Source: Sphingomonas albertensis
Lineage (GTDB): Bacteria > Pseudomonadota > Alphaproteobacteria > Sphingomonadales > Sphingomonadaceae
NCBI RefSeq assembly: GCF_014358075.1
Contig: NZ_JACONT010000001.1
Location: 186,001 to 250,000 of the forward strand
DNA length: 64,000 nt
Reading direction: 5' to 3'
Part shown: positions 1 to 64,000 of the stretch, one piece after another
How positions within the stretch are numbered: the first letter of the stretch is position 1
Layout of the letters: each line of letters opens with the position of its first letter
The notes under the pieces: model-generated
What the model was told of the DNA's origin: nothing
The model's input: the letters and a program-made list of their open reading frames with translations, nothing else
Databases searched by the model: none
Made by a program: the position numbers and the translations under genes

Positions 1-45
1 TCGGGCGGGCTGTACCGGCCACCGAGCCGCTTCCGGAACTGGTAG
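1..45 (+). CDS. mdcA: Malonate decarboxylase alpha subunit, C-terminal end (partial)
   Basis: The window opens in an open frame that codes for 14 residues ending ...PPSRFRNW and stops with TAG at 43-45, seven bases before mdcC. MdcA is the acetyl-S-ACP:malonate ACP transferase subunit of malonate decarboxylase and normally sits directly upstream of mdcC or mdcB. The call rests on position, on the frame that stays open to the window edge, and on a tail that looks like MdcA. The fragment is too short to be certain without the upstream sequence. Confidence 0.55.
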   Translation, partial: SGGLYRPPSRFRNW

Positions 46-52
46 GACAATC

Positions 53-370
53 ATGGAAATTCTCCATTTCGATATCGCCGCGCCGACCCCGGCAGGCGGC
101 ACGCGCGCAATGGCGCTGGTCGGCGTGGTCGCGTCGGGCAATCTCGAGGTGCTGGTCGAGCGCGGCGACGCACCCGATCGATGCGCGATCGAGATCAGCA
201 CTGCCGCCCACGGCTTTCGCGACCTGTGGGACGCAGTGGTCGCCGATTTCGTCGGCAGGCGTGCGGTCGGCGGCCTGCGGATCGCGATCAACGACGGCGG
301 CGCGCGACCCGACACCGTGTCGCTGCGGCTCGCCCAGGGCGTCCGCATGATCGAGGAGCCCGAGGCATGA
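53..370 (+). CDS. mdcC: Malonate decarboxylase acyl carrier protein (delta subunit)
   Basis: Small acyl carrier subunit (105 aa) of biotin-independent malonate decarboxylase, which splits malonate to acetate and CO2 in the cytoplasm. In this family a serine near residue 25-30 carries the 2'-(5''-phosphoribosyl)-3'-dephospho-CoA arm. Here Ser28 lies in the conserved stretch VVASGNLEVL and is the likely attachment site. An AGGA ribosome site lies about six bases before the ATG. The stop overlaps the mdcD start by four bases, so the two are translationally coupled. Length is normal for the family. Confidence 0.93.
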   Translation: MEILHFDIAAPTPAGGTRAMALVGVVASGNLEVLVERGDAPDRCAIEISTAAHGFRDLWDAVVADFVGRRAVGGLRIAINDGGARPDTVSLRLAQGVRMIEEPEA

Positions 371-1389
371 GCAACGTGCACCAGAGCTGGTACGAGGCGG
401 GCGCGCGCGAGCGGATTGCGGCGCTGGTCGACACCGGGAGTTTTGCCGAGTTCGTCGGGCCCGAACAGCGCGAAACGAGCCCGCATCTCGGCATCTTCGA
501 CTTGCCCGCGCAGTTCGACGACGGGATCGTGGTCGGCAGCGCGACGCTAGACGGCACACCCGTGCTCATTGCCGCACAGGAGGGCCGCTTCATGGGCGGC
601 GCGTTCGGCGAGGTGCACGGCGCCAAGCTCACCGGGCTGTTGCGTGCGGCCAAGGCGCTCGGGCGCGACGTGGTGATCGCGTTCGACACCGGCGGCGTTC
701 GCTTGCAGGAGGCCAACGCCGGCGAGATCGCGATCGCCGAGATCATGCGCGCGGTCGCCGAAGCGCGGATGGCGGGCGTCCGCGTCGTCGGGCTGATCGG
801 CGGTCGCGCCGGCTGTTACGGCGGCGGCGGGTTGATCGCGGGATGCTGCTCGACGCTGATCGTGTCCGAACAGGGCCGCATCAGCGTGACCGGCCCCGAG
901 GTGATCGAGACCAACATGGGCGTCGAGGAGTTCGATTCACGCGATCGCGCACTGGTCTGGCGGACAATGGGCGGCAAGCACCGCACGTTGATCGGCGGCG
1001 CGGACGTGTTCGTCGACGACGACGCGGCGGCGTTTCGCGACGCGGCGCGTGCGGCGTTGGTGCGGTCGGCTCGACCGATGTCAGATCGGAGCGCCTCGCC
1101 TGACCCGTTCGCCCCGAGCGAAGTCGAAGGGCTAGGCTCAATCGACGGTGCTTCGACTTCGCTCAGCACGTACGGGAGCGGGGAGCGATCCATTCTCGAT
1201 CTAGAGACGCTAGCGGCTGAGCAGGCGCGCCTCAAGCGCCGGATCGCGCGGTTTGGGGATGCAGTTGACGCCACCGACATCTGGCGCACGCTCGGGATCG
1301 ACGATCCTAAGGCGGTCCCCGATATGCCTGCCGCCGCCTTCGCCACCCTTGCCGCCCAGTATCGGGAGAGCGCCGATGACGCCCGCTGA
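367..1389 (+). CDS. mdcD: Malonate decarboxylase beta subunit, with in-frame repeat insertion
   Basis: Carboxyltransferase-fold subunit that, with MdcE, decarboxylates malonyl-S-ACP to acetyl-S-ACP. The start is the ATG overlapping the mdcC stop, with GAGGAG eight bases upstream. The body matches the crotonase/carboxyltransferase fold of MdcD, with a Gly-rich GGRAGCYGGGG stretch near residue 150. At 340 aa it is clearly longer than the roughly 280-290 aa I expect. Residues about 239-273 are low-complexity (SPDPFAPSEVEG...) and are encoded by a palindromic repeat at 1104-1177. The reading frame survives, and the C-terminal helical part resumes after it. Whether the protein still works is unknown. 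Confidence 0.9.
   Translation: MSNVHQSWYEAGARERIAALVDTGSFAEFVGPEQRETSPHLGIFDLPAQFDDGIVVGSATLDGTPVLIAAQEGRFMGGAFGEVHGAKLTGLLRAAKALGRDVVIAFDTGGVRLQEANAGEIAIAEIMRAVAEARMAGVRVVGLIGGRAGCYGGGGLIAGCCSTLIVSEQGRISVTGPEVIETNMGVEEFDSRDRALVWRTMGGKHRTLIGGADVFVDDDAAAFRDAARAALVRSARPMSDRSASPDPFAPSEVEGLGSIDGASTSLSTYGSGERSILDLETLAAEQARLKRRIARFGDAVDATDIWRTLGIDDPKAVPDMPAAAFATLAAQYRESADDAR
1104..1177. repeat. REP-like inverted repeat inserted in the mdcD coding frame
   Basis: Two arms about 25 bases long face each other. The left arm contains GAGCGAAGTCGAAG (1115-1128) and the right arm contains its complement CTTCGACTTCGCTC (1151-1164). The outer parts, CCGTTCG and CGTACGGG, are also near-complementary. A related element lies between genes at 19875-19966. 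Elements with the GAGCGAAGTCGAAG core are common between genes in sphingomonads (from memory); here one is read in frame through mdcD. Confidence 0.85.
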
Positions 1390-2092
1390 GATCCTCGCCT
1401 CGCTGTTTCCGTCCGGCCATTCGGTATCGGCCGAGGGCGACCTGTTGTTCGGGCAAGGGACGTTGCCCGGCGGTGCGGTCGTCCACGTCGTCGGCGCAAC
1501 CGCGCGCGCGCCGATCGGAATCGATCAGGCGATCCGGCTGTCCGGCGCGGTGCTGGAGATCGCGCGCAGCGACGATGCCGCGCCGATCCTGTTCCTCGTC
1601 GACAGCGCCAGCCAGCGGATGAGCCGCCGCGACGAACTGCTCGGGCTGAGCGAATATCTCGCGCATCTCGCCAAGTCGCTGCTGCTGGCGGAAGCGCGCG
1701 GCCACCGCACGATCGGACTGCTCTACGGCGGCAGCGCGGCGGGCGCGTTCATCGCCACCGCGCTCGCTTGTGGCACGCTGGTCGCATTGCCTGGTGCGCA
1801 CCCCGAAGTGATGGATCTCGCCTCGATGTCACGCGTGACGAAACTGCCGATCGAGGTGCTGGAGGCGAAGGCAAAGACCACGCCGGTCTTTGCGCCGGGT
1901 CTCGGCAACCTCGTCAGCGTCGGCGGTATCGCGGCGGTCTGGGATGCGGACGACAGTCTTGCGGACCAGTTGCAGGCGTTGCTGGCATGTCCGCGCGACG
2001 GTGACGATCGCGCCGCGCTGGGCGAGAAGCGACGCGGACGACCAAAATCCGCGCGTATCGCCGGTGAAGTCGCGGCGGCGGCGCAGGCGTGA
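1376..2092 (+). CDS. mdcE: Malonate decarboxylase gamma subunit
   Basis: Second carboxyltransferase-fold subunit (238 aa), partner of MdcD in decarboxylating malonyl-S-ACP. The ATG at 1376 lies inside the end of mdcD (14-base overlap), so translation is probably coupled. Family features include the Gly/Ala-rich GGSAAGAFIA segment near residue 123 and the PGAHPEVMDLASMSRV stretch near residues 141-156, typical of MdcE. The C-terminus is Arg/Lys-rich and somewhat short for the family. The gene has no sign of damage and sits at its usual place after mdcD. Confidence 0.9.
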   Translation: MTPAEILASLFPSGHSVSAEGDLLFGQGTLPGGAVVHVVGATARAPIGIDQAIRLSGAVLEIARSDDAAPILFLVDSASQRMSRRDELLGLSEYLAHLAKSLLLAEARGHRTIGLLYGGSAAGAFIATALACGTLVALPGAHPEVMDLASMSRVTKLPIEVLEAKAKTTPVFAPGLGNLVSVGGIAAVWDADDSLADQLQALLACPRDGDDRAALGEKRRGRPKSARIAGEVAAAAQA

Positions 2093-2721
2093 TGCGGTTC
2101 GACCGGCACCGCCTGGTCTATCTCGATCCGGCGCGCTGGGGCGAGATATTGGCCGCCCATCCAGTGCTTCAGGTGATCCCAGTCGTCATCGACTGGGTCG
2201 CGAAGGGGTATCCGCTGATCGCGCGTCGCCCGATATGCTACGACACCGCGCGGTTGGTTCCGCTCGGCCTGCCGTTACCGCCATCGCTCGGCAAGCAACG
2301 TCTTGCCGTCGCCGTACCAGCGGATGGGATCCTGTCGAATGCGGCGGCGCCCTTGCTCGCGGACGCGGGGCGGACCGCTCCGGTGGCGTGGCAGGCAACG
2401 ATCGCGGCTCTGGTCGCACTCGATCCCGAGACACGGTGCTTCGGCAGCCTGGCGTGGGCGCATCTGACCGGCCTTCCGTATCTGTCGAAGGCGTCCGATC
2501 TGGATCTCGTCTGGCAGGTCTCGACCGCCGACGCCGCTGCGCGGCTGGCTGCTGCACTGGTGCGGATCGACGCGGAGGCGTCGGTGCGGCTGGATGGCGA
2601 GATCGTGACGCCCACCGGGCTCGCGGTGCAGTGGCGCGAACTCGCTTCCGCCGCGCCCGAGATGCTGGTGAAGGCCGCGGACGGCAACCGCATGATCGCG
2701 CGAACCGAGTTGTTCGCATGA
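2092..2721 (+). CDS. mdcG: Phosphoribosyl-dephospho-CoA transferase
   Basis: Nucleotidyltransferase (209 aa) that attaches the phosphoribosyl-dephospho-CoA prosthetic group to the serine of MdcC, giving holo-acyl carrier protein. The DxD pair in the SDLDLVW motif (about Asp136 and Asp138) fits the metal-binding site of MdcG. The ATG at 2092 shares its A with the mdcE stop (TGATG). A GTG three bases earlier is an alternative start. The gene overlaps mdcB by four bases. The order E-G-B-H places both prosthetic-group maturation genes inside the operon. Confidence 0.87.
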   Translation: MRFDRHRLVYLDPARWGEILAAHPVLQVIPVVIDWVAKGYPLIARRPICYDTARLVPLGLPLPPSLGKQRLAVAVPADGILSNAAAPLLADAGRTAPVAWQATIAALVALDPETRCFGSLAWAHLTGLPYLSKASDLDLVWQVSTADAAARLAAALVRIDAEASVRLDGEIVTPTGLAVQWRELASAAPEMLVKAADGNRMIARTELFA

Positions 2722-3551
2722 CCGCGTTGGCTCGCGCGGCAACGGCGATCGACTCCGCCAGCATCGGCCGGATCGCGACGGACTGCCTCAAGCTGGAAAT
2801 CGCCACCTATCCCAAGCCCGGCTTGGTCAGCCCGGTCGATACCGGCGCGCATGACGACATGGACGCGGCGATGATGAACCGCAGCGCCGAGACGCTCGAA
2901 CCGTTCTTCGCAAGGCTGGCCGATGCAGGCGCGGCCGGCGCGGGCATGGACCGGCTCCGCGCGATCGGAATCGAGGCGGAGGTCGCGATGATGGCGGCGA
3001 CCGGTGGCGTCAACACACACCGCGGCGCGATCTTCGGGATGGGATTGCTCTGTGCAGCCGCGGGGTTTCGCGCCGCGTATCGCGCTTCCGGCACGTTGGG
3101 GGAGATCGTCGCGCACCGCTGGGGCGCCGAGATTCGCCGCGGCCCGGTGGCGCTGCACAGCCACGGCAGCACCGCCGCGCGCCGTCATGCCGCCGGCGGC
3201 GCGCGCGCCGAGGCGGCGACCGGGTTTCCGTCCTTGTACGATATCGCGTTGCCCGCTCTCGCCGAAGCGCGACTGCTGACGGCTGAGGAAGAGGCTCGCC
3301 GCGTCCATGCGCTGATCGCGCTGATCGTCGGCGTGGAGGACACCAACCTGCTCTATCGGGGCGGCACGGAAGGGCTGGCGTTCGCGCAGTCCCGTGCCCG
3401 CACGTTCCTCGCCTCTGGCAGCGTCGCGATCCCCGACTGGCGTGCGCGGGCGGTGGCGATGCACGAGGCTTTCACGGCACAGCGGTTGAGCCCTGGCGGG
3501 TGCGCCGACCTGCTCGCGATGGCACTATTCGTCGAAGCGCGCGGGGCGTGA
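2718..3551 (+). CDS. mdcB: Triphosphoribosyl-dephospho-CoA synthase
   Basis: CitG-family enzyme (277 aa) that makes 2'-(5''-triphosphoribosyl)-3'-dephospho-CoA from ATP and dephospho-CoA, the precursor used by MdcG. Family motifs are clear: KPGLVSPVDTGAHDDM at residues 33-48 and GGVNTHRGAIF at 96-106. The ATG overlaps the mdcG stop by four bases, and the stop overlaps the mdcH start. The frame stays open upstream through mdcG, but that part is not CitG-like, so the internal ATG is chosen. Confidence 0.92.
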   Translation: MTALARAATAIDSASIGRIATDCLKLEIATYPKPGLVSPVDTGAHDDMDAAMMNRSAETLEPFFARLADAGAAGAGMDRLRAIGIEAEVAMMAATGGVNTHRGAIFGMGLLCAAAGFRAAYRASGTLGEIVAHRWGAEIRRGPVALHSHGSTAARRHAAGGARAEAATGFPSLYDIALPALAEARLLTAEEEARRVHALIALIVGVEDTNLLYRGGTEGLAFAQSRARTFLASGSVAIPDWRARAVAMHEAFTAQRLSPGGCADLLAMALFVEARGA

Positions 3552-4459
3552 CTCTCGCTCTGCTCTGCTCGGGACAGGGGCGGCAGGATCGGGCGATGCT
3601 CGATCTGTTCGCAGACGATCCGCGTGCGGCGTCGATTCTGGCGGAGGCCAGCACGCTGCTGGGTCAGGACATCCGGACCCTGCTAAGCCATGCCCCCGAC
3701 TCCGCGCTGTTCGCAAACCGGACGAGCCAGATCCTCTGCGTGACCCGCGGCCTCATTGCGGCTGCCTGCGTGGCGCCGACGGCGCCGTTCGTCATCGCTG
3801 GGTATAGCGTCGGCGAGATGACCGCATGGGGAGTCGCCGGGATCTGGTCTTCCGAGCACACCCTGCGACTGACGGCGGTTCGCGCCGAGGCGATGGATGC
3901 GGCGAGCGGGGCGGACGACGGGCTGGGCTTCGTTCGCGGGCTGGCACGCGAGCATGTGCAAGGGCTGGTGACCCGGTTCGACTGTGCGATCGCGATCATC
4001 AACCCGGACCTTGTGTTCGTCATCGGCGGTGAGCGTCGGCAGGTCGAGCGATGTTGTGCAGCCGCACTGGGAGAAGGAGCGGCGGCGGCAAGACCGATCG
4101 CCGTGCATGTCGCCTCGCATACCCCGCGCCTCGCGGCGGCCGTCGCGGTGTTTCGCAAGCAGCTCGACGACAGCGAACCCGCTCGGCCGACCTGCGGACG
4201 AACCCTGATCGGCGCGGCTGACGCCTCGATCGTGCGTGGTGCAAGCGGCGTTGCAGGGCTGGCGGAGCAGGTCGCAACGACCATCGACTGGGCCGCGGTG
4301 CTCGAAGCGCTGGTCGAGCGCGGTGTCGACCGGGTGCTCGAACTCGGTCCGGGCACCGCGCTCGCCGACATGATGCGCGCGCGCTATCCGACGGTCGAAG
4401 CCCGCTGCGTCGACGACTTCCGTAGCCAGGCCGGCATCACGAACTGGCTCGCGCGCTGA
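3548..4459 (+). CDS. mdcH: Malonate decarboxylase holo-ACP malonyltransferase (epsilon subunit)
   Basis: Malonyl-CoA:ACP transacylase-fold enzyme (303 aa) that loads malonyl onto the MdcC carrier to start the decarboxylation cycle. The FabD-type nucleophile elbow GYSVG contains Ser87, and His191 in the SHTPRLA segment fits the catalytic histidine. The N-terminal LLCSGQG motif is intact. The GTG start overlaps the mdcB stop (GTGA). The frame opens 48 bases earlier, but those residues are Arg-rich and unlike the family. Last gene of the mdc operon, followed by a hairpin. Confidence 0.9.
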   Translation: MTLALLCSGQGRQDRAMLDLFADDPRAASILAEASTLLGQDIRTLLSHAPDSALFANRTSQILCVTRGLIAAACVAPTAPFVIAGYSVGEMTAWGVAGIWSSEHTLRLTAVRAEAMDAASGADDGLGFVRGLAREHVQGLVTRFDCAIAIINPDLVFVIGGERRQVERCCAAALGEGAAAARPIAVHVASHTPRLAAAVAVFRKQLDDSEPARPTCGRTLIGAADASIVRGASGVAGLAEQVATTIDWAAVLEALVERGVDRVLELGPGTALADMMRARYPTVEARCVDDFRSQAGITNWLAR

Positions 4460-4515
4460 CCAAACCACAAGTTACCCGCTGGCGAACCGGCGTTACTGTA
4501 CCGCCCGAAGCTGCC

Positions 4516-4536
4516 CCGCCCGGATTGTCCGGGCGG
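4516..4536. terminator. Hairpin between convergent mdcH and OMP genes
   Basis: A perfect nine-base-pair stem, CCGCCCGGA and TCCGGGCGG, around a three-base loop sits between two convergent genes. There is no clear T-run on either side, so it may work in both directions as a weak or Rho-assisted terminator. Confidence 0.55.
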
Positions 4537-4556
4537 AGTGGGCTTCAGCGTTCGGA

Positions 4557-5210
4557 TCAGAAGCGGACGCCCATCGCATAGGCCACCTGATGCCGGGTCG
4601 GCTTCAGGCTGGCGGTCGCACCGTCGAGTGCCGCCGATACGCGACCGTAGTTGGTGTAGATGTACTCCAGACGTCCATAGACGCCGCCGGTGATCGCCGC
4701 CTCGACGCCGCCGCCGACATGGAAACCGTCGAAGTTGCGATGTTCGTTCTGGTCGGCGAGGATCAGTTCATAGTCCTGATAGTCGACCGAGACGCGGCCG
4801 TTCGAATAGCCACCCTTGCCGTATAGCAGAAACGAATCACCGACGACGGTACCGATGCGGGCACCGGCGGTGATGTTGCGGCCGGCGCGGACGCACAGAC
4901 GATCTTCACCGTAAAGTTCGCCGCAGGCCTTGGTCGTGGAGCCATCGATGCCGGCATAGGCGCCGATCACCAAATTGCCGTTCGTGCGGACGTCGTAGCC
5001 GATCTCGCCGCCATAGGTCACGCCGCTCTTGCCCGCGCTTCGGCTGATGCTGTCGACGCCATCGGACAGAGTCACGCGAACATCCGGATGATCCCAACCG
5101 GCGCGCAGTTCGATCCGGGGGCCGTCGAACGATGGTACGATGTCCTGGGCAAAGGCAGACGTAGAAATACAAGCCACCATAATGGCAGCTGCCGACGCAA
5201 CGATCTTCAT
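4557..5210 (-). CDS. Outer membrane beta-barrel protein (porin/opacity type)
   Basis: A 217-aa exported protein. The start MKIVASAAAI gives a clean signal peptide cut after SAFA, and GGGAG lies a few bases upstream. The mature part has alternating polar and hydrophobic strands rich in Gly, Tyr and Asn, and ends in GVRF with the C-terminal Phe that directs outer-membrane insertion. This pattern fits an eight-stranded OmpA-like or opacity barrel. Two cysteines near the middle (about 100 and 108) may form an extracellular disulfide. No substrate can be read from the sequence, and neighbours on both sides belong to other systems. Confidence 0.8.
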   Translation of the reverse strand: MKIVASAAAIMVACISTSAFAQDIVPSFDGPRIELRAGWDHPDVRVTLSDGVDSISRSAGKSGVTYGGEIGYDVRTNGNLVIGAYAGIDGSTTKACGELYGEDRLCVRAGRNITAGARIGTVVGDSFLLYGKGGYSNGRVSVDYQDYELILADQNEHRNFDGFHVGGGVEAAITGGVYGRLEYIYTNYGRVSAALDGATASLKPTRHQVAYAMGVRF

Positions 5211-5304
5211 GAAATACTCCCGCAGCCGACGCCATCGCCGGCTTGCCTCCAAAGAGCGGAATTTCGTTAAGAAGCCTTTATAGTGCCACCAATCTCGATC
5301 TATT

Positions 5305-5318
5305 TCCCGGAGCCGGGA
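5305..5318. terminator. Possible hairpin after the GH43 gene
   Basis: Perfect six-base inverted repeat TCCCGG / CCGGGA with a two-base gap, just past the stop of the GH43 gene transcribed leftwards. The stem is short and no T-run follows, so the assignment is weak. Confidence 0.3.
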
Positions 5319-5324
5319 GGATCC

Positions 5325-6968
5325 TCAGCGATACCAGGCGTAGGGACCGACCACCGTACCGACGAACCCGCCCGCGGCCTTCGTACTCAGGAACCGGACG
5401 TCGACGTTCTCGGCCAACGTGCTTTTTCCGGCGGCAGTCTGGTAGTCGAAGGCCATGCGATCCTTGTCGGCGCGGATGGTCAGCGTGACGGGACCTGCCG
5501 TTGCGGGTGCCGATGCGATCATCCGCTCCGTCCCCTTGTCCCTGGCGTAGAGTGCCACCACCGGCTTGCCCGCGATCCGCGTCATGCCGAAGAAGAGGTA
5601 GTTCAGGTCGCTCTGCATCGCGACGAGGCCTGCGCGGTCACCGTCGGTGTCGGGCGAGAATCGCAGCGTCGTGGAGATGGTTGCGACGTGATGCTGCTGG
5701 CGCCGCCCCACGAACGCCGGAACACCCTTCAGGTCGCCGATCGGCGTGCCGTGACCGAGCACGAGGTCGCCGCGCTCGAGCCGGTAGAACGGCGTCTTCG
5801 GCGTTCGTACGCCGACCCACTGCATCCCCAGCGTGCTGCCGTCGAAGTCGTCGACATAACCGAAGTCGCCGCTGGTCGGCAGCGGGCCGGCCGCGCTCGC
5901 GGGCAGCCGCGGCTTCGTCCCGACAAACGGTATCGGCTGTCCCTTGGGCAGGATGATCGGCCATCCGTCTTTCCACGTGACCGGCAGGAGAAACGTCTCG
6001 CGGCCGATATTGTAATAGTCGCCTTCGTACGGGCGGACGCCCAGGAAGGTCGCATACCAGTCGCCATGCTGCGTCTGCAACAGCGTGGCGTGGCCCGCCG
6101 AGGTGATCGGATTGGGGCGGGCAGGGTCGAGATCGCGCTGAGTCAGGATCGGATTGTCGGCGTACGGCACGAAAGCCCCCCGCAGGGACTTGGAGCGCAG
6201 CACGACCTGCGAATGGTTGACGCTCGTGCCGCCCTCGGCCGCGGTCAGGTAATAATAGCCGTCCTTGCGAAAGATGTGCGGGCCCTCGATCCAGACCGGC
6301 TTCTTGGAAATGTCGACGCCGCCGTTGATCAGCTGCGTGCTGTCCCCGACCATCTTGCCTGCGCGCCAGTCATATTCCTGGATCCAGATCGCCCGGTGGC
6401 CGTCATAGCGCGGCGGCTCGGCGGGCGCGCGATTGTTGACTATATAGGCCTTGTCGCCTTCCCAATAGATCGAGGGGTCGATGCCTTCGAAGGGTAGCCA
6501 GATCGGGTTCGACCACGGTCCCGCCGGGTCCTTCGCCGTGATCACGAAATTGCCTTTGCACTCGACGCATGTGTTGACGATGTAGAACACGCCGTCGTGG
6601 TACGAGATGTCGGGCGCGAACACCGCCTGCGACGTCCGCATGCCGGTGAAGTCGAGCTGTTCGGACCGGTCGATCGCATTGCCGATCTGCGTCCAGTTCA
6701 CCAGGTCCTTCGACCGGAAGATCGGCAGGCCCGGATAATGCGCGAACGACGACAGGACGAGGTAATAATCGTCGCCGACCCGCGTCACTGAAGGATCGGG
6801 ATAATAGCCGGACAGGATCGGGTTGCGGTACTGGTTCGGCCCGACGGTCACCTTCTCCTGTGCGTGGCCGTCATAGCTGAAGCGGCTGAACCGCGGCGCA
6901 TCGCTGGCCATGGCGGGCGATGCGAGGGCGGCACCCGAGAGCAACAGGGCAAGCGTTTGAAGTTTCAT
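5325..6968 (-). CDS. GH43 beta-xylosidase / alpha-L-arabinofuranosidase, secreted
   Basis: Glycoside hydrolase family 43 enzyme (547 aa) expected to remove xylose or arabinose units from hemicellulose. Signal peptide MKLQTLALLLSG...AMA. The five-bladed propeller domain shows the three GH43 acids: base Asp58 in YPDPS, Asp164 in GIDPS and acid Glu228 in WIEGPH. A C-terminal beta-sandwich (about residues 360-547) is like that of GH43 xylosidases. GAGGA lies five bases before this ATG. Another ATG four codons earlier overlaps the GH9 stop. It forms a two-gene unit with GH9, eight bases apart. Exact substrate is not decidable. Confidence 0.9.
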   Translation of the reverse strand: MKLQTLALLLSGAALASPAMASDAPRFSRFSYDGHAQEKVTVGPNQYRNPILSGYYPDPSVTRVGDDYYLVLSSFAHYPGLPIFRSKDLVNWTQIGNAIDRSEQLDFTGMRTSQAVFAPDISYHDGVFYIVNTCVECKGNFVITAKDPAGPWSNPIWLPFEGIDPSIYWEGDKAYIVNNRAPAEPPRYDGHRAIWIQEYDWRAGKMVGDSTQLINGGVDISKKPVWIEGPHIFRKDGYYYLTAAEGGTSVNHSQVVLRSKSLRGAFVPYADNPILTQRDLDPARPNPITSAGHATLLQTQHGDWYATFLGVRPYEGDYYNIGRETFLLPVTWKDGWPIILPKGQPIPFVGTKPRLPASAAGPLPTSGDFGYVDDFDGSTLGMQWVGVRTPKTPFYRLERGDLVLGHGTPIGDLKGVPAFVGRRQQHHVATISTTLRFSPDTDGDRAGLVAMQSDLNYLFFGMTRIAGKPVVALYARDKGTERMIASAPATAGPVTLTIRADKDRMAFDYQTAAGKSTLAENVDVRFLSTKAAGGFVGTVVGPYAWYR

Positions 6969-6976
6969 GATGGTCC

Positions 6977-9547
6977 TCATCGAACGGCGCCCGCGCGCAC
7001 GGTTGCGGTCGACTTTGGGCCGGCGGAGCGATTGGCGAGATCCTGCGCGGCTAGCGCGAGTTCGATCCACATCGCGCCCTCGGGAATGACGTATTCGTTC
7101 TCGCCCCAGAAGAACGGCCAATCCTCGTGGTTCTCGGGCAGGTCCGGCTTGACGATCAGCACGCCCGGCACGACGCCGCCGGCGATGAACGAGAAGTCCG
7201 CGCGGTTGTTGCCGTACGCGACTTCCTTCGACACGGTGCCGACGCCCGATACGAACGATATGTCGGATGCGGGGTGATGCCCGACCAGGAATTCCAGACC
7301 GCGGAACACAGCGTCGGCGGGCATGATCTCCGGAAACGCGGTGTGCAGCGCATAAACGTTGAGCGCGGTTCCCAGCACGGTGCCGCTGCCCGCCCAGCCG
7401 CCGGTGGTGATAGGCACACCGAACGGGTTGGCCTTCGCCGCAGCAGCCGTTGTAGCTGCATAGGCGCGGACCGCCGGGACCATGCCTTCGCGGTAGGTTG
7501 GCGGCATGAACGGGATCGCGGCGACCGCATCCCGCAGCGTGAAGGCGAAGCGCTTCTCCATTGCGGGCCATAGCGACTGGACGGCGGCGGCATAGCGCGG
7601 GTCGCGGGTGGACCGCAGCAGTTCGACGGCGGCGGAGAATTGCTCGGCCTCCAGCGGCCCACCGGTCGTGTTGCCGTGCTGGTACAGATCGGGCGCGTGC
7701 GACTGTTCCTCGGCCCAGGTCCGCGTCGCGATATCGAGCGCCTTTTTCGACAGGGCAGGGTCGACATCGGCCAGCGCGCGCGAGGCCGCGGCAAGTCCCG
7801 CGATCGATCCATAGTTGAGCGCGGACGCCTTGGTCGTGAACGCCCAGCGATCGTCGGGCGTACCGCTGCGTCCCCCCTTTTCCTCGCCGAGCTTGAGGGT
7901 CGGATCGTAGATCAGCCCATCGGTTTTCGTCGATGCGTCGCCGAGATGGGTATATTGCGCGACGTCGGGCTCGACGATGCCGTGGATCGCATGGCCGACC
8001 GCATCGAACTGCGCGATCAGTTGCAGCGTGCCGTGGCGGATCTGCTGGACGAGATCGGGCGTGCCGTCGGGGACGTGCATCTCGGTCTTGCGCCGTGTCC
8101 AGTCGATCGCGGTGGTGTCGCGCGTCGGGCGCCAGCGTTCCCAGCTATCGGCCAGCGATCGGATCACCTGATATTGCGACTGGGTGCGGATGTCGTAGTC
8201 GCCCGCGTCGAACCATCCGCCGACCGCGAGGCCCGGTATGTGTTCGCCCGGCTTGAACTTCGTGTCGGTGGTCGGCCCCTGCGCGTAGAGATCGATATGC
8301 TCATGGTTCACGGGTGCCTGGCGCGCATCGTCGCGGTGTGCGTCGCCGTGCCAGACCCGGTAGCCTTCGTTGACGAACATATGGTCCATCGCGACCGGAA
8401 AATAGACGTCGAGCGTCGGATGCCACGCGCCCGCATAGGCATCGGCGGCGATCCGGAACGGCGCGGTGCGGGTCGCTCCATATTCGAGCACATAGGTGCC
8501 GGGCTGCCGGACCGCGCTGAAATCGAGCTGCAGATAGGTATAGCGCAGATACTCGCCCCAGCGCTTGGCCGGCGCGGTGCGGATCGGCGTCATGCTGCCG
8601 TCTGCTCCGACGCGGAGCAGGCGCGCGGGCAGCGTTCGACGATCGTTGCGGTCGAGTTCGATCGTCGCGACCTTCCGCGCATCCGGCGTGTAGCCGAGCT
8701 GCGAATGCGCGATCACCGGAGGACGCAGCCAACCGGGTACGCTGTTCGGCTGGATCGTCCATTCGAGGACCGTGCCGGTGCGTCCAGCGGGCAGGAGCGA
8801 CCGGAGCACGAACCAGCCGTTCTGCGCCTGGTTGCGACCGTCGAACAGCTGCACCTCGGCGGTGGACCGTATCGTCACGCGCCGGGCAGGATCCTCCGGC
8901 GCGAGCACGAAGCGAGTGCCCTTGGCGATCGCGGTCGGCTCGGCGCCGGGCCCTTCGGCACGGCCGCTCGCCGCGTTGCGGTCCGGCGTCGCGACCATCG
9001 TGTCGGCGGGATAGATCGGGAAAGTGCCGGTGGCGTCGTCCGCCATATAGCTGTGATGGAAATAGGCGGTGGGCAGGAATTCCAAGTTGAACCCGGCCTT
9101 GCCGGCAAGCGCGGCTGGTACCGGCTGGTCGAGGATCACCGAGACGGCGACCGCCCCGCCGCGCTTTTCCGATCGCACCCGGTACTGCCATTTATAGTCG
9201 GGATATTCGAGCGTCACCGTGATCGCGCCGGTTGCTGCGTCGACCTTGCGGTCTATCAGGCGACCGATCGCATCCCATTGGCCGGGGGTGGCGGAGAGGC
9301 GGACATCGCCATTGGTCGCGATCCGTTCGCCCTGCTGGATGATCTCGACGCCGCTGATCTTCGAATCGGCGAACAGCCCGTCATACCAGTTGGAGAAGAC
9401 GAGCACGTTGGCGGCGGGCGCTTCGTAATAGCCGGCCGCGTTCAGCGTCAGCTCCGGTGCTTTGCCCGCTTGCTTTGTCTGAGCGATCACGGGTGACACG
9501 GTGGCGAGCAGTGTCGCCAATACGCAGAATACGGGTCTTGCCGTCAT
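6977..9547 (-). CDS. GH9 family glycoside hydrolase (endoglucanase-like), secreted
   Basis: Large exported protein (856 aa) with a family 9 catalytic domain in the C-terminal half. The GGWFDAGDY motif carries the catalytic Asp, and a conserved acid is expected near ENEYVIPEGAMW at the end. It is preceded by the CelD-type Ig-like module (starts near PPVIAHSQLGY). The first 250-odd residues form an additional beta-rich region without a family I recognise. Signal peptide MTARPVFCVLATLLA...IAQ with GAGAGG upstream. GH9 enzymes usually cut beta-1,4-glucans, so xyloglucan or glucomannan are candidate substrates. First gene of a unit with the GH43 gene. Confidence 0.87.
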   Translation of the reverse strand: MTARPVFCVLATLLATVSPVIAQTKQAGKAPELTLNAAGYYEAPAANVLVFSNWYDGLFADSKISGVEIIQQGERIATNGDVRLSATPGQWDAIGRLIDRKVDAATGAITVTLEYPDYKWQYRVRSEKRGGAVAVSVILDQPVPAALAGKAGFNLEFLPTAYFHHSYMADDATGTFPIYPADTMVATPDRNAASGRAEGPGAEPTAIAKGTRFVLAPEDPARRVTIRSTAEVQLFDGRNQAQNGWFVLRSLLPAGRTGTVLEWTIQPNSVPGWLRPPVIAHSQLGYTPDARKVATIELDRNDRRTLPARLLRVGADGSMTPIRTAPAKRWGEYLRYTYLQLDFSAVRQPGTYVLEYGATRTAPFRIAADAYAGAWHPTLDVYFPVAMDHMFVNEGYRVWHGDAHRDDARQAPVNHEHIDLYAQGPTTDTKFKPGEHIPGLAVGGWFDAGDYDIRTQSQYQVIRSLADSWERWRPTRDTTAIDWTRRKTEMHVPDGTPDLVQQIRHGTLQLIAQFDAVGHAIHGIVEPDVAQYTHLGDASTKTDGLIYDPTLKLGEEKGGRSGTPDDRWAFTTKASALNYGSIAGLAAASRALADVDPALSKKALDIATRTWAEEQSHAPDLYQHGNTTGGPLEAEQFSAAVELLRSTRDPRYAAAVQSLWPAMEKRFAFTLRDAVAAIPFMPPTYREGMVPAVRAYAATTAAAAKANPFGVPITTGGWAGSGTVLGTALNVYALHTAFPEIMPADAVFRGLEFLVGHHPASDISFVSGVGTVSKEVAYGNNRADFSFIAGGVVPGVLIVKPDLPENHEDWPFFWGENEYVIPEGAMWIELALAAQDLANRSAGPKSTATVRAGAVR

Positions 9548-9604
9548 AGTCAGATCCTCTCCCAAGTCTTCGCGCGCCGTCTAACCGCGTCGCATTTGCC
9601 AGAA

Positions 9605-9647
9605 CTATAGCGCTAACAGCGGGGCGCGCTAGCCGCTGTCGACAGCG
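9605..9647. promoter_or_regulatory. Putative operators in the divergent GH9 / carboxylesterase promoter region
   Basis: The 248-base gap between two divergent hydrolase units holds two palindromes. One is TAGCGCTA (9608-9615); on the other strand its context reads TGTTAGCGCTA. The second is the perfect 14-mer CGCTGTCGACAGCG (9634-9647). The first shares the 9-mer GTTAGCGCT with a site before the TonB receptor (31376-31387). AGCGCT-centred palindromes are typical of LacI-family operators. No -35/-10 boxes could be assigned. Confidence 0.5.
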
Positions 9648-9795
9648 TTCGGGAATAACTTCACGGTCCGGCTAATCACTGGACTCGATAGCGGTATCAC
9701 CATATCACTCCGACAAGGACGCGAGAGTGGTCCGGCAGCGACGATCGTCGGCGAGGCCGTACAAAGGACCCCGCAGCAGTCCCTGGGAGAAGAGG

Positions 9796-11451
9796 ATGAC
9801 CGGGCTGATCGTCGATCGTCGTGGTGCCATGCGTGCATCGATCGCTACCGGAGCGGGTCTGATGCTACCCGCAACCGGTGCGGCGGATGCTGCGCCACGG
9901 CCCGCCGGGTCTCGCACCGGAACCTGTTCCACCCCCCAGTCAGCGACTGCCCGGACGCAATATGGTCCCTTGCGCGGCTATGTTCAGGACGATGTCTTTA
10001 CCTTCAAGGGCATCCCGTACGGCGCGGATACCGGCGGGGAAAATCGCTGGTTGCCCGCCAAGCCGCCGACGCGATGGACCGAGCCGCGCAATACGCTGTC
10101 CTACGGTGCGAACTGCCCGCAGACGCTCCACGACTTCAGCGCAGTCGAGCACACGTTCCTCCAGCAATGGACCGACGGTTTCGTCGGCGAGGATATGCTG
10201 AAGCTGAACGTCTGGACGCCGGCCTTGTCGGGCAAGCGACCGGTGATGGTGTATTTCCACGGCGGCGGTTTCGCGTTCGGATCGTCGTACGAACTTGCTG
10301 CGCACGATGGCGCGCAGATGGCGCGGCATCACGATGTGGTGCAGGTGTCGATCAACCACCGGCTCAACGTGCTCGGCTTCCTCGACCTGACCGAGGTCGG
10401 CGGGGCGGCTTACGAGGAGTCGGTCAACGTCAGTATGACCGATTGCGTCGCCGCCCTGCGATGGGTGCACGAGAATATCGCGCAGTTCGGCGGCGATCCC
10501 GACACCGTGATGATCTACGGACAGTCGGGCGGCGGATCCAAGGTCACGACATTGCTCGGCATGGCGAGCGGCAAGGGTCTGATCCACCGTGCGGCCGTAC
10601 AATCGGGCGGCGGCGGCGCGCTGCCGACGGCCGAGCAATCGCGCGATTTCTCGCGGCGAGTCCTGCGTGCCCTGAACATCGGTCCGAGGGATATCGGCGC
10701 GCTTCAGAGGATCGCATGGAAGCCTTTGTTCGAGGCAGGCAACAATGTCGCGAACGACATCAACGGCCCGCGTGGGCCGATGGGGCCATCGCTCACGCCG
10801 CGGGTCGGCTGGAATCCGACGCTCGACGGCAGGGTGATCGACGTGCGTTCGTTCTCGGAGGTCGCGCCGGAGGTGTCGCGCGACGTGCCGATGATGATCG
10901 GCAACACCAGCGAGGAGGGGATGCGCTGGGGCTATGCGCCGTCCGAAGCGCAGTGGCGCACCGACCTGACCACGCAGATCGGCGCGGGCAAGGCGGCGAA
11001 CCTGATCGCGGCGATGCAGCAGGCGCACCCTGAAAAAGCGGTGCGTACGCTGGCTTACGGTGTCCAGGGACTGCAGAACCGCAACCGCGTGCAGGACATG
11101 GTGCGGCTGAAGCACGCCCAGCGCGCCGCGCCGGTCTATCAATATCTGTTCCAGTGGCAGTCGCCGCAGCTTGGCGGCGTTGCGGGGGCGTGGCACACGG
11201 CCGATCTCGCCTTCTGCTGCGACAATACGCGGCTGTGCGACCAGGGCACCGGCAACACGCCCGACGCGCGACGGCTCGCGCGTACGATGGCGACGGCGTG
11301 GGCGAATTTCGCGCGAACCGGCAATCCGAGCCAGCCCGGTCTCGCTTGGACTCCGAGCGATCCGCAGCGCTGCCAGACGATGGTGTTCGATACCAACTCC
11401 CGCATGGTCGACGATCCGGAAGGCGCTTCGCGGCGCATCCTGCTCGGCTGA
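9796..11451 (+). CDS. Type B carboxylesterase, exported
   Basis: Alpha/beta hydrolase of the carboxylesterase type B (cholinesterase-like) family, 551 aa. Oxyanion motif HGGGF at 155-159; nucleophile Ser244 in GQSGGG. N-terminus DRRGAMRASIATGAG resembles a twin-arginine signal, so export of the folded protein is plausible. The ATG at 9796 has GGGAGAAGAGG in front; an upstream in-frame extension of 23 residues is Arg-rich and ignored. It opens a seven-gene run of plant-wall hydrolases, so the substrate may be an acyl or phenolic ester on hemicellulose (inference). Confidence 0.87.
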   Translation: MTGLIVDRRGAMRASIATGAGLMLPATGAADAAPRPAGSRTGTCSTPQSATARTQYGPLRGYVQDDVFTFKGIPYGADTGGENRWLPAKPPTRWTEPRNTLSYGANCPQTLHDFSAVEHTFLQQWTDGFVGEDMLKLNVWTPALSGKRPVMVYFHGGGFAFGSSYELAAHDGAQMARHHDVVQVSINHRLNVLGFLDLTEVGGAAYEESVNVSMTDCVAALRWVHENIAQFGGDPDTVMIYGQSGGGSKVTTLLGMASGKGLIHRAAVQSGGGGALPTAEQSRDFSRRVLRALNIGPRDIGALQRIAWKPLFEAGNNVANDINGPRGPMGPSLTPRVGWNPTLDGRVIDVRSFSEVAPEVSRDVPMMIGNTSEEGMRWGYAPSEAQWRTDLTTQIGAGKAANLIAAMQQAHPEKAVRTLAYGVQGLQNRNRVQDMVRLKHAQRAAPVYQYLFQWQSPQLGGVAGAWHTADLAFCCDNTRLCDQGTGNTPDARRLARTMATAWANFARTGNPSQPGLAWTPSDPQRCQTMVFDTNSRMVDDPEGASRRILLG

Positions 11452-11476
11452 TTGCGGCTCTCGAAGGGAAACGACG

Positions 11477-12397
11477 ATGCGCTGGACGGGACGATTTGGA
11501 ATTGCGGCGGCCATGCTCGCACTGACTGCGCCGGTCATGGCGCAGGACGCGCGGATGACGGCGATGGCGGCGCCGGCCGAGCCGACCGCGATCCCGCTCG
11601 GGACCGGCTCGGTCGAGAACCAGACCGCGCCCGAGGCGTGGTTCCGCCAATATGGCGTCGCGATGACCCGCAACGTGACGACCGCGACGCTGACGCCGTT
11701 CCTGCCCGATCCTGCCAAGGCGACCGGTGCCGCGGTGATCGTGGCGCCTGGTGGCGGTTTCCTGATGCTGTCGATCGAGAATGAGGGTTGGCGTGTGGCA
11801 AAGGCGCTCGCCGAACGGGGCATCGCGGCCTTCGTGCTGAAATACCGGCTGAAGCCGACGCCCCCCGACATGATCGGTTTCGAGAAAGCGGTGACCGCGA
11901 TGTTCGCGGGCGCCGGTCGGCCGCAGGGCAGACTGAAGCCTGCGGATGCGATCGCGGGGCTCGGCGATCAGATCGCCGATGCGCGCGCTGCGGTCGCGCT
12001 GGTACGGGCGCGGGCCGACGGCTGGAAGATCGACCCGGCGCGCATCGGCATGATCGGCTTTTCGGCAGGCGCCATGACGACGATGGCGACCGCGCTCGCG
12101 GCGCCGGACACGCGGCTGGCGTTCGTGGCGCCGATCTATGGGTCGATGGAGGCGGTCCCGGTTCCAGCGGGTGCGCCGCCGTTGTTCGCCGTGCTCGCCG
12201 CGGACGATCCGCTGTTCGCGAACAAGGGCTTCGGGCTCGTCGAGGCCTGGCAGAAGGCGGGGCGGCCGGTCGAGTTCCATCTCTACCAGGGTGGTGGCCA
12301 CGGTTTCGGGCTCGGCAAGACCGGTACGACCAGCACCGGATGGTTCGAGGATTTCATGCACTGGCTCGATGCCAACCAACTGCTGGTCCGTCGATGA
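11477..12397 (+). CDS. Secreted alpha/beta hydrolase (acetyl esterase-like)
   Basis: 306-aa exported alpha/beta hydrolase of the BD-FAE/acetyl esterase type. Signal peptide ends near VMAQ. PGGGF at 91-95 forms the oxyanion region, Ser196 lies in GFSAGA, and the Asp of AADDPLF and the His of GGGHGF complete the likely triad. GAAGGGA sits seven bases before the ATG. Related enzymes deacetylate xylan or oligosaccharides, which fits the surrounding GH43 and GH95 genes. It lies 25 bases after the carboxylesterase. Confidence 0.85.
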   Translation: MRWTGRFGIAAAMLALTAPVMAQDARMTAMAAPAEPTAIPLGTGSVENQTAPEAWFRQYGVAMTRNVTTATLTPFLPDPAKATGAAVIVAPGGGFLMLSIENEGWRVAKALAERGIAAFVLKYRLKPTPPDMIGFEKAVTAMFAGAGRPQGRLKPADAIAGLGDQIADARAAVALVRARADGWKIDPARIGMIGFSAGAMTTMATALAAPDTRLAFVAPIYGSMEAVPVPAGAPPLFAVLAADDPLFANKGFGLVEAWQKAGRPVEFHLYQGGGHGFGLGKTGTTSTGWFEDFMHWLDANQLLVRR

Positions 12398-12431
12398 CCG
12401 CGCGCGTGACGATGGGGGGAGGGACACGGGT

Positions 12432-13148
12432 ATGACGATTGCAGGGATAGGCCGAAGGGCATGGCGGAGCGCGCCGTTGCTTGCGCTGGGCATGTTGGCG
12501 GGGCTGGCATCGGGCGCCGTGGGGCAGGAGGCGGCCACCACCACAGCGCTAGCGCCGCATTTCGCGCGGGTGACGCCCGGCGCGACCACGCCGGACAGTG
12601 ACGGGTTCCTGCGTCGCTGGCTGTTGCTGGAACCGATCGACAAGCCCAACCGGAGCAATTCGGGCTTCACCGCCACCTATGTCCGGCAGGCGCTGACCAC
12701 GGACTATTTTCCCGGCCAGTTCGGGGCGGTGCCGCGCGACGGGCAGCTGGTGAAGGCCGCCGCGCCGTTACGCTGGTACGCGCTCGATTCGACCGCGTTC
12801 GACGTGAAGCTGTTCGACTTCGCCAAGGCGCTCGGCAAGCCGACGTACGGCGTGATCTTCTGGGCGGTGACGGTCGTCGACAGCCCGCGCGAGATGCGCG
12901 ACGTGCGGCTGGCGGTGGGCTCAAACTCGGCATCGATGTGGTGGTTGAACGGGAAAGAGACCGTCGGCCTCTTCAACGATCGCCGCATGGTGATGGACGA
13001 CGTGCTGTCGGACCGGGTGACGCTCCGCAAGGGCCGCAACGTGATCCGCGGTGCGGTGATCAACGGACCGGGCCTCAGCGATTTCTGCATCCGTTTTGTC
13101 GGCGCCAACGGCCGGCCGATCACCGATCTGAAGATCGACGTCCGATGA
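12432..13148 (+). CDS. Secreted protein of unknown function in the polysaccharide locus
   Basis: 238-aa protein with an N-terminal signal (RRAWRSAPLLALGMLAG..., cut near residue 31). I do not recognise a named family. Two parts are visible: an N-terminal FLRRWLLLEPID segment, and a C-terminal jelly-roll-like segment (about 138-238) with SMWWLNGKE and a KGRNVIRGAVINGPG tail. The latter resembles galactose-binding-like modules that accompany sugar esterases and hydrolases. No catalytic motif is evident. It lies 34 bases after the acetyl esterase and 41 before a GH43 gene, so a role in binding the same polysaccharide is a reasonable guess. Confidence 0.75.
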   Translation: MTIAGIGRRAWRSAPLLALGMLAGLASGAVGQEAATTTALAPHFARVTPGATTPDSDGFLRRWLLLEPIDKPNRSNSGFTATYVRQALTTDYFPGQFGAVPRDGQLVKAAAPLRWYALDSTAFDVKLFDFAKALGKPTYGVIFWAVTVVDSPREMRDVRLAVGSNSASMWWLNGKETVGLFNDRRMVMDDVLSDRVTLRKGRNVIRGAVINGPGLSDFCIRFVGANGRPITDLKIDVR

Positions 13149-13189
13149 CGTCGGTCTCGACCTGCTCAGCCGAAAAAATGGAGGGCCGT

Positions 13190-14641
13190 ATGAAGCGTCT
13201 GGTTACGGGGGCCCTGGGGCTCTGCACGATCCTGGCGGTCGGCATTGTGCCGGCGAGGGCACAGTTGCAGGGCGAGACCTTCATCCACGATCCTTCGACG
13301 GTGACCCTGTCGGAAGGCAGATACTACACGTTCGGCACGCGCGGCGGCGGCCTGGTCTCCGAGGACGGCTGGACATGGCATGGCGGGCCGGAGCGTCCCG
13401 GCGGCGGCGTCGCCCCGGACGTCATCAAGATCGGTGACCGTTATTACATGGCCTATGCGGTCGGTGGCGGCGGCATGGGCGGCGGACACGCCAGCCAGGT
13501 CAAGATGATGTGGACCTATTCGCTCGACCCGAAATCGCCGAAGTTCAAATTCCACGATATCGGCGTGGTCGCCTCGAGCGACGGCGTCGAGACCGCCGAC
13601 GCGTTCGACCCGGCATTCCTGTACGTCGACGGGCGCCTGTGGCTGACATACGGAACCTATTTCGGACCGATCCGCATCATCGAGCTCGATCCCAAGACCG
13701 GACTGCGGCTGGCGGGTAACCAGCCGGTCGATGTCGCGATCGACATGGAGGCCACCGCGATGATGCATCGCGACGGCTATTATTATTTGCTCGGGACGCA
13801 CGGGACCTGCTGTGACGGTCCCAATTCCACCTATCACATCCGCGTCGGCCGATCGCGTAGCCCGCTCGGTCCGTATGTCGATCACATGGGCACGCCGCTG
13901 CTGCGCGGCGGCGGCAAGCTGGTGATCAGCGCGCGCGGGCGAAACATGGGTCCCGGTCATTTCGGCCTGATCGAGCTCGGCAACGGCGTCGAAAAATTCT
14001 CGATGCATTACGAGGCGGACATGGATCGCAGCGGGCGCAGCGTCTTGGGAATCGCGCCGCTTCGATGGACCGACGGCTGGCCGGTCGCTGGCGAGAATGT
14101 CGCGCCCGGCATGTATGAGATCGCGTCGGAGCGGAGCGGCTACGCGCTGCAACTCGCGACGGATGTCGTCCGCATAGCGTTCGACGCGCGCCGCAGCTTC
14201 ATGGCGAAGCCGAGCGATCCGGTGGCGCCGATCGCGGACCAGACGCTCGCCGAGGAATCAATAGGCTGGCCGCAGGGATCGATCCGCGTCGATCTTGGTG
14301 ATTACATGAACCGGCCGCGCCAGCGGTGGACGATCGCGCCCGTGCCCGGTGCAGGCGGCTATTTCGGCGCGCCGTTCTACAGTATCGTCATCGCCGGTAC
14401 CGATCGCGCGCTTGCCGCCAATGCCGCGGGCGAGGTCGAGACCGTGGCGACCTTCACGGGTGCCAGCGAGCAATTGTGGCAGATCGATCAGCTGACCGAC
14501 GGCACCTATCGGATCGCGCCGAAAGCGGCACCGGGGAGAAAACCGGGCCTCGCGCTCGTGGCGATCGGCGCGAGCACGCCTACGCTCGCGCCGTTCGATC
14601 CGGTCAGTCCCGCCGGCCGATGGACGTTTCGGCAACCCTAG
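13190..14641 (+). CDS. GH43 arabinanase-like enzyme with C-terminal ricin-type domain
   Basis: 483-aa secreted glycosidase. Signal peptide ends at ARA (residue 24). GH43 acids are Asp34 in HDPS (the HDPS form is typical of endo-arabinanases), Asp140 in FDPAF and Glu187 in DMEATAM. The propeller ends near residue 320. A C-terminal beta-trefoil-like region (about 350-483, repeating QxW-like RQRWTI, QLWQID and GRWTFRQ) looks like a ricin-type carbohydrate-binding module. GGAGG is six bases before this ATG. An earlier ATG at 13145 overlaps the previous stop but lacks a ribosome site. Confidence 0.86.
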   Translation: MKRLVTGALGLCTILAVGIVPARAQLQGETFIHDPSTVTLSEGRYYTFGTRGGGLVSEDGWTWHGGPERPGGGVAPDVIKIGDRYYMAYAVGGGGMGGGHASQVKMMWTYSLDPKSPKFKFHDIGVVASSDGVETADAFDPAFLYVDGRLWLTYGTYFGPIRIIELDPKTGLRLAGNQPVDVAIDMEATAMMHRDGYYYLLGTHGTCCDGPNSTYHIRVGRSRSPLGPYVDHMGTPLLRGGGKLVISARGRNMGPGHFGLIELGNGVEKFSMHYEADMDRSGRSVLGIAPLRWTDGWPVAGENVAPGMYEIASERSGYALQLATDVVRIAFDARRSFMAKPSDPVAPIADQTLAEESIGWPQGSIRVDLGDYMNRPRQRWTIAPVPGAGGYFGAPFYSIVIAGTDRALAANAAGEVETVATFTGASEQLWQIDQLTDGTYRIAPKAAPGRKPGLALVAIGASTPTLAPFDPVSPAGRWTFRQP

Positions 14642-14875
14642 CGCCGTCGCCGAGGCTGGCCTCACCTGATGACCGACACACAGAGTTGCGCGAAGACATA
14701 GCCGAAAGCGACTGCATGACCTTGATCAGCCACCGCCCCGCAAAGCCGTATCGACCGTCCAGTCGGCATAGTGTCCACGCGCCGGACCTCCTTCCGGCGA
14801 TGACGCGGCTTTGTACCCTCGCACGGGGGACCGCCGATCGATCGGCTGGCGCGCGCGAACTGGACGGACGGACCG

Positions 14876-17212
14876 ATGCCTAGCCGTCCTTCACGGCGCG
14901 ATCTGCTGGAGGGGGCAGCGGCGAGCGCCGCGGCTCTGGTCTTGCCTATGCCTGCTTGGGCGGCGGCGGCGGGGAAGGACGCGCGGCTGTGGTATCGCCA
15001 ACCGGCCGTCGCCTGGACCGAGGCGTTGCCGGTGGGCAATGGGCGGCTCGGGGCGATGGTGTTCGGGGGCACCACGCGCGAGCGGTTGCAGCTCAACGAA
15101 GACACGCTGTGGACGGGCGGGCCCTATGATCCGGTCAACCCGGCGGCGCGGGATACGCTTTCGGAAGTGCGACGGCTGATCGATACCGGCAAGTTCGCCG
15201 AGGCGCAGGCTTTGGCGAACGCCAAGCTGATGGGCGTGCCACGGACGCAGATGGCGTACCAGCCGGTCGGCGATCTGCTGCTCGACATGCCGGGGATCGG
15301 CGCGGTCGCGGCGTATCGGCGCGACCTCGATCTCGACACGGCGATCGCCACGACCAGCTTCACCGCAGGCGGCACGCGTTTCCATCGTGAGGTGTTCGCC
15401 GCACCGGGCGATCAGGTGATCGTCGTAGAGGTCACCGCGGATCGCCCCTTCGATATCCGCATCGGCCTGACGTCGCCGCATCCCGGCGCGGTCGTCTCGG
15501 CGAGCGGGGCGGCGTTGACGCTGACCGGGCGTAACGGCGAGCGCGCGGGTCTCGCGGGGCGATTGAGGTTCGCGGCCCGCGCGCAGGTGTTGACCACCGG
15601 CGGGACGATCGTCGCCGATCGCGACAGTCTGCGCGTCCGCGGTGCGCGATCGGTTACCGTGTCGATCGCGATGGCGACGAGCTATCGTCGTTTCGATGAC
15701 GTGAGTGGCGATCCCGAAACTGCGACGCTCGCCACGCTCGATCTGGCCCAAGCGCGCGGGATCGACCGTATTCGCGCCGAGACGATTGCTGCGCATCGGG
15801 CGCTGTTCCGCCGCGTTACGTTGGATCTCGGGCGGACGGCGATTGCAGACCGCCCGACCGACGAGCGTATCCGCGCGAACGATGCCGCCGCCGACCCGGC
15901 GCTCGCCGCGCTGTATTTCGACTATGGCCGCTATCTGCTGATCGCGTCGTCGCGGCCCGGCAGCCAGCCCGCCAATCTGCAGGGCATCTGGAACGACCAG
16001 ATCAAGCCGCCCTGGGAGTCCAAATACACGGTCAACATCAATACCGAGATGAACTACTGGCCGGCGGAGGTCACCGCGCTCGCCGAATGTACCGAGCCGC
16101 TGGTCCGGATGGTGCGCGAACTGGCGGTCGCCGGCGAACGCACCGCGCAGAAAATGTACGGCGCGCGCGGCTGGGTTTGCCATCACAACACCGATCTGTG
16201 GCGGGCGACCGCGCCGATCGACGGGGCCGAGTGGGGGCTGTGGCCGACCGGCGGCGCGTGGTTGTGCACGCATCTGTGGGATCGCTACGATTACGGGCGC
16301 GATCTCGCCTATCTGCGCTCGGTCTATCCGCTGATGCGCGGGGCGGCGTTGTTCTTCCTCGATACGCTCCAGACTGATCCTGCGACCGGCGCGCTGGTGA
16401 CCAACCCGTCGCTGTCGCCCGAGAACATCCATCCGGCGGGGGCCTCGATCTGCGCGGGGCCGGCGATGGACATGCAGATCCTGCGCGATCTGTTCGATCA
16501 GGTTGGGCGGGCGGCGGCGTTGCTCGCGATCGATGCCCCGTTTGCGGCGGAGATAGCGGCGGCATGCGCGCGCCTCGCACCCGATCATGTCGGTGCGGAG
16601 GGTCAGCTTCAGGAGTGGCAGCGCGACTGGGACGCGGCCGCGCCAGAGCCGCACCATCGCCACGTATCGCATCTCTACGGCCTGTTCCCGAGCGATCAGA
16701 TCGACCTCGACCGGACGCCCGCACTGGCGCAGGCGGCGCACCGTTCGCTCGAACTGCGCGGCGACGAGTCGACCGGCTGGGCGACGGCGTGGCGCGCGAA
16801 CCTGTGGGCGCGGCTGCGCGACGGCGACCATGCGCATCGGATCCTCGCGTTCCTGCTGGGGCCCGAGCGGACCTATCCCAATCTGTTCGACGCGCATCCA
16901 CCCTTCCAGATCGACGGTAATTTCGGCGGCACGCGCGCGATCGCCGAGATGCTGATGCAGAGCCGCGGTGACGAGATACTCCTGCTGCCGGCACTGCCGA
17001 GTGCATGGCCGACTGGATCGGTGACCGGATTACGCGCCCGCGGCCGGTGTGCGGTCGATTTGGAGTGGCGGGGCGGCGAACTGGTCGAGGCGGTGTTTCG
17101 TGGAGAGCTACCGGAACGCCGCGTGATTCGCTTGGGCACGAGGCGGGTCGAGGTCGTGCTGACGCCGGGCAAGGCGGTCAGGCTGCGCGGTAGTGATCAG
17201 ACGCGCGCATGA
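14876..17212 (+). CDS. GH95 alpha-L-fucosidase / alpha-L-galactosidase, Tat-exported
   Basis: 778-aa family 95 glycosidase. The N-terminus SRRDLLEGAAASAAAL fits a twin-arginine signal. The LPVGNGRLGAMVFGG segment begins the N-terminal beta-sandwich. The (alpha/alpha)6 domain contains LQGIWNDQIKPPW, NTEMNYWPAE, NPSLSPEN (the Glu is the expected general acid) and HVSHLYGLFP. Family 95 removes alpha-1,2-L-fucose or alpha-L-galactose, groups found on xyloglucan and on some xylans. It is separated from the preceding GH43 gene by 234 bases in which I see no gene or clear signal. Confidence 0.92.
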   Translation: MPSRPSRRDLLEGAAASAAALVLPMPAWAAAAGKDARLWYRQPAVAWTEALPVGNGRLGAMVFGGTTRERLQLNEDTLWTGGPYDPVNPAARDTLSEVRRLIDTGKFAEAQALANAKLMGVPRTQMAYQPVGDLLLDMPGIGAVAAYRRDLDLDTAIATTSFTAGGTRFHREVFAAPGDQVIVVEVTADRPFDIRIGLTSPHPGAVVSASGAALTLTGRNGERAGLAGRLRFAARAQVLTTGGTIVADRDSLRVRGARSVTVSIAMATSYRRFDDVSGDPETATLATLDLAQARGIDRIRAETIAAHRALFRRVTLDLGRTAIADRPTDERIRANDAAADPALAALYFDYGRYLLIASSRPGSQPANLQGIWNDQIKPPWESKYTVNINTEMNYWPAEVTALAECTEPLVRMVRELAVAGERTAQKMYGARGWVCHHNTDLWRATAPIDGAEWGLWPTGGAWLCTHLWDRYDYGRDLAYLRSVYPLMRGAALFFLDTLQTDPATGALVTNPSLSPENIHPAGASICAGPAMDMQILRDLFDQVGRAAALLAIDAPFAAEIAAACARLAPDHVGAEGQLQEWQRDWDAAAPEPHHRHVSHLYGLFPSDQIDLDRTPALAQAAHRSLELRGDESTGWATAWRANLWARLRDGDHAHRILAFLLGPERTYPNLFDAHPPFQIDGNFGGTRAIAEMLMQSRGDEILLLPALPSAWPTGSVTGLRARGRCAVDLEWRGGELVEAVFRGELPERRVIRLGTRRVEVVLTPGKAVRLRGSDQTRA

Positions 17213-18294
17213 ACAAGCAAAAGGGGATGTCCGTGAACAGAGTTCTTGCCACATTCGGCACCGCGTTGGCGATGCTGTCGATCGATCCCGCATCGGCGCA
17301 GGTCAAGACGCCGGCACCGCCGCCCGTCGCCGGTGCACGCCCGGTGACGATCGAGCGGATTACCGTCCACTCGCCCGCGATCGAAGGCAATCTGGAAGGC
17401 GAAAGTCCGGACCGGGCCGTGCTGGTGGTCCTGCCGCCGAGCTATCGCGCCGACCCGAAGCGTCGCTATCCGGTGGTCTATGCGCTGCACGGCTATTCGA
17501 TCGGCGTCGAACAGTGGATCGGCGAGATCCACGTGCCGCAGACGATCGAGGGCGCGTTTGCCAAGGGTGCTCGCGAGATGATTGTGGTGCTGCCCGACAG
17601 CAAGACCGCGCATAACGGGTCGTTCTATTCGAGCTCGGTGACGGTCGGCGATTTCGAGACGTTCGTCGCGCGCGATCTGGTCGGCTATGTCGACGGCCAT
17701 TACCGGACGATCGCGGACCGTCGCAGCCGCGGGCTCGCGGGGCATTCGATGGGCGGCTACGGCACCGCGCGGATCGGCATGAAGCATGCGGACGTGTTCG
17801 GCGCGCTCTACATGATGAGCCCGTGCTGCCTGTCGACCCGCGCGCTTGGCACGCCGGATGCGGCGACCGAGACGGCGATCCGAGCGCTTCGCTCGCCGGC
17901 GGAGAGCGCGACCTTGTCATGGGGTTTGCGAGCGCAACTTGCGACCGCGGCGGCGTGGTCCCCCAATCCCAAGGCGCCGCCGCTGTACCTAGACCTGCCG
18001 ATCAAGGACGGCGTGCCGCAGCCTGACGTGATGGCGCGCTGGGCGGCCAATGCGCCGCTGGCGATGCTCGATCAATATGTCGGCAACATGCGGCGCTATG
18101 CGGCGATCGGGATCGACGTCGGAGATCGCGACGGGTTGAAGGACGATGCCGGCAAGCTTCACGCAGCGCTGGACAGCTACAGGATTGCGAACAGCTTCGA
18201 GGTGTATCCGGGCGATCATACCAGCGGCGTCGCGGGGCGCGTGCAGGACAAGATGATGCCGTTCTTCTCGCGCGCCTTGGCGTTCGGCAAGTGA
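17209..18294 (+). CDS. Secreted esterase D / feruloyl esterase-like protein
   Basis: 361-aa alpha/beta hydrolase of the esterase D/PF00756 type. Signal peptide ends near ASA (residue 30). Conserved YALHGYS at about 91-97, nucleophile Ser180 in GHSMGG, and a C-terminal His in DHTSGV. The family includes S-formylglutathione hydrolase-like and feruloyl or acetyl esterases. Secretion and neighbours favour a cell-wall ester. Its ATG overlaps the GH95 stop by four bases and its stop overlaps the following GH43 start, so the three genes are translationally coupled. Confidence 0.83.
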   Translation: MNKQKGMSVNRVLATFGTALAMLSIDPASAQVKTPAPPPVAGARPVTIERITVHSPAIEGNLEGESPDRAVLVVLPPSYRADPKRRYPVVYALHGYSIGVEQWIGEIHVPQTIEGAFAKGAREMIVVLPDSKTAHNGSFYSSSVTVGDFETFVARDLVGYVDGHYRTIADRRSRGLAGHSMGGYGTARIGMKHADVFGALYMMSPCCLSTRALGTPDAATETAIRALRSPAESATLSWGLRAQLATAAAWSPNPKAPPLYLDLPIKDGVPQPDVMARWAANAPLAMLDQYVGNMRRYAAIGIDVGDRDGLKDDAGKLHAALDSYRIANSFEVYPGDHTSGVAGRVQDKMMPFFSRALAFGK

Positions 18295-19856
18295 GGGTCG
18301 GGTTGGCAATCGCGCTCGGGCTGATGGCGACCGCCGCGTCGGCGCAGGTGTGGCGATCGGACCAGGGTGACGGGACGTTCCGCAATCCGGTACTGTTCGC
18401 GGATTATCCTGACCCTGACATCATCCGCGTCGGCAGCGACTATTATTTCGCTACGACGACGTTCGCGAATACGCCCGGGATTACGATTCTGCACAGCCGC
18501 GATCTGGTGAACTGGACGCTCGCGTCGCACCTCGTCGATCGGCTGGAGGGCAAGCCCGAATACGACCTGAAGGGCGGTAACGCGTACCGGCACGGGCTCT
18601 ACGCCTCCTCCTTACGCTACCACGCTGGCACCTATTATCTGGCCAATACGCCGGTCGGGCAGAAGACGCGGATCTGGTACGCGAAGGACGTGCGCGGGCC
18701 GTGGCGCTATCACGAACTGGAGCGTGAGGCGTTCGATCCCGGGCTGTTCATCGAGCCGGACGGGCGCGCGTATCTGGCGACCGCGAGTACCGCGGACGGG
18801 ACGATTACGTTGCTGACGCTGGACAAGGCGCTGGCGCACGTCACCGCGTCGCAGAAGGTGCATTACATCAAGGGCGCGGAGGGGTCGAAGATCATCCGGC
18901 GTGGTGCGTACTACTATATGTTCAACGCGCTGCCGCCGCGGCTCGCGCTTAGCGTCTCGCGGGCGCGCAGCCTGTTCGGGCCGTGGGAAACGCGCGACCA
19001 GATCGATGACAAGACCGGTGGGCACCAGGGTGCGCTGGTCGACTTGCCCGATGGCCGCTGGTTCGGCTTCGTGATGGAGGATAGCGGCGCAATCGGGCGG
19101 ATGACGAACCTCAGCCCGGTGTTTTGGCAGGACGACTGGCCGGTATGGGGCACGCGCGAAGCATCCGGTCGCGTGCCGCGGCGTGCGGCCAAGCCGATCC
19201 CTGGCGGTGCTTTTGCGGAACCGGCGACGTCGGATGATTTCGGGAAGCGGACGCTCGGGTTGCAGTGGCAGTGGAACCATAATCCCGAGCTTTCGCGATG
19301 GTCGCTGACCGAGCGGCCGGGCTGGTTGCGGTTGAAGCCGACGGTCGCGACCGGGTTCTGGAGCGCGCGCAACACGCTGGTGCAGAAGGGGCAGGGGCCG
19401 GCGAGCCGGGCCGAGGTGAAGCTCGACATCCGCCATCTGGCGGCGGGGGATCGTTGCGGGTTCGGGACGTTCGGCCAGTTCAGCGGGAATATCACGGTAC
19501 AAGGCGCGGCGGGTGGCAAGGCGACGCTGGCGATGGAGGTGACCGAGGATACGGTCGCGGGCGCCCGGACAGAAGTTCGCGCCACTGCGCCGTTGCCGCG
19601 TACCGAGGCGCTGTGGTTGCGGACCGACATGGACTTTACGACCGATCTTGCGCGGATGGCGTATAGTGTGGACGGGCGGCGCTGGACCGGGCTCGGCGGC
19701 GACTTCCCGTTGGCGTTCGCTTGGCGGACGGGGACGTTCCAGGGCGAGCAGCTCGCGCTGTTCTGCTACGCGCCGACCGAGAGCCGGGGGTGGCTGGATG
19801 TCGACCGGTTCACGCTGTCGGCCTTGCCGCCGGCCAAGCCGGAACGGGTGCGTTAG
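18291..19856 (+). CDS. GH43 beta-xylosidase-like enzyme, secreted
   Basis: 521-aa GH43 enzyme, starting at a GTG that overlaps the esterase stop. Signal peptide ends at ASAQ. Catalytic acids are Asp41 in YPDPD, Asp149 in FDPGLF and Glu197 in AEGSKI. A C-terminal concanavalin-like beta-sandwich (about 315-515) matches the xylosidase/arabinofuranosidase subgroup. Likely acts on xylan-derived oligosaccharides. Last gene of the seven-gene rightward run, followed by a palindromic repeat. Confidence 0.89.
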   Translation: MRVGLAIALGLMATAASAQVWRSDQGDGTFRNPVLFADYPDPDIIRVGSDYYFATTTFANTPGITILHSRDLVNWTLASHLVDRLEGKPEYDLKGGNAYRHGLYASSLRYHAGTYYLANTPVGQKTRIWYAKDVRGPWRYHELEREAFDPGLFIEPDGRAYLATASTADGTITLLTLDKALAHVTASQKVHYIKGAEGSKIIRRGAYYYMFNALPPRLALSVSRARSLFGPWETRDQIDDKTGGHQGALVDLPDGRWFGFVMEDSGAIGRMTNLSPVFWQDDWPVWGTREASGRVPRRAAKPIPGGAFAEPATSDDFGKRTLGLQWQWNHNPELSRWSLTERPGWLRLKPTVATGFWSARNTLVQKGQGPASRAEVKLDIRHLAAGDRCGFGTFGQFSGNITVQGAAGGKATLAMEVTEDTVAGARTEVRATAPLPRTEALWLRTDMDFTTDLARMAYSVDGRRWTGLGGDFPLAFAWRTGTFQGEQLALFCYAPTESRGWLDVDRFTLSALPPAKPERVR

Positions 19857-19874
19857 CGTCGTTTTCAAACCTTT

Positions 19875-19966
19875 CCGTTCGTGCTGAGCGAATTCGAAGC
19901 ACCGCTCTCAACAGGCGTGTACGCAAGGTCGAGGGGTACCCTTCGACTACGCTCAGGGCGAACGGG
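19875..19966. repeat. REP-like inverted repeat between convergent genes
   Basis: CCGTTCGTGCTGAGCGAATT (19875-19894) faces CTTCGACTACGCTCAGGGCG (19941-19960). The pair forms a long imperfect hairpin and shares its core with the element inside mdcD at 1104-1177. It lies between the convergent GH43 and GH27 genes and may also end transcription from both sides. Confidence 0.8.
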
Positions 19967-19989
19967 GGAGGGGGCGGCCTCCCCTGTCC

Positions 19990-21909
19990 CTATGTATAGA
20001 GCGCGGCGTCTGCCCAGATCGCAGGTTGCGGCGTCCCCGCATTTGCCGCTGCACCACTCCCCCGCGCTACCAGTTCCACGATCCGCACCCCCGCGACCCT
20101 CGCCTCCAGCGGCGCAGCGGCCTCGCCGAACCCCATCGGCCGCGACTTGGCGAGCAGGCGACCATCGCCCCAGACCTCGAACACGGTCGTGCCCGAGCGT
20201 GGCTGGCCGGAATCGTTGATGCCGACGTTGGCCGCGAACCGAGCGTAACCCTGGTTGCGGACTTCGAGGCGGGAGTTCGCCAGCACGCCGATCCCCGTGT
20301 CGAAGTCGGTGCCGGCCACCCGCAGTAACTTGCCATACGGCGCGCGGTCGGCTTCGGCGCCGCCCCAACCGCCATATTGCGGGTGTTCGCCGCCGCCCCG
20401 CGTGCCGGTCCACGGCGTGATCGACTGGTAAATCGTCGGATCGGGCTGCGGCACGACCACTCCGTCGGCGGCCGGATTGACGCGGCCGGTCTGCTCCGAG
20501 AGGTACAGCCCGCCCGGCAGGCGCCGCGTGCCGGTCGCGCGGAAGATCAGCGTTTCGTGTGGCGCGAGCGTCACCGCTACCTCCTTCCGAAAGCTCTGGT
20601 CCTTCTTCGTCCAGAGGTCCTTCAGGCGGACGTCGGCGGTCGGTAGCATCTTGAGTTGCTCGGCGGTGAGCACGGCCTTGGCGGGCGAGGCGGTACGGTT
20701 GAACAGCGCGACGCCCTTGCTGCCGTCGGCGAGCGTCTTGACGAAGGTCTGCACCTCGCCGGAATCATAGGCGAGCACCGCCTGGTTGCCGGCCGGATCC
20801 TGGTTCAGCGCGACGATGTCCGCATTGCCGAAGATCGCGAGCAGGTCCGGCGTCAGCTTGCGCAGGTCGTAGCCGATGATCAGCGGCGAATCGACCATCG
20901 CCCATAGCGAGAAGTGCGACCGCGCCTCGGTCAGATGCGCCGCGTCGAAATCGCCGGTGCCGACGAACAGCATGTCGGGGTCGTTCCACGATCCGGGATG
21001 CGCATAGAGCGCGCGGTGCGTGACGGTGTCGAGGTTGGTAAGCATCCGCGGCCAGACCGGCTGGATGTCGTCGCTGGTGCGCGAGGTATTGCCGACGTCC
21101 TTGCCCCAGGCGCGCACGTCGCCCGCGCCCCACAGGCACAGCGAATAGACATAGGGGCGGTCGCCGGCGTGCGTGTGCAGCGCGGTGTGGACCTGTTCGT
21201 AAAGGCCACGGATGCCCGCGACGTCCGATCCGCCGAGCGACTGCATGTCGACCAGCGGCGTCAGCGCGCGATAGAGTCCCGACTTCACGCGTGGTGCGTC
21301 CGCCGGAAGGCCGCGCGCGCCGCAGCCATCGACCTTAATGAAGTCGAAATTCCATTCGGCGAAGAACAGACGGATGTCCTGGTCGACATGACCGTATAGC
21401 CCGACTTCGCGCTCCGCGACGCTGCCCTCGGGCTGGTTCTTGAAATCGGGGGTGTAGATCTGGCCGCAGCTGTTGCGGCCGATGTCGGAATAGATGCCGG
21501 CCTTCAGCCCCATCGCGTGCAGCCGGTCGGTGAGCGGGCGGAAGCTGGTGTCCGCGCCGGTCGCGGCGGACGGGAAGTGGCTGGTGCGGATGAGCAACCG
21601 CCCGTCGGGCTGGCGGCGCTTGAGCCACCAGCCATCGTCGATGTTGACGTAGCGATAGCCGATGTCGCGCAGCTTGGTATCGACCAGCGCCTGTGCGGAG
21701 GCGAGCACCTTCTCCTCGTCGACGTCGCTGTTGAAGGCGTTCCACGAATTCCAGCCCATCGGCGGCACCGGCGCGGAGCCATCGGTGTTGGCGCTCCACT
21801 TGCCGGTTGGCGTCATCGGGTCGGCGGCGGCTGCTGTTGCGGCTGCGAGCGGACCGCACAAGGCGGCCAGCGCCACGCCGATCATCATCATCGATGGCAT
21901 ACGCTTCAC
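19990..21909 (-). CDS. GH27 alpha-galactosidase with C-terminal NPCBM domain, secreted
   Basis: 639-aa family 27 enzyme that releases alpha-D-galactose. Conserved PPMGWNSWN (50-58), YVNIDDGWW (88-95), nucleophile Asp194 in IKVDGCG and acid/base Asp281 in SRTSDDI. The last 140 residues (YGGWGG..., LANSRLEVRNQGYARF) form an NPCBM-type sugar-binding module. The GTG start overlaps the GH3 stop, has AAGGA eight bases before it and supplies the KR of the signal peptide. An ATG three codons later lacks a well-placed ribosome site. Last gene of the leftward five-gene run. Confidence 0.9.
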   Translation of the reverse strand: MKRMPSMMMIGVALAALCGPLAAATAAAADPMTPTGKWSANTDGSAPVPPMGWNSWNAFNSDVDEEKVLASAQALVDTKLRDIGYRYVNIDDGWWLKRRQPDGRLLIRTSHFPSAATGADTSFRPLTDRLHAMGLKAGIYSDIGRNSCGQIYTPDFKNQPEGSVAEREVGLYGHVDQDIRLFFAEWNFDFIKVDGCGARGLPADAPRVKSGLYRALTPLVDMQSLGGSDVAGIRGLYEQVHTALHTHAGDRPYVYSLCLWGAGDVRAWGKDVGNTSRTSDDIQPVWPRMLTNLDTVTHRALYAHPGSWNDPDMLFVGTGDFDAAHLTEARSHFSLWAMVDSPLIIGYDLRKLTPDLLAIFGNADIVALNQDPAGNQAVLAYDSGEVQTFVKTLADGSKGVALFNRTASPAKAVLTAEQLKMLPTADVRLKDLWTKKDQSFRKEVAVTLAPHETLIFRATGTRRLPGGLYLSEQTGRVNPAADGVVVPQPDPTIYQSITPWTGTRGGGEHPQYGGWGGAEADRAPYGKLLRVAGTDFDTGIGVLANSRLEVRNQGYARFAANVGINDSGQPRSGTTVFEVWGDGRLLAKSRPMGFGEAAAPLEARVAGVRIVELVARGSGAAANAGTPQPAIWADAALYT

Positions 21910-24578
21910 TTCGGTAATTCCTTCGACTGGCGGGCGGTGAAGCGCGCGGATTGGACCGGCGCGCCGGTTCCCGGCTGGCCCGAGCCCACGGTGACGCGGT
22001 AGCTGCCCGCCGCGACCGAGCGCGTGCCATCGACGGCCACCGAACTCAGATCGCGCGGCGACAGGTCGAAGGTGACGGTGCGCGTCTCGCCGGGACGCAG
22101 CGCGACACGCTGGAAGCCGCGCAGTGCGATCCGAGGCGTGCCGGGCCGATCGGGGAAGTTCAGGTAAAGTTGCGCCACCTCTTCGCCCGGCCGATCGCCC
22201 TGATTGGTCAGTCGCGTGGTGACGCGGATGCCGGCCTCGGCGCCGCCGCGTGCGGGAGTCACGGTCGGCGTCGTGTAGCCGAACCGCGTGTAGCTGAGCC
22301 CGTGGCCGAACGGATAGACCGGCGTGCCCGTAAAGTAGCGATAGGTGCGGCCGTTCATCGCGTAGTCGCCGAACGGCGGCTGGTCCGCGACGCTGCGGTA
22401 GAAGGTGAGCGGCAGGCGTCCCGACGGGTTGGTGCGTCCCGTGAGGATGTTGGCCGCGGCCGTGCCGCCGGTCTCGCCCGGATACCAAGCCTCCAGCACG
22501 GCGGCGGCGTTGTCCTTCGCCCAGGCGAGGTTGATCGGGCTGCCGTTCATCGCGACCAGCACGATCGGCTTGCCGCTGGCCTTGGCCTGTTCGAGCATCG
22601 CGATCTGGTCTGCGGGCAGGTCCAGCGTGGTCTTGTCGCCGCCCGAGAAGCCCGGCACCGTCACGCCGGTCTCCTCCGCTTCGAGATCGGAAGTGAGGCC
22701 GACGACCGCGACCAGCACGTCGGCGGCGGCCGCCGCGCGGCGAAGCTCGGCGGACGGCGCATCCGACACGCGCTTCCACACCAAGTCGATCCCGCTGCCC
22801 TCCGCGCGGATCGCATAACGTCTGCCGCCTTCGAGTTTCAGCGTCGTCATACCGGGGAGGTCGTTCCAGCGCGCCTTGCGTCGGTCGGAGATCATCCTGC
22901 CGTCGAGGGTGAGCGTACCGCCCGAACCCGACAGCCCGACGCGGTAGGTGCCGCTTTCGGGCGGCACCAGGAAGCCGGTCCATTCCGTGCGATGGACATC
23001 GGCCACGCGCGCCAGATCGAGGTTGCGGTCGCCGACGTCGGGCTCGATGCGGGTGACCACCGGCTGGGTCTGATACTTGGCCGCAGCGACCAGCTTCTCG
23101 CGCGTGCCGGGTGCGTATTGTGCGGGCATCGGCGTCGTCGGATTGAAATAGCGCGCGAGCAGGCCGGGCCTGCCGTCGGGGGTGAGCAAAGCGGAGGTCG
23201 GCACGCGGTCGCCGTCCGTGACGGACTCGCCGAACGGCACGAGCGTGACCTGGCTGGCACCGAGCGCGGTTTCCAGACCCTCCAGCACCGACACCGGCCG
23301 GCCCGACAGCGGCGACGAGTAATTGCCGCGCAGCACGCGCGTCGCATCGCCCAGCGGGCCGATCACGGCGAGCTTCACGCCGGGCTTGAGCGGCAGGATG
23401 CCGTCGTTCTTGAGCAGCACCATCGATCGCTCGGCCGCGGCCAGCGCCAGCCGGCGATGTTCCGGTGCCCCGACAACGCTGGTCGGTAGCGCCTTGGGTG
23501 CACCGGCAAGTCCGGGCAGATCGCCGGTCCGGTAGCGTGCGGCGAACAGGCGGATGAGGCTCCTGTCGACGTCCGCCTCGGTGATCAGGTCGCGGCTGAG
23601 CGCCTCGCGGTATCGGGTCTCCAGGCCCGCAGTATCGCCCAGCGTCTCGCCGTTGCACTCGTTGTCCACGCCCGCGCGCATCGCAGCGGCGACCGCGGCG
23701 GCGCTGTCGGGCGCGTATTTGTGATTGTCGGCGATGTCCTTCACCGCGTCGCAATCGGACACGACATAGCCCTTGAAGCCCCACGCCTCGCGCAGATGCT
23801 CCTTCAACAACAGGTCGCTGGCGCAGGCAGGCTGGCCGTCGATGCGGTTGTAGGCGCACATCACCGACGCCGCGCGTCCGTCGACCAAGGCGGCGCGGAA
23901 GGCGGGGAGGTAGGTGTCCTCCAGGTCGTGCGCGGACACGAAGACGTTGGCCGAATGCCGCGTGCCCTCGGGGCCACTGTGCACCGCGAAATGCTTCGGC
24001 GTGGCGATCACCCGCGGGCGATCGGGGTTGAGACCCTGCATCCCGCGGACGAAGGCGACGCCCATCGCCGCGGTCAGGAACGGATCCTCGCCATAGGTCT
24101 CTTGTCCGCGACCCCAGCGCGGATCGCGGAAGATGTTGATATTAGGCGACCAGGTGTCGAGCCCGGTGCCGATATGCCCGTTCCTGCCGGTCTCGCGACC
24201 AAGCGTATGCAGCCCGCGCACCTCCTCGCTGATCGCGCCCGCGACGTCGTGGACGATCGGACCGTCGAAGGTCGCGGCGAGGCCGATCGGCTCGGGGAAG
24301 TTGGTGGTTGCGAGCGGGCCGAGCGCGCCGTGCAGCGACTCGGTCCACCAGTTATACGCGGGAACGCCGAGCCGCGGGATGGCGGGAGCGACGTTGAGCA
24401 ACTGCGGCAGTTTCTCGTCGTGCGTCATCCGCGCGACGATGGCGCGGGCCATCTGCTCGGCGGGGTCGCTGGCGGTCTGCTGGCTCGGCGTGGCCGCTGG
24501 CTCGCGGGCGACCGCTGGCGAAAATGCGAGCGCGAGCCCGGCCGTCGCGAGCGCTCTCGCCGTCATGGTCCTGCGCAT
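21906..24578 (-). CDS. GH3 beta-xylosidase / beta-glucosidase with PA14 domain, secreted
   Basis: 890-aa family 3 glycosidase. Signal peptide MRRTMTARALATAG...AVA. The N-terminal barrel includes TPKHFAVHSGPE and nucleophile Asp275 in VVSDCDAV; the SDCDA form is common in beta-xylosidases. A PA14-like insert (about 480-620, WTGFLVPPESGTYRVGL) splits the C-terminal sandwich, followed by GDYAMNGRTYRYF and a fibronectin-III-like end. GGGGGA lies eight bases before the ATG. It lies 64 bases after the acetylesterase in the TonB-receptor operon. Confidence 0.92.
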   Translation of the reverse strand: MRRTMTARALATAGLALAFSPAVAREPAATPSQQTASDPAEQMARAIVARMTHDEKLPQLLNVAPAIPRLGVPAYNWWTESLHGALGPLATTNFPEPIGLAATFDGPIVHDVAGAISEEVRGLHTLGRETGRNGHIGTGLDTWSPNINIFRDPRWGRGQETYGEDPFLTAAMGVAFVRGMQGLNPDRPRVIATPKHFAVHSGPEGTRHSANVFVSAHDLEDTYLPAFRAALVDGRAASVMCAYNRIDGQPACASDLLLKEHLREAWGFKGYVVSDCDAVKDIADNHKYAPDSAAAVAAAMRAGVDNECNGETLGDTAGLETRYREALSRDLITEADVDRSLIRLFAARYRTGDLPGLAGAPKALPTSVVGAPEHRRLALAAAERSMVLLKNDGILPLKPGVKLAVIGPLGDATRVLRGNYSSPLSGRPVSVLEGLETALGASQVTLVPFGESVTDGDRVPTSALLTPDGRPGLLARYFNPTTPMPAQYAPGTREKLVAAAKYQTQPVVTRIEPDVGDRNLDLARVADVHRTEWTGFLVPPESGTYRVGLSGSGGTLTLDGRMISDRRKARWNDLPGMTTLKLEGGRRYAIRAEGSGIDLVWKRVSDAPSAELRRAAAAADVLVAVVGLTSDLEAEETGVTVPGFSGGDKTTLDLPADQIAMLEQAKASGKPIVLVAMNGSPINLAWAKDNAAAVLEAWYPGETGGTAAANILTGRTNPSGRLPLTFYRSVADQPPFGDYAMNGRTYRYFTGTPVYPFGHGLSYTRFGYTTPTVTPARGGAEAGIRVTTRLTNQGDRPGEEVAQLYLNFPDRPGTPRIALRGFQRVALRPGETRTVTFDLSPRDLSSVAVDGTRSVAAGSYRVTVGSGQPGTGAPVQSARFTARQSKELPK

Positions 24579-24642
24579 CGTCACTATCCCCCATTGCGGC
24601 ACGCGCAAGCGGCCGATTGTGTTCTTCGCGCCCGTTCGGGGC

Positions 24643-26595
24643 TTATCGACCCGGCGAGACCGGTACTTCGAACGTGCCGACCGGCAGCGGTGCGTCGTCC
24701 GCGAGGTTGGTCGCAGGCGCATCGGCCCAGGCGTAGCGGACGCGCGTGACCGGCTGACCGTCGCTCGGCAGGGTCACGGTCGAACCTGCAACCCGCCCGG
24801 CGGCGTAGCGGCAGGTGCCGACCGCAGGACCGCAAAGCTCGAAGCCGATCGCCTGCGCGGAACTGCGAGCGTGCAACGCGCCCGTGACGCCGCTGAACCG
24901 GACCGTGACGCTGCCATCCGGGTCACGCCGCGCATCGGCGACTGCCGGGCCGGAGGGAGCGATCTTCTCGCCGTACACCGCCGCGCGCATCACGCGGGCG
25001 AGCCTTTGCCCGACCTCGCGTTTTTCGCCGGGATGGATGTCGAGAGCATCGCCGAGATCGAGCGCGACGGCGATGCCGGCATGCGGGTCCGCTGCCGCGA
25101 CGCGTCGCTGTGCATCGCGGACGTCGCCCCAGCCGCTTTCGCTCGGCGCAATCGCCGGGCTGCCGTAATTGGCGAGCTGGACGATCGCGAAGCCGGTCTC
25201 GGGCGTGCCGAAACAGCGCCGCCAGTCGGCGATCAACGCCGTCATCCGGCGATCGTAACCGGGGATGCCGGTGTCGGACTCGCCCTGATACCAGGCCATG
25301 CCGGCGAACTTCGTGGCGCCGAGCGGCGCGATCATCGCGTTGTAGAGCGTGCCCGCGCCATTGATGTCGTCCCACGGCACGCGCGGTGCGGCGCCCGCCA
25401 GCCGCTTGGCGATCGCATAACGCCAGCCGGTGCCGAGCGGTACGCTGGTCCCATCGGCGAACGACAGCCGCATCGCATCCGCGGGGCCGGTCATTCCGCC
25501 ATAGGCGTAGACGTCGTCGTCGTTGACGGTGATGACGTTGCGCCCGGCTTTCAAACTGCCGGCGGGCAGCGCGTAGACGCGCGATTGCGAGGCGAGGCTG
25601 CTGCCGCCGACGCCCACGCCGTTGACCCAGGTGCGGTCCGCGTCGTCGACCATGCCCAGCACCAGCGTCGCAGGGCCGCGTGCCTGCTCGGCGGTCAGTC
25701 GGACCTCGTGCTGGTACCAGATCATGCCGTTGTAATTGGCGAGTTCTGGCACGCCCCATGTCTCGAAATTGGTCATCGCCGGCACCGGCTGCCAGTCGAG
25801 TGCGGCATCGGGCTGCCACGGTTCGCGGCCGGCGGCATCACCCGAGCCCGCGCGCCACCAGCTTTCCCAGATCGTCGATGCCTGTCGGTTGGCCGCGGCG
25901 GGATCGCGAGCATAAAGGGCGAGCAGGTCGGTGGGGTCGCCGAGCCCCGCCTGACGCAGCGCAGTATCGCTCATCCACGCGCTGATCCGTGATCCGCCCC
26001 AGCTCGAATGCACTGCGCCGATCGGTACGCCCGACGTGCGACGCAGCGCCTGGACCATGTAGAAGCACGCGGCGGAAAAGCTGGGCGCCGTGGTGGGGCC
26101 GGACACCGTCCATGCCGGCTGTTGGGCAAATCGCGCGACCGGTGCAGCGGCGGAGACCTTTTCGACGGTCAGCAGCCGGAGCTTGTCATCGACCTCCGGG
26201 TGCGCATCGGGAAACAGGCCTTGTCCCTGGTCGACGCGGAGTTCCATGTTGCTCTGGCCCGAACACAGGAACACGTCGCCGACCAGAATGTCGCGGAGGA
26301 CCGCCGCACCGCTCGGCGCGGCGATCGTCAGGTCGTAGGGACCGCCGGCGGGGAGGGCGGGCAGGCTCGCCGAAAACTTGCCATCGCGTCCTGCCTTGGC
26401 CGTGACGCTGCGGCCGGCGAGCGTGATCATCACCGTCTCGCCAGCCGCCGCCTGTCCGGTCAGGACGACGGGTTGGCCGCGCTGGATCACCGCGTGATCG
26501 CTCAGGATACCGTCGAGGCGCGGGGCCGCCGACGCTGCGGTCGCGCCGATGGTTAGGATCGCGCCGATGGCCAGGCACGCTGTGACGGTCCGCAT
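24643..26595 (-). CDS. SGNH-type sialate O-acetylesterase-like carbohydrate acetylesterase
   Basis: 650-aa exported SGNH-fold esterase of the sialate O-acetylesterase/DUF303 family. Signal peptide ends near ASA (23). Nucleophile Ser115 in CSGQSNMEL, WYQGESD further on, and DIHPGEK supplying the Asp/His pair. A galactose-binding-like beta domain is inserted in the middle (WYQHEVRL...DDADRTWVNG...). In plant-wall loci such proteins deacetylate hemicellulose rather than sialic acid. Placed 16 bases after the halogenase gene and 64 before GH3. Confidence 0.88.
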   Translation of the reverse strand: MRTVTACLAIGAILTIGATAASAAPRLDGILSDHAVIQRGQPVVLTGQAAAGETVMITLAGRSVTAKAGRDGKFSASLPALPAGGPYDLTIAAPSGAAVLRDILVGDVFLCSGQSNMELRVDQGQGLFPDAHPEVDDKLRLLTVEKVSAAAPVARFAQQPAWTVSGPTTAPSFSAACFYMVQALRRTSGVPIGAVHSSWGGSRISAWMSDTALRQAGLGDPTDLLALYARDPAAANRQASTIWESWWRAGSGDAAGREPWQPDAALDWQPVPAMTNFETWGVPELANYNGMIWYQHEVRLTAEQARGPATLVLGMVDDADRTWVNGVGVGGSSLASQSRVYALPAGSLKAGRNVITVNDDDVYAYGGMTGPADAMRLSFADGTSVPLGTGWRYAIAKRLAGAAPRVPWDDINGAGTLYNAMIAPLGATKFAGMAWYQGESDTGIPGYDRRMTALIADWRRCFGTPETGFAIVQLANYGSPAIAPSESGWGDVRDAQRRVAAADPHAGIAVALDLGDALDIHPGEKREVGQRLARVMRAAVYGEKIAPSGPAVADARRDPDGSVTVRFSGVTGALHARSSAQAIGFELCGPAVGTCRYAAGRVAGSTVTLPSDGQPVTRVRYAWADAPATNLADDAPLPVGTFEVPVSPGR

Positions 26596-26611
26596 AATGT
26601 TCCCCTGACGG

Positions 26612-28153
26612 CTAGATCGACTGAAGGCCGTGCCGCTTGATCTTGTCGATGAGATCGCGGTGGCCGGGCAGGCTGCTGACTAGTCGCTGCGTCTGCATCT
26701 GGTTGTCGTGTCGCGCACGCCGCGCCAGCGCGAGGTCGTCGTCGATCGTGCCCGGCATCACCGCAGTTCGCGCACCCATGCCGTACAGCACATATTGATA
26801 GCTGGCGGACGGGAAGACCTCCTCGGCGCGATCGAACTCGTCATGCACCCAGGGCGACTGGAAGCGCCACAATTCCATCAGGCCCATCAGGCGGTCGGGG
26901 ATCGTTTCCGGCCGCACATTGTCGCGCCAGAACTCCGTGTCGGTGCGCTTGGTCAGCGCATAATGCAGCTTGAGGAAGTCGATGATGCGGCCCCAGCGGT
27001 AGCTGGTCGTGTCGTTGAAGCGGCGCGCGACGACGTCCATCACCTCGCGGCAGGCCGGCATCTGTTCCGCGATCATCTTCGCCGACAGCTCGATCAGGAC
27101 GATCGCGGAGGCTTCGAGCGGTTCGAGGAACCCCGCGGCCAGCCCGACCGCGACGCAGTTGCGCGCCCAGAACTGCTCGCGGTGGCCGGCACGGATCGCC
27201 AGCCGGCGCGCAGTCAGGTCGCGCGCGGCCGGGCCGATATAGTCGCGCAGTTCCTGCTCGGCGGCATCCACGCTGATGTGACTGCTGGAGAAGACATGGC
27301 CGACCCCACGTCGTGTCGGCAGGCCGATGTCCCAGATCCAGCCCGCCGATTGCGCGGTCGAGATCGTATGGCTCGCGATCGGATCGTCGGGCAGATCATA
27401 GGGCACCTGCATCGCCAGCGCCGTGTCGCAGAACAGGACGTCGGTGCAACTGCGGAACGGCACTTTCATCGCGCCACCGATCAACAGCGCAGCAAAGCCC
27501 GTGCAGTCGACGAACAGGTCACCCGCGATCGAAACGCCCTGTTCGGCGTCGAGGCTGGCGATGTCGCCGCTCTCGTCGAGGCGGACCTCGGTGACGTCAG
27601 CCTTAACATGGCGGACGCCGAGCGTGTCGCAGCAATGCCGCTGGAGGAAATGCGAAAATTTGCCCGCGTCGAGGTGATAGGCGTAGTTCGCGTGGCCGTC
27701 ATATTCGGGCGTCGCGATCGTCTTGGGGCCGAGCCCTTCGTCGCAGATCCGGCCCTGCGGCGTGACCGTGTCGCAGAACGTCGTGCTGCCCTCGTCCGCG
27801 AGCCAGTGCGGCGCGAGGTTCACCTGCCCGAAGTGCTGCGGCAGCATCAGCGGATGGTAATAGCCGTCGTCCGAGGCGCCCGTGGTCCAGCGGTTGAACC
27901 GTGCGCCCTGCTTGAAGGACGCATCGCATTGCCGGAACAGTTCGGTCTCCGACACGCCCATCTTCTTGAGCGTCGAACGCAGCGTCGGCCATGTTCCTTC
28001 GCCGACGCCGATGGTCGGCACGTTGGGCGATTCGACCAGGGTCACGGTGAAGCCGTGCTGGCGACGGGCCTGATGCTTAGCCGCGATGACGCCCGCGGTC
28101 AGCCACCCCGCGGTGCCGCCGCCGACGATAACGATGTTCTGAATTTCGTGCAT
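26612..28153 (-). CDS. Flavin-dependent tryptophan halogenase-like protein
   Basis: 513-aa FAD-dependent halogenase homologue (PrnA/RebH family). FAD motif GGGTAG at 11-16; the catalytic lysine is present as Lys81 in ASFKQG; the conserved Glu is Glu347 in EPLEAS. The halogenase signature WxWxIP reads WIWDIG (272-277), with Gly in place of Pro. Homologues near TonB receptors in Xanthomonas and environmental clones have brominated indole in vitro (from memory), so activity on a small aromatic is possible. It sits between a TonB receptor (63 bases upstream) and an acetylesterase (16 bases downstream) in one leftward operon. Substrate and role unknown. Confidence 0.9.
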   Translation of the reverse strand: MHEIQNIVIVGGGTAGWLTAGVIAAKHQARRQHGFTVTLVESPNVPTIGVGEGTWPTLRSTLKKMGVSETELFRQCDASFKQGARFNRWTTGASDDGYYHPLMLPQHFGQVNLAPHWLADEGSTTFCDTVTPQGRICDEGLGPKTIATPEYDGHANYAYHLDAGKFSHFLQRHCCDTLGVRHVKADVTEVRLDESGDIASLDAEQGVSIAGDLFVDCTGFAALLIGGAMKVPFRSCTDVLFCDTALAMQVPYDLPDDPIASHTISTAQSAGWIWDIGLPTRRGVGHVFSSSHISVDAAEQELRDYIGPAARDLTARRLAIRAGHREQFWARNCVAVGLAAGFLEPLEASAIVLIELSAKMIAEQMPACREVMDVVARRFNDTTSYRWGRIIDFLKLHYALTKRTDTEFWRDNVRPETIPDRLMGLMELWRFQSPWVHDEFDRAEEVFPSASYQYVLYGMGARTAVMPGTIDDDLALARRARHDNQMQTQRLVSSLPGHRDLIDKIKRHGLQSI

Positions 28154-28216
28154 GGTGCAGCGTAATCGAAAAGAGGCGGAGCACGAACAAATCGTGCTCC
28201 GCCAGGGGGGAGAGGG

Positions 28217-31200
28217 TCAGAAGCGGTAGCGGATACCGGCCGTGTAGCGACGGCCGTAATCGAACACATCGAGCAGCTGGTTGTCGTAGCGCCCGTGCGT
28301 GCTCTGCTGGTTGTTGTTGATGTTCAGCGCCTCGCCGAACACGCTGAAGTGTTTGTTGATGTCGTAGCTCGTCGTCAGGTCGATCTGGAAGCTCTGGTTG
28401 ACGAAGGTCGGCTCGGCACCGAACGACCCGGTGTTCTGGTTCTGGCCGAACTGGAGCAGATACTTGTCGCGCCAGTTAAGCGCCGTGCGAAACTGGAACC
28501 CACCCTTGTCGTAGAAGCCGACGAAGTTCGCCGAGTTCGCCAGGCCCGTGACCGCGAAGCCGGTCTGCGAGATGTTCTTGTCGTCATAGGGCCGGTTGGT
28601 GTTCACGAACGTCGCATTGGCCTGGAAGCCGAAGCCGGTGTCGCCGAAGACCTGCTGCCAGGCGAGCTCGACGCCGCGTACGGTGGCGTCGGGTCCGTTG
28701 ACCTGCTGGGTGACCGCGAAGCTGGCGAGCTGGCCGGTTGTCGGATCGACGAGGCCGTTGATCGTCTGTCGCGTGACGCCGCCGACCACGAAGTTGCTGA
28801 CGTTCTTCAGGAAGAAGCCGACCGACAGGTACGAGTTCCGCTTATAGTACCATTCCGCCCCGATATCGAAATTGTCGGCGAGATAGGGCTTGAGGTCCGG
28901 GTTGCCGCCGCTTGCCGACAGGGCGCCGATGCGCTGGCCGTTGCCGACGTTGAGCACCGGGTTCAGCAGCGCGAGCGACGGACGGGTCAGCGTCCGCGAG
29001 GCATCGAACCTGAGGATCAGATTGTCCGTGAGTTCCAGCTTCGCATCCATGCTGGGCAGCAGGTACGAGTACGAACTGTTGCTCGTGACGCCCTGCACGT
29101 CGGTGTAGGTCGGGATGCTAAGCAGCGTCCGGTCCGCCGTGCTGGTCACCAGCGACGTCGGCAGGCGACCCTGTCCGGTCGAGACGAGGTTGGTGTTCTC
29201 GTTACGCACGCCGGCGTTGAACGTGAACGGCAGGCTGCCGATCTCGGTCTTGAAGTTGACGCTGAAATACAGCGACCACGTCCGCTCCCGGACCCGCAAG
29301 ATGCTGCCCGGATCGACCGCTTCGTCGAAGGTCCCGGTGAAGCCGGTCACGTTCCCGTAGTTGAAGCCCGGGACGTTCTGCGCCTGCGGGTTGCCCAGGC
29401 TGGTCAGATAGTTCTGGTAGGCGACCGGGCTGAACACGAACACCGATGGCGGCAGGCTGCCGTCGAACCCCGGGATGAAGTTATTGAGGCTGACCGAGCC
29501 CTGGTACAGGCTGCCCGGCAGGGGCGCGACGCCCGAGGTGCCGGCAGAGGGCGCACCGTAGCCGGCATAGGCCTGCCAGAAATTGTTCGTGAAGGTGCTG
29601 GTGTTCCGGAAGTTGAACGTGTCCTGATAGAATTGGCCGCCGGCCTTGATCGTCAGGTCGTCCTGTTTCCAGGTGGCATTGCCGCGGAACTGCATCAGTT
29701 CGTCGGTGTTGCGCTGCGTCTGGTTGACCGCGACGTGCGTGCCGATCAGCGACGTGTCCGCCCAGGCGGCGCTGTTGCCGGCCGGACCGAAGTTGCTGAT
29801 CGTCGGGAACGCACCGCTGCTGTTGCCGTCGACCGTGAACTGCAACGTGTTGCCCAGCGCACTGCCATAACCGATATCGCCGTTCTGGCTGCCGATGACG
29901 TTGCCCGGGTTCCGCCAGCTCTTCGCATAGGATCCGTCGGCCTCCAGCGTCAGATTGTCGGTCACGTCGTATTTGACGTTGAGGCCGGTCTGGTTGGTCT
30001 GCAGGATCTCGGTGTTGCGCGCCGCCGTGAAGTCGGTCGGCGTGCCGGCCTGCGTGAAGTCGACCGCGGTCCCGTTGCCGTCGAGCGTCACGTTGCGCAG
30101 GTCGCCCTGGTTGAACCAGACGCCGAACGCGTAATTGTTCTGGACGATTTCCTGGCGCGAGAAATTGTTGTCCAGCGTGATCATCAGGTCGTCGGTCGGA
30201 TGATATTGGAAGGCGACACGGGCGTCGACGCGCTCGTCCTTCACGCGCTGCTGCTCCGCGCCATATTGCTGCGGGAACCAGCCCGGGATGTTCTGGCGGT
30301 TGTTGGGGTTCGCGTACGCAGCCGATGCCGTATCGCTGGTCGGCGAGCACGCCCCGGCGCCGGCGTTCCCGGCCAGCTGGCACGGCGCGAAGTTACCGCC
30401 CGGCCAGCCGGACACGTACACGCGGTTGGTATCGGTATCACGCCGCGTATAGATGACGTCGGCCAGCACGCCGAACGTCTCGTCCGCGTTGGTATCGCTG
30501 ATCAGCAGGCCCGCGGTCGGCACGATCCTGCCGGCCCGCTCCTGGATCGAACCCGAGCCGGTGGCGGCGAGGCGGAAGCCGGGATGATCGAACGGCTTCG
30601 GGAACTGGATGTCCACCGTCGCACCGATCGAGCTCGACGACAGCGATACGTCCGGGGTCTTCAGCACGCTGAGCTGGCCGATGAAGTCGACGCCGACGGT
30701 GCTGAAATCGATCTGGCGACCACCGGTGGCGGTCGAGATACGACGACCGTCATACAGAGTGGTGTTGAAATCGCCGCCGAACCCGCGGACGGTGATGCCC
30801 GTGGGCTCGCCGCGCGAACCCGATCGCTGGATCGATACGCCGGGAAGGCGCTGCAAGGCGGCCGCGACGTTGGAATCGGGAAATTTGCCGATATCCTCGG
30901 CCGAAATGACATCCACCACGCCCGAGGACGTGCGCTTCAGATCGAGGTTGCGCTGCAACGAGCCGCGTAGCCCGGTGATGATGATCTCATCGCCTTCGCC
31001 GGCAGCGTTGCCCTGCGATGCGTCGGGAGCGGTTGCGGCGTCCTGGGGTTGCCCAGCCTGCACTGCGGTGATCGTGTTCGCGGTCGAGGGGACTGCGGGT
31101 TGCGGGGCGGTCGGCTGAACGGTCGTACTGTTCTGCAGACTAGCCTGGTCCTGCGCCAGAACAGGGATCGACCACATTAACGCCATCACGCTGGTAGCAC

Positions 31201-31264
31201 AAGCGAGCGTGTGCTTTGGCCGCGACAAGCTGTGAAGGCCCAAATCACGAAAATTCGTGGTCAT
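28217..31264 (-). CDS. TonB-dependent receptor (Xanthomonas/Caulobacter type)
   Basis: 1015-aa outer-membrane receptor expected to import oligosaccharides using TonB energy. Signal peptide ends near VLAQ (38). TonB box DEIIITG at 92-98, plug domain starting SLQRNLDLKR...DVISAEDIGKFPD, then a 22-strand barrel ending YTAGIRYRF. The plug wording is that of the large TonB-Xanth-Caul subfamily, often tied to plant-sugar loci. A GAGGGGAT ribosome site is ten bases upstream. First gene of the operon with halogenase, acetylesterase, GH3 and GH27, and divergent from SapC. Confidence 0.94.
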   Translation of the reverse strand: MTTNFRDLGLHSLSRPKHTLACATSVMALMWSIPVLAQDQASLQNSTTVQPTAPQPAVPSTANTITAVQAGQPQDAATAPDASQGNAAGEGDEIIITGLRGSLQRNLDLKRTSSGVVDVISAEDIGKFPDSNVAAALQRLPGVSIQRSGSRGEPTGITVRGFGGDFNTTLYDGRRISTATGGRQIDFSTVGVDFIGQLSVLKTPDVSLSSSSIGATVDIQFPKPFDHPGFRLAATGSGSIQERAGRIVPTAGLLISDTNADETFGVLADVIYTRRDTDTNRVYVSGWPGGNFAPCQLAGNAGAGACSPTSDTASAAYANPNNRQNIPGWFPQQYGAEQQRVKDERVDARVAFQYHPTDDLMITLDNNFSRQEIVQNNYAFGVWFNQGDLRNVTLDGNGTAVDFTQAGTPTDFTAARNTEILQTNQTGLNVKYDVTDNLTLEADGSYAKSWRNPGNVIGSQNGDIGYGSALGNTLQFTVDGNSSGAFPTISNFGPAGNSAAWADTSLIGTHVAVNQTQRNTDELMQFRGNATWKQDDLTIKAGGQFYQDTFNFRNTSTFTNNFWQAYAGYGAPSAGTSGVAPLPGSLYQGSVSLNNFIPGFDGSLPPSVFVFSPVAYQNYLTSLGNPQAQNVPGFNYGNVTGFTGTFDEAVDPGSILRVRERTWSLYFSVNFKTEIGSLPFTFNAGVRNENTNLVSTGQGRLPTSLVTSTADRTLLSIPTYTDVQGVTSNSSYSYLLPSMDAKLELTDNLILRFDASRTLTRPSLALLNPVLNVGNGQRIGALSASGGNPDLKPYLADNFDIGAEWYYKRNSYLSVGFFLKNVSNFVVGGVTRQTINGLVDPTTGQLASFAVTQQVNGPDATVRGVELAWQQVFGDTGFGFQANATFVNTNRPYDDKNISQTGFAVTGLANSANFVGFYDKGGFQFRTALNWRDKYLLQFGQNQNTGSFGAEPTFVNQSFQIDLTTSYDINKHFSVFGEALNINNNQQSTHGRYDNQLLDVFDYGRRYTAGIRYRF

Positions 31265-31375
31265 ATCCAGTCATCCCCTCATGCAACGTCGCTCCGCTCT
31301 TCTTGTGAGAAGCATGCGCGACCAAATTTCGTGATGGGCGAATCAGGCGCTCTACGAACCGTCCCGGCCATCACC

Positions 31376-31387
31376 GTTAGCGCTCAC
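31376..31387. promoter_or_regulatory. Putative LacI-type operator in the TonB / SapC divergent region
   Basis: GTTAGCGCTCAC is a near-perfect palindrome (10 of 12 positions pair) centred in the 243-base gap between the leftward TonB operon and the rightward SapC pair. Nine bases (GTTAGCGCT) recur in the GH9/carboxylesterase divergent region at 9608-9616 on the other strand. Confidence 0.5.
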
Positions 31388-31507
31388 ATAATACGCACAC
31401 GGTTTGTAGTTGCAAGCATTTGTATGAGTGATCGCGCCGCGCCTTTGCAACGGCGCCGCGCTGTGCGATCTGAGGAACAAAGACGATTACAGGATAGGGA
31501 GAAGACG

Positions 31508-32194
31508 ATGCCGGCCTGGGAAATGCTGAACCACGAACAGCATGCGTCGCTTCGCGTATCGCGGGCCTGTGATGGCCAGCGGCATTTTGCGCAGATCGTC
31601 GCGGACGAGTTTTTGCAGGCCGCGCCCTATTATCCCATCCTCTTCACCAAGCATCCGGAGACGGGTGCGTTCTATGCCGGGGTCGTGATGGGGCTGGAGC
31701 CGGGACAAAATTTGCTGACCAAGGAGGGCGTTCTGGCGGATTATCGTCCTGCCGATCTGGAGCGCCAGGGCTTCTACATCGCCGAGGGACAGTTGGTCGT
31801 GGATCGCGACCATCCGGTGTTCGTCGGGCCCGATGGCCAGCCGGTATTCAATATCGATGGAGAGGCAGCGCTACCATTGAAACGGGTCCAGCACGCGTTG
31901 CATATGTTGGAGACAGGTCTTCCCGAAACCGACGCGGTGATCGGACGCCTGCTTGAACACCGCCTGCTGGAACCGATCGACGTCTCCATGTCATTCGACG
32001 ACGGCGAGAGCCTGACGCTCGAGGGGCTGTACACGATCAGCCTCGATACTCTGCACGCGCTGCCCGACGCGGCCGCGCTCGACCTCTTCCACAGGGGGGA
32101 CCTGCAACTGGCCTATGCCCAGACGGGGTCGGTGCGCCATCTGCGGACGCTGGGACGTCGCCGGAACGACCGGCTGGCAGACATCGGCCGATGA
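31508..32194 (+). CDS. SapC family protein
   Basis: 228-aa protein matching the SapC family (HFAQIVADEFLQAAPYYPILFTKHPETGAF at the N-terminal half, then AQGFY-like RQGFYIAEG and VDRDHPVF). No signal peptide or membrane segment is visible, so it is probably cytoplasmic or peripheral. Despite the family name taken from a Campylobacter S-layer locus, function is unproven; members commonly sit next to TonB receptors, tryptophan halogenases and cupin-like genes. AGGGAGA lies six bases before the ATG. Its stop overlaps the following gene by four bases. Confidence 0.85.
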   Translation: MPAWEMLNHEQHASLRVSRACDGQRHFAQIVADEFLQAAPYYPILFTKHPETGAFYAGVVMGLEPGQNLLTKEGVLADYRPADLERQGFYIAEGQLVVDRDHPVFVGPDGQPVFNIDGEAALPLKRVQHALHMLETGLPETDAVIGRLLEHRLLEPIDVSMSFDDGESLTLEGLYTISLDTLHALPDAAALDLFHRGDLQLAYAQTGSVRHLRTLGRRRNDRLADIGR

Positions 32195-33207
32195 TCTACG
32201 AGCCGCCCGCGAGTGCTTTGCGCGATCCGGACCATTTCCGGACGATCGTCATGGAACGCGGAGAACCAGCGATCATGCGCGGCGCGGCGCGCGATTGGGC
32301 GATGCTGGCCGATCTTACGGCACCGGGCGAAAACCTGGCCGGGGTCGTCGACCAATTCCGGCGCTTCGACGCCGGGCGGCTGGCGGAGGTGTTCGTCGGC
32401 AAACCGGAGATCGCGGCGCGGTACAATTACGATGCGTCGATGGCCGGCTTCAATTTCGATCGGAGCATGATCCGGTTCGACGATGCGCTCACGCAGATCC
32501 TCGCTAGCGCGTCCGAGCCCGGGCGGCCCAGCATGTATATGGGGTCGCTGGCGGCGGAGACGTATTTCCCCGGCATCGAGGAGACGACCCCGCTGCCGTT
32601 CGTGCCGGTCGCCGTCCGTCCGCGGTTCTGGATCGGTCACGCATCGACGGTCGCCTGCCATTACGACACGATGGACAATGTGGCGTGCGTGGCGGTGGGT
32701 CGGCGTCGCTTCACGCTGTTTCCGCCCGATGCGATCGAGGATTTGTACGTCGGGCCGATCGACCACACGCTGGCCGGGCAACCGATAAGCCTCGCGGTCG
32801 GCAGCGAACCGGGCGATCCGCGGTACCCGAAGTTCGCGCAGGCGAGGGACCGGGCATTGGTCGTCGAACTCGATCCCGGCGACGCCCTCTATATCCCGAA
32901 GCTGTGGTGGCATCAGGTCGAGGCGCTCAGCGAGGTCAACGTGCTCGTCAATTTCTGGTGGGATGGTTTCGCGACAGGGCCCGACCAGCCATACACCGCG
33001 ATGCTGATGTCCATGCTCGCGATCGCCGAGCGGCCGCCTGCCGAGCGCGAGGCATGGCGCGCGTGGTTCGATCATTACGTGTTCCGCCCGGACGGCCACC
33101 CGCTGTCCTTCCTGCCCGTCGAGCAGCACGGCGTGCTCGGGGCACAATCGAAGGACAATTACGCGCGCATCCGCACGCTCGTCATGCGCCTATTGCGCGG
33201 CGGCTGA
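32191..33207 (+). CDS. Cupin-like (JmjC/FIH-type) Fe(II)/2-oxoglutarate dioxygenase
   Basis: 338-aa protein of the cupin_8/JmjC fold. The metal triad is intact: His157 and Asp159 in ACHYDT and His241 in LWWHQV. Flanking FTLFPPD and GDALYIP segments match FIH-type hydroxylases. Such enzymes hydroxylate protein or small-molecule targets with 2-oxoglutarate; the target here is not known. Translationally coupled to SapC and divergent from the TonB/halogenase operon, so the four genes likely form one functional set. Confidence 0.87.
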   Translation: MIYEPPASALRDPDHFRTIVMERGEPAIMRGAARDWAMLADLTAPGENLAGVVDQFRRFDAGRLAEVFVGKPEIAARYNYDASMAGFNFDRSMIRFDDALTQILASASEPGRPSMYMGSLAAETYFPGIEETTPLPFVPVAVRPRFWIGHASTVACHYDTMDNVACVAVGRRRFTLFPPDAIEDLYVGPIDHTLAGQPISLAVGSEPGDPRYPKFAQARDRALVVELDPGDALYIPKLWWHQVEALSEVNVLVNFWWDGFATGPDQPYTAMLMSMLAIAERPPAEREAWRAWFDHYVFRPDGHPLSFLPVEQHGVLGAQSKDNYARIRTLVMRLLRGG

Positions 33208-33224
33208 CGGCGAGCCGCGCCGCA

Positions 33225-33788
33225 TCACGCGGTGGTTCGCCGGAAACAGCACGCCTCGTGGTCGTCGACTAGCCCGCACGCCTGCATCCACGCATAGACG
33301 ATGACCGGCCCGACGAACTTGAACCCGCGCTGCTTGAGCGCCGCGGACAGCGCCTCCGATGCCGGCGACCGGGTCAGCGCCTTCTCGCCATCGCCGATGA
33401 CAGGGGAGCCGTCGACGAAGCGCCAGACGAAATCGGCGAAATCTTCGCCGGCGTCGCGCATCGCCAGATAGGCGCGGGCGTTGCCGATCGTCGCTTCGAT
33501 CTTGGCGCGCGAGCGAACGATGCCGGCATTGGCAAGCATCGCCGTGACGTCGTCCTCGCCGAACCCAGCAACGGTCTCGGGGTCGAAGCCCGCGAATGCC
33601 GCACGAAACGCATCGCGCTTTCGCAGGATCGTGATCCAGGCCAACCCGGCCTGAAACCCGTCGAGCATCAGCTTTTCCCACAGCGCGCGCGGATCGCGTT
33701 CGGGCACGCCCCATTCGGCATCGTGATAGGCGGCAAGCAACGGATCGCTTTGCGCCCAGCGACAGCGCGTGACGCCCGAAATCGTCAT
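33225..33788 (-). CDS. tag: DNA-3-methyladenine glycosylase I
   Basis: 187-aa base-excision repair enzyme, the standard length for Tag, that removes 3-methyladenine from alkylated DNA. Zinc ligands of the family are present: Cys9, His22, His177 and Cys181. The active-site WEKLMLDGFQAGLAW segment contains the conserved Glu38. The ATG at 33788 matches the usual N-terminus TRCRWA. The longer upstream frame is not Tag-like. Convergent with the cupin gene and not obviously linked to its neighbours. Confidence 0.94.
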   Translation of the reverse strand: MTISGVTRCRWAQSDPLLAAYHDAEWGVPERDPRALWEKLMLDGFQAGLAWITILRKRDAFRAAFAGFDPETVAGFGEDDVTAMLANAGIVRSRAKIEATIGNARAYLAMRDAGEDFADFVWRFVDGSPVIGDGEKALTRSPASEALSAALKQRGFKFVGPVIVYAWMQACGLVDDHEACCFRRTTA

Positions 33789-34061
33789 GTCGGGCACCGC
33801 GAGGTTTGATCGGGAATTGTCATGTTGCCCGGTACGATGCGCGGTTTGCGCGCCTCTGTCGATCCTGCGCCGCTGTGTCGCGCACCGAGAATGGATCGGA
33901 ACTTGCCAGCGTCTGGTGCGATAGCGAAGGTGGTGAAGGGCACCGAAGACGGTGTGAATTGCCGAGAGAGGATCGCTGGACGCCATGCCGACCGACCTAC
34001 CGTTCACCAAGCGCGCGGGCACCCCCCGTTCGGATACCATGATCGACGACGGATGGTTGTC

Positions 34062-35264
34062 ATGAGTGCTGCCCCGACCGCACGGGCGGTCGCGATCGGT
34101 GAGCGGGTCGAGCGGTTCGTGCGCGATGAAGTCATACCCTTCGAGCACGATCCGCGGCGCGGCCCCCATGGCCCGTCGGACGATCTCGTCCACGAGATGC
34201 GGGGGCTGGCACGCGAGGCCGGCGTGCTGACGCCGCACATTCTCGGCGATGGCGAGCACCTGACCCAGGCGGAGACCGCGTATGTGCTGATCCGCTCGGG
34301 CCTGTCGCCGCTCGGTCCGCTGGCCTGCAACACGATGGCCCCCGATGAAGGCAATATGTACCTGATCGGCAAGGCCGGTACGACGGCGCAGAAGGCGCGT
34401 TTCCTGGCGCCGATGATCGCCGGCCATGCGCGGTCGGCGTTCTTCATGACCGAGCCGGCGGCAGAAGGGGGCGCAGGCTCCGATCCGTCGATGATGCAGA
34501 CGACCGCGCGGCTCGACGGCAACCACTGGGTGATCGACGGGCGCAAGGCGTTCATCACCGGGGCCGACGGCGCGAAGGTCGGCATCGTCATGGCGCGTAC
34601 GGACGCGGGCGACGGAAAGCTCGCGGCGACGATGTTCCTGGTCGACCTGCCCGATCCGGCGATCCGCATCGAACGCGTGCTCGATACGATCGACAGCTCG
34701 ATGCCGGGCGGTCACGCGGTAATCGCGATCGGCGGTCTACGTGTCTCGTCAGACGCGATCCTCGGCGCGCCGCATGAGGGGTTTCGCTACGCTCAGGTGC
34801 GGCTGTCCCCGGCACGATTGTCGCACTGCATGCGCTGGCTCGGCGCGTGCATCCGCGCCAACGAGATCGCTGTCGATTATGCCTGTCGCCGTCACGCGTT
34901 CGGCAAGCCGCTGATCGATCACGAGGGTGTCGGCTTCATGCTGGCCGAGAATATGATCGACCTCCGCCAGGCCGAACTGATGATCGACTGGTGCGCCGGG
35001 GTGCTCGATACCGGATCGCTCGGCACCGCGGAAAGTTCGATGGCCAAGGTCGCGGTGTCGGAGGCGCTGATGCGGATCGCCGACCGGTGTGTCCAGGTAA
35101 TGGGCGGTACGGGCGTGACCGGCGATACTATCGTCGAGCAGGTGTTCCGTGAGATCCGCGCCTTCCGCATCTACGACGGCCCGACCGAAGTCCATAAATG
35201 GAGCCTCGCCAAGAAGATCAAGCGCGACTGGAAGGCGGCGCAGGCCTGCGAAGTTCAGGGTTGA
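34062..35264 (+). CDS. Acyl-CoA dehydrogenase family protein (ACAD10/11-like)
   Basis: About 400-aa FAD-dependent acyl-CoA dehydrogenase. FFMTEPAAEGGAGSDPS marks the FAD/substrate region, QVMGGTGVTGDT the helical domain, and RIYDGPTEVHKWSLAKKI the C-terminal end typical of the ACAD10/11 group. The exact acyl substrate cannot be read. The start is uncertain: ATG at 34062 is preferred, ATG at 34053 is possible, and neither has a strong ribosome site. The 273-base gap to tag shows no other gene. It stands alone rather than in a beta-oxidation operon. Confidence 0.86.
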   Translation: MSAAPTARAVAIGERVERFVRDEVIPFEHDPRRGPHGPSDDLVHEMRGLAREAGVLTPHILGDGEHLTQAETAYVLIRSGLSPLGPLACNTMAPDEGNMYLIGKAGTTAQKARFLAPMIAGHARSAFFMTEPAAEGGAGSDPSMMQTTARLDGNHWVIDGRKAFITGADGAKVGIVMARTDAGDGKLAATMFLVDLPDPAIRIERVLDTIDSSMPGGHAVIAIGGLRVSSDAILGAPHEGFRYAQVRLSPARLSHCMRWLGACIRANEIAVDYACRRHAFGKPLIDHEGVGFMLAENMIDLRQAELMIDWCAGVLDTGSLGTAESSMAKVAVSEALMRIADRCVQVMGGTGVTGDTIVEQVFREIRAFRIYDGPTEVHKWSLAKKIKRDWKAAQACEVQG

Positions 35265-35276
35265 ACGAGGCGCTTT

Positions 35277-36587
35277 TCAGGACGAGCGTGGGCCAAGTGT
35301 CATAGTGAACCGCAGCCCCCTGCCGCCGGGACCGGTCGCGACGTCGAGGACGCCGTGGTGCGCGCGGGCGACCCGGTCGACGATCGACAGGCCGATCCCC
35401 GAGCCTTCGGAGCGGGAGCCGTCGGTGCGCCAGAAGCGGTCCTTCAGCCGTGCGAGTTGGTCGGGCGCGACGCCGTCGCCATCGTCGGTGACGCTGAGGG
35501 AGGGGCCCGGCCCGATCTGGACGACGATTGCGGTGCCGGGCGGGGTGTGGCGCACGGCGTTGTCGACGAGGTTCTCCAGCGCGAGGACGATGGCGCCCGG
35601 ATAGCCGGTGCCGCCGACGTCCGACGACTGGTCTTCGAGCGCGATCGTTCGTCCGCCTCCGATGATTTCCGGCGCGCGACCGGCGACCACGGCTCCGGCC
35701 AGTGCGAGGAGGTCGAGCGGTTCGCCGTCCTCCTCGACCGGCCGTTCGAGATCGGCGAGTGCGAGCAGTTGCGTCACCACGCGGGCGGCGCGGTCGACCG
35801 CGGCGAGCACCCCCGCCTTCACGGCCGCGTCGTCGACCGCATCCGCGCGCAGGCGGATCACCGCGAGCGGCGTGCGCAATTCGTGCGCGATGTCCGCGGC
35901 GAACGCGGCCTGCGTGCGGAAGCCGTCCTCTAGGCGGTCGAGCGCCTCGTTGGTGGCCATGGCGAGCGGCTCGACCTCGGACGGCAGCGTGCCGCGTGGC
36001 AACCGCGTGTCGAGCGTGCGCGGGCCGATCGCGGCTGCGGTCGCCGACACCGCCTGCATCCGTCGGGTGAGGCGTCGGGTCAGCAGCGCGCCGATCAGCG
36101 GCACCAGCGCGGCGATCGGCAGGACGAGCAGCGCGAACCGTTTCAGGAATGCGCTGACGATATCGTCGGTGACGACTTCGGGCGCGGCGCTGTCCTGCGA
36201 GGCGACGATCCACCGGCCGCCTCGCGTCGGCAGGCTGTACGCCTCGACCACCCCGCGGCGAAAGAAATGCGAGCCCTGATCCAGCGTTGCCGCGGCGATG
36301 ACGGGCGGGCGGGCGGGCCCTTTTGCCAACAGGACCGCGCGGTTCCGGTCGATGACCGCGATCGCCATGCCATCGGTCAGCGCGTCGCTGCGAAGCGCGG
36401 CGTACGAGGGCAGGGCGCTCGCGACGATCGCCGCCTGTTGGCGGAGCAGCCGCCGCTGGTAATGATCGGCGGTACTATGGAGCAGCGCTGCGACGCCGAG
36501 CGACAGCGCGATCGTCGCGATCAATGCGGTGACGATGTGGAGTGCGACGAACTGACCCAGCAGGGATCGGGGCAACCTCGGCTTCAC
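35277..36587 (-). CDS. Two-component sensor histidine kinase
   Basis: 436-aa membrane kinase of the EnvZ/QseC class. Transmembrane segments at about 11-35 and 150-170 frame a periplasmic sensor of roughly 110 residues. A HAMP-like linker follows, then the H-box with His235 in IAHELRTP, the N-box NLVDNAVRHTP and the glycine boxes DDGDGV and GSGIGLSI. The GTG start overlaps the response regulator stop (GTGA). Divergent from the RND efflux operon, so it probably senses the exported metal or toxic compound (inference). Confidence 0.92.
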   Translation of the reverse strand: MKPRLPRSLLGQFVALHIVTALIATIALSLGVAALLHSTADHYQRRLLRQQAAIVASALPSYAALRSDALTDGMAIAVIDRNRAVLLAKGPARPPVIAAATLDQGSHFFRRGVVEAYSLPTRGGRWIVASQDSAAPEVVTDDIVSAFLKRFALLVLPIAALVPLIGALLTRRLTRRMQAVSATAAAIGPRTLDTRLPRGTLPSEVEPLAMATNEALDRLEDGFRTQAAFAADIAHELRTPLAVIRLRADAVDDAAVKAGVLAAVDRAARVVTQLLALADLERPVEEDGEPLDLLALAGAVVAGRAPEIIGGGRTIALEDQSSDVGGTGYPGAIVLALENLVDNAVRHTPPGTAIVVQIGPGPSLSVTDDGDGVAPDQLARLKDRFWRTDGSRSEGSGIGLSIVDRVARAHHGVLDVATGPGGRGLRFTMTLGPRSS

Positions 36588-37258
36588 GGCTTGCAGACGA
36601 TCATGTAGCCGACGCCGCGCACCGTCTCGATCCGCGCGCCGCTATCTGCATCGTCGAGTTTCTTCCGCAGGCGGTGGACATAGACCTCGACCGCGTTCGA
36701 GCCGAGATCGCCGCCCAGTCCGAACAGATGATCCTCGGCGATCCGCTTCGGTACGACGTTGCCGGCGCGCCGCAGCAGCAGTTCGAGAAGCTCGGTCTCG
36801 CGCACCGATAGCGCGATCGCCGCGTCCGCGACCCGCACCAGCCGCGTTTCGAGATCGAAGCTGAGGCGGCCGCACGTCAGCGACCGGCCGATATACCCCC
36901 CCTGGCGTCGCAGCACCGCGAGCAGGCGGGCGTGGAGTTCATCGACGTCGAACGGCTTCACCAGGTAATCGTCGGCGCCTTCGTTGAGCCCGCGGATGCG
37001 CGCCTCGATCGCGCCGCGCGCGGTGAGGATCAGCACCGGGCGAGTGTCGCCGCGCCCGCGCAACCGGTGCAGCAGCGAAAGCCCGTCCTCGTCCGGCAGC
37101 CCCAGATCGAGCAGGATCGCGGCATAGTCGCCGTGCTGGAGATAGGCGTCCGCTTCGTCGCCGCTGCGCGCGAGATCGACCGCGAAGCCGCGCGGGGACA
37201 GCGCTGCGGTCAGGGCCTGGGCGAGATCGCGGTCGTCCTCGATCAGCAATACCCGCAT
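36584..37258 (-). CDS. OmpR-family response regulator
   Basis: 224-aa regulator with a receiver domain (acidic pocket EDD 7-9, phospho-acceptor Asp51, Lys101 in YLVKPFD) and a C-terminal winged-helix DNA-binding domain (about 125-222, ending RGVGYMIVCKP). First gene of a pair with the histidine kinase. The 95-base gap to the divergent efflux operon would hold its operator. The internal ATG giving MRVLLIEDD is preferred over an upstream start because it matches the family. Confidence 0.93.
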   Translation of the reverse strand: MRVLLIEDDRDLAQALTAALSPRGFAVDLARSGDEADAYLQHGDYAAILLDLGLPDEDGLSLLHRLRGRGDTRPVLILTARGAIEARIRGLNEGADDYLVKPFDVDELHARLLAVLRRQGGYIGRSLTCGRLSFDLETRLVRVADAAIALSVRETELLELLLRRAGNVVPKRIAEDHLFGLGGDLGSNAVEVYVHRLRKKLDDADSGARIETVRGVGYMIVCKP

Positions 37259-37353
37259 CGATCTTCGCCTCGTTTGGGTGCAGCGCAGCATCCGTAAGCG
37301 CGCTGTAAGCCAGCGACGCTACCGGCTCCAGTCTAATCCCCAAGGGGCTGATT

Positions 37354-38616
37354 ATGCACGCATCGACGACACCCGAAACGCTCCCCCCGACCCGCGCGCT
37401 GTCTCGTTCCGCGCAGATACGCTGGCTGGGAATCGCGGCCGCCATGATCGTCGGACTGGTGCTGATCGTCGCGCTGATCGGCAAGCTCACGCATCACGAA
37501 CCCGCGCCGGCACCGGTCGCGCCGGCGGGAACGTTCCGGCCGACAAAGGACCAGATGACCGGTCTGACGACGATGCGCGTCGGCTATGGCGCGTCCGATG
37601 CGCGGACGCTGGCGAGTGGCGCGATCACCGTCGACGGCGACCGCAGCACGCCGGTGCTGATGCCCTATTCTGGGCAGGTGGTGCGCGTGCTCGCGGACGC
37701 CGGGCAGCATGTGACGCAGGGCCAGCCGTTGCTGCTGATCAAGACCAGCGATTTCGTCGATGCGCGCAGCGGCCTGTTCGCGGCACGCGCGGCGGCGCAG
37801 AACGCGCAGGCGCAACTCGCCACCGCGGAGCGGACCGCGGAGCGCCAGCGGCAGATCTACGAGACGGCCGGCGGCGCGCTGAAGGATTATCAGCAGGCCA
37901 AGACCGATCTCGCCGCCGCGCAGGCGACCGCGCGTACGGCGCAGGCCGCGCTGGGGGCAGCACGCGACAAGCTGGCGATCCTCGGCAAGTCGCAGGGCGA
38001 GATCGCGCGGTTGGAGAGCGTCGGCGAAGTGTCCGGCATCCATGACGTGACGACGCTGCACGCGCCGATCTCCGGTCTGATCGCGACGCGCGACGTGTCC
38101 GCAGGACAATATCTGTCGCAGGGCGGCGACAAGCCGGTGATGACGATCACCGATCCGTCGCGCGTCTGGCTGATCGCGCAACTCGCCGAGGGCGATGCGA
38201 GCGCGGTGCATCTCGGCGACAGCGTCACCGTGACGACGCCCGCGCTGCCGGGGCGCAGCTTCCACGCGACGATCGACCTGGTCGGCGCCGCGCTCGATCC
38301 GCAGAGCCACCGCCTGCCGGTGCGCGCGACCATCGCCAACCCGGACGGCGCGCTCAAACCGCAGATGTTCGCGAGCTTCTCGATCCAGCGCCCGCACAGC
38401 GGCGACGCGCTGCTGGTCCCCGCCGAGGCGGTGATCCATGAAGGCGACGATGCCCGCGTCTGGGTGGTCCGGCCCGACGGCTTGCTGGTCGCGCGCACGG
38501 TCACGGCCGGCGAGGAGCAGGACGGCAAAGTCGCGATCGTCGCCGGGCTCAAGTCAGGCGAGCGCATCGTCACGGCGGGCGCGCTGTTCGTCAACGAAGC
38601 CGGTCTCGGCGAATGA
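37354..38616 (+). CDS. RND efflux periplasmic adaptor (CzcB/CusB-like)
   Basis: 420-aa membrane-fusion protein. One N-terminal transmembrane anchor (about 22-44), then barrel-sandwich segments YSGQVVRVLADAGQHV and APISGLIATRDVSAGQ around a coiled-coil hairpin (about 140-215). The beta-barrel and membrane-proximal parts follow. It links the inner-membrane pump to the outer-membrane channel. AAGGGG lies six bases before the ATG. Overlaps the pump gene by four bases. Confidence 0.91.
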   Translation: MHASTTPETLPPTRALSRSAQIRWLGIAAAMIVGLVLIVALIGKLTHHEPAPAPVAPAGTFRPTKDQMTGLTTMRVGYGASDARTLASGAITVDGDRSTPVLMPYSGQVVRVLADAGQHVTQGQPLLLIKTSDFVDARSGLFAARAAAQNAQAQLATAERTAERQRQIYETAGGALKDYQQAKTDLAAAQATARTAQAALGAARDKLAILGKSQGEIARLESVGEVSGIHDVTTLHAPISGLIATRDVSAGQYLSQGGDKPVMTITDPSRVWLIAQLAEGDASAVHLGDSVTVTTPALPGRSFHATIDLVGAALDPQSHRLPVRATIANPDGALKPQMFASFSIQRPHSGDALLVPAEAVIHEGDDARVWVVRPDGLLVARTVTAGEEQDGKVAIVAGLKSGERIVTAGALFVNEAGLGE

Positions 38617-41600
38617 ACCGGATCGTCGAGTTCGCGCTGCGTCAGCGGCTGCTGATCGTCGGGATCTTCGTGGCCATGCTGGTGGCGGGGGGCGTCGGCT
38701 TCTACAATCTCAATATCGAGGCGTATCCCGATCCGGTCCCGCCGATGGTCGAGATCATCACGCAGACGCAAGGCCTGTCGGCCGAGGAGATGGAGCGCAA
38801 CGTCACCATCCCGATCGAGGTCGGCATGGCGGGCATTCCGCATCTGACCGCGATCCGCGCGATCTCGCTGTTCGGGCTGTCGGACATCAAGATCCAGTTC
38901 AGCTACGACCTGACCAACGATCAGGCCAAGCAACAGGTCATCAACCGCCTGTCGCAGCTCCCCCCGCTCCAGGGTGGTGCCCAGCCGACCTTGTCCCCGA
39001 CCAGCCCGGTCGGCGAGATCTTCCGCTATAAGATCACCGCGCCGAAGGGCTATTCGGTGATGGACCTCAAGACGTTGCAGGACTGGGTCCTCCAGCGTCG
39101 GTTCAAGCGCATCCCGGGCGTGATCGACGTCACCGGATGGGGCGGCAAGCTGCGCGCCTATGACGTGGTGATCGACAACGACCGGCTCGCCGCGCACAAC
39201 GTCACGGTCGCGCAGGTGCTGGCGGCTCTCGGCAAGAGCGACGGCAATGTCGGCGGCCAGACGATCAACTTCGGGTCGCAGGCGGCGATCGTCCGCGGTA
39301 TCGGCCTGATCCAGTCGGTGTCGGGGATCGAGAACGTGCTGGTCGGCACCGGCGGCGGCCAGCCCGTCCTGTTGAAGGACGTCGCGCATGTCCGCATCGG
39401 CAACGAACCGCGGCTTGGCATCGCCGGCTACAACGATCAGGACGACATCGTTCAGGGCATCGTCCTGATGCAGCGCGGCGCGCAGTCTATGCCGACGATC
39501 CTGGCCGTTCAGAAGGAAGTGTCCGACATCAACGCGTCGGGCATCCTGCCGCCGGGCGTCCATCTCGACCGGGTATATGATCGCTCCGACCTGATCCACC
39601 TGACGATTCACACCGTGCTGGAGAACATGGTGGTCGGCATCCTGCTGATCTTCGCGCTCCAGTGGATTTTCCTCGGCAATCTGCGCAGCGCGATCATCGT
39701 CTCGGCGACGATCCCGTTCGCACTCGCCTTCGCGATCCTGATCCTGGTGTTGCAGGGCGAGAGCGCCAATCTCCTCTCGGTCGGCGCACTCGATTTCGGG
39801 CTCGTGGTCGATGCGTGCGTCATCATGGTCGAGAACATCTTCCGCCACATGGTCGAGCGATCCGCGCATGTGGAAAACGGGAAGGGCCATTACACGCTCG
39901 CCAACCGCTTCTCGGCGGTGCTCGGCGCCAGCTCCGAGGTGAGCCGCGGGATCTTCTTTGCCGCCGCGATCATCATCGCCAGCTTCCTTCCGCTGTTCAC
40001 GCTGACCGGCGTCGAGAGCCATATCTTCGGGCCGATGGCGAAGACCTATGCCTATGCGATCTCCGGCGGGCTGATCGCCACCTTCACGGTCGCGCCGGTG
40101 CTGGCGACGTTGCTGCTGCCCGACAAATTGTCGGAAGTGGAGACGTGGATCGTCGGCAAGCTGCGCCGCGTCTACGAGCCGGCGGCGGCGTTCGCGCTGG
40201 GCAACCGGGTCGTCGCGATCGGTGGCGCGCTGCTGCTGATGGCGGTCGCTCTGGTCGGCGTGCGGTCCCTCGGGATCGAGTTCCTGCCGCATCTCGAAGA
40301 GGGCAACATGTACATCCGCGCGACGCTGCCCGCGTCGGTCAGCCTCGAGGCGGGGCAGCCGGTGGTCAACGGCGTCCGCCGCATCCTGATGCAATATCCC
40401 GAAGTGCAGGCGGTATTGTCCGCGCATGGCCGTCCCGACGACGGCACCGACTCGACCGGCTTCTTCAACGCCGAGTATTTCGTGCCGCTGAAGCCGTTCG
40501 ACACCTGGCCGAGTGGCGTCACCAAGGAGACGCTGACCGAGGAACTGTCGAAGCGGCTGTCGGCCAAATATCCCGGCGTCGACTTCTCATTCTCGCAGAT
40601 CGTCGAGGATAACGTCGAGGAAGCGGCTTCGGGTGTGAAGGGCGCGAACTCGATCAAGCTGTTCGGCCCCGACCTGACGACGCTCGAGAAATACGCCGAC
40701 CAGATCAAGGCGCAGATGTCCAAGGTCCGCGGGATCGAGGATCTCGGCGTGTTCCAGTCGCTCGGCCAGCCGACGGTGCGGATCGACGTCGATCGCGCGC
40801 GCGCCTCGCGCTACGGTCTGACCCCCGACGACATCAACGCGACCGTCGCCGCGGCGATCGGCGGCAAGTCGAACGTCGACCTGTACGAGAAGGACACCGA
40901 TCGCCACTTCCCGATCGTCGTCCGGCTGAAACCCGAACAGCGCGACACGATCGACGCGATCCGCCGGATCACGATCGGCGCGCCGTCACCCGATGGTGCC
41001 AGCACGATCCAGGTGCCGCTGTCGGAGGTCGCCGACGTCAAGCTCACCTCGGGCGCGTCGTTCATCTACCGCGAGCATCAGGAGCGCTACATCCCGATCA
41101 AGTTCTCGGTCCGCGGCCGCGATCTCGGCGGTGCGGTCGACGAGGCGCATGCGCGGATCGAGCGGACCGTCCACCTGCCACCCGGCTATCACCTCGAATG
41201 GGCGGGCGAACTCGACAACCTCAACAACGCGGTCGCGCGATTGGAAGTCGTGGTGCCGATCAGTCTGTTGGTGATCCTGCTGCTGCTCTACGCGAATTTC
41301 GGCTCGATCCGCGACAGCCTGCTCGCGTTCTCGGCGATCCCGATGGCGATCATCGGCGGCGTGCTCGCGCTGGCGCTGACCGGAACCGCGTTCAGCATCT
41401 CGTCGGCGATCGGCTTCGTCGCGCTGTTCGGGATCGCGGTGATGGACGGGATCCTCGTGGTCACGACCTACAATCACGCAGTCGACGAAGGGTTTGCGCG
41501 GGAGAACGCGCTGGCGACGACTGTACGCCATAGCCTCAGGCCGGTCGTGATGACCTGCCTCGTCGCAGCGATCGGCCTGCTCCCCGCTGCCTTGTCGAGC

Positions 41601-41789
41601 GGGATCGGCAGCCAGGTGCAGAAGCCGCTCGCGCTGGTCGTGGTCGGAGGGATGACGCTCGCGCCGATCCTGATCCTGCTGGTGCTGCCGGTGCTGATCG
41701 ACCGCTTCTCGAAGCGCGTACCGCCCGAGGATCGCGGCGCGCACGGGCGTGACGTCGGCCATCACGCCCATCCGGAGGCTCAAGCATGA
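38613..41789 (+). CDS. Heavy-metal RND efflux pump (CzcA/CusA family)
   Basis: 1058-aa proton-driven exporter. The transmembrane helix 4 motif DFGLVVDACVIMVEN gives Asp394, Asp400 and Glu407, with the 6- and 7-residue spacing of the Asp/Asp/Glu triad of CzcA. This is evidence for the heavy-metal (HME) subclass rather than drug pumps. Starts NRIVEFALRQR and ends with a His-rich tail (HGRDVGHHAHPE) that could bind metal. Which metal is unclear: the divergent two-component system and tail suggest a divalent or monovalent cation. Confidence 0.92.
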   Translation: MNRIVEFALRQRLLIVGIFVAMLVAGGVGFYNLNIEAYPDPVPPMVEIITQTQGLSAEEMERNVTIPIEVGMAGIPHLTAIRAISLFGLSDIKIQFSYDLTNDQAKQQVINRLSQLPPLQGGAQPTLSPTSPVGEIFRYKITAPKGYSVMDLKTLQDWVLQRRFKRIPGVIDVTGWGGKLRAYDVVIDNDRLAAHNVTVAQVLAALGKSDGNVGGQTINFGSQAAIVRGIGLIQSVSGIENVLVGTGGGQPVLLKDVAHVRIGNEPRLGIAGYNDQDDIVQGIVLMQRGAQSMPTILAVQKEVSDINASGILPPGVHLDRVYDRSDLIHLTIHTVLENMVVGILLIFALQWIFLGNLRSAIIVSATIPFALAFAILILVLQGESANLLSVGALDFGLVVDACVIMVENIFRHMVERSAHVENGKGHYTLANRFSAVLGASSEVSRGIFFAAAIIIASFLPLFTLTGVESHIFGPMAKTYAYAISGGLIATFTVAPVLATLLLPDKLSEVETWIVGKLRRVYEPAAAFALGNRVVAIGGALLLMAVALVGVRSLGIEFLPHLEEGNMYIRATLPASVSLEAGQPVVNGVRRILMQYPEVQAVLSAHGRPDDGTDSTGFFNAEYFVPLKPFDTWPSGVTKETLTEELSKRLSAKYPGVDFSFSQIVEDNVEEAASGVKGANSIKLFGPDLTTLEKYADQIKAQMSKVRGIEDLGVFQSLGQPTVRIDVDRARASRYGLTPDDINATVAAAIGGKSNVDLYEKDTDRHFPIVVRLKPEQRDTIDAIRRITIGAPSPDGASTIQVPLSEVADVKLTSGASFIYREHQERYIPIKFSVRGRDLGGAVDEAHARIERTVHLPPGYHLEWAGELDNLNNAVARLEVVVPISLLVILLLLYANFGSIRDSLLAFSAIPMAIIGGVLALALTGTAFSISSAIGFVALFGIAVMDGILVVTTYNHAVDEGFARENALATTVRHSLRPVVMTCLVAAIGLLPAALSSGIGSQVQKPLALVVVGGMTLAPILILLVLPVLIDRFSKRVPPEDRGAHGRDVGHHAHPEAQA

Positions 41790-43207
41790 TGCGTCTCGCC
41801 ATCCTCCTGCTCGCCGGCGTTACGAGCGCCTGCACGATCGGTCCGCGCAACCTCGACGCGCATGCCAGCCTGCCGCCCGGGCCCGCGGTGCAGACGTTTG
41901 CGCCTGCAAGCGCCGCCGCCCAATCCACTACGCTTCCAGCAGTACCGACCGAATGGTGGCGGACTTTCGGCAGCACACAGCTCGATACGCTGGTGAGCGA
42001 GGCGCAGGCGCATGCGACCGATATCGCCGTGGCGGAGGCGACGTTGCGGCAATATCGCGAGCAGGGTTCCGCCACGGCCGGCTCGGCGCTGCCGCAGGCC
42101 GATGTGAACTATCAGGCGGAGCGCACGCGGATCTCGAACGCGCTGTCGCCCGCGGTCGCGGACCAGAACCAGCAGCTCTACACGCTCTACACCGCGCAGG
42201 TGACGGTCAGCTATGCGCCCGACCTGTTCGGCGGCACGCGCTCGAAGATCCGCTCCGCCCGCGCCGCGACCGAGACGCAGCGGCAGCGGCTCGCGGCGGC
42301 GCGGACGACGGTGATCGCCAATCTGGTCGAGGCGGTGATCCAGCGCGCCTCGCTCGCCGAGCAGATCGTCGCGGCGCAGACCGCGATCGCGGTCAACCGC
42401 GACATCCTGCAGACATTGGTCAGGCGTCAGCAGCTCGGCGCGGTCGGGGCTGCCGATGTGTCGACGCAGCAGGCGGCACTGGCGACAGCGGAAGGCGCAC
42501 TCCCCCCGCTGGTCCGCGCCGAAGCGCATCAGCGCGTCGTGATCGCAACGCTGATCGGGCGCTCGGCAGGCTCGGACCTGCCGCCGCTACCAACGCTCGC
42601 ATCGCTCACCTTGCCGCGCGACTTGCCTCTGGTAGTCCCCTCCGATCTGGTCGCAAGACGCCCCGACGTGCTGGCCGCACAGGCGCAACTCGAAGGGGCA
42701 GGGGCCGATGTCGGCACTGCCATCGCCGCGCGGCTCCCCGCGATCTCGCTCAGCGGATCGGCGGGCGGCACGTCCGAACGGTTCGGCGACATATTCAAGA
42801 GCGGCAACCCGTTCTGGACGCTGATCGGCGGGATCACGCAGCCGATCTTCCACGCCGGCGCGCTCCGTCATCAGCAGCACGCCGCTGAGGCCGCGCTGGA
42901 GGGGGCGAAGGCGCAATATCGTGCCGCGGTGCTCCAGGCATTCGGCGACGTATCCGACGCGCTGACCGGTCTGCGGACCGACGCCGACGCGCTCGACTCC
43001 GCCACGCGGGCGACCGATGCGTCGGGGCGAGCGCTCGGGTTCGTCCGCCGCCAGCTCGCGCTCGGCGATGTCGGAACGCCTGCGCTGCTCAACGCCACCG
43101 CCACCGACGCGCAGGCCCGCGCGCAGGCGGTGCAGGCGCGCGCCGCACGGTTGTCGGACACGGTCGCGCTGTTCCAGGCCGCGGGCGGCGGCGTTTCGGG
43201 AGGGTAA
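41786..43207 (+). CDS. Outer membrane efflux channel lipoprotein (NodT/OprM type)
   Basis: 473-aa TolC-like channel. The N-terminus MMRLAILLLAGVTSAC has a lipobox ending at Cys16. Two homologous coiled-coil repeats follow, with the typical LDTLVSEAQAHATDIAVAEATL and SDLVARRPDVLAAQAQL segments. It completes the tripartite RND system with the two preceding genes. Overlaps the pump stop by four bases. Either of two consecutive ATGs could be the start. Confidence 0.91.
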   Translation: MMRLAILLLAGVTSACTIGPRNLDAHASLPPGPAVQTFAPASAAAQSTTLPAVPTEWWRTFGSTQLDTLVSEAQAHATDIAVAEATLRQYREQGSATAGSALPQADVNYQAERTRISNALSPAVADQNQQLYTLYTAQVTVSYAPDLFGGTRSKIRSARAATETQRQRLAAARTTVIANLVEAVIQRASLAEQIVAAQTAIAVNRDILQTLVRRQQLGAVGAADVSTQQAALATAEGALPPLVRAEAHQRVVIATLIGRSAGSDLPPLPTLASLTLPRDLPLVVPSDLVARRPDVLAAQAQLEGAGADVGTAIAARLPAISLSGSAGGTSERFGDIFKSGNPFWTLIGGITQPIFHAGALRHQQHAAEAALEGAKAQYRAAVLQAFGDVSDALTGLRTDADALDSATRATDASGRALGFVRRQLALGDVGTPALLNATATDAQARAQAVQARAARLSDTVALFQAAGGGVSGG

Positions 43208-43210
43208 TCG

Positions 43211-43837
43211 ATGGGCGGGATAACCGGCGCGACGAGCGGCAAGTTCGTCCTGATGGCGGCGACCCTGTTGTTTCACGGCAGGGTCGACAACGCACGCACC
43301 CTGATCGCGATCGTACCGGGCTCGCCGCATTCGGCAATCGGCGCCACGCTCGCCGATCGGATCGTGCACCGCGGCCGGGTCAAGATCGGCATCCGCGCGG
43401 AGTATCTCTACGCGCCGATCGTCGCGGTCGAACCCGATCCGGCGGCAGGCGCGGAGCTGCGGATCGGCCAGGATATCCTCGACGCCAACCCGATCGAGAT
43501 AGACTTTCCGCACCACGAACTCCGCCTTTTGCTGCCCGGCGAAGCAGCGCACGCCGAACGCAGGATGACCGCGATCCCGGTCACGCACCAGGCCGACGGC
43601 TCGATGACGGTGCCGCTAACGCTCGACGCTGCGCCACCGACCGCGGCGGTGCTCGATCTTGCCCACGCCACCGACGTGGCCGCGCCGACCGCCGCCGGCG
43701 CCGTCGCGCTCGGGCATGCTGTCCTGAAGAACGTCGTCATCACACGCGGCGCTATCCCGTCGGTCGGGCTCACTGCGTTCAAGGACATGCGGGTGATCTT
43801 CGACCTCGGCCACGACCGGATCTGGGTCGCGACCTGA
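43211..43837 (+). CDS. Retropepsin-like (clan AA) fold protein lacking the catalytic Asp
   Basis: 208-aa protein with the repeated pattern of bacterial single-domain aspartyl proteases. An ALIDTGA-like strand is here LIAIVPGSPHSAI, followed by GQDILDANPIEIDFPHHELRLLL. A second, similar half follows with AVLDLAHATDV and MRVIFDLGHDRIWV. The usual catalytic Asp-Thr-Gly is absent in the first half (Val-Pro-Gly), and the second half has no clear DTG, so it is probably not a working protease. No signal peptide is evident. It starts three bases after the efflux channel gene, in the same run. Function unknown. Confidence 0.65.
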   Translation: MGGITGATSGKFVLMAATLLFHGRVDNARTLIAIVPGSPHSAIGATLADRIVHRGRVKIGIRAEYLYAPIVAVEPDPAAGAELRIGQDILDANPIEIDFPHHELRLLLPGEAAHAERRMTAIPVTHQADGSMTVPLTLDAAPPTAAVLDLAHATDVAAPTAAGAVALGHAVLKNVVITRGAIPSVGLTAFKDMRVIFDLGHDRIWVAT

Positions 43838-43858
43838 CCCGGCTGTGGCGGTCGGCTG

Positions 43859-45103
43859 TCACTGCAAGCGGGCGGCCGATTCCTTCAGCGGGATGGCGGG
43901 CGATGCCAGATCGGCGTGGTCGGTCGGTGCAAGCAGGCCGATCAGCGCCCGACCCTGCACATAGTCGCGGGTCGCGTTGACGCAGTCGAGCGCGACGATG
44001 CGACCGTGCTTGAGATAGATCAGCGAAAACGATCGCGTCGCGGGCTCGCCGCGGATGATCACCGTGTCGTGGCCGGCCGAAAGCCCGACGGTCTGCAGTT
44101 TCAGATCATATTGATTGGACCAGAACCAGGGGACGGCGTGGTAGGGTTGCGGATCGCCGGTGATCGTTCGGGCGACGACGTTCGCCTGATCGGAGGCGTT
44201 CTGGACCGATTCCAGGCGGATGACGGCGCCGCCCGCATACGCATTGGCATGAGCCGCACAATCGCCGATCGCAAAGACATCGGGCAGGCTGGTGCGGCAG
44301 AACGTGTCGACCAGCACGCCGTTGTCACCCTCCGCGCCTGCCGCTAGAAGCGGCTCGACTGCGGGTTCGATACCGATGCCGACGATCACCATCTCGCACG
44401 CCAGTATTTCCCCGTCGATGAGACGCACGCCGCTGGCTGCACCGTCGCGTTCCTCAATGCAGGCGACCTTGGCTTCTAGGCGGATATCCACACCGTGCGC
44501 CCGATGCTCGGCTTCGAAGAACCGCGACAAGGGCTCGCCGGCGACGCGCGCTAGGACCCGGTCGAGCGCTTCGAGGACGGTGACGTGCTTGCCGAGTTTG
44601 TTCAGGACGGCCGCGGCTTCGAGCCCGATATACCCCCCGCCGATCACCACGACGCGGGAGACGCCCGGGAGTTCGGCGATCATCCGGTCGACGTCCGCGC
44701 GGTTGCGGACCGCGTGGACGCCGCGCAACGCATGCCCGGTACAGGACAGCCGCCGGGGCGATCCGCCCGTCGCCCAGACCAGTGATTCATAGCCGATCGC
44801 CGAACCGTCGCCGAGCGTCACGGTCTTTGCGATTGGATTGACGTGGGTTGCGCGACGGCCGGGCAGCAGCGTTATCGCGCGCTCGTCCCAGAACGCCGGT
44901 GGACGGATCAATAGGCGCTCGAACGGCTTGTCACCCGACAGATACTCCTTCGACAGCGGCGGCCGTTCGTAGGGATGGTCGGGTTCGTCGCCGAGCAGCG
45001 CGATGGTGCCCTCATACTTGCGTTGGCGCAGCGAGACCGCGGCCTGGGCCCCGGCATGGCCCGCGCCGACGATCAGAACGTCGTAGGAAGTCGTGTGCGT
45101 CAT
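43859..45103 (-). CDS. FAD/NAD(P)-dependent ferredoxin reductase-like flavoprotein
   Basis: 414-aa reductase of the rubredoxin/putidaredoxin reductase type. FAD motif GAGHAG near residue 13, NAD(P) motif GGGYIG near 153, and the second FAD motif [10 protein letters not shown] near 275, then a C-terminal reductase domain. It would pass electrons from NAD(P)H to a small iron-sulfur protein. The internal ATG has GAGG five bases upstream. It follows cobA by 162 bases on the same strand, so it might supply electrons to NasA, although no ferredoxin gene is visible nearby. Confidence 0.85.
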
Positions 45104-45265
45104 CCGTACCTCGTCGCCACGCCGCATGGCGTTGATATCTGCCGGGGCCGTCGATCCATGAGGACAGCCTGCTCCGCCGGCGATGATATCCGCGGCAGCG
45201 TCGCGCGTCACGTTCCCGTTCTCGGTGGGGCTAGGCAGACTGCCGGCGGGAACGGGAGGGTGAGG

Positions 45266-46063
45266 TTAATCGCCACCGACGCTAGCAAAACGCGAGGACA
45301 CGAACCCCGTTTCCTCGACGGTTTCGAGCGTCCTCGAAGCGACCGCCTCGCCGATCAGCAACAGCGAGGGATCATGGTCGCTGATCGTCTCGACCAGAAA
45401 CGCCAGTGCCGACAGCCGTCCGCGCAGAATGCGTTCGGTCGGAAGCGAGACGTTGACCGCGACCATCACCGGCGTGTCGGCCGCGCGGCCCGCCGCGATC
45501 AGGTTGCGCGCAACTTCGGCAGCGGCGGCGCGGCCCATGTAGACCGCGAGCGTTGCGTCGGGCGCGGCGAGCGCGGTCCAGTCGAGATCGAGCGCTTCGC
45601 CGGCGCGCGCGTGCGCGGTGACGAAGGTGAGCTTGCGCGCGAGGCCGCGCAGCGTCAGCGAGGCGCCGCCCGAGGCTGCGGCGGCGCTGGCGGCGGTAAT
45701 GCCGGGGCATATCTTCACCGCGATGCCATTGGCGGCGAGATGATCCATCTCTTCGGTCGAGCGGCCGAAGATCGAGGGATCGCCGCCCTTCAGGCGGACG
45801 ACGCGCTTGCCGGCGAGCGCTGCGCTGGCGATGATGACGTTGATCGAAACCTGATCCTTCGAATGACGACCCGATCGCTTGCCGACGCTTACCATCTCGG
45901 TTCCCGCCGGAACGAGCGCGAGGACGCCCGCGCCGACCAGCGCGTCGTAGAACACGATGTCGGCGGCGACGATCAGCCGTTCGGCCTTCCGCGTGAGGAG
46001 GTCGGGATCGCCGGGGCCGGCACCGACCAGCCAGACCGAACCGGGCGGGAAATCATGCGACAT
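45266..46063 (-). CDS. cobA: Uroporphyrinogen-III C-methyltransferase
   Basis: 265-aa SAM-dependent methyltransferase that converts uroporphyrinogen III to precorrin-2, the first step towards sirohaem needed by NirB. Family motifs are VGAGPGDPDLLT at 13-24, VRLKGGDP and PGITAASAAAA. It has only the methyltransferase domain, without the CysG oxidase/chelatase part. Overlaps the end of nasA by 11 bases. AAGGA lies seven bases before its ATG. Its place in the nitrate operon suits its role. Confidence 0.93.
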   Translation of the reverse strand: MSHDFPPGSVWLVGAGPGDPDLLTRKAERLIVAADIVFYDALVGAGVLALVPAGTEMVSVGKRSGRHSKDQVSINVIIASAALAGKRVVRLKGGDPSIFGRSTEEMDHLAANGIAVKICPGITAASAAAASGGASLTLRGLARKLTFVTAHARAGEALDLDWTALAAPDATLAVYMGRAAAAEVARNLIAAGRAADTPVMVAVNVSLPTERILRGRLSALAFLVETISDHDPSLLLIGEAVASRTLETVEETGFVSSRFASVGGD

Positions 46064-48647
46064 GGGCTGATCCTTGCGTGACGAGGAGTTTGGCGAGGGC
46101 AGGGCGGCACGATCCGCAATTGGTGCCGGCCTTCAGCGCCGCACCGATTGCGGGAACGTTGGCGAGCTGCTGGTCGGCGATCGCGGCGAGAATGGTCTTC
46201 AGCCCGACGTCGAAGCACGCGCAGACGATCGGGCCACGATCGACCTGAGCACCCGGCGCGCGGCCGGCGAGCAAGGTGGGCGCAGCGATGGCCTCGCTCA
46301 GTTGCGCGACGAGCCAGTCGCGGGGCGGGAGCATGCCGTCCCGGGTAACGAACAGGACGGCGGCGAGCCTGCCGCTCTCCAATATCGCGATCCGGCGCGA
46401 GCCCCGAGCCGCATCGACCGCTTCGATCCGCTGGCCCTTGGGCAGCAGCGCGTCGAGTGCGGCGGCGTCGCCGTTGCCCGCCATGTCCCACGCCGTTCCA
46501 CCCGGTACCGCGACGCGCGTCGCCCACAGGCAATCGGGGCGCGTCGCCAGTTCGCCGCGGACCACGACGAAGCCGCGCCACTCGGTCGCGACGTGCTCGA
46601 TCCGAACGGGCGTGGATTTGAAACCCGGCTGACCCGAGACAGGGTCGGCGAGCGGGCGAGGGAGAAGCCCGGCGCGGCCGCCGCTCGCGGTACGGTCGGT
46701 CCAGTGGATCGGCACGAACAGCTCGCCGATCCGCTGCGTCGCGACGACGGTCGCGCGGAAGACGCTGTCGCCCTGCGGCGTGATGACGCGCGCCAAGCCG
46801 CCATCAACGATCCCCAGCCGTACCGCGTCGTCGGGGTGAATCTCGACCAGCGGTTCCTCGCGGTGGCGCGCGAGCTTGGGCGACAGGCCGGTACGGGTCA
46901 TCGTATGCCACTGGTCGCGGTAGCGCCCGGTGTTGAGCGTCATCGGCCATTGCGTAAGCGGGGCGGCAACCGGTTTTTGCACGACCCGGACGAGGCGCGC
47001 GCGTCCGTCCGGCGTCGAAAATCGGCCGTCCGCGAAGGGCGCGCCGCCCCAACGGAACGGCGTCATCGCATCATATTCCGCATTGCCCTTAGCGGCATGA
47101 CCGGGAAGCGTGAACAGCCGCTTGCCATCGTTCTCATACGACGACAGCCGGCAATGCTCGCGCCAGATCTCGGCCGGACGGTCATAGGAGAACGCGGTCT
47201 TCCAGCCCATTCGCCGGCCGACTTCGGAGATGATCCACCAGTCGGGTTTCGCCTCGCCCGGCGCGGCCATAAACGCACGCTGGCGGCTGATCGTGCGATC
47301 GGAATTGGTGACGGTGCCGTCCTTCTCGCCCCATGCCGCGGCGGGCAGGCGGACGTGCGCGTGGACCGAGGTGTCGGTCGTCTCGATCACGTCGGAGACG
47401 ACGACGAACGGGCAGGCGGCCAGCGCCTCGCGCACGCGCCCGGCGTCGGGCATCGACACCGCGGGGTTGGTCGCCATCACCCACAGCGCCTTGATCCGGC
47501 CGTTGCCGAGTTCGCGGAACAGGTCGACGGCCTTCAGCCCCGGCTTGGTCGCCATGTTGGGCGCGGCCCAGAACCGGCCGACGCGGGCGACGTTCTCGGG
47601 TGCGAAATCCATGTGCGCGGCGAGGCTGGACGCGAGTCCGCCGACCTCGCGACCACCCATCGCATTAGGCTGGCCGGTGATCGAGAAGGGGGCTGCACCC
47701 GGCTTGCCGATCCGCCCGGTGGCAAGGTGGAGATTGGTGATCGCGTTGACCTGATCGGTGCCCGACAGCGACTGGTTCACGCCCTGACTGAACATTGTCA
47801 CGGTCTTCGGCGTCGCGGCGAACAGTTCGAAGAAGCGCCGGAGGTCCTGCGGCGGAACGTCGCAGATGCGCGCCACCGACCACAGGTCGCTGCCCTCGTC
47901 GAACTGGTCCCAGAACGCATCGGGCGTCGCGACGTGTGCGGCGAGATAGTCGTAATCGACCACGCCCGCGTCGCGACACCACGCGAGCAAGCCGTTCATC
48001 AGCGCGACGTCGGTGCCGGGCCGGATCGCGAGGTGGAGGTCGGCCTCGTCCGCGGTCTCGGTCCGGCGCGGGTCGATCACCACCAGCTTCGCGCCCGCGT
48101 CGCAGCGCGCGCGGATGCGTTGATAGACGATCGGGTGGCACCAGGCGGTGTTCGATCCGACCAGCACGATCAGGTCTGCAGCGTCGAGATCGTCGTAACT
48201 CGCGGGGACGATATCCTCGCCGAATGCGCGCATATGCCCCGCGACCGCGCTCGCCATGCATAGCCGCGAATTGGTGTCGATGTTCGCCGAGCCGATGAAG
48301 CCCTTCATCAGCTTGTTCGCGACGTAGTAATCCTCGGTGAGCAGTTGCCCTGAGACATAGAAGGCGACGCTGTTGGGGCCGTGCTGTGCGATCGTGTCGC
48401 GGAATCGTTTCGCGACGAGGTCGAGCGCCTTGTTCCAGGAGGCGCGACGCTGGCCGATCATCGGGGTGAGGAGGCGCCCTTCGAGTCCGGTCGTCTCGCC
48501 GAGATGCGTGCCCTTCGAGCAGAGCTTGCCGGTGTTGGCGGGGTGGTGCGGGTCGCCCTTGATCGTGACGGACCGCTCGCCGGTAGGAGTCGCGAGAATG
48601 CCGCAACCGACACCGCAATACGCGCACGTCGTGCGAACGGCCGCCAT
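46053..48647 (-). CDS. nasA: Assimilatory nitrate reductase catalytic subunit
   Basis: 864-aa cytoplasmic molybdenum (bis-MGD) nitrate reductase. [4Fe-4S] ligands are Cys8, Cys11, Cys15 and Cys43; Cys130 in SRLCMASAVAG is the expected Mo ligand. The C-terminus carries a BFD-like [2Fe-2S] domain with Cys809, Cys811, Cys844 and Cys847, as in Klebsiella-type NasA. The start MAAVRTTCAYCGVGC is chosen because it begins just before the cluster motif. Its ribosome site (GGGGGAGAGGG) belongs to the palindromic repeat at 48651-48749. Confidence 0.94.
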   Translation of the reverse strand: MAAVRTTCAYCGVGCGILATPTGERSVTIKGDPHHPANTGKLCSKGTHLGETTGLEGRLLTPMIGQRRASWNKALDLVAKRFRDTIAQHGPNSVAFYVSGQLLTEDYYVANKLMKGFIGSANIDTNSRLCMASAVAGHMRAFGEDIVPASYDDLDAADLIVLVGSNTAWCHPIVYQRIRARCDAGAKLVVIDPRRTETADEADLHLAIRPGTDVALMNGLLAWCRDAGVVDYDYLAAHVATPDAFWDQFDEGSDLWSVARICDVPPQDLRRFFELFAATPKTVTMFSQGVNQSLSGTDQVNAITNLHLATGRIGKPGAAPFSITGQPNAMGGREVGGLASSLAAHMDFAPENVARVGRFWAAPNMATKPGLKAVDLFRELGNGRIKALWVMATNPAVSMPDAGRVREALAACPFVVVSDVIETTDTSVHAHVRLPAAAWGEKDGTVTNSDRTISRQRAFMAAPGEAKPDWWIISEVGRRMGWKTAFSYDRPAEIWREHCRLSSYENDGKRLFTLPGHAAKGNAEYDAMTPFRWGGAPFADGRFSTPDGRARLVRVVQKPVAAPLTQWPMTLNTGRYRDQWHTMTRTGLSPKLARHREEPLVEIHPDDAVRLGIVDGGLARVITPQGDSVFRATVVATQRIGELFVPIHWTDRTASGGRAGLLPRPLADPVSGQPGFKSTPVRIEHVATEWRGFVVVRGELATRPDCLWATRVAVPGGTAWDMAGNGDAAALDALLPKGQRIEAVDAARGSRRIAILESGRLAAVLFVTRDGMLPPRDWLVAQLSEAIAAPTLLAGRAPGAQVDRGPIVCACFDVGLKTILAAIADQQLANVPAIGAALKAGTNCGSCRPALAKLLVTQGSAHVA

Positions 48648-48650
48648 TAG

Positions 48651-48749
48651 CCCTCTCCCCCTTGGGGAGAGGGTTGGGTGAGGGGGAGTTGGGACGGGCA
48701 GCACGCGCCCCAACCCCTCACCCCGACCCTCTCCCCAAAGGGGAGAGGG
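48651..48749. repeat. Long palindromic repeat between nirD and nasA
   Basis: CCCTCTCCCCCTTGGGGAGA begins one arm (from 48651) and its near-mirror ends at 48749 with AAAGGGGAGAGGG. Each arm also contains GAGGGG/CCCCTC blocks, so the element folds as nested hairpins. It is a different family from the mdcD element. On the transcribed (minus) strand its end supplies the purine-rich sequence just before the nasA ATG. Confidence 0.8.
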
Positions 48750-48762
48750 AGCAGTGGCACGA

Positions 48763-49101
48763 TCACGCCGCCGCTTTCATGGTCGAGGTGCGGCAGAGCA
48801 AAACCCGCCCACCGCTCACCTTCACCGGAATAACCGGCGTACACCCCTTGTCGTCGCCCAGCGCCTCGCCCGTATCCAGCGCGATCCGCCAGTTGTGCAG
48901 CGGGCACGCGACCGCGCCGCCATGCACGATCCCCTGCGACAGTCGCCCACCCTTGTGCGGGCACCGATCGGCGAGCGCGAAGACCTTGCCGTCGCCGGTG
49001 CGGAACACCGCGATGTCGTCGCCGCCGGTGACCTGCACGGTGCGGCTGCCGCGGACCGGGATCTCGTCGATCCAGCCGATATCGAGCCATTCGCCGATCA
49101 T
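48763..49101 (-). CDS. nirD: Nitrite reductase (NADH) small subunit
   Basis: 112-aa Rieske-type partner of NirB. The [2Fe-2S]-type motifs are CPHKGGRLS (about 47-55) and CPLHNW (about 66-71), so here the Rieske ligands Cys-X-His and Cys-X2-His are intact. NirBD reduces nitrite to ammonium with NADH in the cytoplasm. The ATG overlaps the nirB stop by four bases. Confidence 0.93.
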   Translation of the reverse strand: MIGEWLDIGWIDEIPVRGSRTVQVTGGDDIAVFRTGDGKVFALADRCPHKGGRLSQGIVHGGAVACPLHNWRIALDTGEALGDDKGCTPVIPVKVSGGRVLLCRTSTMKAAA

Positions 49102-51584
49102 GCCATTTCCCTCGTTGCGTCCAGGGGAGTAAACCGCGCCATCGGCGCATGCTGCTCACGATGCTCGCCCGCCGCGCGCGCCGCCCACGGATCGTCCTGC
49201 GTGAACTGCTGCGAGAACAGGAACCGTGCCGCCAGCGCATCGCGGCCCTCCGGATCGTCGGCGATCCGTTCGCGAATGTATTCCACGCCGATCCGCTCGA
49301 TCCACGGCGCGGTTCGTTCCAGATAGCGCGCTTCCTCGCGGTACAACTGGATGAACGCGGCGCAGTACTGCATCGCCTCCTCCTCGGTCGCGACCTTGCA
49401 CAGGAAGTCGGTGGCGCGGACCTTGATCCCGCCATTGCCACCGACCGACAGCTCGTAGCCGCTGTCGACGCAGACCATGCCGAAATCCTTGATCGTCGCC
49501 TCGGCGCAGTTGCGCGGGCAGCCGCTGACCGCGATCTTGAACTTGTGCGGCATCCAACTGCCCCAGGTCATCCGCTCGACCTTGACGCCGAGCCCGGTCG
49601 AATCCTGCGTTCCGAACCGGCACCAGTCCGAGCCGACGCAGGTCTTCACGGTCCGCAGCGACTTGCCGTACGCATGCCCGCTGACCATCCCCGCGGCGTT
49701 CAGATCCGCCCAGACCGCTGGCAGATCCTCCTTCTTGATCCCGAAGATGTCGAGCCGCTGGCCGCCCGTCACCTTGACCATCGGCGCATCGTATTTCTCG
49801 ACGACATCGGCGATCGCGCGCAGCTCGCGCGGGTTGGTGAGCCCGCCCCACATCCGCGGCACGACCGAATAGGTGCCGTCCTTCTGGATGTTGGCGTGCA
49901 CGCGCTCGTTGACGTAGCGGCTCTGCTGGTCGTCCTTGTAGTCGCCCGGCAGCGCGCAGAGCAGATAGTAATTGAGCGCAGGCCGGCACGACGAACACCC
50001 GTCCGGCGTCGACCAGCTCATCTTCTGCATGACTTCGGGGATCGAGCGCATACCTTGCGCGACGATCTCGCGGCGGACGTCGTCGTGGCCGAAGCTGGTG
50101 CATTTGCACATCGTCTTGACCGAACGTTCGCCCGAATACTCGTCGCCCAGCGTGACCGCGAGCAGCGTCTCGACCAGCCCGGTGCACGATCCGCACGACG
50201 CCGACGCCTTGCAGGTCGCGCGGACCGCATCGAGCGTCGCGTTCCCGGCGCCGATGCACGCCACGACCTTGCCCTTGGTGACGCCGTTGCAGCCGCAGAT
50301 CTCTGCATCGTCGGAGAGCGCCGCAACGGCCGCCTTAGGGTCCGCTTGCGCCCCTCCAGAGGCGAAGGACTGGCCGAAGATCAGCATGTCGCGGATCGGA
50401 GCGATGTCTTCCGCCCGCTTGAGCAGGTCGAAATACCAGCCGCCATCGGTCGTGTCGCCGTACAGCACCGCGCCGACGATCCGGTCGTCCTTGACCACGA
50501 CGCGCTTGTAGATGCCGCGCGAGGCATCGCGCAGGACGATGTCCTCCGCGCCTGCACCGCCCGAGAAATCGCCTGCCGAGAACACGTCGAGCCCGGCGAC
50601 CTTCAATTTGGTCGAGGTCACCGATCCGCGGTAGCCGCTGTGACTGTCGGTCAGCCCGTCGGCGAGCGCGCGACACATGTCCCACAGCGGCGCGACGAGG
50701 CCGTAGACGTTGCCGTCATGCTCGACGCATTCGCCTACCGCGAGGATCGATGGGTCGCTGGTGACCATGTGGTCGTCGACCTTGATCCCGCGGCCGATTT
50801 CGAGCCCGGCGTCGCGCGCGAGGGCGACGGAGGGGCGGATGCCGACTGCCATGACGACGAGGCTGGCGGGGATCAGCGTGCCGTCTTTCAGCAGCACGCC
50901 CTCGACGCGGGTATCGCCGACGATCTCGGCGGTGTTGGCTTCGGTGAGGATGACCTGACCGCGCGATTCCAGCGCCGACTTGAGCAACCACCCCGCCGCC
51001 TCGTCGAGCTGCCGCTCCATCAGCGTCGGCATCAGGTGGATCACCGTGACCTTCATGCCGCGTAACGTGAGGCCGTGTGCGGCCTCCAGCCCGAGCAGCC
51101 CGCCGCCGATGACGACCGCGGCGCCACCCTTTCCAGCAGCGGCGAGCATATGGTCGACGTCTGCCATGTCGCGGAACGAGATGACGCCGGGCAGATCCTT
51201 GCCGGGGACGGGGATGATGAACGGATCGGAGCCGGTCGCGATCAGCAGCCGGTCGTACGACACCGTCAGCCCAGAGCGCGCGGTGACGGTCTTCGCCGTC
51301 CGGTCGATCGCCTGGACCGGATCGCTGGTCACCAGTTCGATCGTGTTGGTGGCATACCAGGCGTGGTCGTTGATGACGATCTGCTCGAACGTCTTCTCGC
51401 CCGCCAGCACCGGCGACAGCATGATGCGGTTGTAGTTCACGTGCGGCTCGGCACCGAAGATCGTCACGCGGTACCGGGTCGGATCGCGCGCGATCAGTTC
51501 CTCGACCGCGCGGCAGCCGGCCATGCCGTTGCCGATCACGACCAAGTGTTCGCGGGTGTCGGGGGAGGGGGTTTGGTGGTCCAT
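49098..51584 (-). CDS. nirB: Nitrite reductase (NADH) large subunit
   Basis: 828-aa sirohaem enzyme. N-terminal FAD/NAD domains (VVIGNGMAG at 15-23, VIGGGLLGLEAAHG further on). A BFD-like [2Fe-2S] region has CGCNGVTKG and SCGSCTGL, followed by a second such CSSCRPAL segment. The sirohaem/[4Fe-4S] domain ends with TCVGSDWCRFG and SGCPRNCAEA, giving the Cys-X5-Cys and Cys-X3-Cys ligands. It reduces nitrite to ammonium in six electrons. Lies 37 bases after the transporter gene. Confidence 0.95.
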   Translation of the reverse strand: MDHQTPSPDTREHLVVIGNGMAGCRAVEELIARDPTRYRVTIFGAEPHVNYNRIMLSPVLAGEKTFEQIVINDHAWYATNTIELVTSDPVQAIDRTAKTVTARSGLTVSYDRLLIATGSDPFIIPVPGKDLPGVISFRDMADVDHMLAAAGKGGAAVVIGGGLLGLEAAHGLTLRGMKVTVIHLMPTLMERQLDEAAGWLLKSALESRGQVILTEANTAEIVGDTRVEGVLLKDGTLIPASLVVMAVGIRPSVALARDAGLEIGRGIKVDDHMVTSDPSILAVGECVEHDGNVYGLVAPLWDMCRALADGLTDSHSGYRGSVTSTKLKVAGLDVFSAGDFSGGAGAEDIVLRDASRGIYKRVVVKDDRIVGAVLYGDTTDGGWYFDLLKRAEDIAPIRDMLIFGQSFASGGAQADPKAAVAALSDDAEICGCNGVTKGKVVACIGAGNATLDAVRATCKASASCGSCTGLVETLLAVTLGDEYSGERSVKTMCKCTSFGHDDVRREIVAQGMRSIPEVMQKMSWSTPDGCSSCRPALNYYLLCALPGDYKDDQQSRYVNERVHANIQKDGTYSVVPRMWGGLTNPRELRAIADVVEKYDAPMVKVTGGQRLDIFGIKKEDLPAVWADLNAAGMVSGHAYGKSLRTVKTCVGSDWCRFGTQDSTGLGVKVERMTWGSWMPHKFKIAVSGCPRNCAEATIKDFGMVCVDSGYELSVGGNGGIKVRATDFLCKVATEEEAMQYCAAFIQLYREEARYLERTAPWIERIGVEYIRERIADDPEGRDALAARFLFSQQFTQDDPWAARAAGEHREQHAPMARFTPLDATREMA

Positions 51585-51621
51585 CAGATCGTCCAGTCGG
51601 GTTGGAGCCGGGGAAGGGAGG

Positions 51622-53004
51622 TCATGCGGGGAGCGCGCGGTTGACCGAGCGGTCGCTGGTGCGGCGTGCGTCGAGCGCCGCGTCGAGCAGCGCGCGCTCG
51701 TCCGATTTGTGCGTGGCCGAGAAGCGGACGGCGAGCGCGCAGACCGCGGTGCCTGCGACGACGTAGCCGAGCACGATGAGGCATTGCTGCGGGGTGGCCG
51801 ACGCCTTGTTGAGGAACCCCGCCGCGACCGCGCCGATGTTGCCGCCCGCGCCGATCAGCCCGGCGACACCGCCCAGCGCCTTGCGGTCGATGAACGGCAC
51901 CAGCGCATAGGTCGCGCCGCACGCCATGTGCGTGAACAGCCCGAACATCGTCATCGCCAGGATCGCGAGCGTGACGCTGCCGGCATGACCGAACAGCACC
52001 AGCCCGACGCCTTCGCCGAGCATCAGCGCGAACAACAGCAGCGCGCGGCCATCGAGGCCCTTCACGAGCGCGATCCGGTCGCTCGCGATCCCGCCGAGCG
52101 CACGGGCGAACAGCGCGAGACCGCCGAATATCCCGGCGGCGAGGCCCGCATTGGTCAGCGAAAGGCCGAATCGGTCGACGTAATAGCTGGCGGCGATGTT
52201 ATGGATGAAAATCTCGACGCCGAAGCACGCGCCATAGGTCGCAGCGAGCATCCAGGTGCGGTAATTGGCGGCGGCGCGGCGGAAGATCGCCATGCCGGTC
52301 GCCTTGCCGCCGTCGAGGTCGATGCCCGCCGCGCGGAGGTCGACGATGTCGCCCTGCGGCGTATCCTGCGTGTAGCGCGCATAGACGAACGCCATCGCGA
52401 CCATAGCCACGCCGGGTACGAACATCGCCGCGCGCCAGCCGAAGGCGTGCTCGACGCCTAGGCCGACCAGCGCCGCGACTACCAGCGGCATCAGGCTCTG
52501 CGCCGCGCCGCCGCCGGCATTGCCCCAGCCGCCGACGGTCGCGTTCGCGGTGCCGACGACGTTGGGCGCGAACATCACGCTCGTATGATATTGCGTGATG
52601 ACGAACGATGCGCCGATCGCGCCGATCGCGAGGCGGAAGAACAGGAACGTCTCGTAGGTCTGCGCGAACGCCAGCCCGAACACCGGGATCGCACCGATCA
52701 GCAGCAGCCACGTATAGGTGCGCCGCGGACCGAACCGGTCGCAGAGCGGCCCGACCACCAGCCGCACCAGGATCGTCACCGCGACCGCGGCGATGTTGAT
52801 ATTGGCGATCTGATCCTTGCTGAGGCCGAACTCGGCCTTGATCAGCGGCATCAACGGCGCGGCGGCGAACCACGCGAAGAAGCACACGAAGAACGCGAGC
52901 CACGTGACATGGAACGCGCGCATCTGCGGCGTGGCGGCGCTGAACAGGTCGATCCTGGTGGCTTTCGGCGCGGCGGTGTCGATACCCGGTGATGCGAACA
53001 ACAT
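51622..53004 (-). CDS. Nitrate/nitrite MFS transporter (NarK/NasA type)
   Basis: 460-aa major facilitator protein with about twelve transmembrane helices. Nitrate-porter signatures are GGWGNAGGGAAQ in helix 5 and GAGGNIGAVAAGF in helix 11. It probably imports nitrate for assimilation. GGGGGA lies seven bases before this ATG; an upstream in-frame extension of nine residues is not needed. First structural gene after the leader, followed by nirB, nirD, nasA and cobA. Confidence 0.93.
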   Translation of the reverse strand: MLFASPGIDTAAPKATRIDLFSAATPQMRAFHVTWLAFFVCFFAWFAAAPLMPLIKAEFGLSKDQIANINIAAVAVTILVRLVVGPLCDRFGPRRTYTWLLLIGAIPVFGLAFAQTYETFLFFRLAIGAIGASFVITQYHTSVMFAPNVVGTANATVGGWGNAGGGAAQSLMPLVVAALVGLGVEHAFGWRAAMFVPGVAMVAMAFVYARYTQDTPQGDIVDLRAAGIDLDGGKATGMAIFRRAAANYRTWMLAATYGACFGVEIFIHNIAASYYVDRFGLSLTNAGLAAGIFGGLALFARALGGIASDRIALVKGLDGRALLLFALMLGEGVGLVLFGHAGSVTLAILAMTMFGLFTHMACGATYALVPFIDRKALGGVAGLIGAGGNIGAVAAGFLNKASATPQQCLIVLGYVVAGTAVCALAVRFSATHKSDERALLDAALDARRTSDRSVNRALPA

Positions 53005-53275
53005 GGTCGGTCCCCCATCTGCGATGGACAAAGAAAAAGCCGCCCCGACGGCGACCTTGCGGACGCATCGGAGCGGCTTCGTTGCCTATGGACGATCGGT
53101 CGATCGTCCTACGCGGTCGGGTCCCGTCGTTGGAACCGGTCTCGCGATGATTTCGTGTCCGACTCCCTTGCCGGACGCTGCGAAGATGACCGAAGTGGCC
53201 GTATCGCGCAAGCGTCATTTCGCGGGTGCAGCAGATTTGGGAGGGGCGGCATCGCCACTACCCAAACGCAGATTG
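53005..53275 (-). promoter_or_regulatory. Leader of the nitrate operon with candidate NasT (ANTAR) hairpins
   Basis: This gene-free stretch precedes the transporter gene on the minus strand. Read as RNA, it has a hairpin GGUUCC-AACGAC-GGGACC (53137-53120) whose six-base loop has A at position 1 and G at position 4, as in ANTAR targets. There is also a perfect stem GGACGAUCG/CGAUCGUCC (53109-53090). A weaker GGC-AACGAA-GCC (53086-53075) with an A1/G4 loop overlaps the terminator arm. An intrinsic terminator follows. The arrangement fits NasT antitermination; the hairpins themselves are inference. Confidence 0.55.
53030..53079 (-). terminator. Intrinsic terminator in the nitrate operon leader
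   Basis: On the minus strand AAGCCGCTCCGA (53079-53068) pairs with TCGGGGCGGCTT (53048-53037) in a 12-pair stem with one G-U pair. It is followed by TTTTTCTTT. It lies 25 bases before the transporter ATG, so it must be bypassed for the operon to be expressed. Confidence 0.85.
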
Positions 53276-53325
53276 TTTCCCCGCGAAGGCGGGGACCCAG
53301 ACTGGGCTCCCGCCTTCGCGGGAGA
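53276..53325. repeat. Palindromic repeat upstream of the nitrate leader
   Basis: CCCGCGAAGGCGGGGACCCAG faces CTGGGCTCCCGCCTTCGCGGG around a single base, giving a long near-perfect hairpin between the nasS stop and the leader. A third repeat family, distinct from those at 1104 and 48651. It may end transcription from nasTS. Confidence 0.85.
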
Positions 53326-53352
53326 ACAAGGAGGAGCGGACTGCGGTCGCCT

Positions 53353-54567
53353 TTATGGCAATCCAGCCAGATACCCCTCGATATCATCCGGATCGAACGC
53401 CCGCCGATCGAAGAACGCATCGCGCCCGAGGATCAGCCGCCCCTGCGTCGATCCCGCGCCGATGCTGTCCGCGCCGATCGCCCCCTCCAGCTTCGAACTC
53501 GCATTGGGCAGCGGCGCGCCCGAGCCCGCCAGCGCCGCACGATACACGTCAGGACGAAAAACCCCTTGCGCGACGTCCGCCTCCTCGGCCGAGAACGGCG
53601 TACCGTCCCAGCGCACCATCTGCGAATACAACCACGCCGCCTGACTGCGCCACGGGAAGTTTGCCGCCTCGCGGTACTGGAACATGAAGTCGGGCACGTG
53701 GATCGGCACCGCGTCCTTTACCAGCCGCACCCGGTCGCCGATCGCCCTGGACACCGCATCGACCGGGGCATCGAGATACTCTCGGCGAGACAGGATCGCC
53801 GCATTCTCCTCGAGCGTGTCCGGATCGACGAACTGCGCGGCGGCAGCGTGCAGTGCACGGATCAGCCGGTGGACGACGTCGCCACGCTCGGCCAGCGTCG
53901 CGGCGCGCATTGCCAGTACCTTCTCGACGCCACGCCGCCAGACCTGTGCGGTGACCAAAGCGATCCGCCCGACCCCGCGATCGACCGCGACTCCGTTCCA
54001 GGGTTCGCCGACGCAGATGCCGTCGACCTCGCCCGCGGCCAGCGCATCGGCCGCAAAGGTCGGGCTGGTCGTGACGATCTCGACATCGGTGTCGGGACGA
54101 ATACCGACTGCCGCCAGCCAGTAGCGCAGCATGTAGTTATGGCTCGAATAGCGATGCACCACGCCGAACCGCAGCCGCCGGCCCGCTGCGACGCGCGCGA
54201 TCGCCACCGTCTTCAATCGCGCGCCGAGCAAGACGGGATCGCCTAGCGCATCCCCGTCGAGCACCTCCGCGGCGAGCGGCAGCGACAGCGTGATCGCATT
54301 GCCGTTCAGCCCCAGCACGAACGGTACCGCCATCGGCACCGCCGGTCGTCCGCGCCCCAGCGCGGTCGCGATCGCCAGCGGCGCGACCATGTGCGCGGCA
54401 TCGGTATGCCCGTACAGCAGCCGATCGCGCACCGTCGCCCACGTCATGTCGCGGACCAGTTCGATCTCCAGTCCCTCGGCCTCGGCGAACCCGCGTTCGC
54501 GCGCGAGGATCGGCAGCGCCGCATCGACGAGCGGGAGGAAACCGATGCGGACCCGGTCGAGCGCCAT
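53353..54567 (-). CDS. nasS: Nitrate-sensing NasS protein (NrtA-like, cytoplasmic)
   Basis: 404-aa protein with the periplasmic-binding fold of NrtA/CmpA nitrate binders, but with no signal peptide. It starts directly with MALDRVRIGFLPLVDAA. Family segments include YGHTDAAHMVAP, LNGNAITLS, SSHNYMLRYWL and ICVGEPWN. In this family the cytoplasmic form (NasS) holds NasT inactive until nitrate or nitrite binds. GGGAG lies before the start; a GTG one codon earlier is possible. Shares one base with the nasT stop. Lies 348 bases before the transporter gene. Confidence 0.9.
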   Translation of the reverse strand: MALDRVRIGFLPLVDAALPILARERGFAEAEGLEIELVRDMTWATVRDRLLYGHTDAAHMVAPLAIATALGRGRPAVPMAVPFVLGLNGNAITLSLPLAAEVLDGDALGDPVLLGARLKTVAIARVAAGRRLRFGVVHRYSSHNYMLRYWLAAVGIRPDTDVEIVTTSPTFAADALAAGEVDGICVGEPWNGVAVDRGVGRIALVTAQVWRRGVEKVLAMRAATLAERGDVVHRLIRALHAAAAQFVDPDTLEENAAILSRREYLDAPVDAVSRAIGDRVRLVKDAVPIHVPDFMFQYREAANFPWRSQAAWLYSQMVRWDGTPFSAEEADVAQGVFRPDVYRAALAGSGAPLPNASSKLEGAIGADSIGAGSTQGRLILGRDAFFDRRAFDPDDIEGYLAGLP

Positions 54568-55145
54568 CACAAATCTCCCATGAGCGCATCGCTGGTGATG
54601 ATCGCGTCGGCGATCTCGGCGATCCTGCGGTTGGATCGCATCGCCTGCGCGCGGAGCAGGCCGTACGCGGTCGGCTCGTCGATCCCGCGGCGTTTCATCA
54701 GGATCGCCTTGGCACGGTCGACGGTGGTGCGATCGGCGAGTGCGCTGCGAGCCTCGTGCAACTCCGCCTGTAATCGTGCGAACGCCTGGAACCGGCGGAT
54801 CGCGAGGTCTATGACCGGCTTGATCCGCTGCTTGGCCAGCCCGTCGACGATATACGCCGACACGCCTGCATCGACCGCCGCGGCGGTGGACTCCGCATCG
54901 CTCTGATCGACGAACATCGCGATCGGCCGCGCCAGCGCGCGCGATACCGCGAAGAATTCCTCGAGCATGTCGCGGCTCGGGTTTTCGAGGTTGATCAGCA
55001 CCACGTCCGGCGCGGCCTTCTCCAGCGCGGCGACCATCCCCAGCGTGCCGTCGATCACCACGATATCGTCGAGCCCCGCCTCGCGCAGGCCGTCCGAGAT
55101 GATCGCCGCCCGCGTCGTGCTCGTGTCGATGATCGCGATCCGCAT
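54567..55145 (-). CDS. nasT: NasT, ANTAR-type RNA-binding antiterminator
   Basis: 192-aa regulator with an N-terminal receiver-like domain and a C-terminal ANTAR domain (about 125-190, VDRAKAILMKRRGIDEPTAYGLLRAQAMRSNRRIAEIADAI). The expected phospho-acceptor site reads LINLENPSRD with Asn52 in place of Asp, so control is more likely by NasS binding than by phosphorylation. NasT would bind hairpins in the leader before the transporter gene and stop termination. First gene of the nitrate cluster. Confidence 0.92.
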   Translation of the reverse strand: MRIAIIDTSTTRAAIISDGLREAGLDDIVVIDGTLGMVAALEKAAPDVVLINLENPSRDMLEEFFAVSRALARPIAMFVDQSDAESTAAAVDAGVSAYIVDGLAKQRIKPVIDLAIRRFQAFARLQAELHEARSALADRTTVDRAKAILMKRRGIDEPTAYGLLRAQAMRSNRRIAEIADAIITSDALMGDL

Positions 55146-55324
55146 GCCGTCATCCTATGCGGCGCCGCACCAAATGGCGAGCGGCGGATGGGCGGGTCCA
55201 AATGCCACCATCACACGGTGGCCGGCACCGAGCTCGCGACGAATCTGACGGCGATGGCGCCTGTCCGATCGGCCACGATGTCGAGCGCTGCAAAAAGTCG
55301 AGTAGTTCTGGCGCATGTCGCGGC

Positions 55325-55345
55325 TACCGACTATACCGCTCGGTA
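55325..55345. promoter_or_regulatory. Candidate TetR-type operator before the aldehyde oxidase operon
   Basis: TACCG-CT-CGGTA (55334-55345) is a perfect inverted repeat, preceded by another TACCG at 55325. ACCGnnCGGT centres are common in TetR-family operators. It lies about 55 bases before the small-subunit start. A related palindrome occurs at 60544-60559. Confidence 0.4.
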
Positions 55346-55401
55346 CTGAAGTGTTTTCCTAGCGGTCGAAACGTTACCGCAGGGTCCGCAGGAGAGTGGC
55401 G

Positions 55402-55923
55402 ATGTCGATACTCATCAACGGGTTAGCAGTAGCGCCGCCTGACGACCCTCGTGTCTCGCTGCTCGATCTGCTGCGCGAGGGTCTGCATCTCTCCGGCACC
55501 AAGAAGGGCTGCAATCAGGGTGCGTGCGGCGCGTGCACCGTCCTCGTCGATGGCGAGCGGATCGTGTCCTGTCTCGCGCTCGCTGTTCAGTATGACGGGC
55601 GCGAGGTCACGACGATCGAGGGGCTGGCCGACGGCGATGCCCTGCATCCGTTGCAGCAGGCATTCATCGATCATGATGGGTTCCAGTGCGGCTACTGCAC
55701 GCCGGGGCAGATCTGTTCGGCGATCGGCATGGCGGCGGAGGCCAAGCGCGGTGTGCCGAGCCATGTCAGCGCGGATCTCGCCGCCCACGTGACGCTGACC
55801 CGCGAGGAACTGCAGGAGCGGATGAGCGGCAATCTGTGCCGCTGCGGCGCGCATAACGGGATTATCGACGCGATCCGCGAAACCCTGACGTCCGAGCGCG
55901 GCCCGATGGAGATGGTGGTATGA
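55402..55923 (+). CDS. Molybdenum aldehyde oxidase, [2Fe-2S] subunit (PaoA-like)
   Basis: 173-aa iron-sulfur subunit of the xanthine oxidase family. The plant-type cluster uses Cys37, Cys42, Cys45 and Cys57 (GCNQGACGACTVL), and the second uses Cys96, Cys99, Cys146 and Cys148 (CGYC...CRCGAHN). GGAGAG precedes the ATG; a GTG two codons earlier sits inside that site. No Tat signal is visible, unlike E. coli PaoA, so the enzyme may be cytoplasmic. Overlaps the FAD subunit gene by four bases. Confidence 0.92.
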   Translation: MSILINGLAVAPPDDPRVSLLDLLREGLHLSGTKKGCNQGACGACTVLVDGERIVSCLALAVQYDGREVTTIEGLADGDALHPLQQAFIDHDGFQCGYCTPGQICSAIGMAAEAKRGVPSHVSADLAAHVTLTREELQERMSGNLCRCGAHNGIIDAIRETLTSERGPMEMVV

Positions 55924-56906
55924 CCCCGTTTACGTATGCGCGGGCGGAAGACGCCGCCGATGCCTTGCGGCTAGGGCAGGCAAACGCGACGGCCTATCTC
56001 GGCGGCGGCACCAATCTGGTCGACCTGATCCGCGAGACGGTCGCGCGTCCGACCGGGCTGGTCGACGTGACCGGACTGTCCGGCGGTATCGAGGAAACCG
56101 ATGGCGGCGGCCTGATGATCGGCGCAGCAGTCCGCAACACGGCGCTTGCCGAGCATATCAAGGTTCGGAGGCGCTACCCGGTGCTGTCGCGCGCGATCCT
56201 GGCGGGCGCGTCGGCGCAGATCCGCAACATGGCGACCGTCGGCGGCAATCTGCTCCAGCGGACGCGGTGCACCTATTTCTACGACACCGACGGTTCGCGG
56301 TGCAACAAGCGCATGCCGGGGTCTGGTTGCGACGCGATCGAAGGGTTCACGCGGGGGCACGCCATTCTCGGTGCATCCACGGACTGCGTGGCGACGCACC
56401 CGTCGGACATGTGCGTGGCGCTCGCCGCACTCGACGCGATCGTTCACCTGCACGGGCGGGGCGGCGCGCGAACATTACCGTTCGTAGAACTGCACCGGTT
56501 GCCGGGCGATCGGCCGGAGTTCGATACCGTACTGGAACCGGGTGAACTGATCACTGCGATCGAACTGCCGCCGATGAGTTTGGCGGCCAACTCGACCTAT
56601 CGCAAGGTGCGCGACCGGGCGAGCTATGCCTTCGCGCTGGTGTCGATCGCGGCGGCGCTGGAGATCGAGGGCGGACGCATCACGGACGTGCGGATCGCGC
56701 TGGGTGGGGTCGCGCACAAGCCGTGGCGGGCGTCGAAGGCGGAGGCCGCGTTACGGGGCGGACCCGCGACCGAAGAGGCGTTCCATGCCGCCGCTGTCGC
56801 CGAGATGGCGGACGCGGTGCCGCTCCGCGACAACGGCTTCAAGATCGAACTGACCAAGCGCGCTCTCGTCGCCGTCCTTGGCGACCTTGCCGGAGCAGCA
56901 GCATGA
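55920..56906 (+). CDS. Molybdenum aldehyde oxidase, FAD/[4Fe-4S] subunit (PaoB-like)
   Basis: 328-aa FAD-binding subunit. FAD motifs are YLGGGTNLVD (26-35) and TVGGNLLQ (107-114). An insert with Cys117, Cys128, Cys137 and Cys156 (RTRC...RCNKRMPGSGC...DCVATHPSD) matches the extra [4Fe-4S] cluster known from E. coli PaoB, which separates this group from ordinary xanthine dehydrogenases. It carries electrons from the Mo subunit to the outside acceptor. Overlaps the next gene by four bases. Confidence 0.92.
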   Translation: MTPFTYARAEDAADALRLGQANATAYLGGGTNLVDLIRETVARPTGLVDVTGLSGGIEETDGGGLMIGAAVRNTALAEHIKVRRRYPVLSRAILAGASAQIRNMATVGGNLLQRTRCTYFYDTDGSRCNKRMPGSGCDAIEGFTRGHAILGASTDCVATHPSDMCVALAALDAIVHLHGRGGARTLPFVELHRLPGDRPEFDTVLEPGELITAIELPPMSLAANSTYRKVRDRASYAFALVSIAAALEIEGGRITDVRIALGGVAHKPWRASKAEAALRGGPATEEAFHAAAVAEMADAVPLRDNGFKIELTKRALVAVLGDLAGAAA

Positions 56907-59239
56907 GCATTGTCGATACGGTCAAGGAAACCGCGCAGGGTCTGGTGCAGGGCGCGATGAGCAAGCTGGTTCCAATGGCACCCGACAGCTGGATTCCGGG
57001 CGGCTTGCCCGATCCGCTGATCCGTCAGCAGCACGGACTGATCGGCACGTCGGTGTCGCGGCTCGATGGTCCGCTAAAGGTGCGCGGTGCGGCGCCGTTC
57101 GCGGCGGAGTTTTCGCTGGAAGGCATGGTCTATACCGCGCTCGCTTATGCGACGATCCCGCGCGGGCGGATCGCGGCGATCGACGTCGCGGCGGCCGAGG
57201 CGGCGCCGGGCGTCGTGCTGGTGATGACGCATCGCAACGCGCCGCGGATGAACAAGCCGGCGGTGTTCGGATCGTCGCCGACCGCCGCGGGCCCGGCGGA
57301 CTTGCCGGTGATGCAGGACGACCGTGTTCACTGGAACGGCCAGCCGATCGCGCTGGTGCTCGCCGAGACGCAGGAGCAGGCCGATCACGCGGCATCGCTG
57401 ATCGTCCCGACCTATACTACCGAACCGTCGACCACGTCGTTCGAGGCAGCAAAGGCGGCGGGCCCGCAGCCGGGGCTGTTCATGGGGCAGCCGTTGCTGA
57501 ACGAGATCGGCGACGCGGACGCCATGCTGGCGGCGGCACCGCACAAGGTCGATCACGTCTATCGCACGCCGCCTCACAACCACAACGCGATCGAGCCGCA
57601 TGCCGCGACGATCGCGTGGGTCGGCGACGACCTGATCGTCCACGACGCGAGCCAGCTCGTCACCGCTGCCGCACAGACGATTGCCGACGTGTTCGACCTG
57701 AAGGCGGGGCAGGTACGTCTTACCTCCCCGTTCGTGGGTGGAGGGTTCGGTGGCAAATGCCTGTGGGATCATCAGATTCTCGGCGCCGCCGCGGCCAAGC
57801 TGGCCGGGCGACCGGTTCGGATCACGCTGTCGCGTGAAGGCGTCTACCGCATCGTCGGTGGCCGGACGCTGACCGAACAGCGCGTCGCGATCGGGGCGGA
57901 CGCCGATGGCCGCTTCAAGGCATTGATCCACACCGGGGTCGCCGCGATGACCCCGCACAACAACATGCCCGAGCCGTTCATCCTCGGCACGCGTGGCGGC
58001 TATGCAGCGGACAGCTTCAAGCTGTCGGTCGAGACCGTGACGATGAACATGCTCGCCAACACGTTCATGCGCGCGCCGGGCGAGTCCGTCGGCACCTTCG
58101 CGCTGGAATCCGCGATCGACGAACTGGCGATCGAACTCGACATCGACCCGATCGCGCTCCGCATCCGCAACGAGCCCGACAAGGATCCCACCTCGGGCCT
58201 TCCGTTCTCGTCGCGGCATATCGTCGAGGCGTGGCGCACCGGAGCGGAGCGGTTCGGCTGGAGCGAGCGGAGTGCTCAGCCGGGTACGCGTCGGGAAGGC
58301 GAGTGGCTGATCGGCATGGGCTGCGCGACGGGGACCTATCCCTATTACCGGATGCCGGGGGCAGCCGCGCGGATCACGCTGCGCCGGGACGGACATGCGT
58401 TGGTCGAGGTTGCCGCGCAGGAAATGGGGATGGGCACCGCGACGACCACCGCGATGGTGGCAGCCGATCGGTTGGGGCTGCCGCTAGACTATGTCTCGGT
58501 CGGCTATGGCGATTCGATCATTCCCGGCGCGATCCTGGCCGGTGGATCGCAACAGACCGCAGCGATCGGCGCAGCCGTGATCGCCGCGCATCATGCGCTG
58601 GTCGCCGAACTGCTGAAGCTGGCGGGCAATGACTCGCCGCTCGCAGGTCTGTCGCCAGATGAGGTCGGAAGCGAGGACGGCGGGCTGACCAAGCTCGACG
58701 ATCCCTCGCGGCGCGAGAGCTATGTCTCGATCCTGGAGCGGGCGCAGCGCGACAGCGTCGTCGTGACCGAGGAGGCATCGCAACCGCTCGAATTGATGCA
58801 CTGGTCGATGCATTCGCATAGTGCGCTGTTCTGCGAAGTGCGCGTCAACGCGGTTACCGGCGAAACGCGCGTCAGCCGTTTTCTGGGTGCGTTCGATTGC
58901 GGGCGGATCCTCAACCCGAAGACCGCGCGCAGCCAGTTCCGCGGCGGGATCATCATGGGGCTCGGCATGGCGTTGATGGAGGAGACGCAGTTCGACGAGC
59001 GCAACGGCCGTATCATGAACCCGAGTTTGGCGGAGTATCATATGCCCGTGCATCTCGACGTGCCCGAGATCGACGTGATCTGGACCGATATCGCCGACCC
59101 CCATACCCCGATGGGCGCGCACGGCGTGGGCGAGATCGGCATCACCGGAGTCGCGGCGGCGGTGGCGAATGCGATCTACAACGCCACGGGAAAACGCGTA
59201 CGGGACTTGCCGATCACTTTGGACAAGGTGCTGATCTGA
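56903..59239 (+). CDS. Molybdenum aldehyde oxidase, catalytic subunit (PaoC-like)
   Basis: 778-aa molybdopterin subunit. Conserved SPFVGGGFGGK near residue 270, AQEMGMGTATTTAMV near 500 and the catalytic Glu744 in HGVGEIGIT. With the two preceding subunits it should oxidise aldehydes, probably aromatic or aliphatic, to acids. The N-terminal 40 residues (MSIVDTVKETAQGLV...) are amphipathic and not part of the family core. No XdhC-like chaperone gene is visible in the window. Confidence 0.92.
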   Translation: MSIVDTVKETAQGLVQGAMSKLVPMAPDSWIPGGLPDPLIRQQHGLIGTSVSRLDGPLKVRGAAPFAAEFSLEGMVYTALAYATIPRGRIAAIDVAAAEAAPGVVLVMTHRNAPRMNKPAVFGSSPTAAGPADLPVMQDDRVHWNGQPIALVLAETQEQADHAASLIVPTYTTEPSTTSFEAAKAAGPQPGLFMGQPLLNEIGDADAMLAAAPHKVDHVYRTPPHNHNAIEPHAATIAWVGDDLIVHDASQLVTAAAQTIADVFDLKAGQVRLTSPFVGGGFGGKCLWDHQILGAAAAKLAGRPVRITLSREGVYRIVGGRTLTEQRVAIGADADGRFKALIHTGVAAMTPHNNMPEPFILGTRGGYAADSFKLSVETVTMNMLANTFMRAPGESVGTFALESAIDELAIELDIDPIALRIRNEPDKDPTSGLPFSSRHIVEAWRTGAERFGWSERSAQPGTRREGEWLIGMGCATGTYPYYRMPGAAARITLRRDGHALVEVAAQEMGMGTATTTAMVAADRLGLPLDYVSVGYGDSIIPGAILAGGSQQTAAIGAAVIAAHHALVAELLKLAGNDSPLAGLSPDEVGSEDGGLTKLDDPSRRESYVSILERAQRDSVVVTEEASQPLELMHWSMHSHSALFCEVRVNAVTGETRVSRFLGAFDCGRILNPKTARSQFRGGIIMGLGMALMEETQFDERNGRIMNPSLAEYHMPVHLDVPEIDVIWTDIADPHTPMGAHGVGEIGITGVAAAVANAIYNATGKRVRDLPITLDKVLI

Positions 59240-59312
59240 CAGAACAGCGTCGCCGGTCGGTCCTTCCTGCGTCTGTCTACGGTTTGCTGGCTTGGCGGGG
59301 GAAAGTTGCGCG

Positions 59313-60428
59313 ATGGCATTGCGGTACGTTTGGACGGTGTGCCTTGTCGGCCTGATGATCCTCGGAACGCCGGGAGCGACTGCCGCAAAGAATGCGCCAG
59401 CCAAACGCCTCGTCATAATTGATGACGACGTCGTTGGACTGAACGGTGCGCCCGTGCTGCTGCTCCAGGCGCCCGATGTCGAGGTGCTCGGGATCACGAC
59501 GACTAGCGGCTCGGTATGGCGCGACACCGCCACGGCGTACGCATTGCGGACGGTCGAAATCCTCGGGCGTACCGACGTGCCGGTTGTGCCGGGCGCGACC
59601 TATCCGCTGCACAACACCCAGGAGTTGACCAAGCGGTGGGAGGGGCTGTACGGACGGCTCGAGTTCAAGGGGCCGTGGACCGAGCCCGTGTCCGGCGGTT
59701 CGCTCGGTACGCCGTCGCCTTCGGTCGTGCCCAGCCTGCCGATCGGCGATCCCGTCACCGGGCCTTCCCGCGAGATCGCCGCCGCGTTCCTCGTCCGAAT
59801 GGTCCGCGCATACCCGCACCAGATCACGCTGTTCGCTACGGGTCCGATGACCAACATCGCGATCGCGCAGAGCCTCGATCCGAGTTTTGCCGCGAATGTG
59901 AAGGAACTGGTCTACATGGGCGGTAGTCTCAATCCGCAACAGACGCTCGACACGCCGGCGGCCGCGGCGTTCGCGCGTGAGTTCGTCAATACGCCGCGGC
60001 GTGAATTCAATATCCGTTGGGACCCCGAAGCGGCGCGGATCATGGCGCACGGGGCGTGGCCGAAGGTGACGATGGTGCCGGTCGATCCGTCGACCGGGAC
60101 CCAGTGGACGCGCAGCTTTCTCGACAGCTTGAAGCCCGCTCGTACCACGCTCACAGAAACGCTCCAGACCGGGCTCGAACCGGGTTTTCCGATGTGGGAC
60201 GAGATTGCGGCGATGGTCTGGCTGGAGCCGTCCATCGTCACGCGAGCGGAAACGCTCTACGTCGATTTCGACACGAACCAGACCGCTGGCTACGGCGATA
60301 CGCTGTCATGGCATGACGCGTACCGCCCGCATCTGGGAGAACGCGCGCAGAGTGTCGTGCTTCGTGTCGACCGCGCGAAGCTGGAGGCAGGCATGCGTGC
60401 GCTCTACATGCGGCCTTTACCGCGCTGA
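59313..60428 (+). CDS. Secreted nucleoside hydrolase-like protein with altered metal site
   Basis: 371-aa protein of the inosine-uridine nucleoside hydrolase fold. Signal peptide MALRYVWTVCLVGLMIL...ATA. The N-terminal loop reads IIDDDVVGLNGAP (35-47) where typical enzymes have DxDxGxDD; two of the calcium-binding acids appear replaced (Asn44, Gly45). Other segments such as FATGPMTNIAIA are normal. GGGGGAAAG precedes the ATG. It lies 73 bases after the aldehyde oxidase and 189 before a TonB receptor. Substrate uncertain; it may act on nucleosides outside the cytoplasm. Confidence 0.85.
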   Translation: MALRYVWTVCLVGLMILGTPGATAAKNAPAKRLVIIDDDVVGLNGAPVLLLQAPDVEVLGITTTSGSVWRDTATAYALRTVEILGRTDVPVVPGATYPLHNTQELTKRWEGLYGRLEFKGPWTEPVSGGSLGTPSPSVVPSLPIGDPVTGPSREIAAAFLVRMVRAYPHQITLFATGPMTNIAIAQSLDPSFAANVKELVYMGGSLNPQQTLDTPAAAAFAREFVNTPRREFNIRWDPEAARIMAHGAWPKVTMVPVDPSTGTQWTRSFLDSLKPARTTLTETLQTGLEPGFPMWDEIAAMVWLEPSIVTRAETLYVDFDTNQTAGYGDTLSWHDAYRPHLGERAQSVVLRVDRAKLEAGMRALYMRPLPR

Positions 60429-60543
60429 ACCTCGCCGCGCCGATGTTGCCGACTGGTACTGAGCCGACTGGGGCAAAGATGTCGCGGTGGTCGGCAAAAG
60501 TGCATCGGGCCTGATCCGCCCTATTGCCGCACGTTACAGTGGT

Positions 60544-60559
60544 GTTACCGATCGGTGAC
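60544..60559. promoter_or_regulatory. Candidate TetR-type operator before the second TonB receptor
   Basis: GTTACCGATCGGTGAC is a 16-base palindrome with one mismatched pair, centred on ACCGATCGGT, about 60 bases before the receptor start. Its ACCGnTCGGT core matches the site before the aldehyde oxidase operon. Confidence 0.45.
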
Positions 60560-60617
60560 GGGTCCGGGGCACACGGATCGACGCAGGAGGATGCTCGAAA
60601 CCCAAGGGGGACCATCC

Positions 60618-62900
60618 ATGATTCGCTTGCCCGTTCGTACGTCTGCCATCGCCCGCCTGCTGGCCGCCAGCGCGCCGTTACTCGCTTTCGCCGTACCTGC
60701 CGCCGCACAGGACCAGGCCCCGACAGGCCAGGCCGTCGGTGCTCCGGACAGCGATCAGGGTCTTGGCGAGATCGTCGTGACAGCGACCCGCCGGCAGGAA
60801 TCTTCGAAGGACGTCCCGCTCGCGGTCACCGCGATCAGCGGCGAGAAGCTCGACGTGCTCAACTCGAGCGGCCTGGATATCCGGTTCCTCGCCGGTCGCA
60901 CGCCGAGCCTACAGGTGGAGTCGTCGTTCGGCCGTACCTTCCCGCGCTTCTACATCCGCGGGCTCGGCAACACCGATTTCGATCCCAACGCAGCGCAGCC
61001 CGTCTCGGTCGTCTATGACGACGTCGCGCTCGAAAATCCGATGCTGAAGTCTTTCCCGGTATTCGATCTGCAGAGCGTCGAGGTTCTTCGTGGTCCGCAG
61101 GGCACGCTGTTCGGGCGCAACACGCCGGCGGGGGTCGTGAAGATCAATTCCGCCAAGCCCAATCCCGACAAGGTGTCAGGCTACGCGACCGGATCCTGGG
61201 CGACCTACAACACCATCAACGGCGAGGCGGCGATCAATCTGCCGATCGGCAACGGCTTCGCGTTCCGCGCGTCTGGCTTGATCCAGTCGCGCGACGATTG
61301 GGTCACCAACGACTCCGCCACGGGTAACGCCGACCGCAAGCTCGAAGGCTATCGCGACGTCGCCGGCCGCTTCCAGCTCGGCTATACCAGCAGCGATTTC
61401 AACGCGTTGCTGAACGTCCACGTCCGCGACCTAACCGGGTCACCGCGCATCTTCCGCGCCGGGTTGTTCAAGCCGGGCACCAACGACTTCAACACCGGCT
61501 TCGACCCGAAGCATGCTGCGCTCGACGGCTATACCAGCCAGAGCCTGACGCAGTGGGGCACGAACCTGCGCCTCGACTATCATCTCGACGGCATCGGCAC
61601 CTTCTACTCGGTCACAGGCTATGAACAGGCCAAGGTCGAGAGCACCGGCGATGTCGACGGCGGCAACAACTACACGTTCCTTGGCGGCACGATCGGCGCG
61701 ATCGGCGTCGGACTGTTCCCGTCGAACACCGGCGGCCTCACCAAGCCGAAGGAGTTCAGCCAGGAACTGCGCTACGCGAGCGAGGACATGAACGGCATCC
61801 GCCTTCAGGGCGGGCTGTATTATTTCCATCAGACGTTGCGGTACAATCAGTACGACTATGCGTTCGGCGGCACCGGTTCGCGCGCGACCGACCTGACGCA
61901 AGATATCTTCCACGACAATCGCAACGAGAATTACGGCGCGTTCGCGTCGATCGAGGCGAAGCTGACCGAGTTGCTGACGTTGCGCGCCGGCGTCCGCTAT
62001 TCGCACGACTACCGCAACGACCTCGTCACCGCGCCGATCCCCGGCACCGGGATCAGCGACACGCTGCCGGCCCGCGCGGTGGTTCGCGGTTCGAACGTCA
62101 CCTGGGACGCCAGCGCAACCTACGAACTGACGCCGGCAATCAACGTCTATTCGCGGCTCGCGACCGGCTATCAGGGCCCGGCGATCCAGGATCGCGTGAC
62201 TTTCGGCAGCGTCCAGAGCACAGCGCCCAAGCAGACCACCTTCTCGGGCGAAAGCGGGTTCAAGGGCACGCTGCTCGATCGGAAAGTGAACTTCTCGCTC
62301 GACGCTTATTGGTACAGCACCAAGGACCTGCAGATCACCGCGGTCGGCGGCAGCAGCAATTCGGCACGGCTGATCAGCGCGAACAAGGCGATCGGCTACG
62401 GCGTCGAGGGCGAATTCGAGGCGCGGCCATTGCCAGATCTCACGCTGACCGCGAGCGGCAGCTACAACTTCACCGAAATCCGCGATCGGAACATCGGCGT
62501 CGGGGTATGCGCGACCTGCACGGTACTCGATCCGATCGTCAACGGGTTCGCGGTGATCGACGGCAACGATCTTCCCCAGGCGCCGCGCTGGATCGCCAAC
62601 TGGACGGCGCGCTACGGGATCCCGCTCGGTAACGGCGGGGAAGTCTATGCCTATACCGACTGGGTCTATCGCAGCCGCATCAACTTCTTCCTGTACGAGG
62701 CCGTCGAATTCACCGGCAAGTCGTCCCTCGAAGGCGGCCTGAAGGTCGGCTACAAGTCGCCGCAGGGGTATGAAGTCGGCGCCTTCGTCCGCAACATCAC
62801 CAACCAGTATCGCAGCATCAGCGCGATCGACTTCAACAACCTGACCGGCATGATCAACGAACCGCGGATCATCGGCGGTCAGTTCAAGGTCGCATTCTGA
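60618..62900 (+). CDS. TonB-dependent receptor
   Basis: 760-aa outer-membrane receptor. Signal peptide ends at AAAQ (about residue 31). TonB box EIVVTATRR near 50, plug DVPLAVTAISGEKL...LRGPQGTLFGRNTPAGVV, and a barrel ending GGQFKVAF with the terminal Phe. Plug type is the sphingomonad-rich group linked to many small or aromatic substrates. AAGGGGGA lies seven bases before the ATG. The neighbouring nucleoside hydrolase and aldehyde oxidase hint at the ligand but do not define it. Confidence 0.93.
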   Translation: MIRLPVRTSAIARLLAASAPLLAFAVPAAAQDQAPTGQAVGAPDSDQGLGEIVVTATRRQESSKDVPLAVTAISGEKLDVLNSSGLDIRFLAGRTPSLQVESSFGRTFPRFYIRGLGNTDFDPNAAQPVSVVYDDVALENPMLKSFPVFDLQSVEVLRGPQGTLFGRNTPAGVVKINSAKPNPDKVSGYATGSWATYNTINGEAAINLPIGNGFAFRASGLIQSRDDWVTNDSATGNADRKLEGYRDVAGRFQLGYTSSDFNALLNVHVRDLTGSPRIFRAGLFKPGTNDFNTGFDPKHAALDGYTSQSLTQWGTNLRLDYHLDGIGTFYSVTGYEQAKVESTGDVDGGNNYTFLGGTIGAIGVGLFPSNTGGLTKPKEFSQELRYASEDMNGIRLQGGLYYFHQTLRYNQYDYAFGGTGSRATDLTQDIFHDNRNENYGAFASIEAKLTELLTLRAGVRYSHDYRNDLVTAPIPGTGISDTLPARAVVRGSNVTWDASATYELTPAINVYSRLATGYQGPAIQDRVTFGSVQSTAPKQTTFSGESGFKGTLLDRKVNFSLDAYWYSTKDLQITAVGGSSNSARLISANKAIGYGVEGEFEARPLPDLTLTASGSYNFTEIRDRNIGVGVCATCTVLDPIVNGFAVIDGNDLPQAPRWIANWTARYGIPLGNGGEVYAYTDWVYRSRINFFLYEAVEFTGKSSLEGGLKVGYKSPQGYEVGAFVRNITNQYRSISAIDFNNLTGMINEPRIIGGQFKVAF

Positions 62901-62919
62901 CCGGTCGCGGCGCCGTTCG

Positions 62920-62940
62920 TCGAGGCGGGCGGCGCCTCGA
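62920..62940. terminator. Bidirectional hairpin after the second TonB receptor
   Basis: Perfect eight-pair stem TCGAGGCG/CGCCTCGA with a five-base loop, between the convergent TonB receptor and DUF3617-like genes. No T-run follows. Confidence 0.6.
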
Positions 62941-62945
62941 GGCGG

Positions 62946-63401
62946 TTACTTGCGGCAGGCGCCTGCGACGTGCGACGCGGACTGATCGATCGTGATCGCT
63001 AGCGGGCCCTTGGGGGCTTGTCCGGCCATTTTCAGTCGTCCGGTGAATCCGTTGGCGGTGTAGGTGCCGGCGCGCGTGATCTGCATCGGACCGCCCTTTT
63101 TCTGCGGGCAGGTCAGCGTCTGCGCGTAACGACCGCCGGCGATCTGCACGTGGTCGACCCGGCATTGCGCCTTCGGGTCGGGGACCAGCAGCGCCGCGAC
63201 GCCGGTCTCGGCCGATACCGGCGTCACGCACTTGTGCTCGGTCTTGGAGCGACCCTTCATCATCTTCAACAGGAAGCCCGGTGCGCCGGGTATGACCAGA
63301 TCGACCGCGGTGGAGACGATATCCCAACGGCCTGGAGCGATGCTCTGGGCCGGGGCTGCGGCCGGTGTGACGAGAAGAATAAGACCGAGATATTTGCGCA
63401 T
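62946..63401 (-). CDS. DUF3617-like exported protein
   Basis: 151-aa protein with signal peptide MRKYLGLILLVTPAAAPAQ. The mature part (PGRWDIVST..., CVTP..., C...TLTCPQKKGG) matches the DUF3617 pattern of small exported proteins with a few conserved cysteines. Function unknown. No clear ribosome site; the start is set by the signal peptide. Convergent with the TonB receptor. Confidence 0.8.
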   Translation of the reverse strand: MRKYLGLILLVTPAAAPAQSIAPGRWDIVSTAVDLVIPGAPGFLLKMMKGRSKTEHKCVTPVSAETGVAALLVPDPKAQCRVDHVQIAGGRYAQTLTCPQKKGGPMQITRAGTYTANGFTGRLKMAGQAPKGPLAITIDQSASHVAGACRK

Positions 63402-63626
63402 GTCGCCACAGTGACGCAGGTGCGGGCGGGGCGCAACCGGGTTCGCTGGTGCTTGCAGCCACGGAGGAAAGGGCCGGATCGTCGACACTTACGAGGTCCG
63501 CGCTGCGCACGTCATCGTCCGGTCCATCCCCCGGGGGCGGCGACGGATGGCGAGGCATCGGCAAGATCTTCGCGCTGAGACCCGCAATGATTTGCGTGAA
63601 ACGTCCGCCGGCGCTTAGGATGGGCT

Positions 63627-63962
63627 ATGGAAAACACCGCACCCTCGCTCGACCTGTTCACCCTTCTCGAAATCGCGCTGGAGGAGCGCAACGAGGCCGC
63701 CGAGGCGTTCGATATCTTCAAGCAGGATGCCGTGATGGCGCATGCGCCGGAAGCCGGACACGAACCGGCCGTCACGAGCGAGGACGCGGCAAAGGCGGCG
63801 GCCGAGGAAGTCGACGGCTTCAGCGCGGAAGTCAGTGGCTTGCTCCAGGCCGCTTCGGACGAGGACCTGTCCTCTGCCTACCGGCAATCGGGCGGCGAGG
63901 TCGGTAATCCGGTTGCCGAGGCGCTGCTCGGCGAACTCAAGCGTCGCAACCTGGGTATCTGA
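63627..63962 (+). CDS. Hypothetical small acidic protein
   Basis: 111-aa acidic, Ala/Glu-rich and probably helical protein without signal peptide, membrane segment or cysteines. AGGATGGG lies just before the ATG. Codon use is in keeping with neighbouring genes, which supports it as real. I do not recognise a family. The 225 bases between it and the divergent DUF3617-like gene contain no other gene I can support. Confidence 0.65.
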   Translation: MENTAPSLDLFTLLEIALEERNEAAEAFDIFKQDAVMAHAPEAGHEPAVTSEDAAKAAAEEVDGFSAEVSGLLQAASDEDLSSAYRQSGGEVGNPVAEALLGELKRRNLGI

Positions 63963-64000
63963 CCTGGCCTGTCCCTGCGGTCACCGTCCGGGACGGTAAC

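Follow-up and report, generated by a model that had tools for sequence, protein, structure and literature searches.

A TonB-dependent receptor, a flavin-dependent halogenase, SapC and a Cupin_8 oxygenase form a conserved gene unit in Sphingomonas albertensis and its relatives that may modify the receptor

The 64,000-nucleotide stretch of the Sphingomonas albertensis genome analysed here (the window) contains a halogenase gene within a run of receptor and carbohydrate-active enzyme genes, and a divergent gene pair for SapC and a putative oxygenase beside it, which raises the question of what these enzymes contribute to a locus of sugar uptake. The genes of the locus are as follows:

28217..31264, minus strand: TonB-dependent receptor, TIGR01782 (TonB-Xanth-Caul), 1015 aa (NCBIfam 559 bits, cut-off 310)
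26612..28153, minus strand: flavin-dependent halogenase (FDH) of the 'FB' type, 513 aa (PF04820, 407 bits, cut-off 21, E 1e-121)
24643..26595, minus strand: SASA-type carbohydrate acetylesterase (PF03629, E 1.6e-19)
21906..24722 (start 24722 or 24566), minus strand: GH3 beta-xylosidase-like enzyme (PF00933/PF01915)
19990..21891, minus strand: GH27-type alpha-galactosidase-like enzyme with NPCBM domain (PF16499, PF08305; start as gene-called)
31508..32194, plus strand: SapC, 228 aa (PF07277, 165 bits, cut-off 28.9, E 2.4e-48, scored on the longer ORF)
32191..33207, plus strand: Cupin_8/JmjC Fe(II)/2OG-oxygenase-like protein, 338 aa (PF13621, 193 bits, E 1.4e-56)

The same-strand run from the receptor to the GH27 gene, as described in the original prediction, was confirmed with Pfam and NCBIfam, as was the divergent SapC/JmjC-cupin pair, which overlaps by four bases (32191-32194). 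The gaps of 63 bases (receptor-FDH) and 16 bases (FDH-esterase) were correct; a third gap, of 64 bases, was not reproduced, and the single overlap claimed for the run stands with the GH3 start at ATG 24722 (80 bases, with the esterase gene) and gives way to a 76-base gap with ATG 24566. Both Plug and barrel domains of the receptor were recognised by Pfam. The best NCBIfam model for the GH3 protein is Xyl3A, at 702 bits below the model cut-off of 1250. The longest SapC ORF starts at 31211 and would overlap the receptor start, with the Pfam domain beginning only about 315 bases further in; ATG 31508 is the likely start, giving a divergent region of 243 bases. Five proteins tested against PADLOC anti-phage defence models matched no family, and among phage protein families the FDHs alone have a match, to phrog_2928.

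The window FDH is assigned as a predicted flavin-dependent halogenase by its profile together with GxGxxG, Lys and Glu: it has GGGTAG at residue 11, Lys81, GWIWDIG at 271 and Glu344. Lys81 and Glu344 are presumably the catalytic residues, and this Lys and Glu are kept in 294 of 303 rows, in which some genes were read twice. At the position of WxWxIP, an FDH motif, the window protein reads GWIWDIGLP, with Gly for Pro, and four type-A rows read WxWRIP. Its closest solved relative is 2pyx (533 bits, with BrvH at 266 and Xcc4156 at 234), by which measure it does not fit the BrvH/Xcc4156 type; a type-A FDH encoded elsewhere in this genome, in the unit on C4, does, with Xcc4156 (6y1w) at 675 bits followed by 9luq at 545 and BrvH (6frl) at 453. 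The QhpG equivalog model scored 40.5 bits (cut-off 240) and the GoxB model 19.9 (cut-off 400), both too low for assignment. According to the sections of PMC5945002 and PMC7336383 drawn on here, Xcc4156 and BrvH have an open substrate site, are inactive on free tryptophan and have no known native substrate; free indole is halogenated by both in vitro, peptides have been suggested as substrates, and brvH has another halogenase gene upstream of it.

By profile and HxD...H metal triad, the Cupin_8 protein is a predicted Fe(II)/2-oxoglutarate JmjC oxygenase, with residues His157, Asp159, Arg172 and His241, and these His, Asp, Arg172 and His positions are kept in 147 of 147 rows. Its closest solved relatives are FIH and JMJD5, with which the catalytic core can be aligned and which are protein hydroxylases. 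Both enzyme types thus appear to be conserved as active. SapC has, to our knowledge, no known function; an AlphaFold2 prediction gave a confident fold (pLDDT 95.2, pTM 0.89), for which neither the PDB (E <= 0.001 or VIA Z >= 2) nor a viral structure library yielded a match.

The S. albertensis genome (4.05 Mb) was examined for further copies, and FDH genes were found in 8 places, SapC in 4 and Cupin_8 in 3. All three Cupin_8 genes adjoin SapC, an FDH and a TIGR01782 receptor; one of the four SapC genes, of a longer type, has no FDH, Cupin_8 or receptor on its 12.8 kb contig (C59). The co-occurrence count that the original prediction had proposed was then run across relatives. PF04820, PF07277 and PF13621 proved to be conservedly linked to TonB-Xanth-Caul receptors, so that the lack of linkage which the prediction had named as a refutation was not observed. 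All 68 named loci retrieved through receptor-linked SapC sequences contain a receptor (in two of them in pieces), and 66 contain all four genes. Counted from the receptor, 64 of 81 clade relatives have all three partners and 9 have none nearby, where gene content was called up to 6.5 kb from the receptor and contig ends may read as absence. Two of the searches scored at most five and at most two candidates per genome, which makes the counts from these two lower bounds, and the genome sets compared may hold the same species twice; 8 of 49 new rows of the later search are left out, as are L110 and L118 (truncated or broken receptor) from the receptor counts and the FDHs of G016 (L165) and L154, overlooked by the gene caller, from the FDH-centred count, and the genes of L085 (low G+C), likewise overlooked, were taken from a six-frame reading.

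The commonest gene order is receptor-FDH-SapC-Cupin_8-FDH, and the enzyme genes mostly overlap (SapC/Cupin_8 in 58 of 67 junctions, Cupin_8/FDH in 45 of 55, FDH/SapC in 29 of 50), with median gaps of -1, -8 and -4 bases that leave no room between these genes for a precursor peptide gene as in RiPP halogenase systems; the spacing is wider between receptor and FDH, with a median of 105 bases, and in the 243-base divergent region of the window. The SapC-linked receptors, including that of the window, form one clade in the tree (support 1.0), and the unit tracks this clade in alpha- as well as gammaproteobacteria and in loci devoted to different sugars. The evidence is strong that linkage of the four genes exceeds chance and that they constitute one conserved gene unit, on which no paper was found in the literature searched. 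The linkage points to a shared process and leaves the substrate unspecified. The region between the receptor and SapC genes contains one further feature:

31376..31387, plus strand: operator-like palindrome GTTAGCGCTCAC, between the divergent receptor and SapC genes

The palindrome core TAGCGCTC is invariant in 11 of 11 orthologous divergent regions, and the full pattern, which was picked after the site had been seen, recurs among other loci in L060 only and is expected by chance, with one mismatch, in 53 of 100 shuffled windows. Conservation of such a core in the region that the two directions share would speak against unrelated promoters.

The occurrence of so tight a unit with a sugar-uptake receptor in many bacteria that use plant or algal sugars suggests that its enzymes chemically modify the receptor. 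That the locus contains a protein-modification module dedicated to the receptor is judged to have a little under an even chance of being right; it is supported by the conserved linkage and the overlapping junctions, by the retained catalytic residues of both enzyme types, by the differing sugar loci of the copies and, by analogy, by the closeness of the type-A FDH to Xcc4156/BrvH and of Cupin_8 to the protein hydroxylases FIH/JMJD5 and by known halogenase-fold flavoenzymes that act on Trp of proteins or peptides. Separate FDH copies stand beside separate receptors, and a small-molecule enzyme could presumably serve from one copy. Against a receptor-dedicated module, the nine clade receptors without partners nearby evidently work. 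Of the options raised in the original prediction, that of a modified uptake-system protein is favoured here, by inference. In the mechanism proposed, the sugar would relieve a repressor and lead to joint synthesis of the proteins of the unit. While still in the cytoplasm, the nascent receptor, or a protein that closely partners it, would be halogenated on an indole side chain by the FDH, with bromide or chloride and FADH2, and hydroxylated on a side chain by Cupin_8, SapC possibly acting as adaptor or holdase. The modified receptor would then be exported, and the altered residues might adjust how it binds ligand, how it gates or how well it withstands attack. The candidate acceptor residues are Trp383, at the end of a barrel strand and probably on the extracellular side, and Asp186 in the plug:

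30116..30118, minus strand: receptor Trp383 codon (GVWFNQGD), a weakly indicated candidate halogenation site
30707..30709, minus strand: receptor Asp186 codon (plug domain, RQIDFS), a weakly indicated candidate hydroxylation site

In the first 119 receptors, position 383 is Trp in 109 of 111 FDH-linked versus 3 of 8 FDH-less receptors, ranking first of 110 conserved columns, and tree simulation reproduced the pattern in 3 of 20,000 runs, or in 3 of 8,279 when the runs are restricted to those with comparable numbers of losses. A fresh test with 40 phylum-sample loci (41 receptors) failed, Trp being found in 6 of 6 FDH-less and 34 of 35 FDH-linked receptors (one has Tyr), and Trp383 as a residue kept only with FDH was accordingly downgraded to a candidate. 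Combined, Trp is present in 143 of the 146 clade receptors linked to an FDH and in 9 of the 14 that are not (simulation, 12 of 10,000, or 12 of 3,817 under the same restriction). In two genomes that lack FDH altogether, Tyr or Phe takes its place (G274/L201, G206/L234); as counterexamples, G288 has no genomic FDH and keeps Trp383, and G308 has 12 FDH places and Tyr. Position 186 is Asp in 136 of 143 Cupin_8-linked versus 6 of 16 Cupin_8-less receptors, this count and the scans of 50 and 36 columns described next leaving out L101 (contig ends).

It is rather probable that both Trp383 and Asp186 have an ordinary role in ligand binding or structure in this clade and that their patchy association with FDH and Cupin_8 reflects shared ancestry, a view compatible with a receptor-modifying module and favoured by the grouping of the linked receptors in one clade with many clade-specific residues, as well as by the failed Trp test. 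The tree simulations speak against it, with p 0.0006 for D186/Cupin_8 (rank 1 of 50 columns, uncorrected; marginal after correction) and p 0.0043 for W383/FDH (rank 3 of 36 columns, uncorrected; not significant after correction), and P453 and G508 score about as well in the column test. Both residues are weak candidates for acceptors on the receptor. A receptor motif scan, confounded by the shared ancestry of the linked receptors, compared 28 linked receptors, left from 76 after thinning at 75% identity, with 22 FDH-only and 18 other own-genome receptors; one of the 18, L018 (= L229), is in truth a member of the linked clade without partners. The Trp motif is absent in all 22 FDH-only receptors, so their FDHs would need another target. 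The scan also suggested the Asn of WFN as the Cupin_8 target; this was rejected on the strength of seven close relatives (L053-L058 and L061, the Cupin_8 of L061 being split) that read WFS and still have Cupin_8, gene content here being called 3.5 kb beyond receptor and SapC.

An unlikely alternative to modification of the receptor is that FDH and oxygenase act during sugar supply on a diffusible indole, phenol or sugar-linked aromatic, made or taken up, to give a signal, an antibiotic or a detoxified compound. Most PF04820 enzymes whose function is known have small-molecule substrates, and the activity of BrvH and Xcc4156 on free indole in vitro, together with the existence of FDH-only loci without SapC or Cupin_8, would fit this alternative. 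However, no biosynthetic or export genes recur among the scanned neighbours, each receptor locus has its own FDH copy, and what the loci share is a receptor rather than an aromatic. Among the copies scanned, the unit, or FDH alone, adjoins GH16/LacI/MFS, GH67/GH3, GH1, alpha-amylase/GH31, trehalase and glucoamylase genes, across which no shared aromatic would be expected; LacI and MFS genes flank other copies of the unit, and no sugar transporter or LacI was found among the scanned part of the window genes. The differing sugar loci argue against the suggestion that a plant aromatic released with hemicellulose is halogenated, which found no support.

It is quite improbable that the modified protein is a different one encoded at or partnering the locus, such as a secreted glycoside hydrolase, a TonB partner or SapC itself; the same operon logic would apply, and SapC is found in 70 of 81 clade-receptor loci, but the hydrolases vary by locus while the receptor clade is constant, and the SapC family is widespread (31 of 142 class genomes, by presence count alone). 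Least probable of all is that co-regulated but separate genes were caught in sugar loci, the FDH being a flavin-dependent oxidase or a hypohalite source in stress defence, for which it counts that hypohalous acid is an FDH intermediate. Against it, family and phylum samples alike retain the gene order and the overlaps, and a stress enzyme need presumably not recur beside each receptor.

Should the receptor be modified as proposed, three puzzles, namely the substrate of BrvH/Xcc-type FDHs, the function of SapC and the substrate of an FIH-like oxygenase, would converge on one receptor unit, which offers a testable answer on the role of orphan halogenases. The wider proposal, doubtful at present, is that outer-membrane nutrient receptors are halogenated on Trp and hydroxylated on a side chain before export by co-encoded enzymes, and that this is the native job of the BrvH/Xcc orphan halogenases and of receptor-linked SapC. 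If true, TonB receptors would carry a post-translational code, and nutrient uptake, possibly phage or bacteriocin entry as well, would be subject to a newly recognised level of control.

Among known systems, the CUT loci of Xanthomonas and Caulobacter likewise have a TonB receptor beside carbohydrate-active enzymes, and both features are present among the part of the window genes scanned, whereas the inner-membrane sugar transporter and the regulator of a full CUT locus were not found among them; halogenase and SapC do not occur in the main text of the CUT paper (PMC1790865), and the unit in the window adds three non-carbohydrate genes. The Xanthomonas XyGUL, in the portion of PMC8245568 used, combines GH95 fucosidase, acetylesterase, GH enzymes and TonB receptors, all of which the window has; that portion does not contain the word halogenase, and the window has no GH74, GH31 or GH35 among the genes scanned. 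BrvH and Xcc4156 resemble the type-A FDH of the unit, whereas the window FDH is of the other type (FB), nearest to 2pyx, and TonB does not occur in the main text of either paper (PMC5945002, PMC7336383). QhpG, a halogenase-fold flavoenzyme acting on protein Trp (PMC7876137, in part), GoxB and LodB, and the peptide halogenases MibH and SrpI (PMC10286304, in part) are of related fold or family and have Trp of a ribosomal peptide or protein as their target; unlike QhpG- and MibH-type systems, the unit has no quinoprotein or recognised precursor gene. FIH, JMJD5 and JMJD7 have the HxD...H triad in common with Cupin_8, which, unlike them, is bacterial and lies in an operon with a halogenase.

The window contains a TonB receptor of the TIGR01782 family together with a flavin-dependent halogenase (FDH, PF04820), SapC (PF07277) and a JmjC-like Cupin_8 protein (PF13621), laid out as follows:

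28217-31264, minus strand: TIGR01782 TonB receptor
26612-28153, minus strand: PF04820 halogenase (type FB), directly after the receptor
minus strand, downstream of the halogenase in this order: SASA-type esterase, GH3, GH27
31508-32194, plus strand, divergent from the receptor: SapC
32191-33207, plus strand, divergent from the receptor: Cupin_8 protein, overlapping SapC by 4 bases

The linkage of PF04820, PF07277 and PF13621 genes with TonB-Xanth-Caul receptors, as anticipated in the original prediction, is real, strongly conserved and beyond chance. A search with three receptor-linked SapC sequences, which favours that SapC subtype, returned 68 named loci, chiefly from Sphingomonadales and also from groups such as Lysobacterales, Colwellia and Brevundimonas. 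A receptor of the unit type is present in every one of the 68 (truncated by the contig edge in L110, fragmented in L118), and 66 have receptor, FDH, SapC and Cupin_8 together; the exceptions are L101, at a contig end, and L117 of Sphingomonas pituitosa, where no FDH was found in the stretch examined. A profile of the receptor clade (A6, membership at E <= 1e-180) identified members in at least 32 of 149 family genomes and at least 36 of 398 phylum genomes, these being lower bounds with few candidates scored per genome. Among 81 clade receptors with surroundings examined, SapC is beside 70, Cupin_8 beside 68 and FDH beside 68, with all three partners at 64 and none at 9. The gene caller detected 72 FDH genes in the window genome and in related ones: 62 lie no more than 5 kb from a TonB receptor (30 of these no more than 500 bases away), 3 lie 5-10 kb from one, and for 7, of which three are at contig ends, no receptor is within reach; the chance level for a random gene is about 12%, estimated from 38 receptor matches in the 4.05 Mb S. 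albertensis genome. The receptors near FDHs include families besides TIGR01782. At L136:5793-8819, an FDH adjoins a non-TIGR01782 receptor with CarboxypepD_reg and OMP_b-brl_4 domains, plus a putative glucoamylase gene.

Gene order was tallied in 159 annotated receptor-bearing loci (L110 excluded; the sets may have species in common). The commonest order is receptor-FB-SapC-Cupin_8-FA (66 loci), FA being a type-A FDH; 34 loci have receptor-SapC-Cupin_8-FA, and 19 are divergent as in the window, with FB as the only FDH. Overlaps in the SapC-found set occur at 58/67 SapC/Cupin_8, 45/55 Cupin_8/FDH and 29/50 FDH/SapC junctions, and at none of 60 receptor/FDH junctions (median gap 105 bases). The divergent form has an operator-like palindrome; its core, TAGCGCTC, is unchanged in 11/11 orthologues, although the palindrome as a whole is not invariant. 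LacI-type regulators and MFS sugar carriers adjoin other copies of the unit.

By profile search, the S. albertensis genome has 8 PF04820, 4 PF07277 and 3 PF13621 places, as well as 21 TIGR01782 receptors above the cut-off. All three Cupin_8 genes belong to receptor/SapC/FDH units, in the window and on two other contigs:

contig C4: receptor-FDH-SapC-Cupin_8-FDH
contig C10: receptor-SapC-Cupin_8-FDH

Two more FDHs occur together at a locus that also has GH31, two alpha-amylases and a receptor, and another two lie where contig C47 ends. The remaining SapC, a longer form of 261 aa (L051:6006-6791), is on the 12.8 kb contig C59, which carries none of the other three genes of the unit (receptor, FDH, Cupin_8); within the class, 31 of 142 genomes match the SapC model, and thus SapC may have a role beyond receptor units.

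The receptors linked to the unit form one clade (support 1.0), and the sugar genes around them differ: GH27/GH3/GH43/GH95 in the window, GH16, GH3, GH67 and GH1 at the other copies scanned, and alpha-amylases, GH31, trehalase and glucoamylase at the FDH-only loci scanned. The unit tracks one receptor clade and not one sugar, which fits an enzyme set acting either on the receptor or on some constant partner better than halogenation of a plant aromatic released with hemicellulose, one of the two targets first suggested. The halogenase would then halogenate the receptor, the enzyme set would also bring about receptor hydroxylation, and SapC might be an adaptor.

Two receptor residues are candidates only as acceptors. 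Trp383 ends a barrel strand in the window-receptor model (mean pLDDT 72.9), where the lengths of strands and turns place it probably on the outer side. It tracked FDH presence in the first data set, but this was not repeated in later phylum loci, where Trp is kept in 6/6 FDH-less receptors; pooled, Trp is present in 143/146 FDH-linked versus 9/14 FDH-less receptors. The equivalent Trp is absent from 22 FDH-only receptors and from 18 own-genome receptors treated as unlinked. Genomes without any FDH have Tyr (G274) or Phe (G206), yet Trp in G288, and G308, with 12 FDH places, has Tyr. A column scan with tree simulation put Asp186 at rank 1/50 for Cupin_8 (uncorrected p 0.0006) and Trp383 at rank 3/36 for FDH (uncorrected p 0.0043); P453 and G508 were among other columns that scored nearby.

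The Cupin_8 protein can be aligned with FIH and JMJD5, and its metal triad is conserved in 147/147 rows. Cupin_8 genes directly beside an FDH, with no SapC found in the stretch (L127:5811-6815, L148:6144-7148, L158:11435-12472), indicate that FDH/Cupin_8 pairing is possible without SapC. The receptor-linked SapC of S. albertensis is 93% identical to one from Sphingomonas sp. UV9; its predicted fold is confident (pLDDT 95.2) and had no match in PDB or viral structure searches, a missing match not being proof of a new fold.

The window FDH retains the FAD motif, Lys81 and Glu344, and its closest structure is 2pyx, deposited as a tryptophan halogenase. The best relative of the type-A FDH is Xcc4156, followed by 9luq and BrvH. 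Xcc4156 and BrvH are reported to act on indole and not on free tryptophan and to have an open substrate site; no native substrate was known for them, and peptides were suggested (PMC5945002, PMC7336383). Catalytic Lys and Glu are present in 294/303 FDH rows (some genes read twice); of the other nine, one is cut by a locus edge, one has Glu replaced by Asp, and 7 are middle FDHs of tandem operons, which occur beside a non-clade TonB receptor in 7 related genomes:

L120:7268-11692, tandem FDH operon
L127:8341-12939, tandem FDH operon
L135:7894-12208, tandem FDH operon
L143:7795-12205, tandem FDH operon
L148:8668-13264, tandem FDH operon
L157:7533-12012, tandem FDH operon
L163:7581-12039, tandem FDH operon

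By alignment, the middle FDH, a pseudo-halogenase retained between two intact FDHs, has Arg, Cys or Ser for the catalytic Lys in 7/7, and its mean identity across loci is 33%, versus 54% and 52% for the flanking copies. Both the window FDH (311 bits) and a type-A FDH (314 bits) match the phage halogenase family phrog_2928, and TonB receptors commonly serve as phage receptors, which makes a phage link conceivable. One study attributes halogenase transcripts to Pelagibacter phages, cyanobacterial phages and Colwellia (PMC11337851).

The unit is undescribed in the full-text literature searched, which leaves most subscription papers outside its coverage, and none of the matches listed for a broader query mentions a halogenase. 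Certain annotation systems treat SapC-like, cupin-like and halogenase genes close to TonB receptors as a group. The locus is of a known type, a carbohydrate-uptake receptor locus, carrying an enzyme set that is unusual there and testable. With three GH43 genes, one GH9-like gene, GH95 and esterases flanking it, the surroundings in the window, taken together, look like a xyloglucan-type locus, for which the Xanthomonas xyloglucan locus (PMC8245568) provides the comparison.
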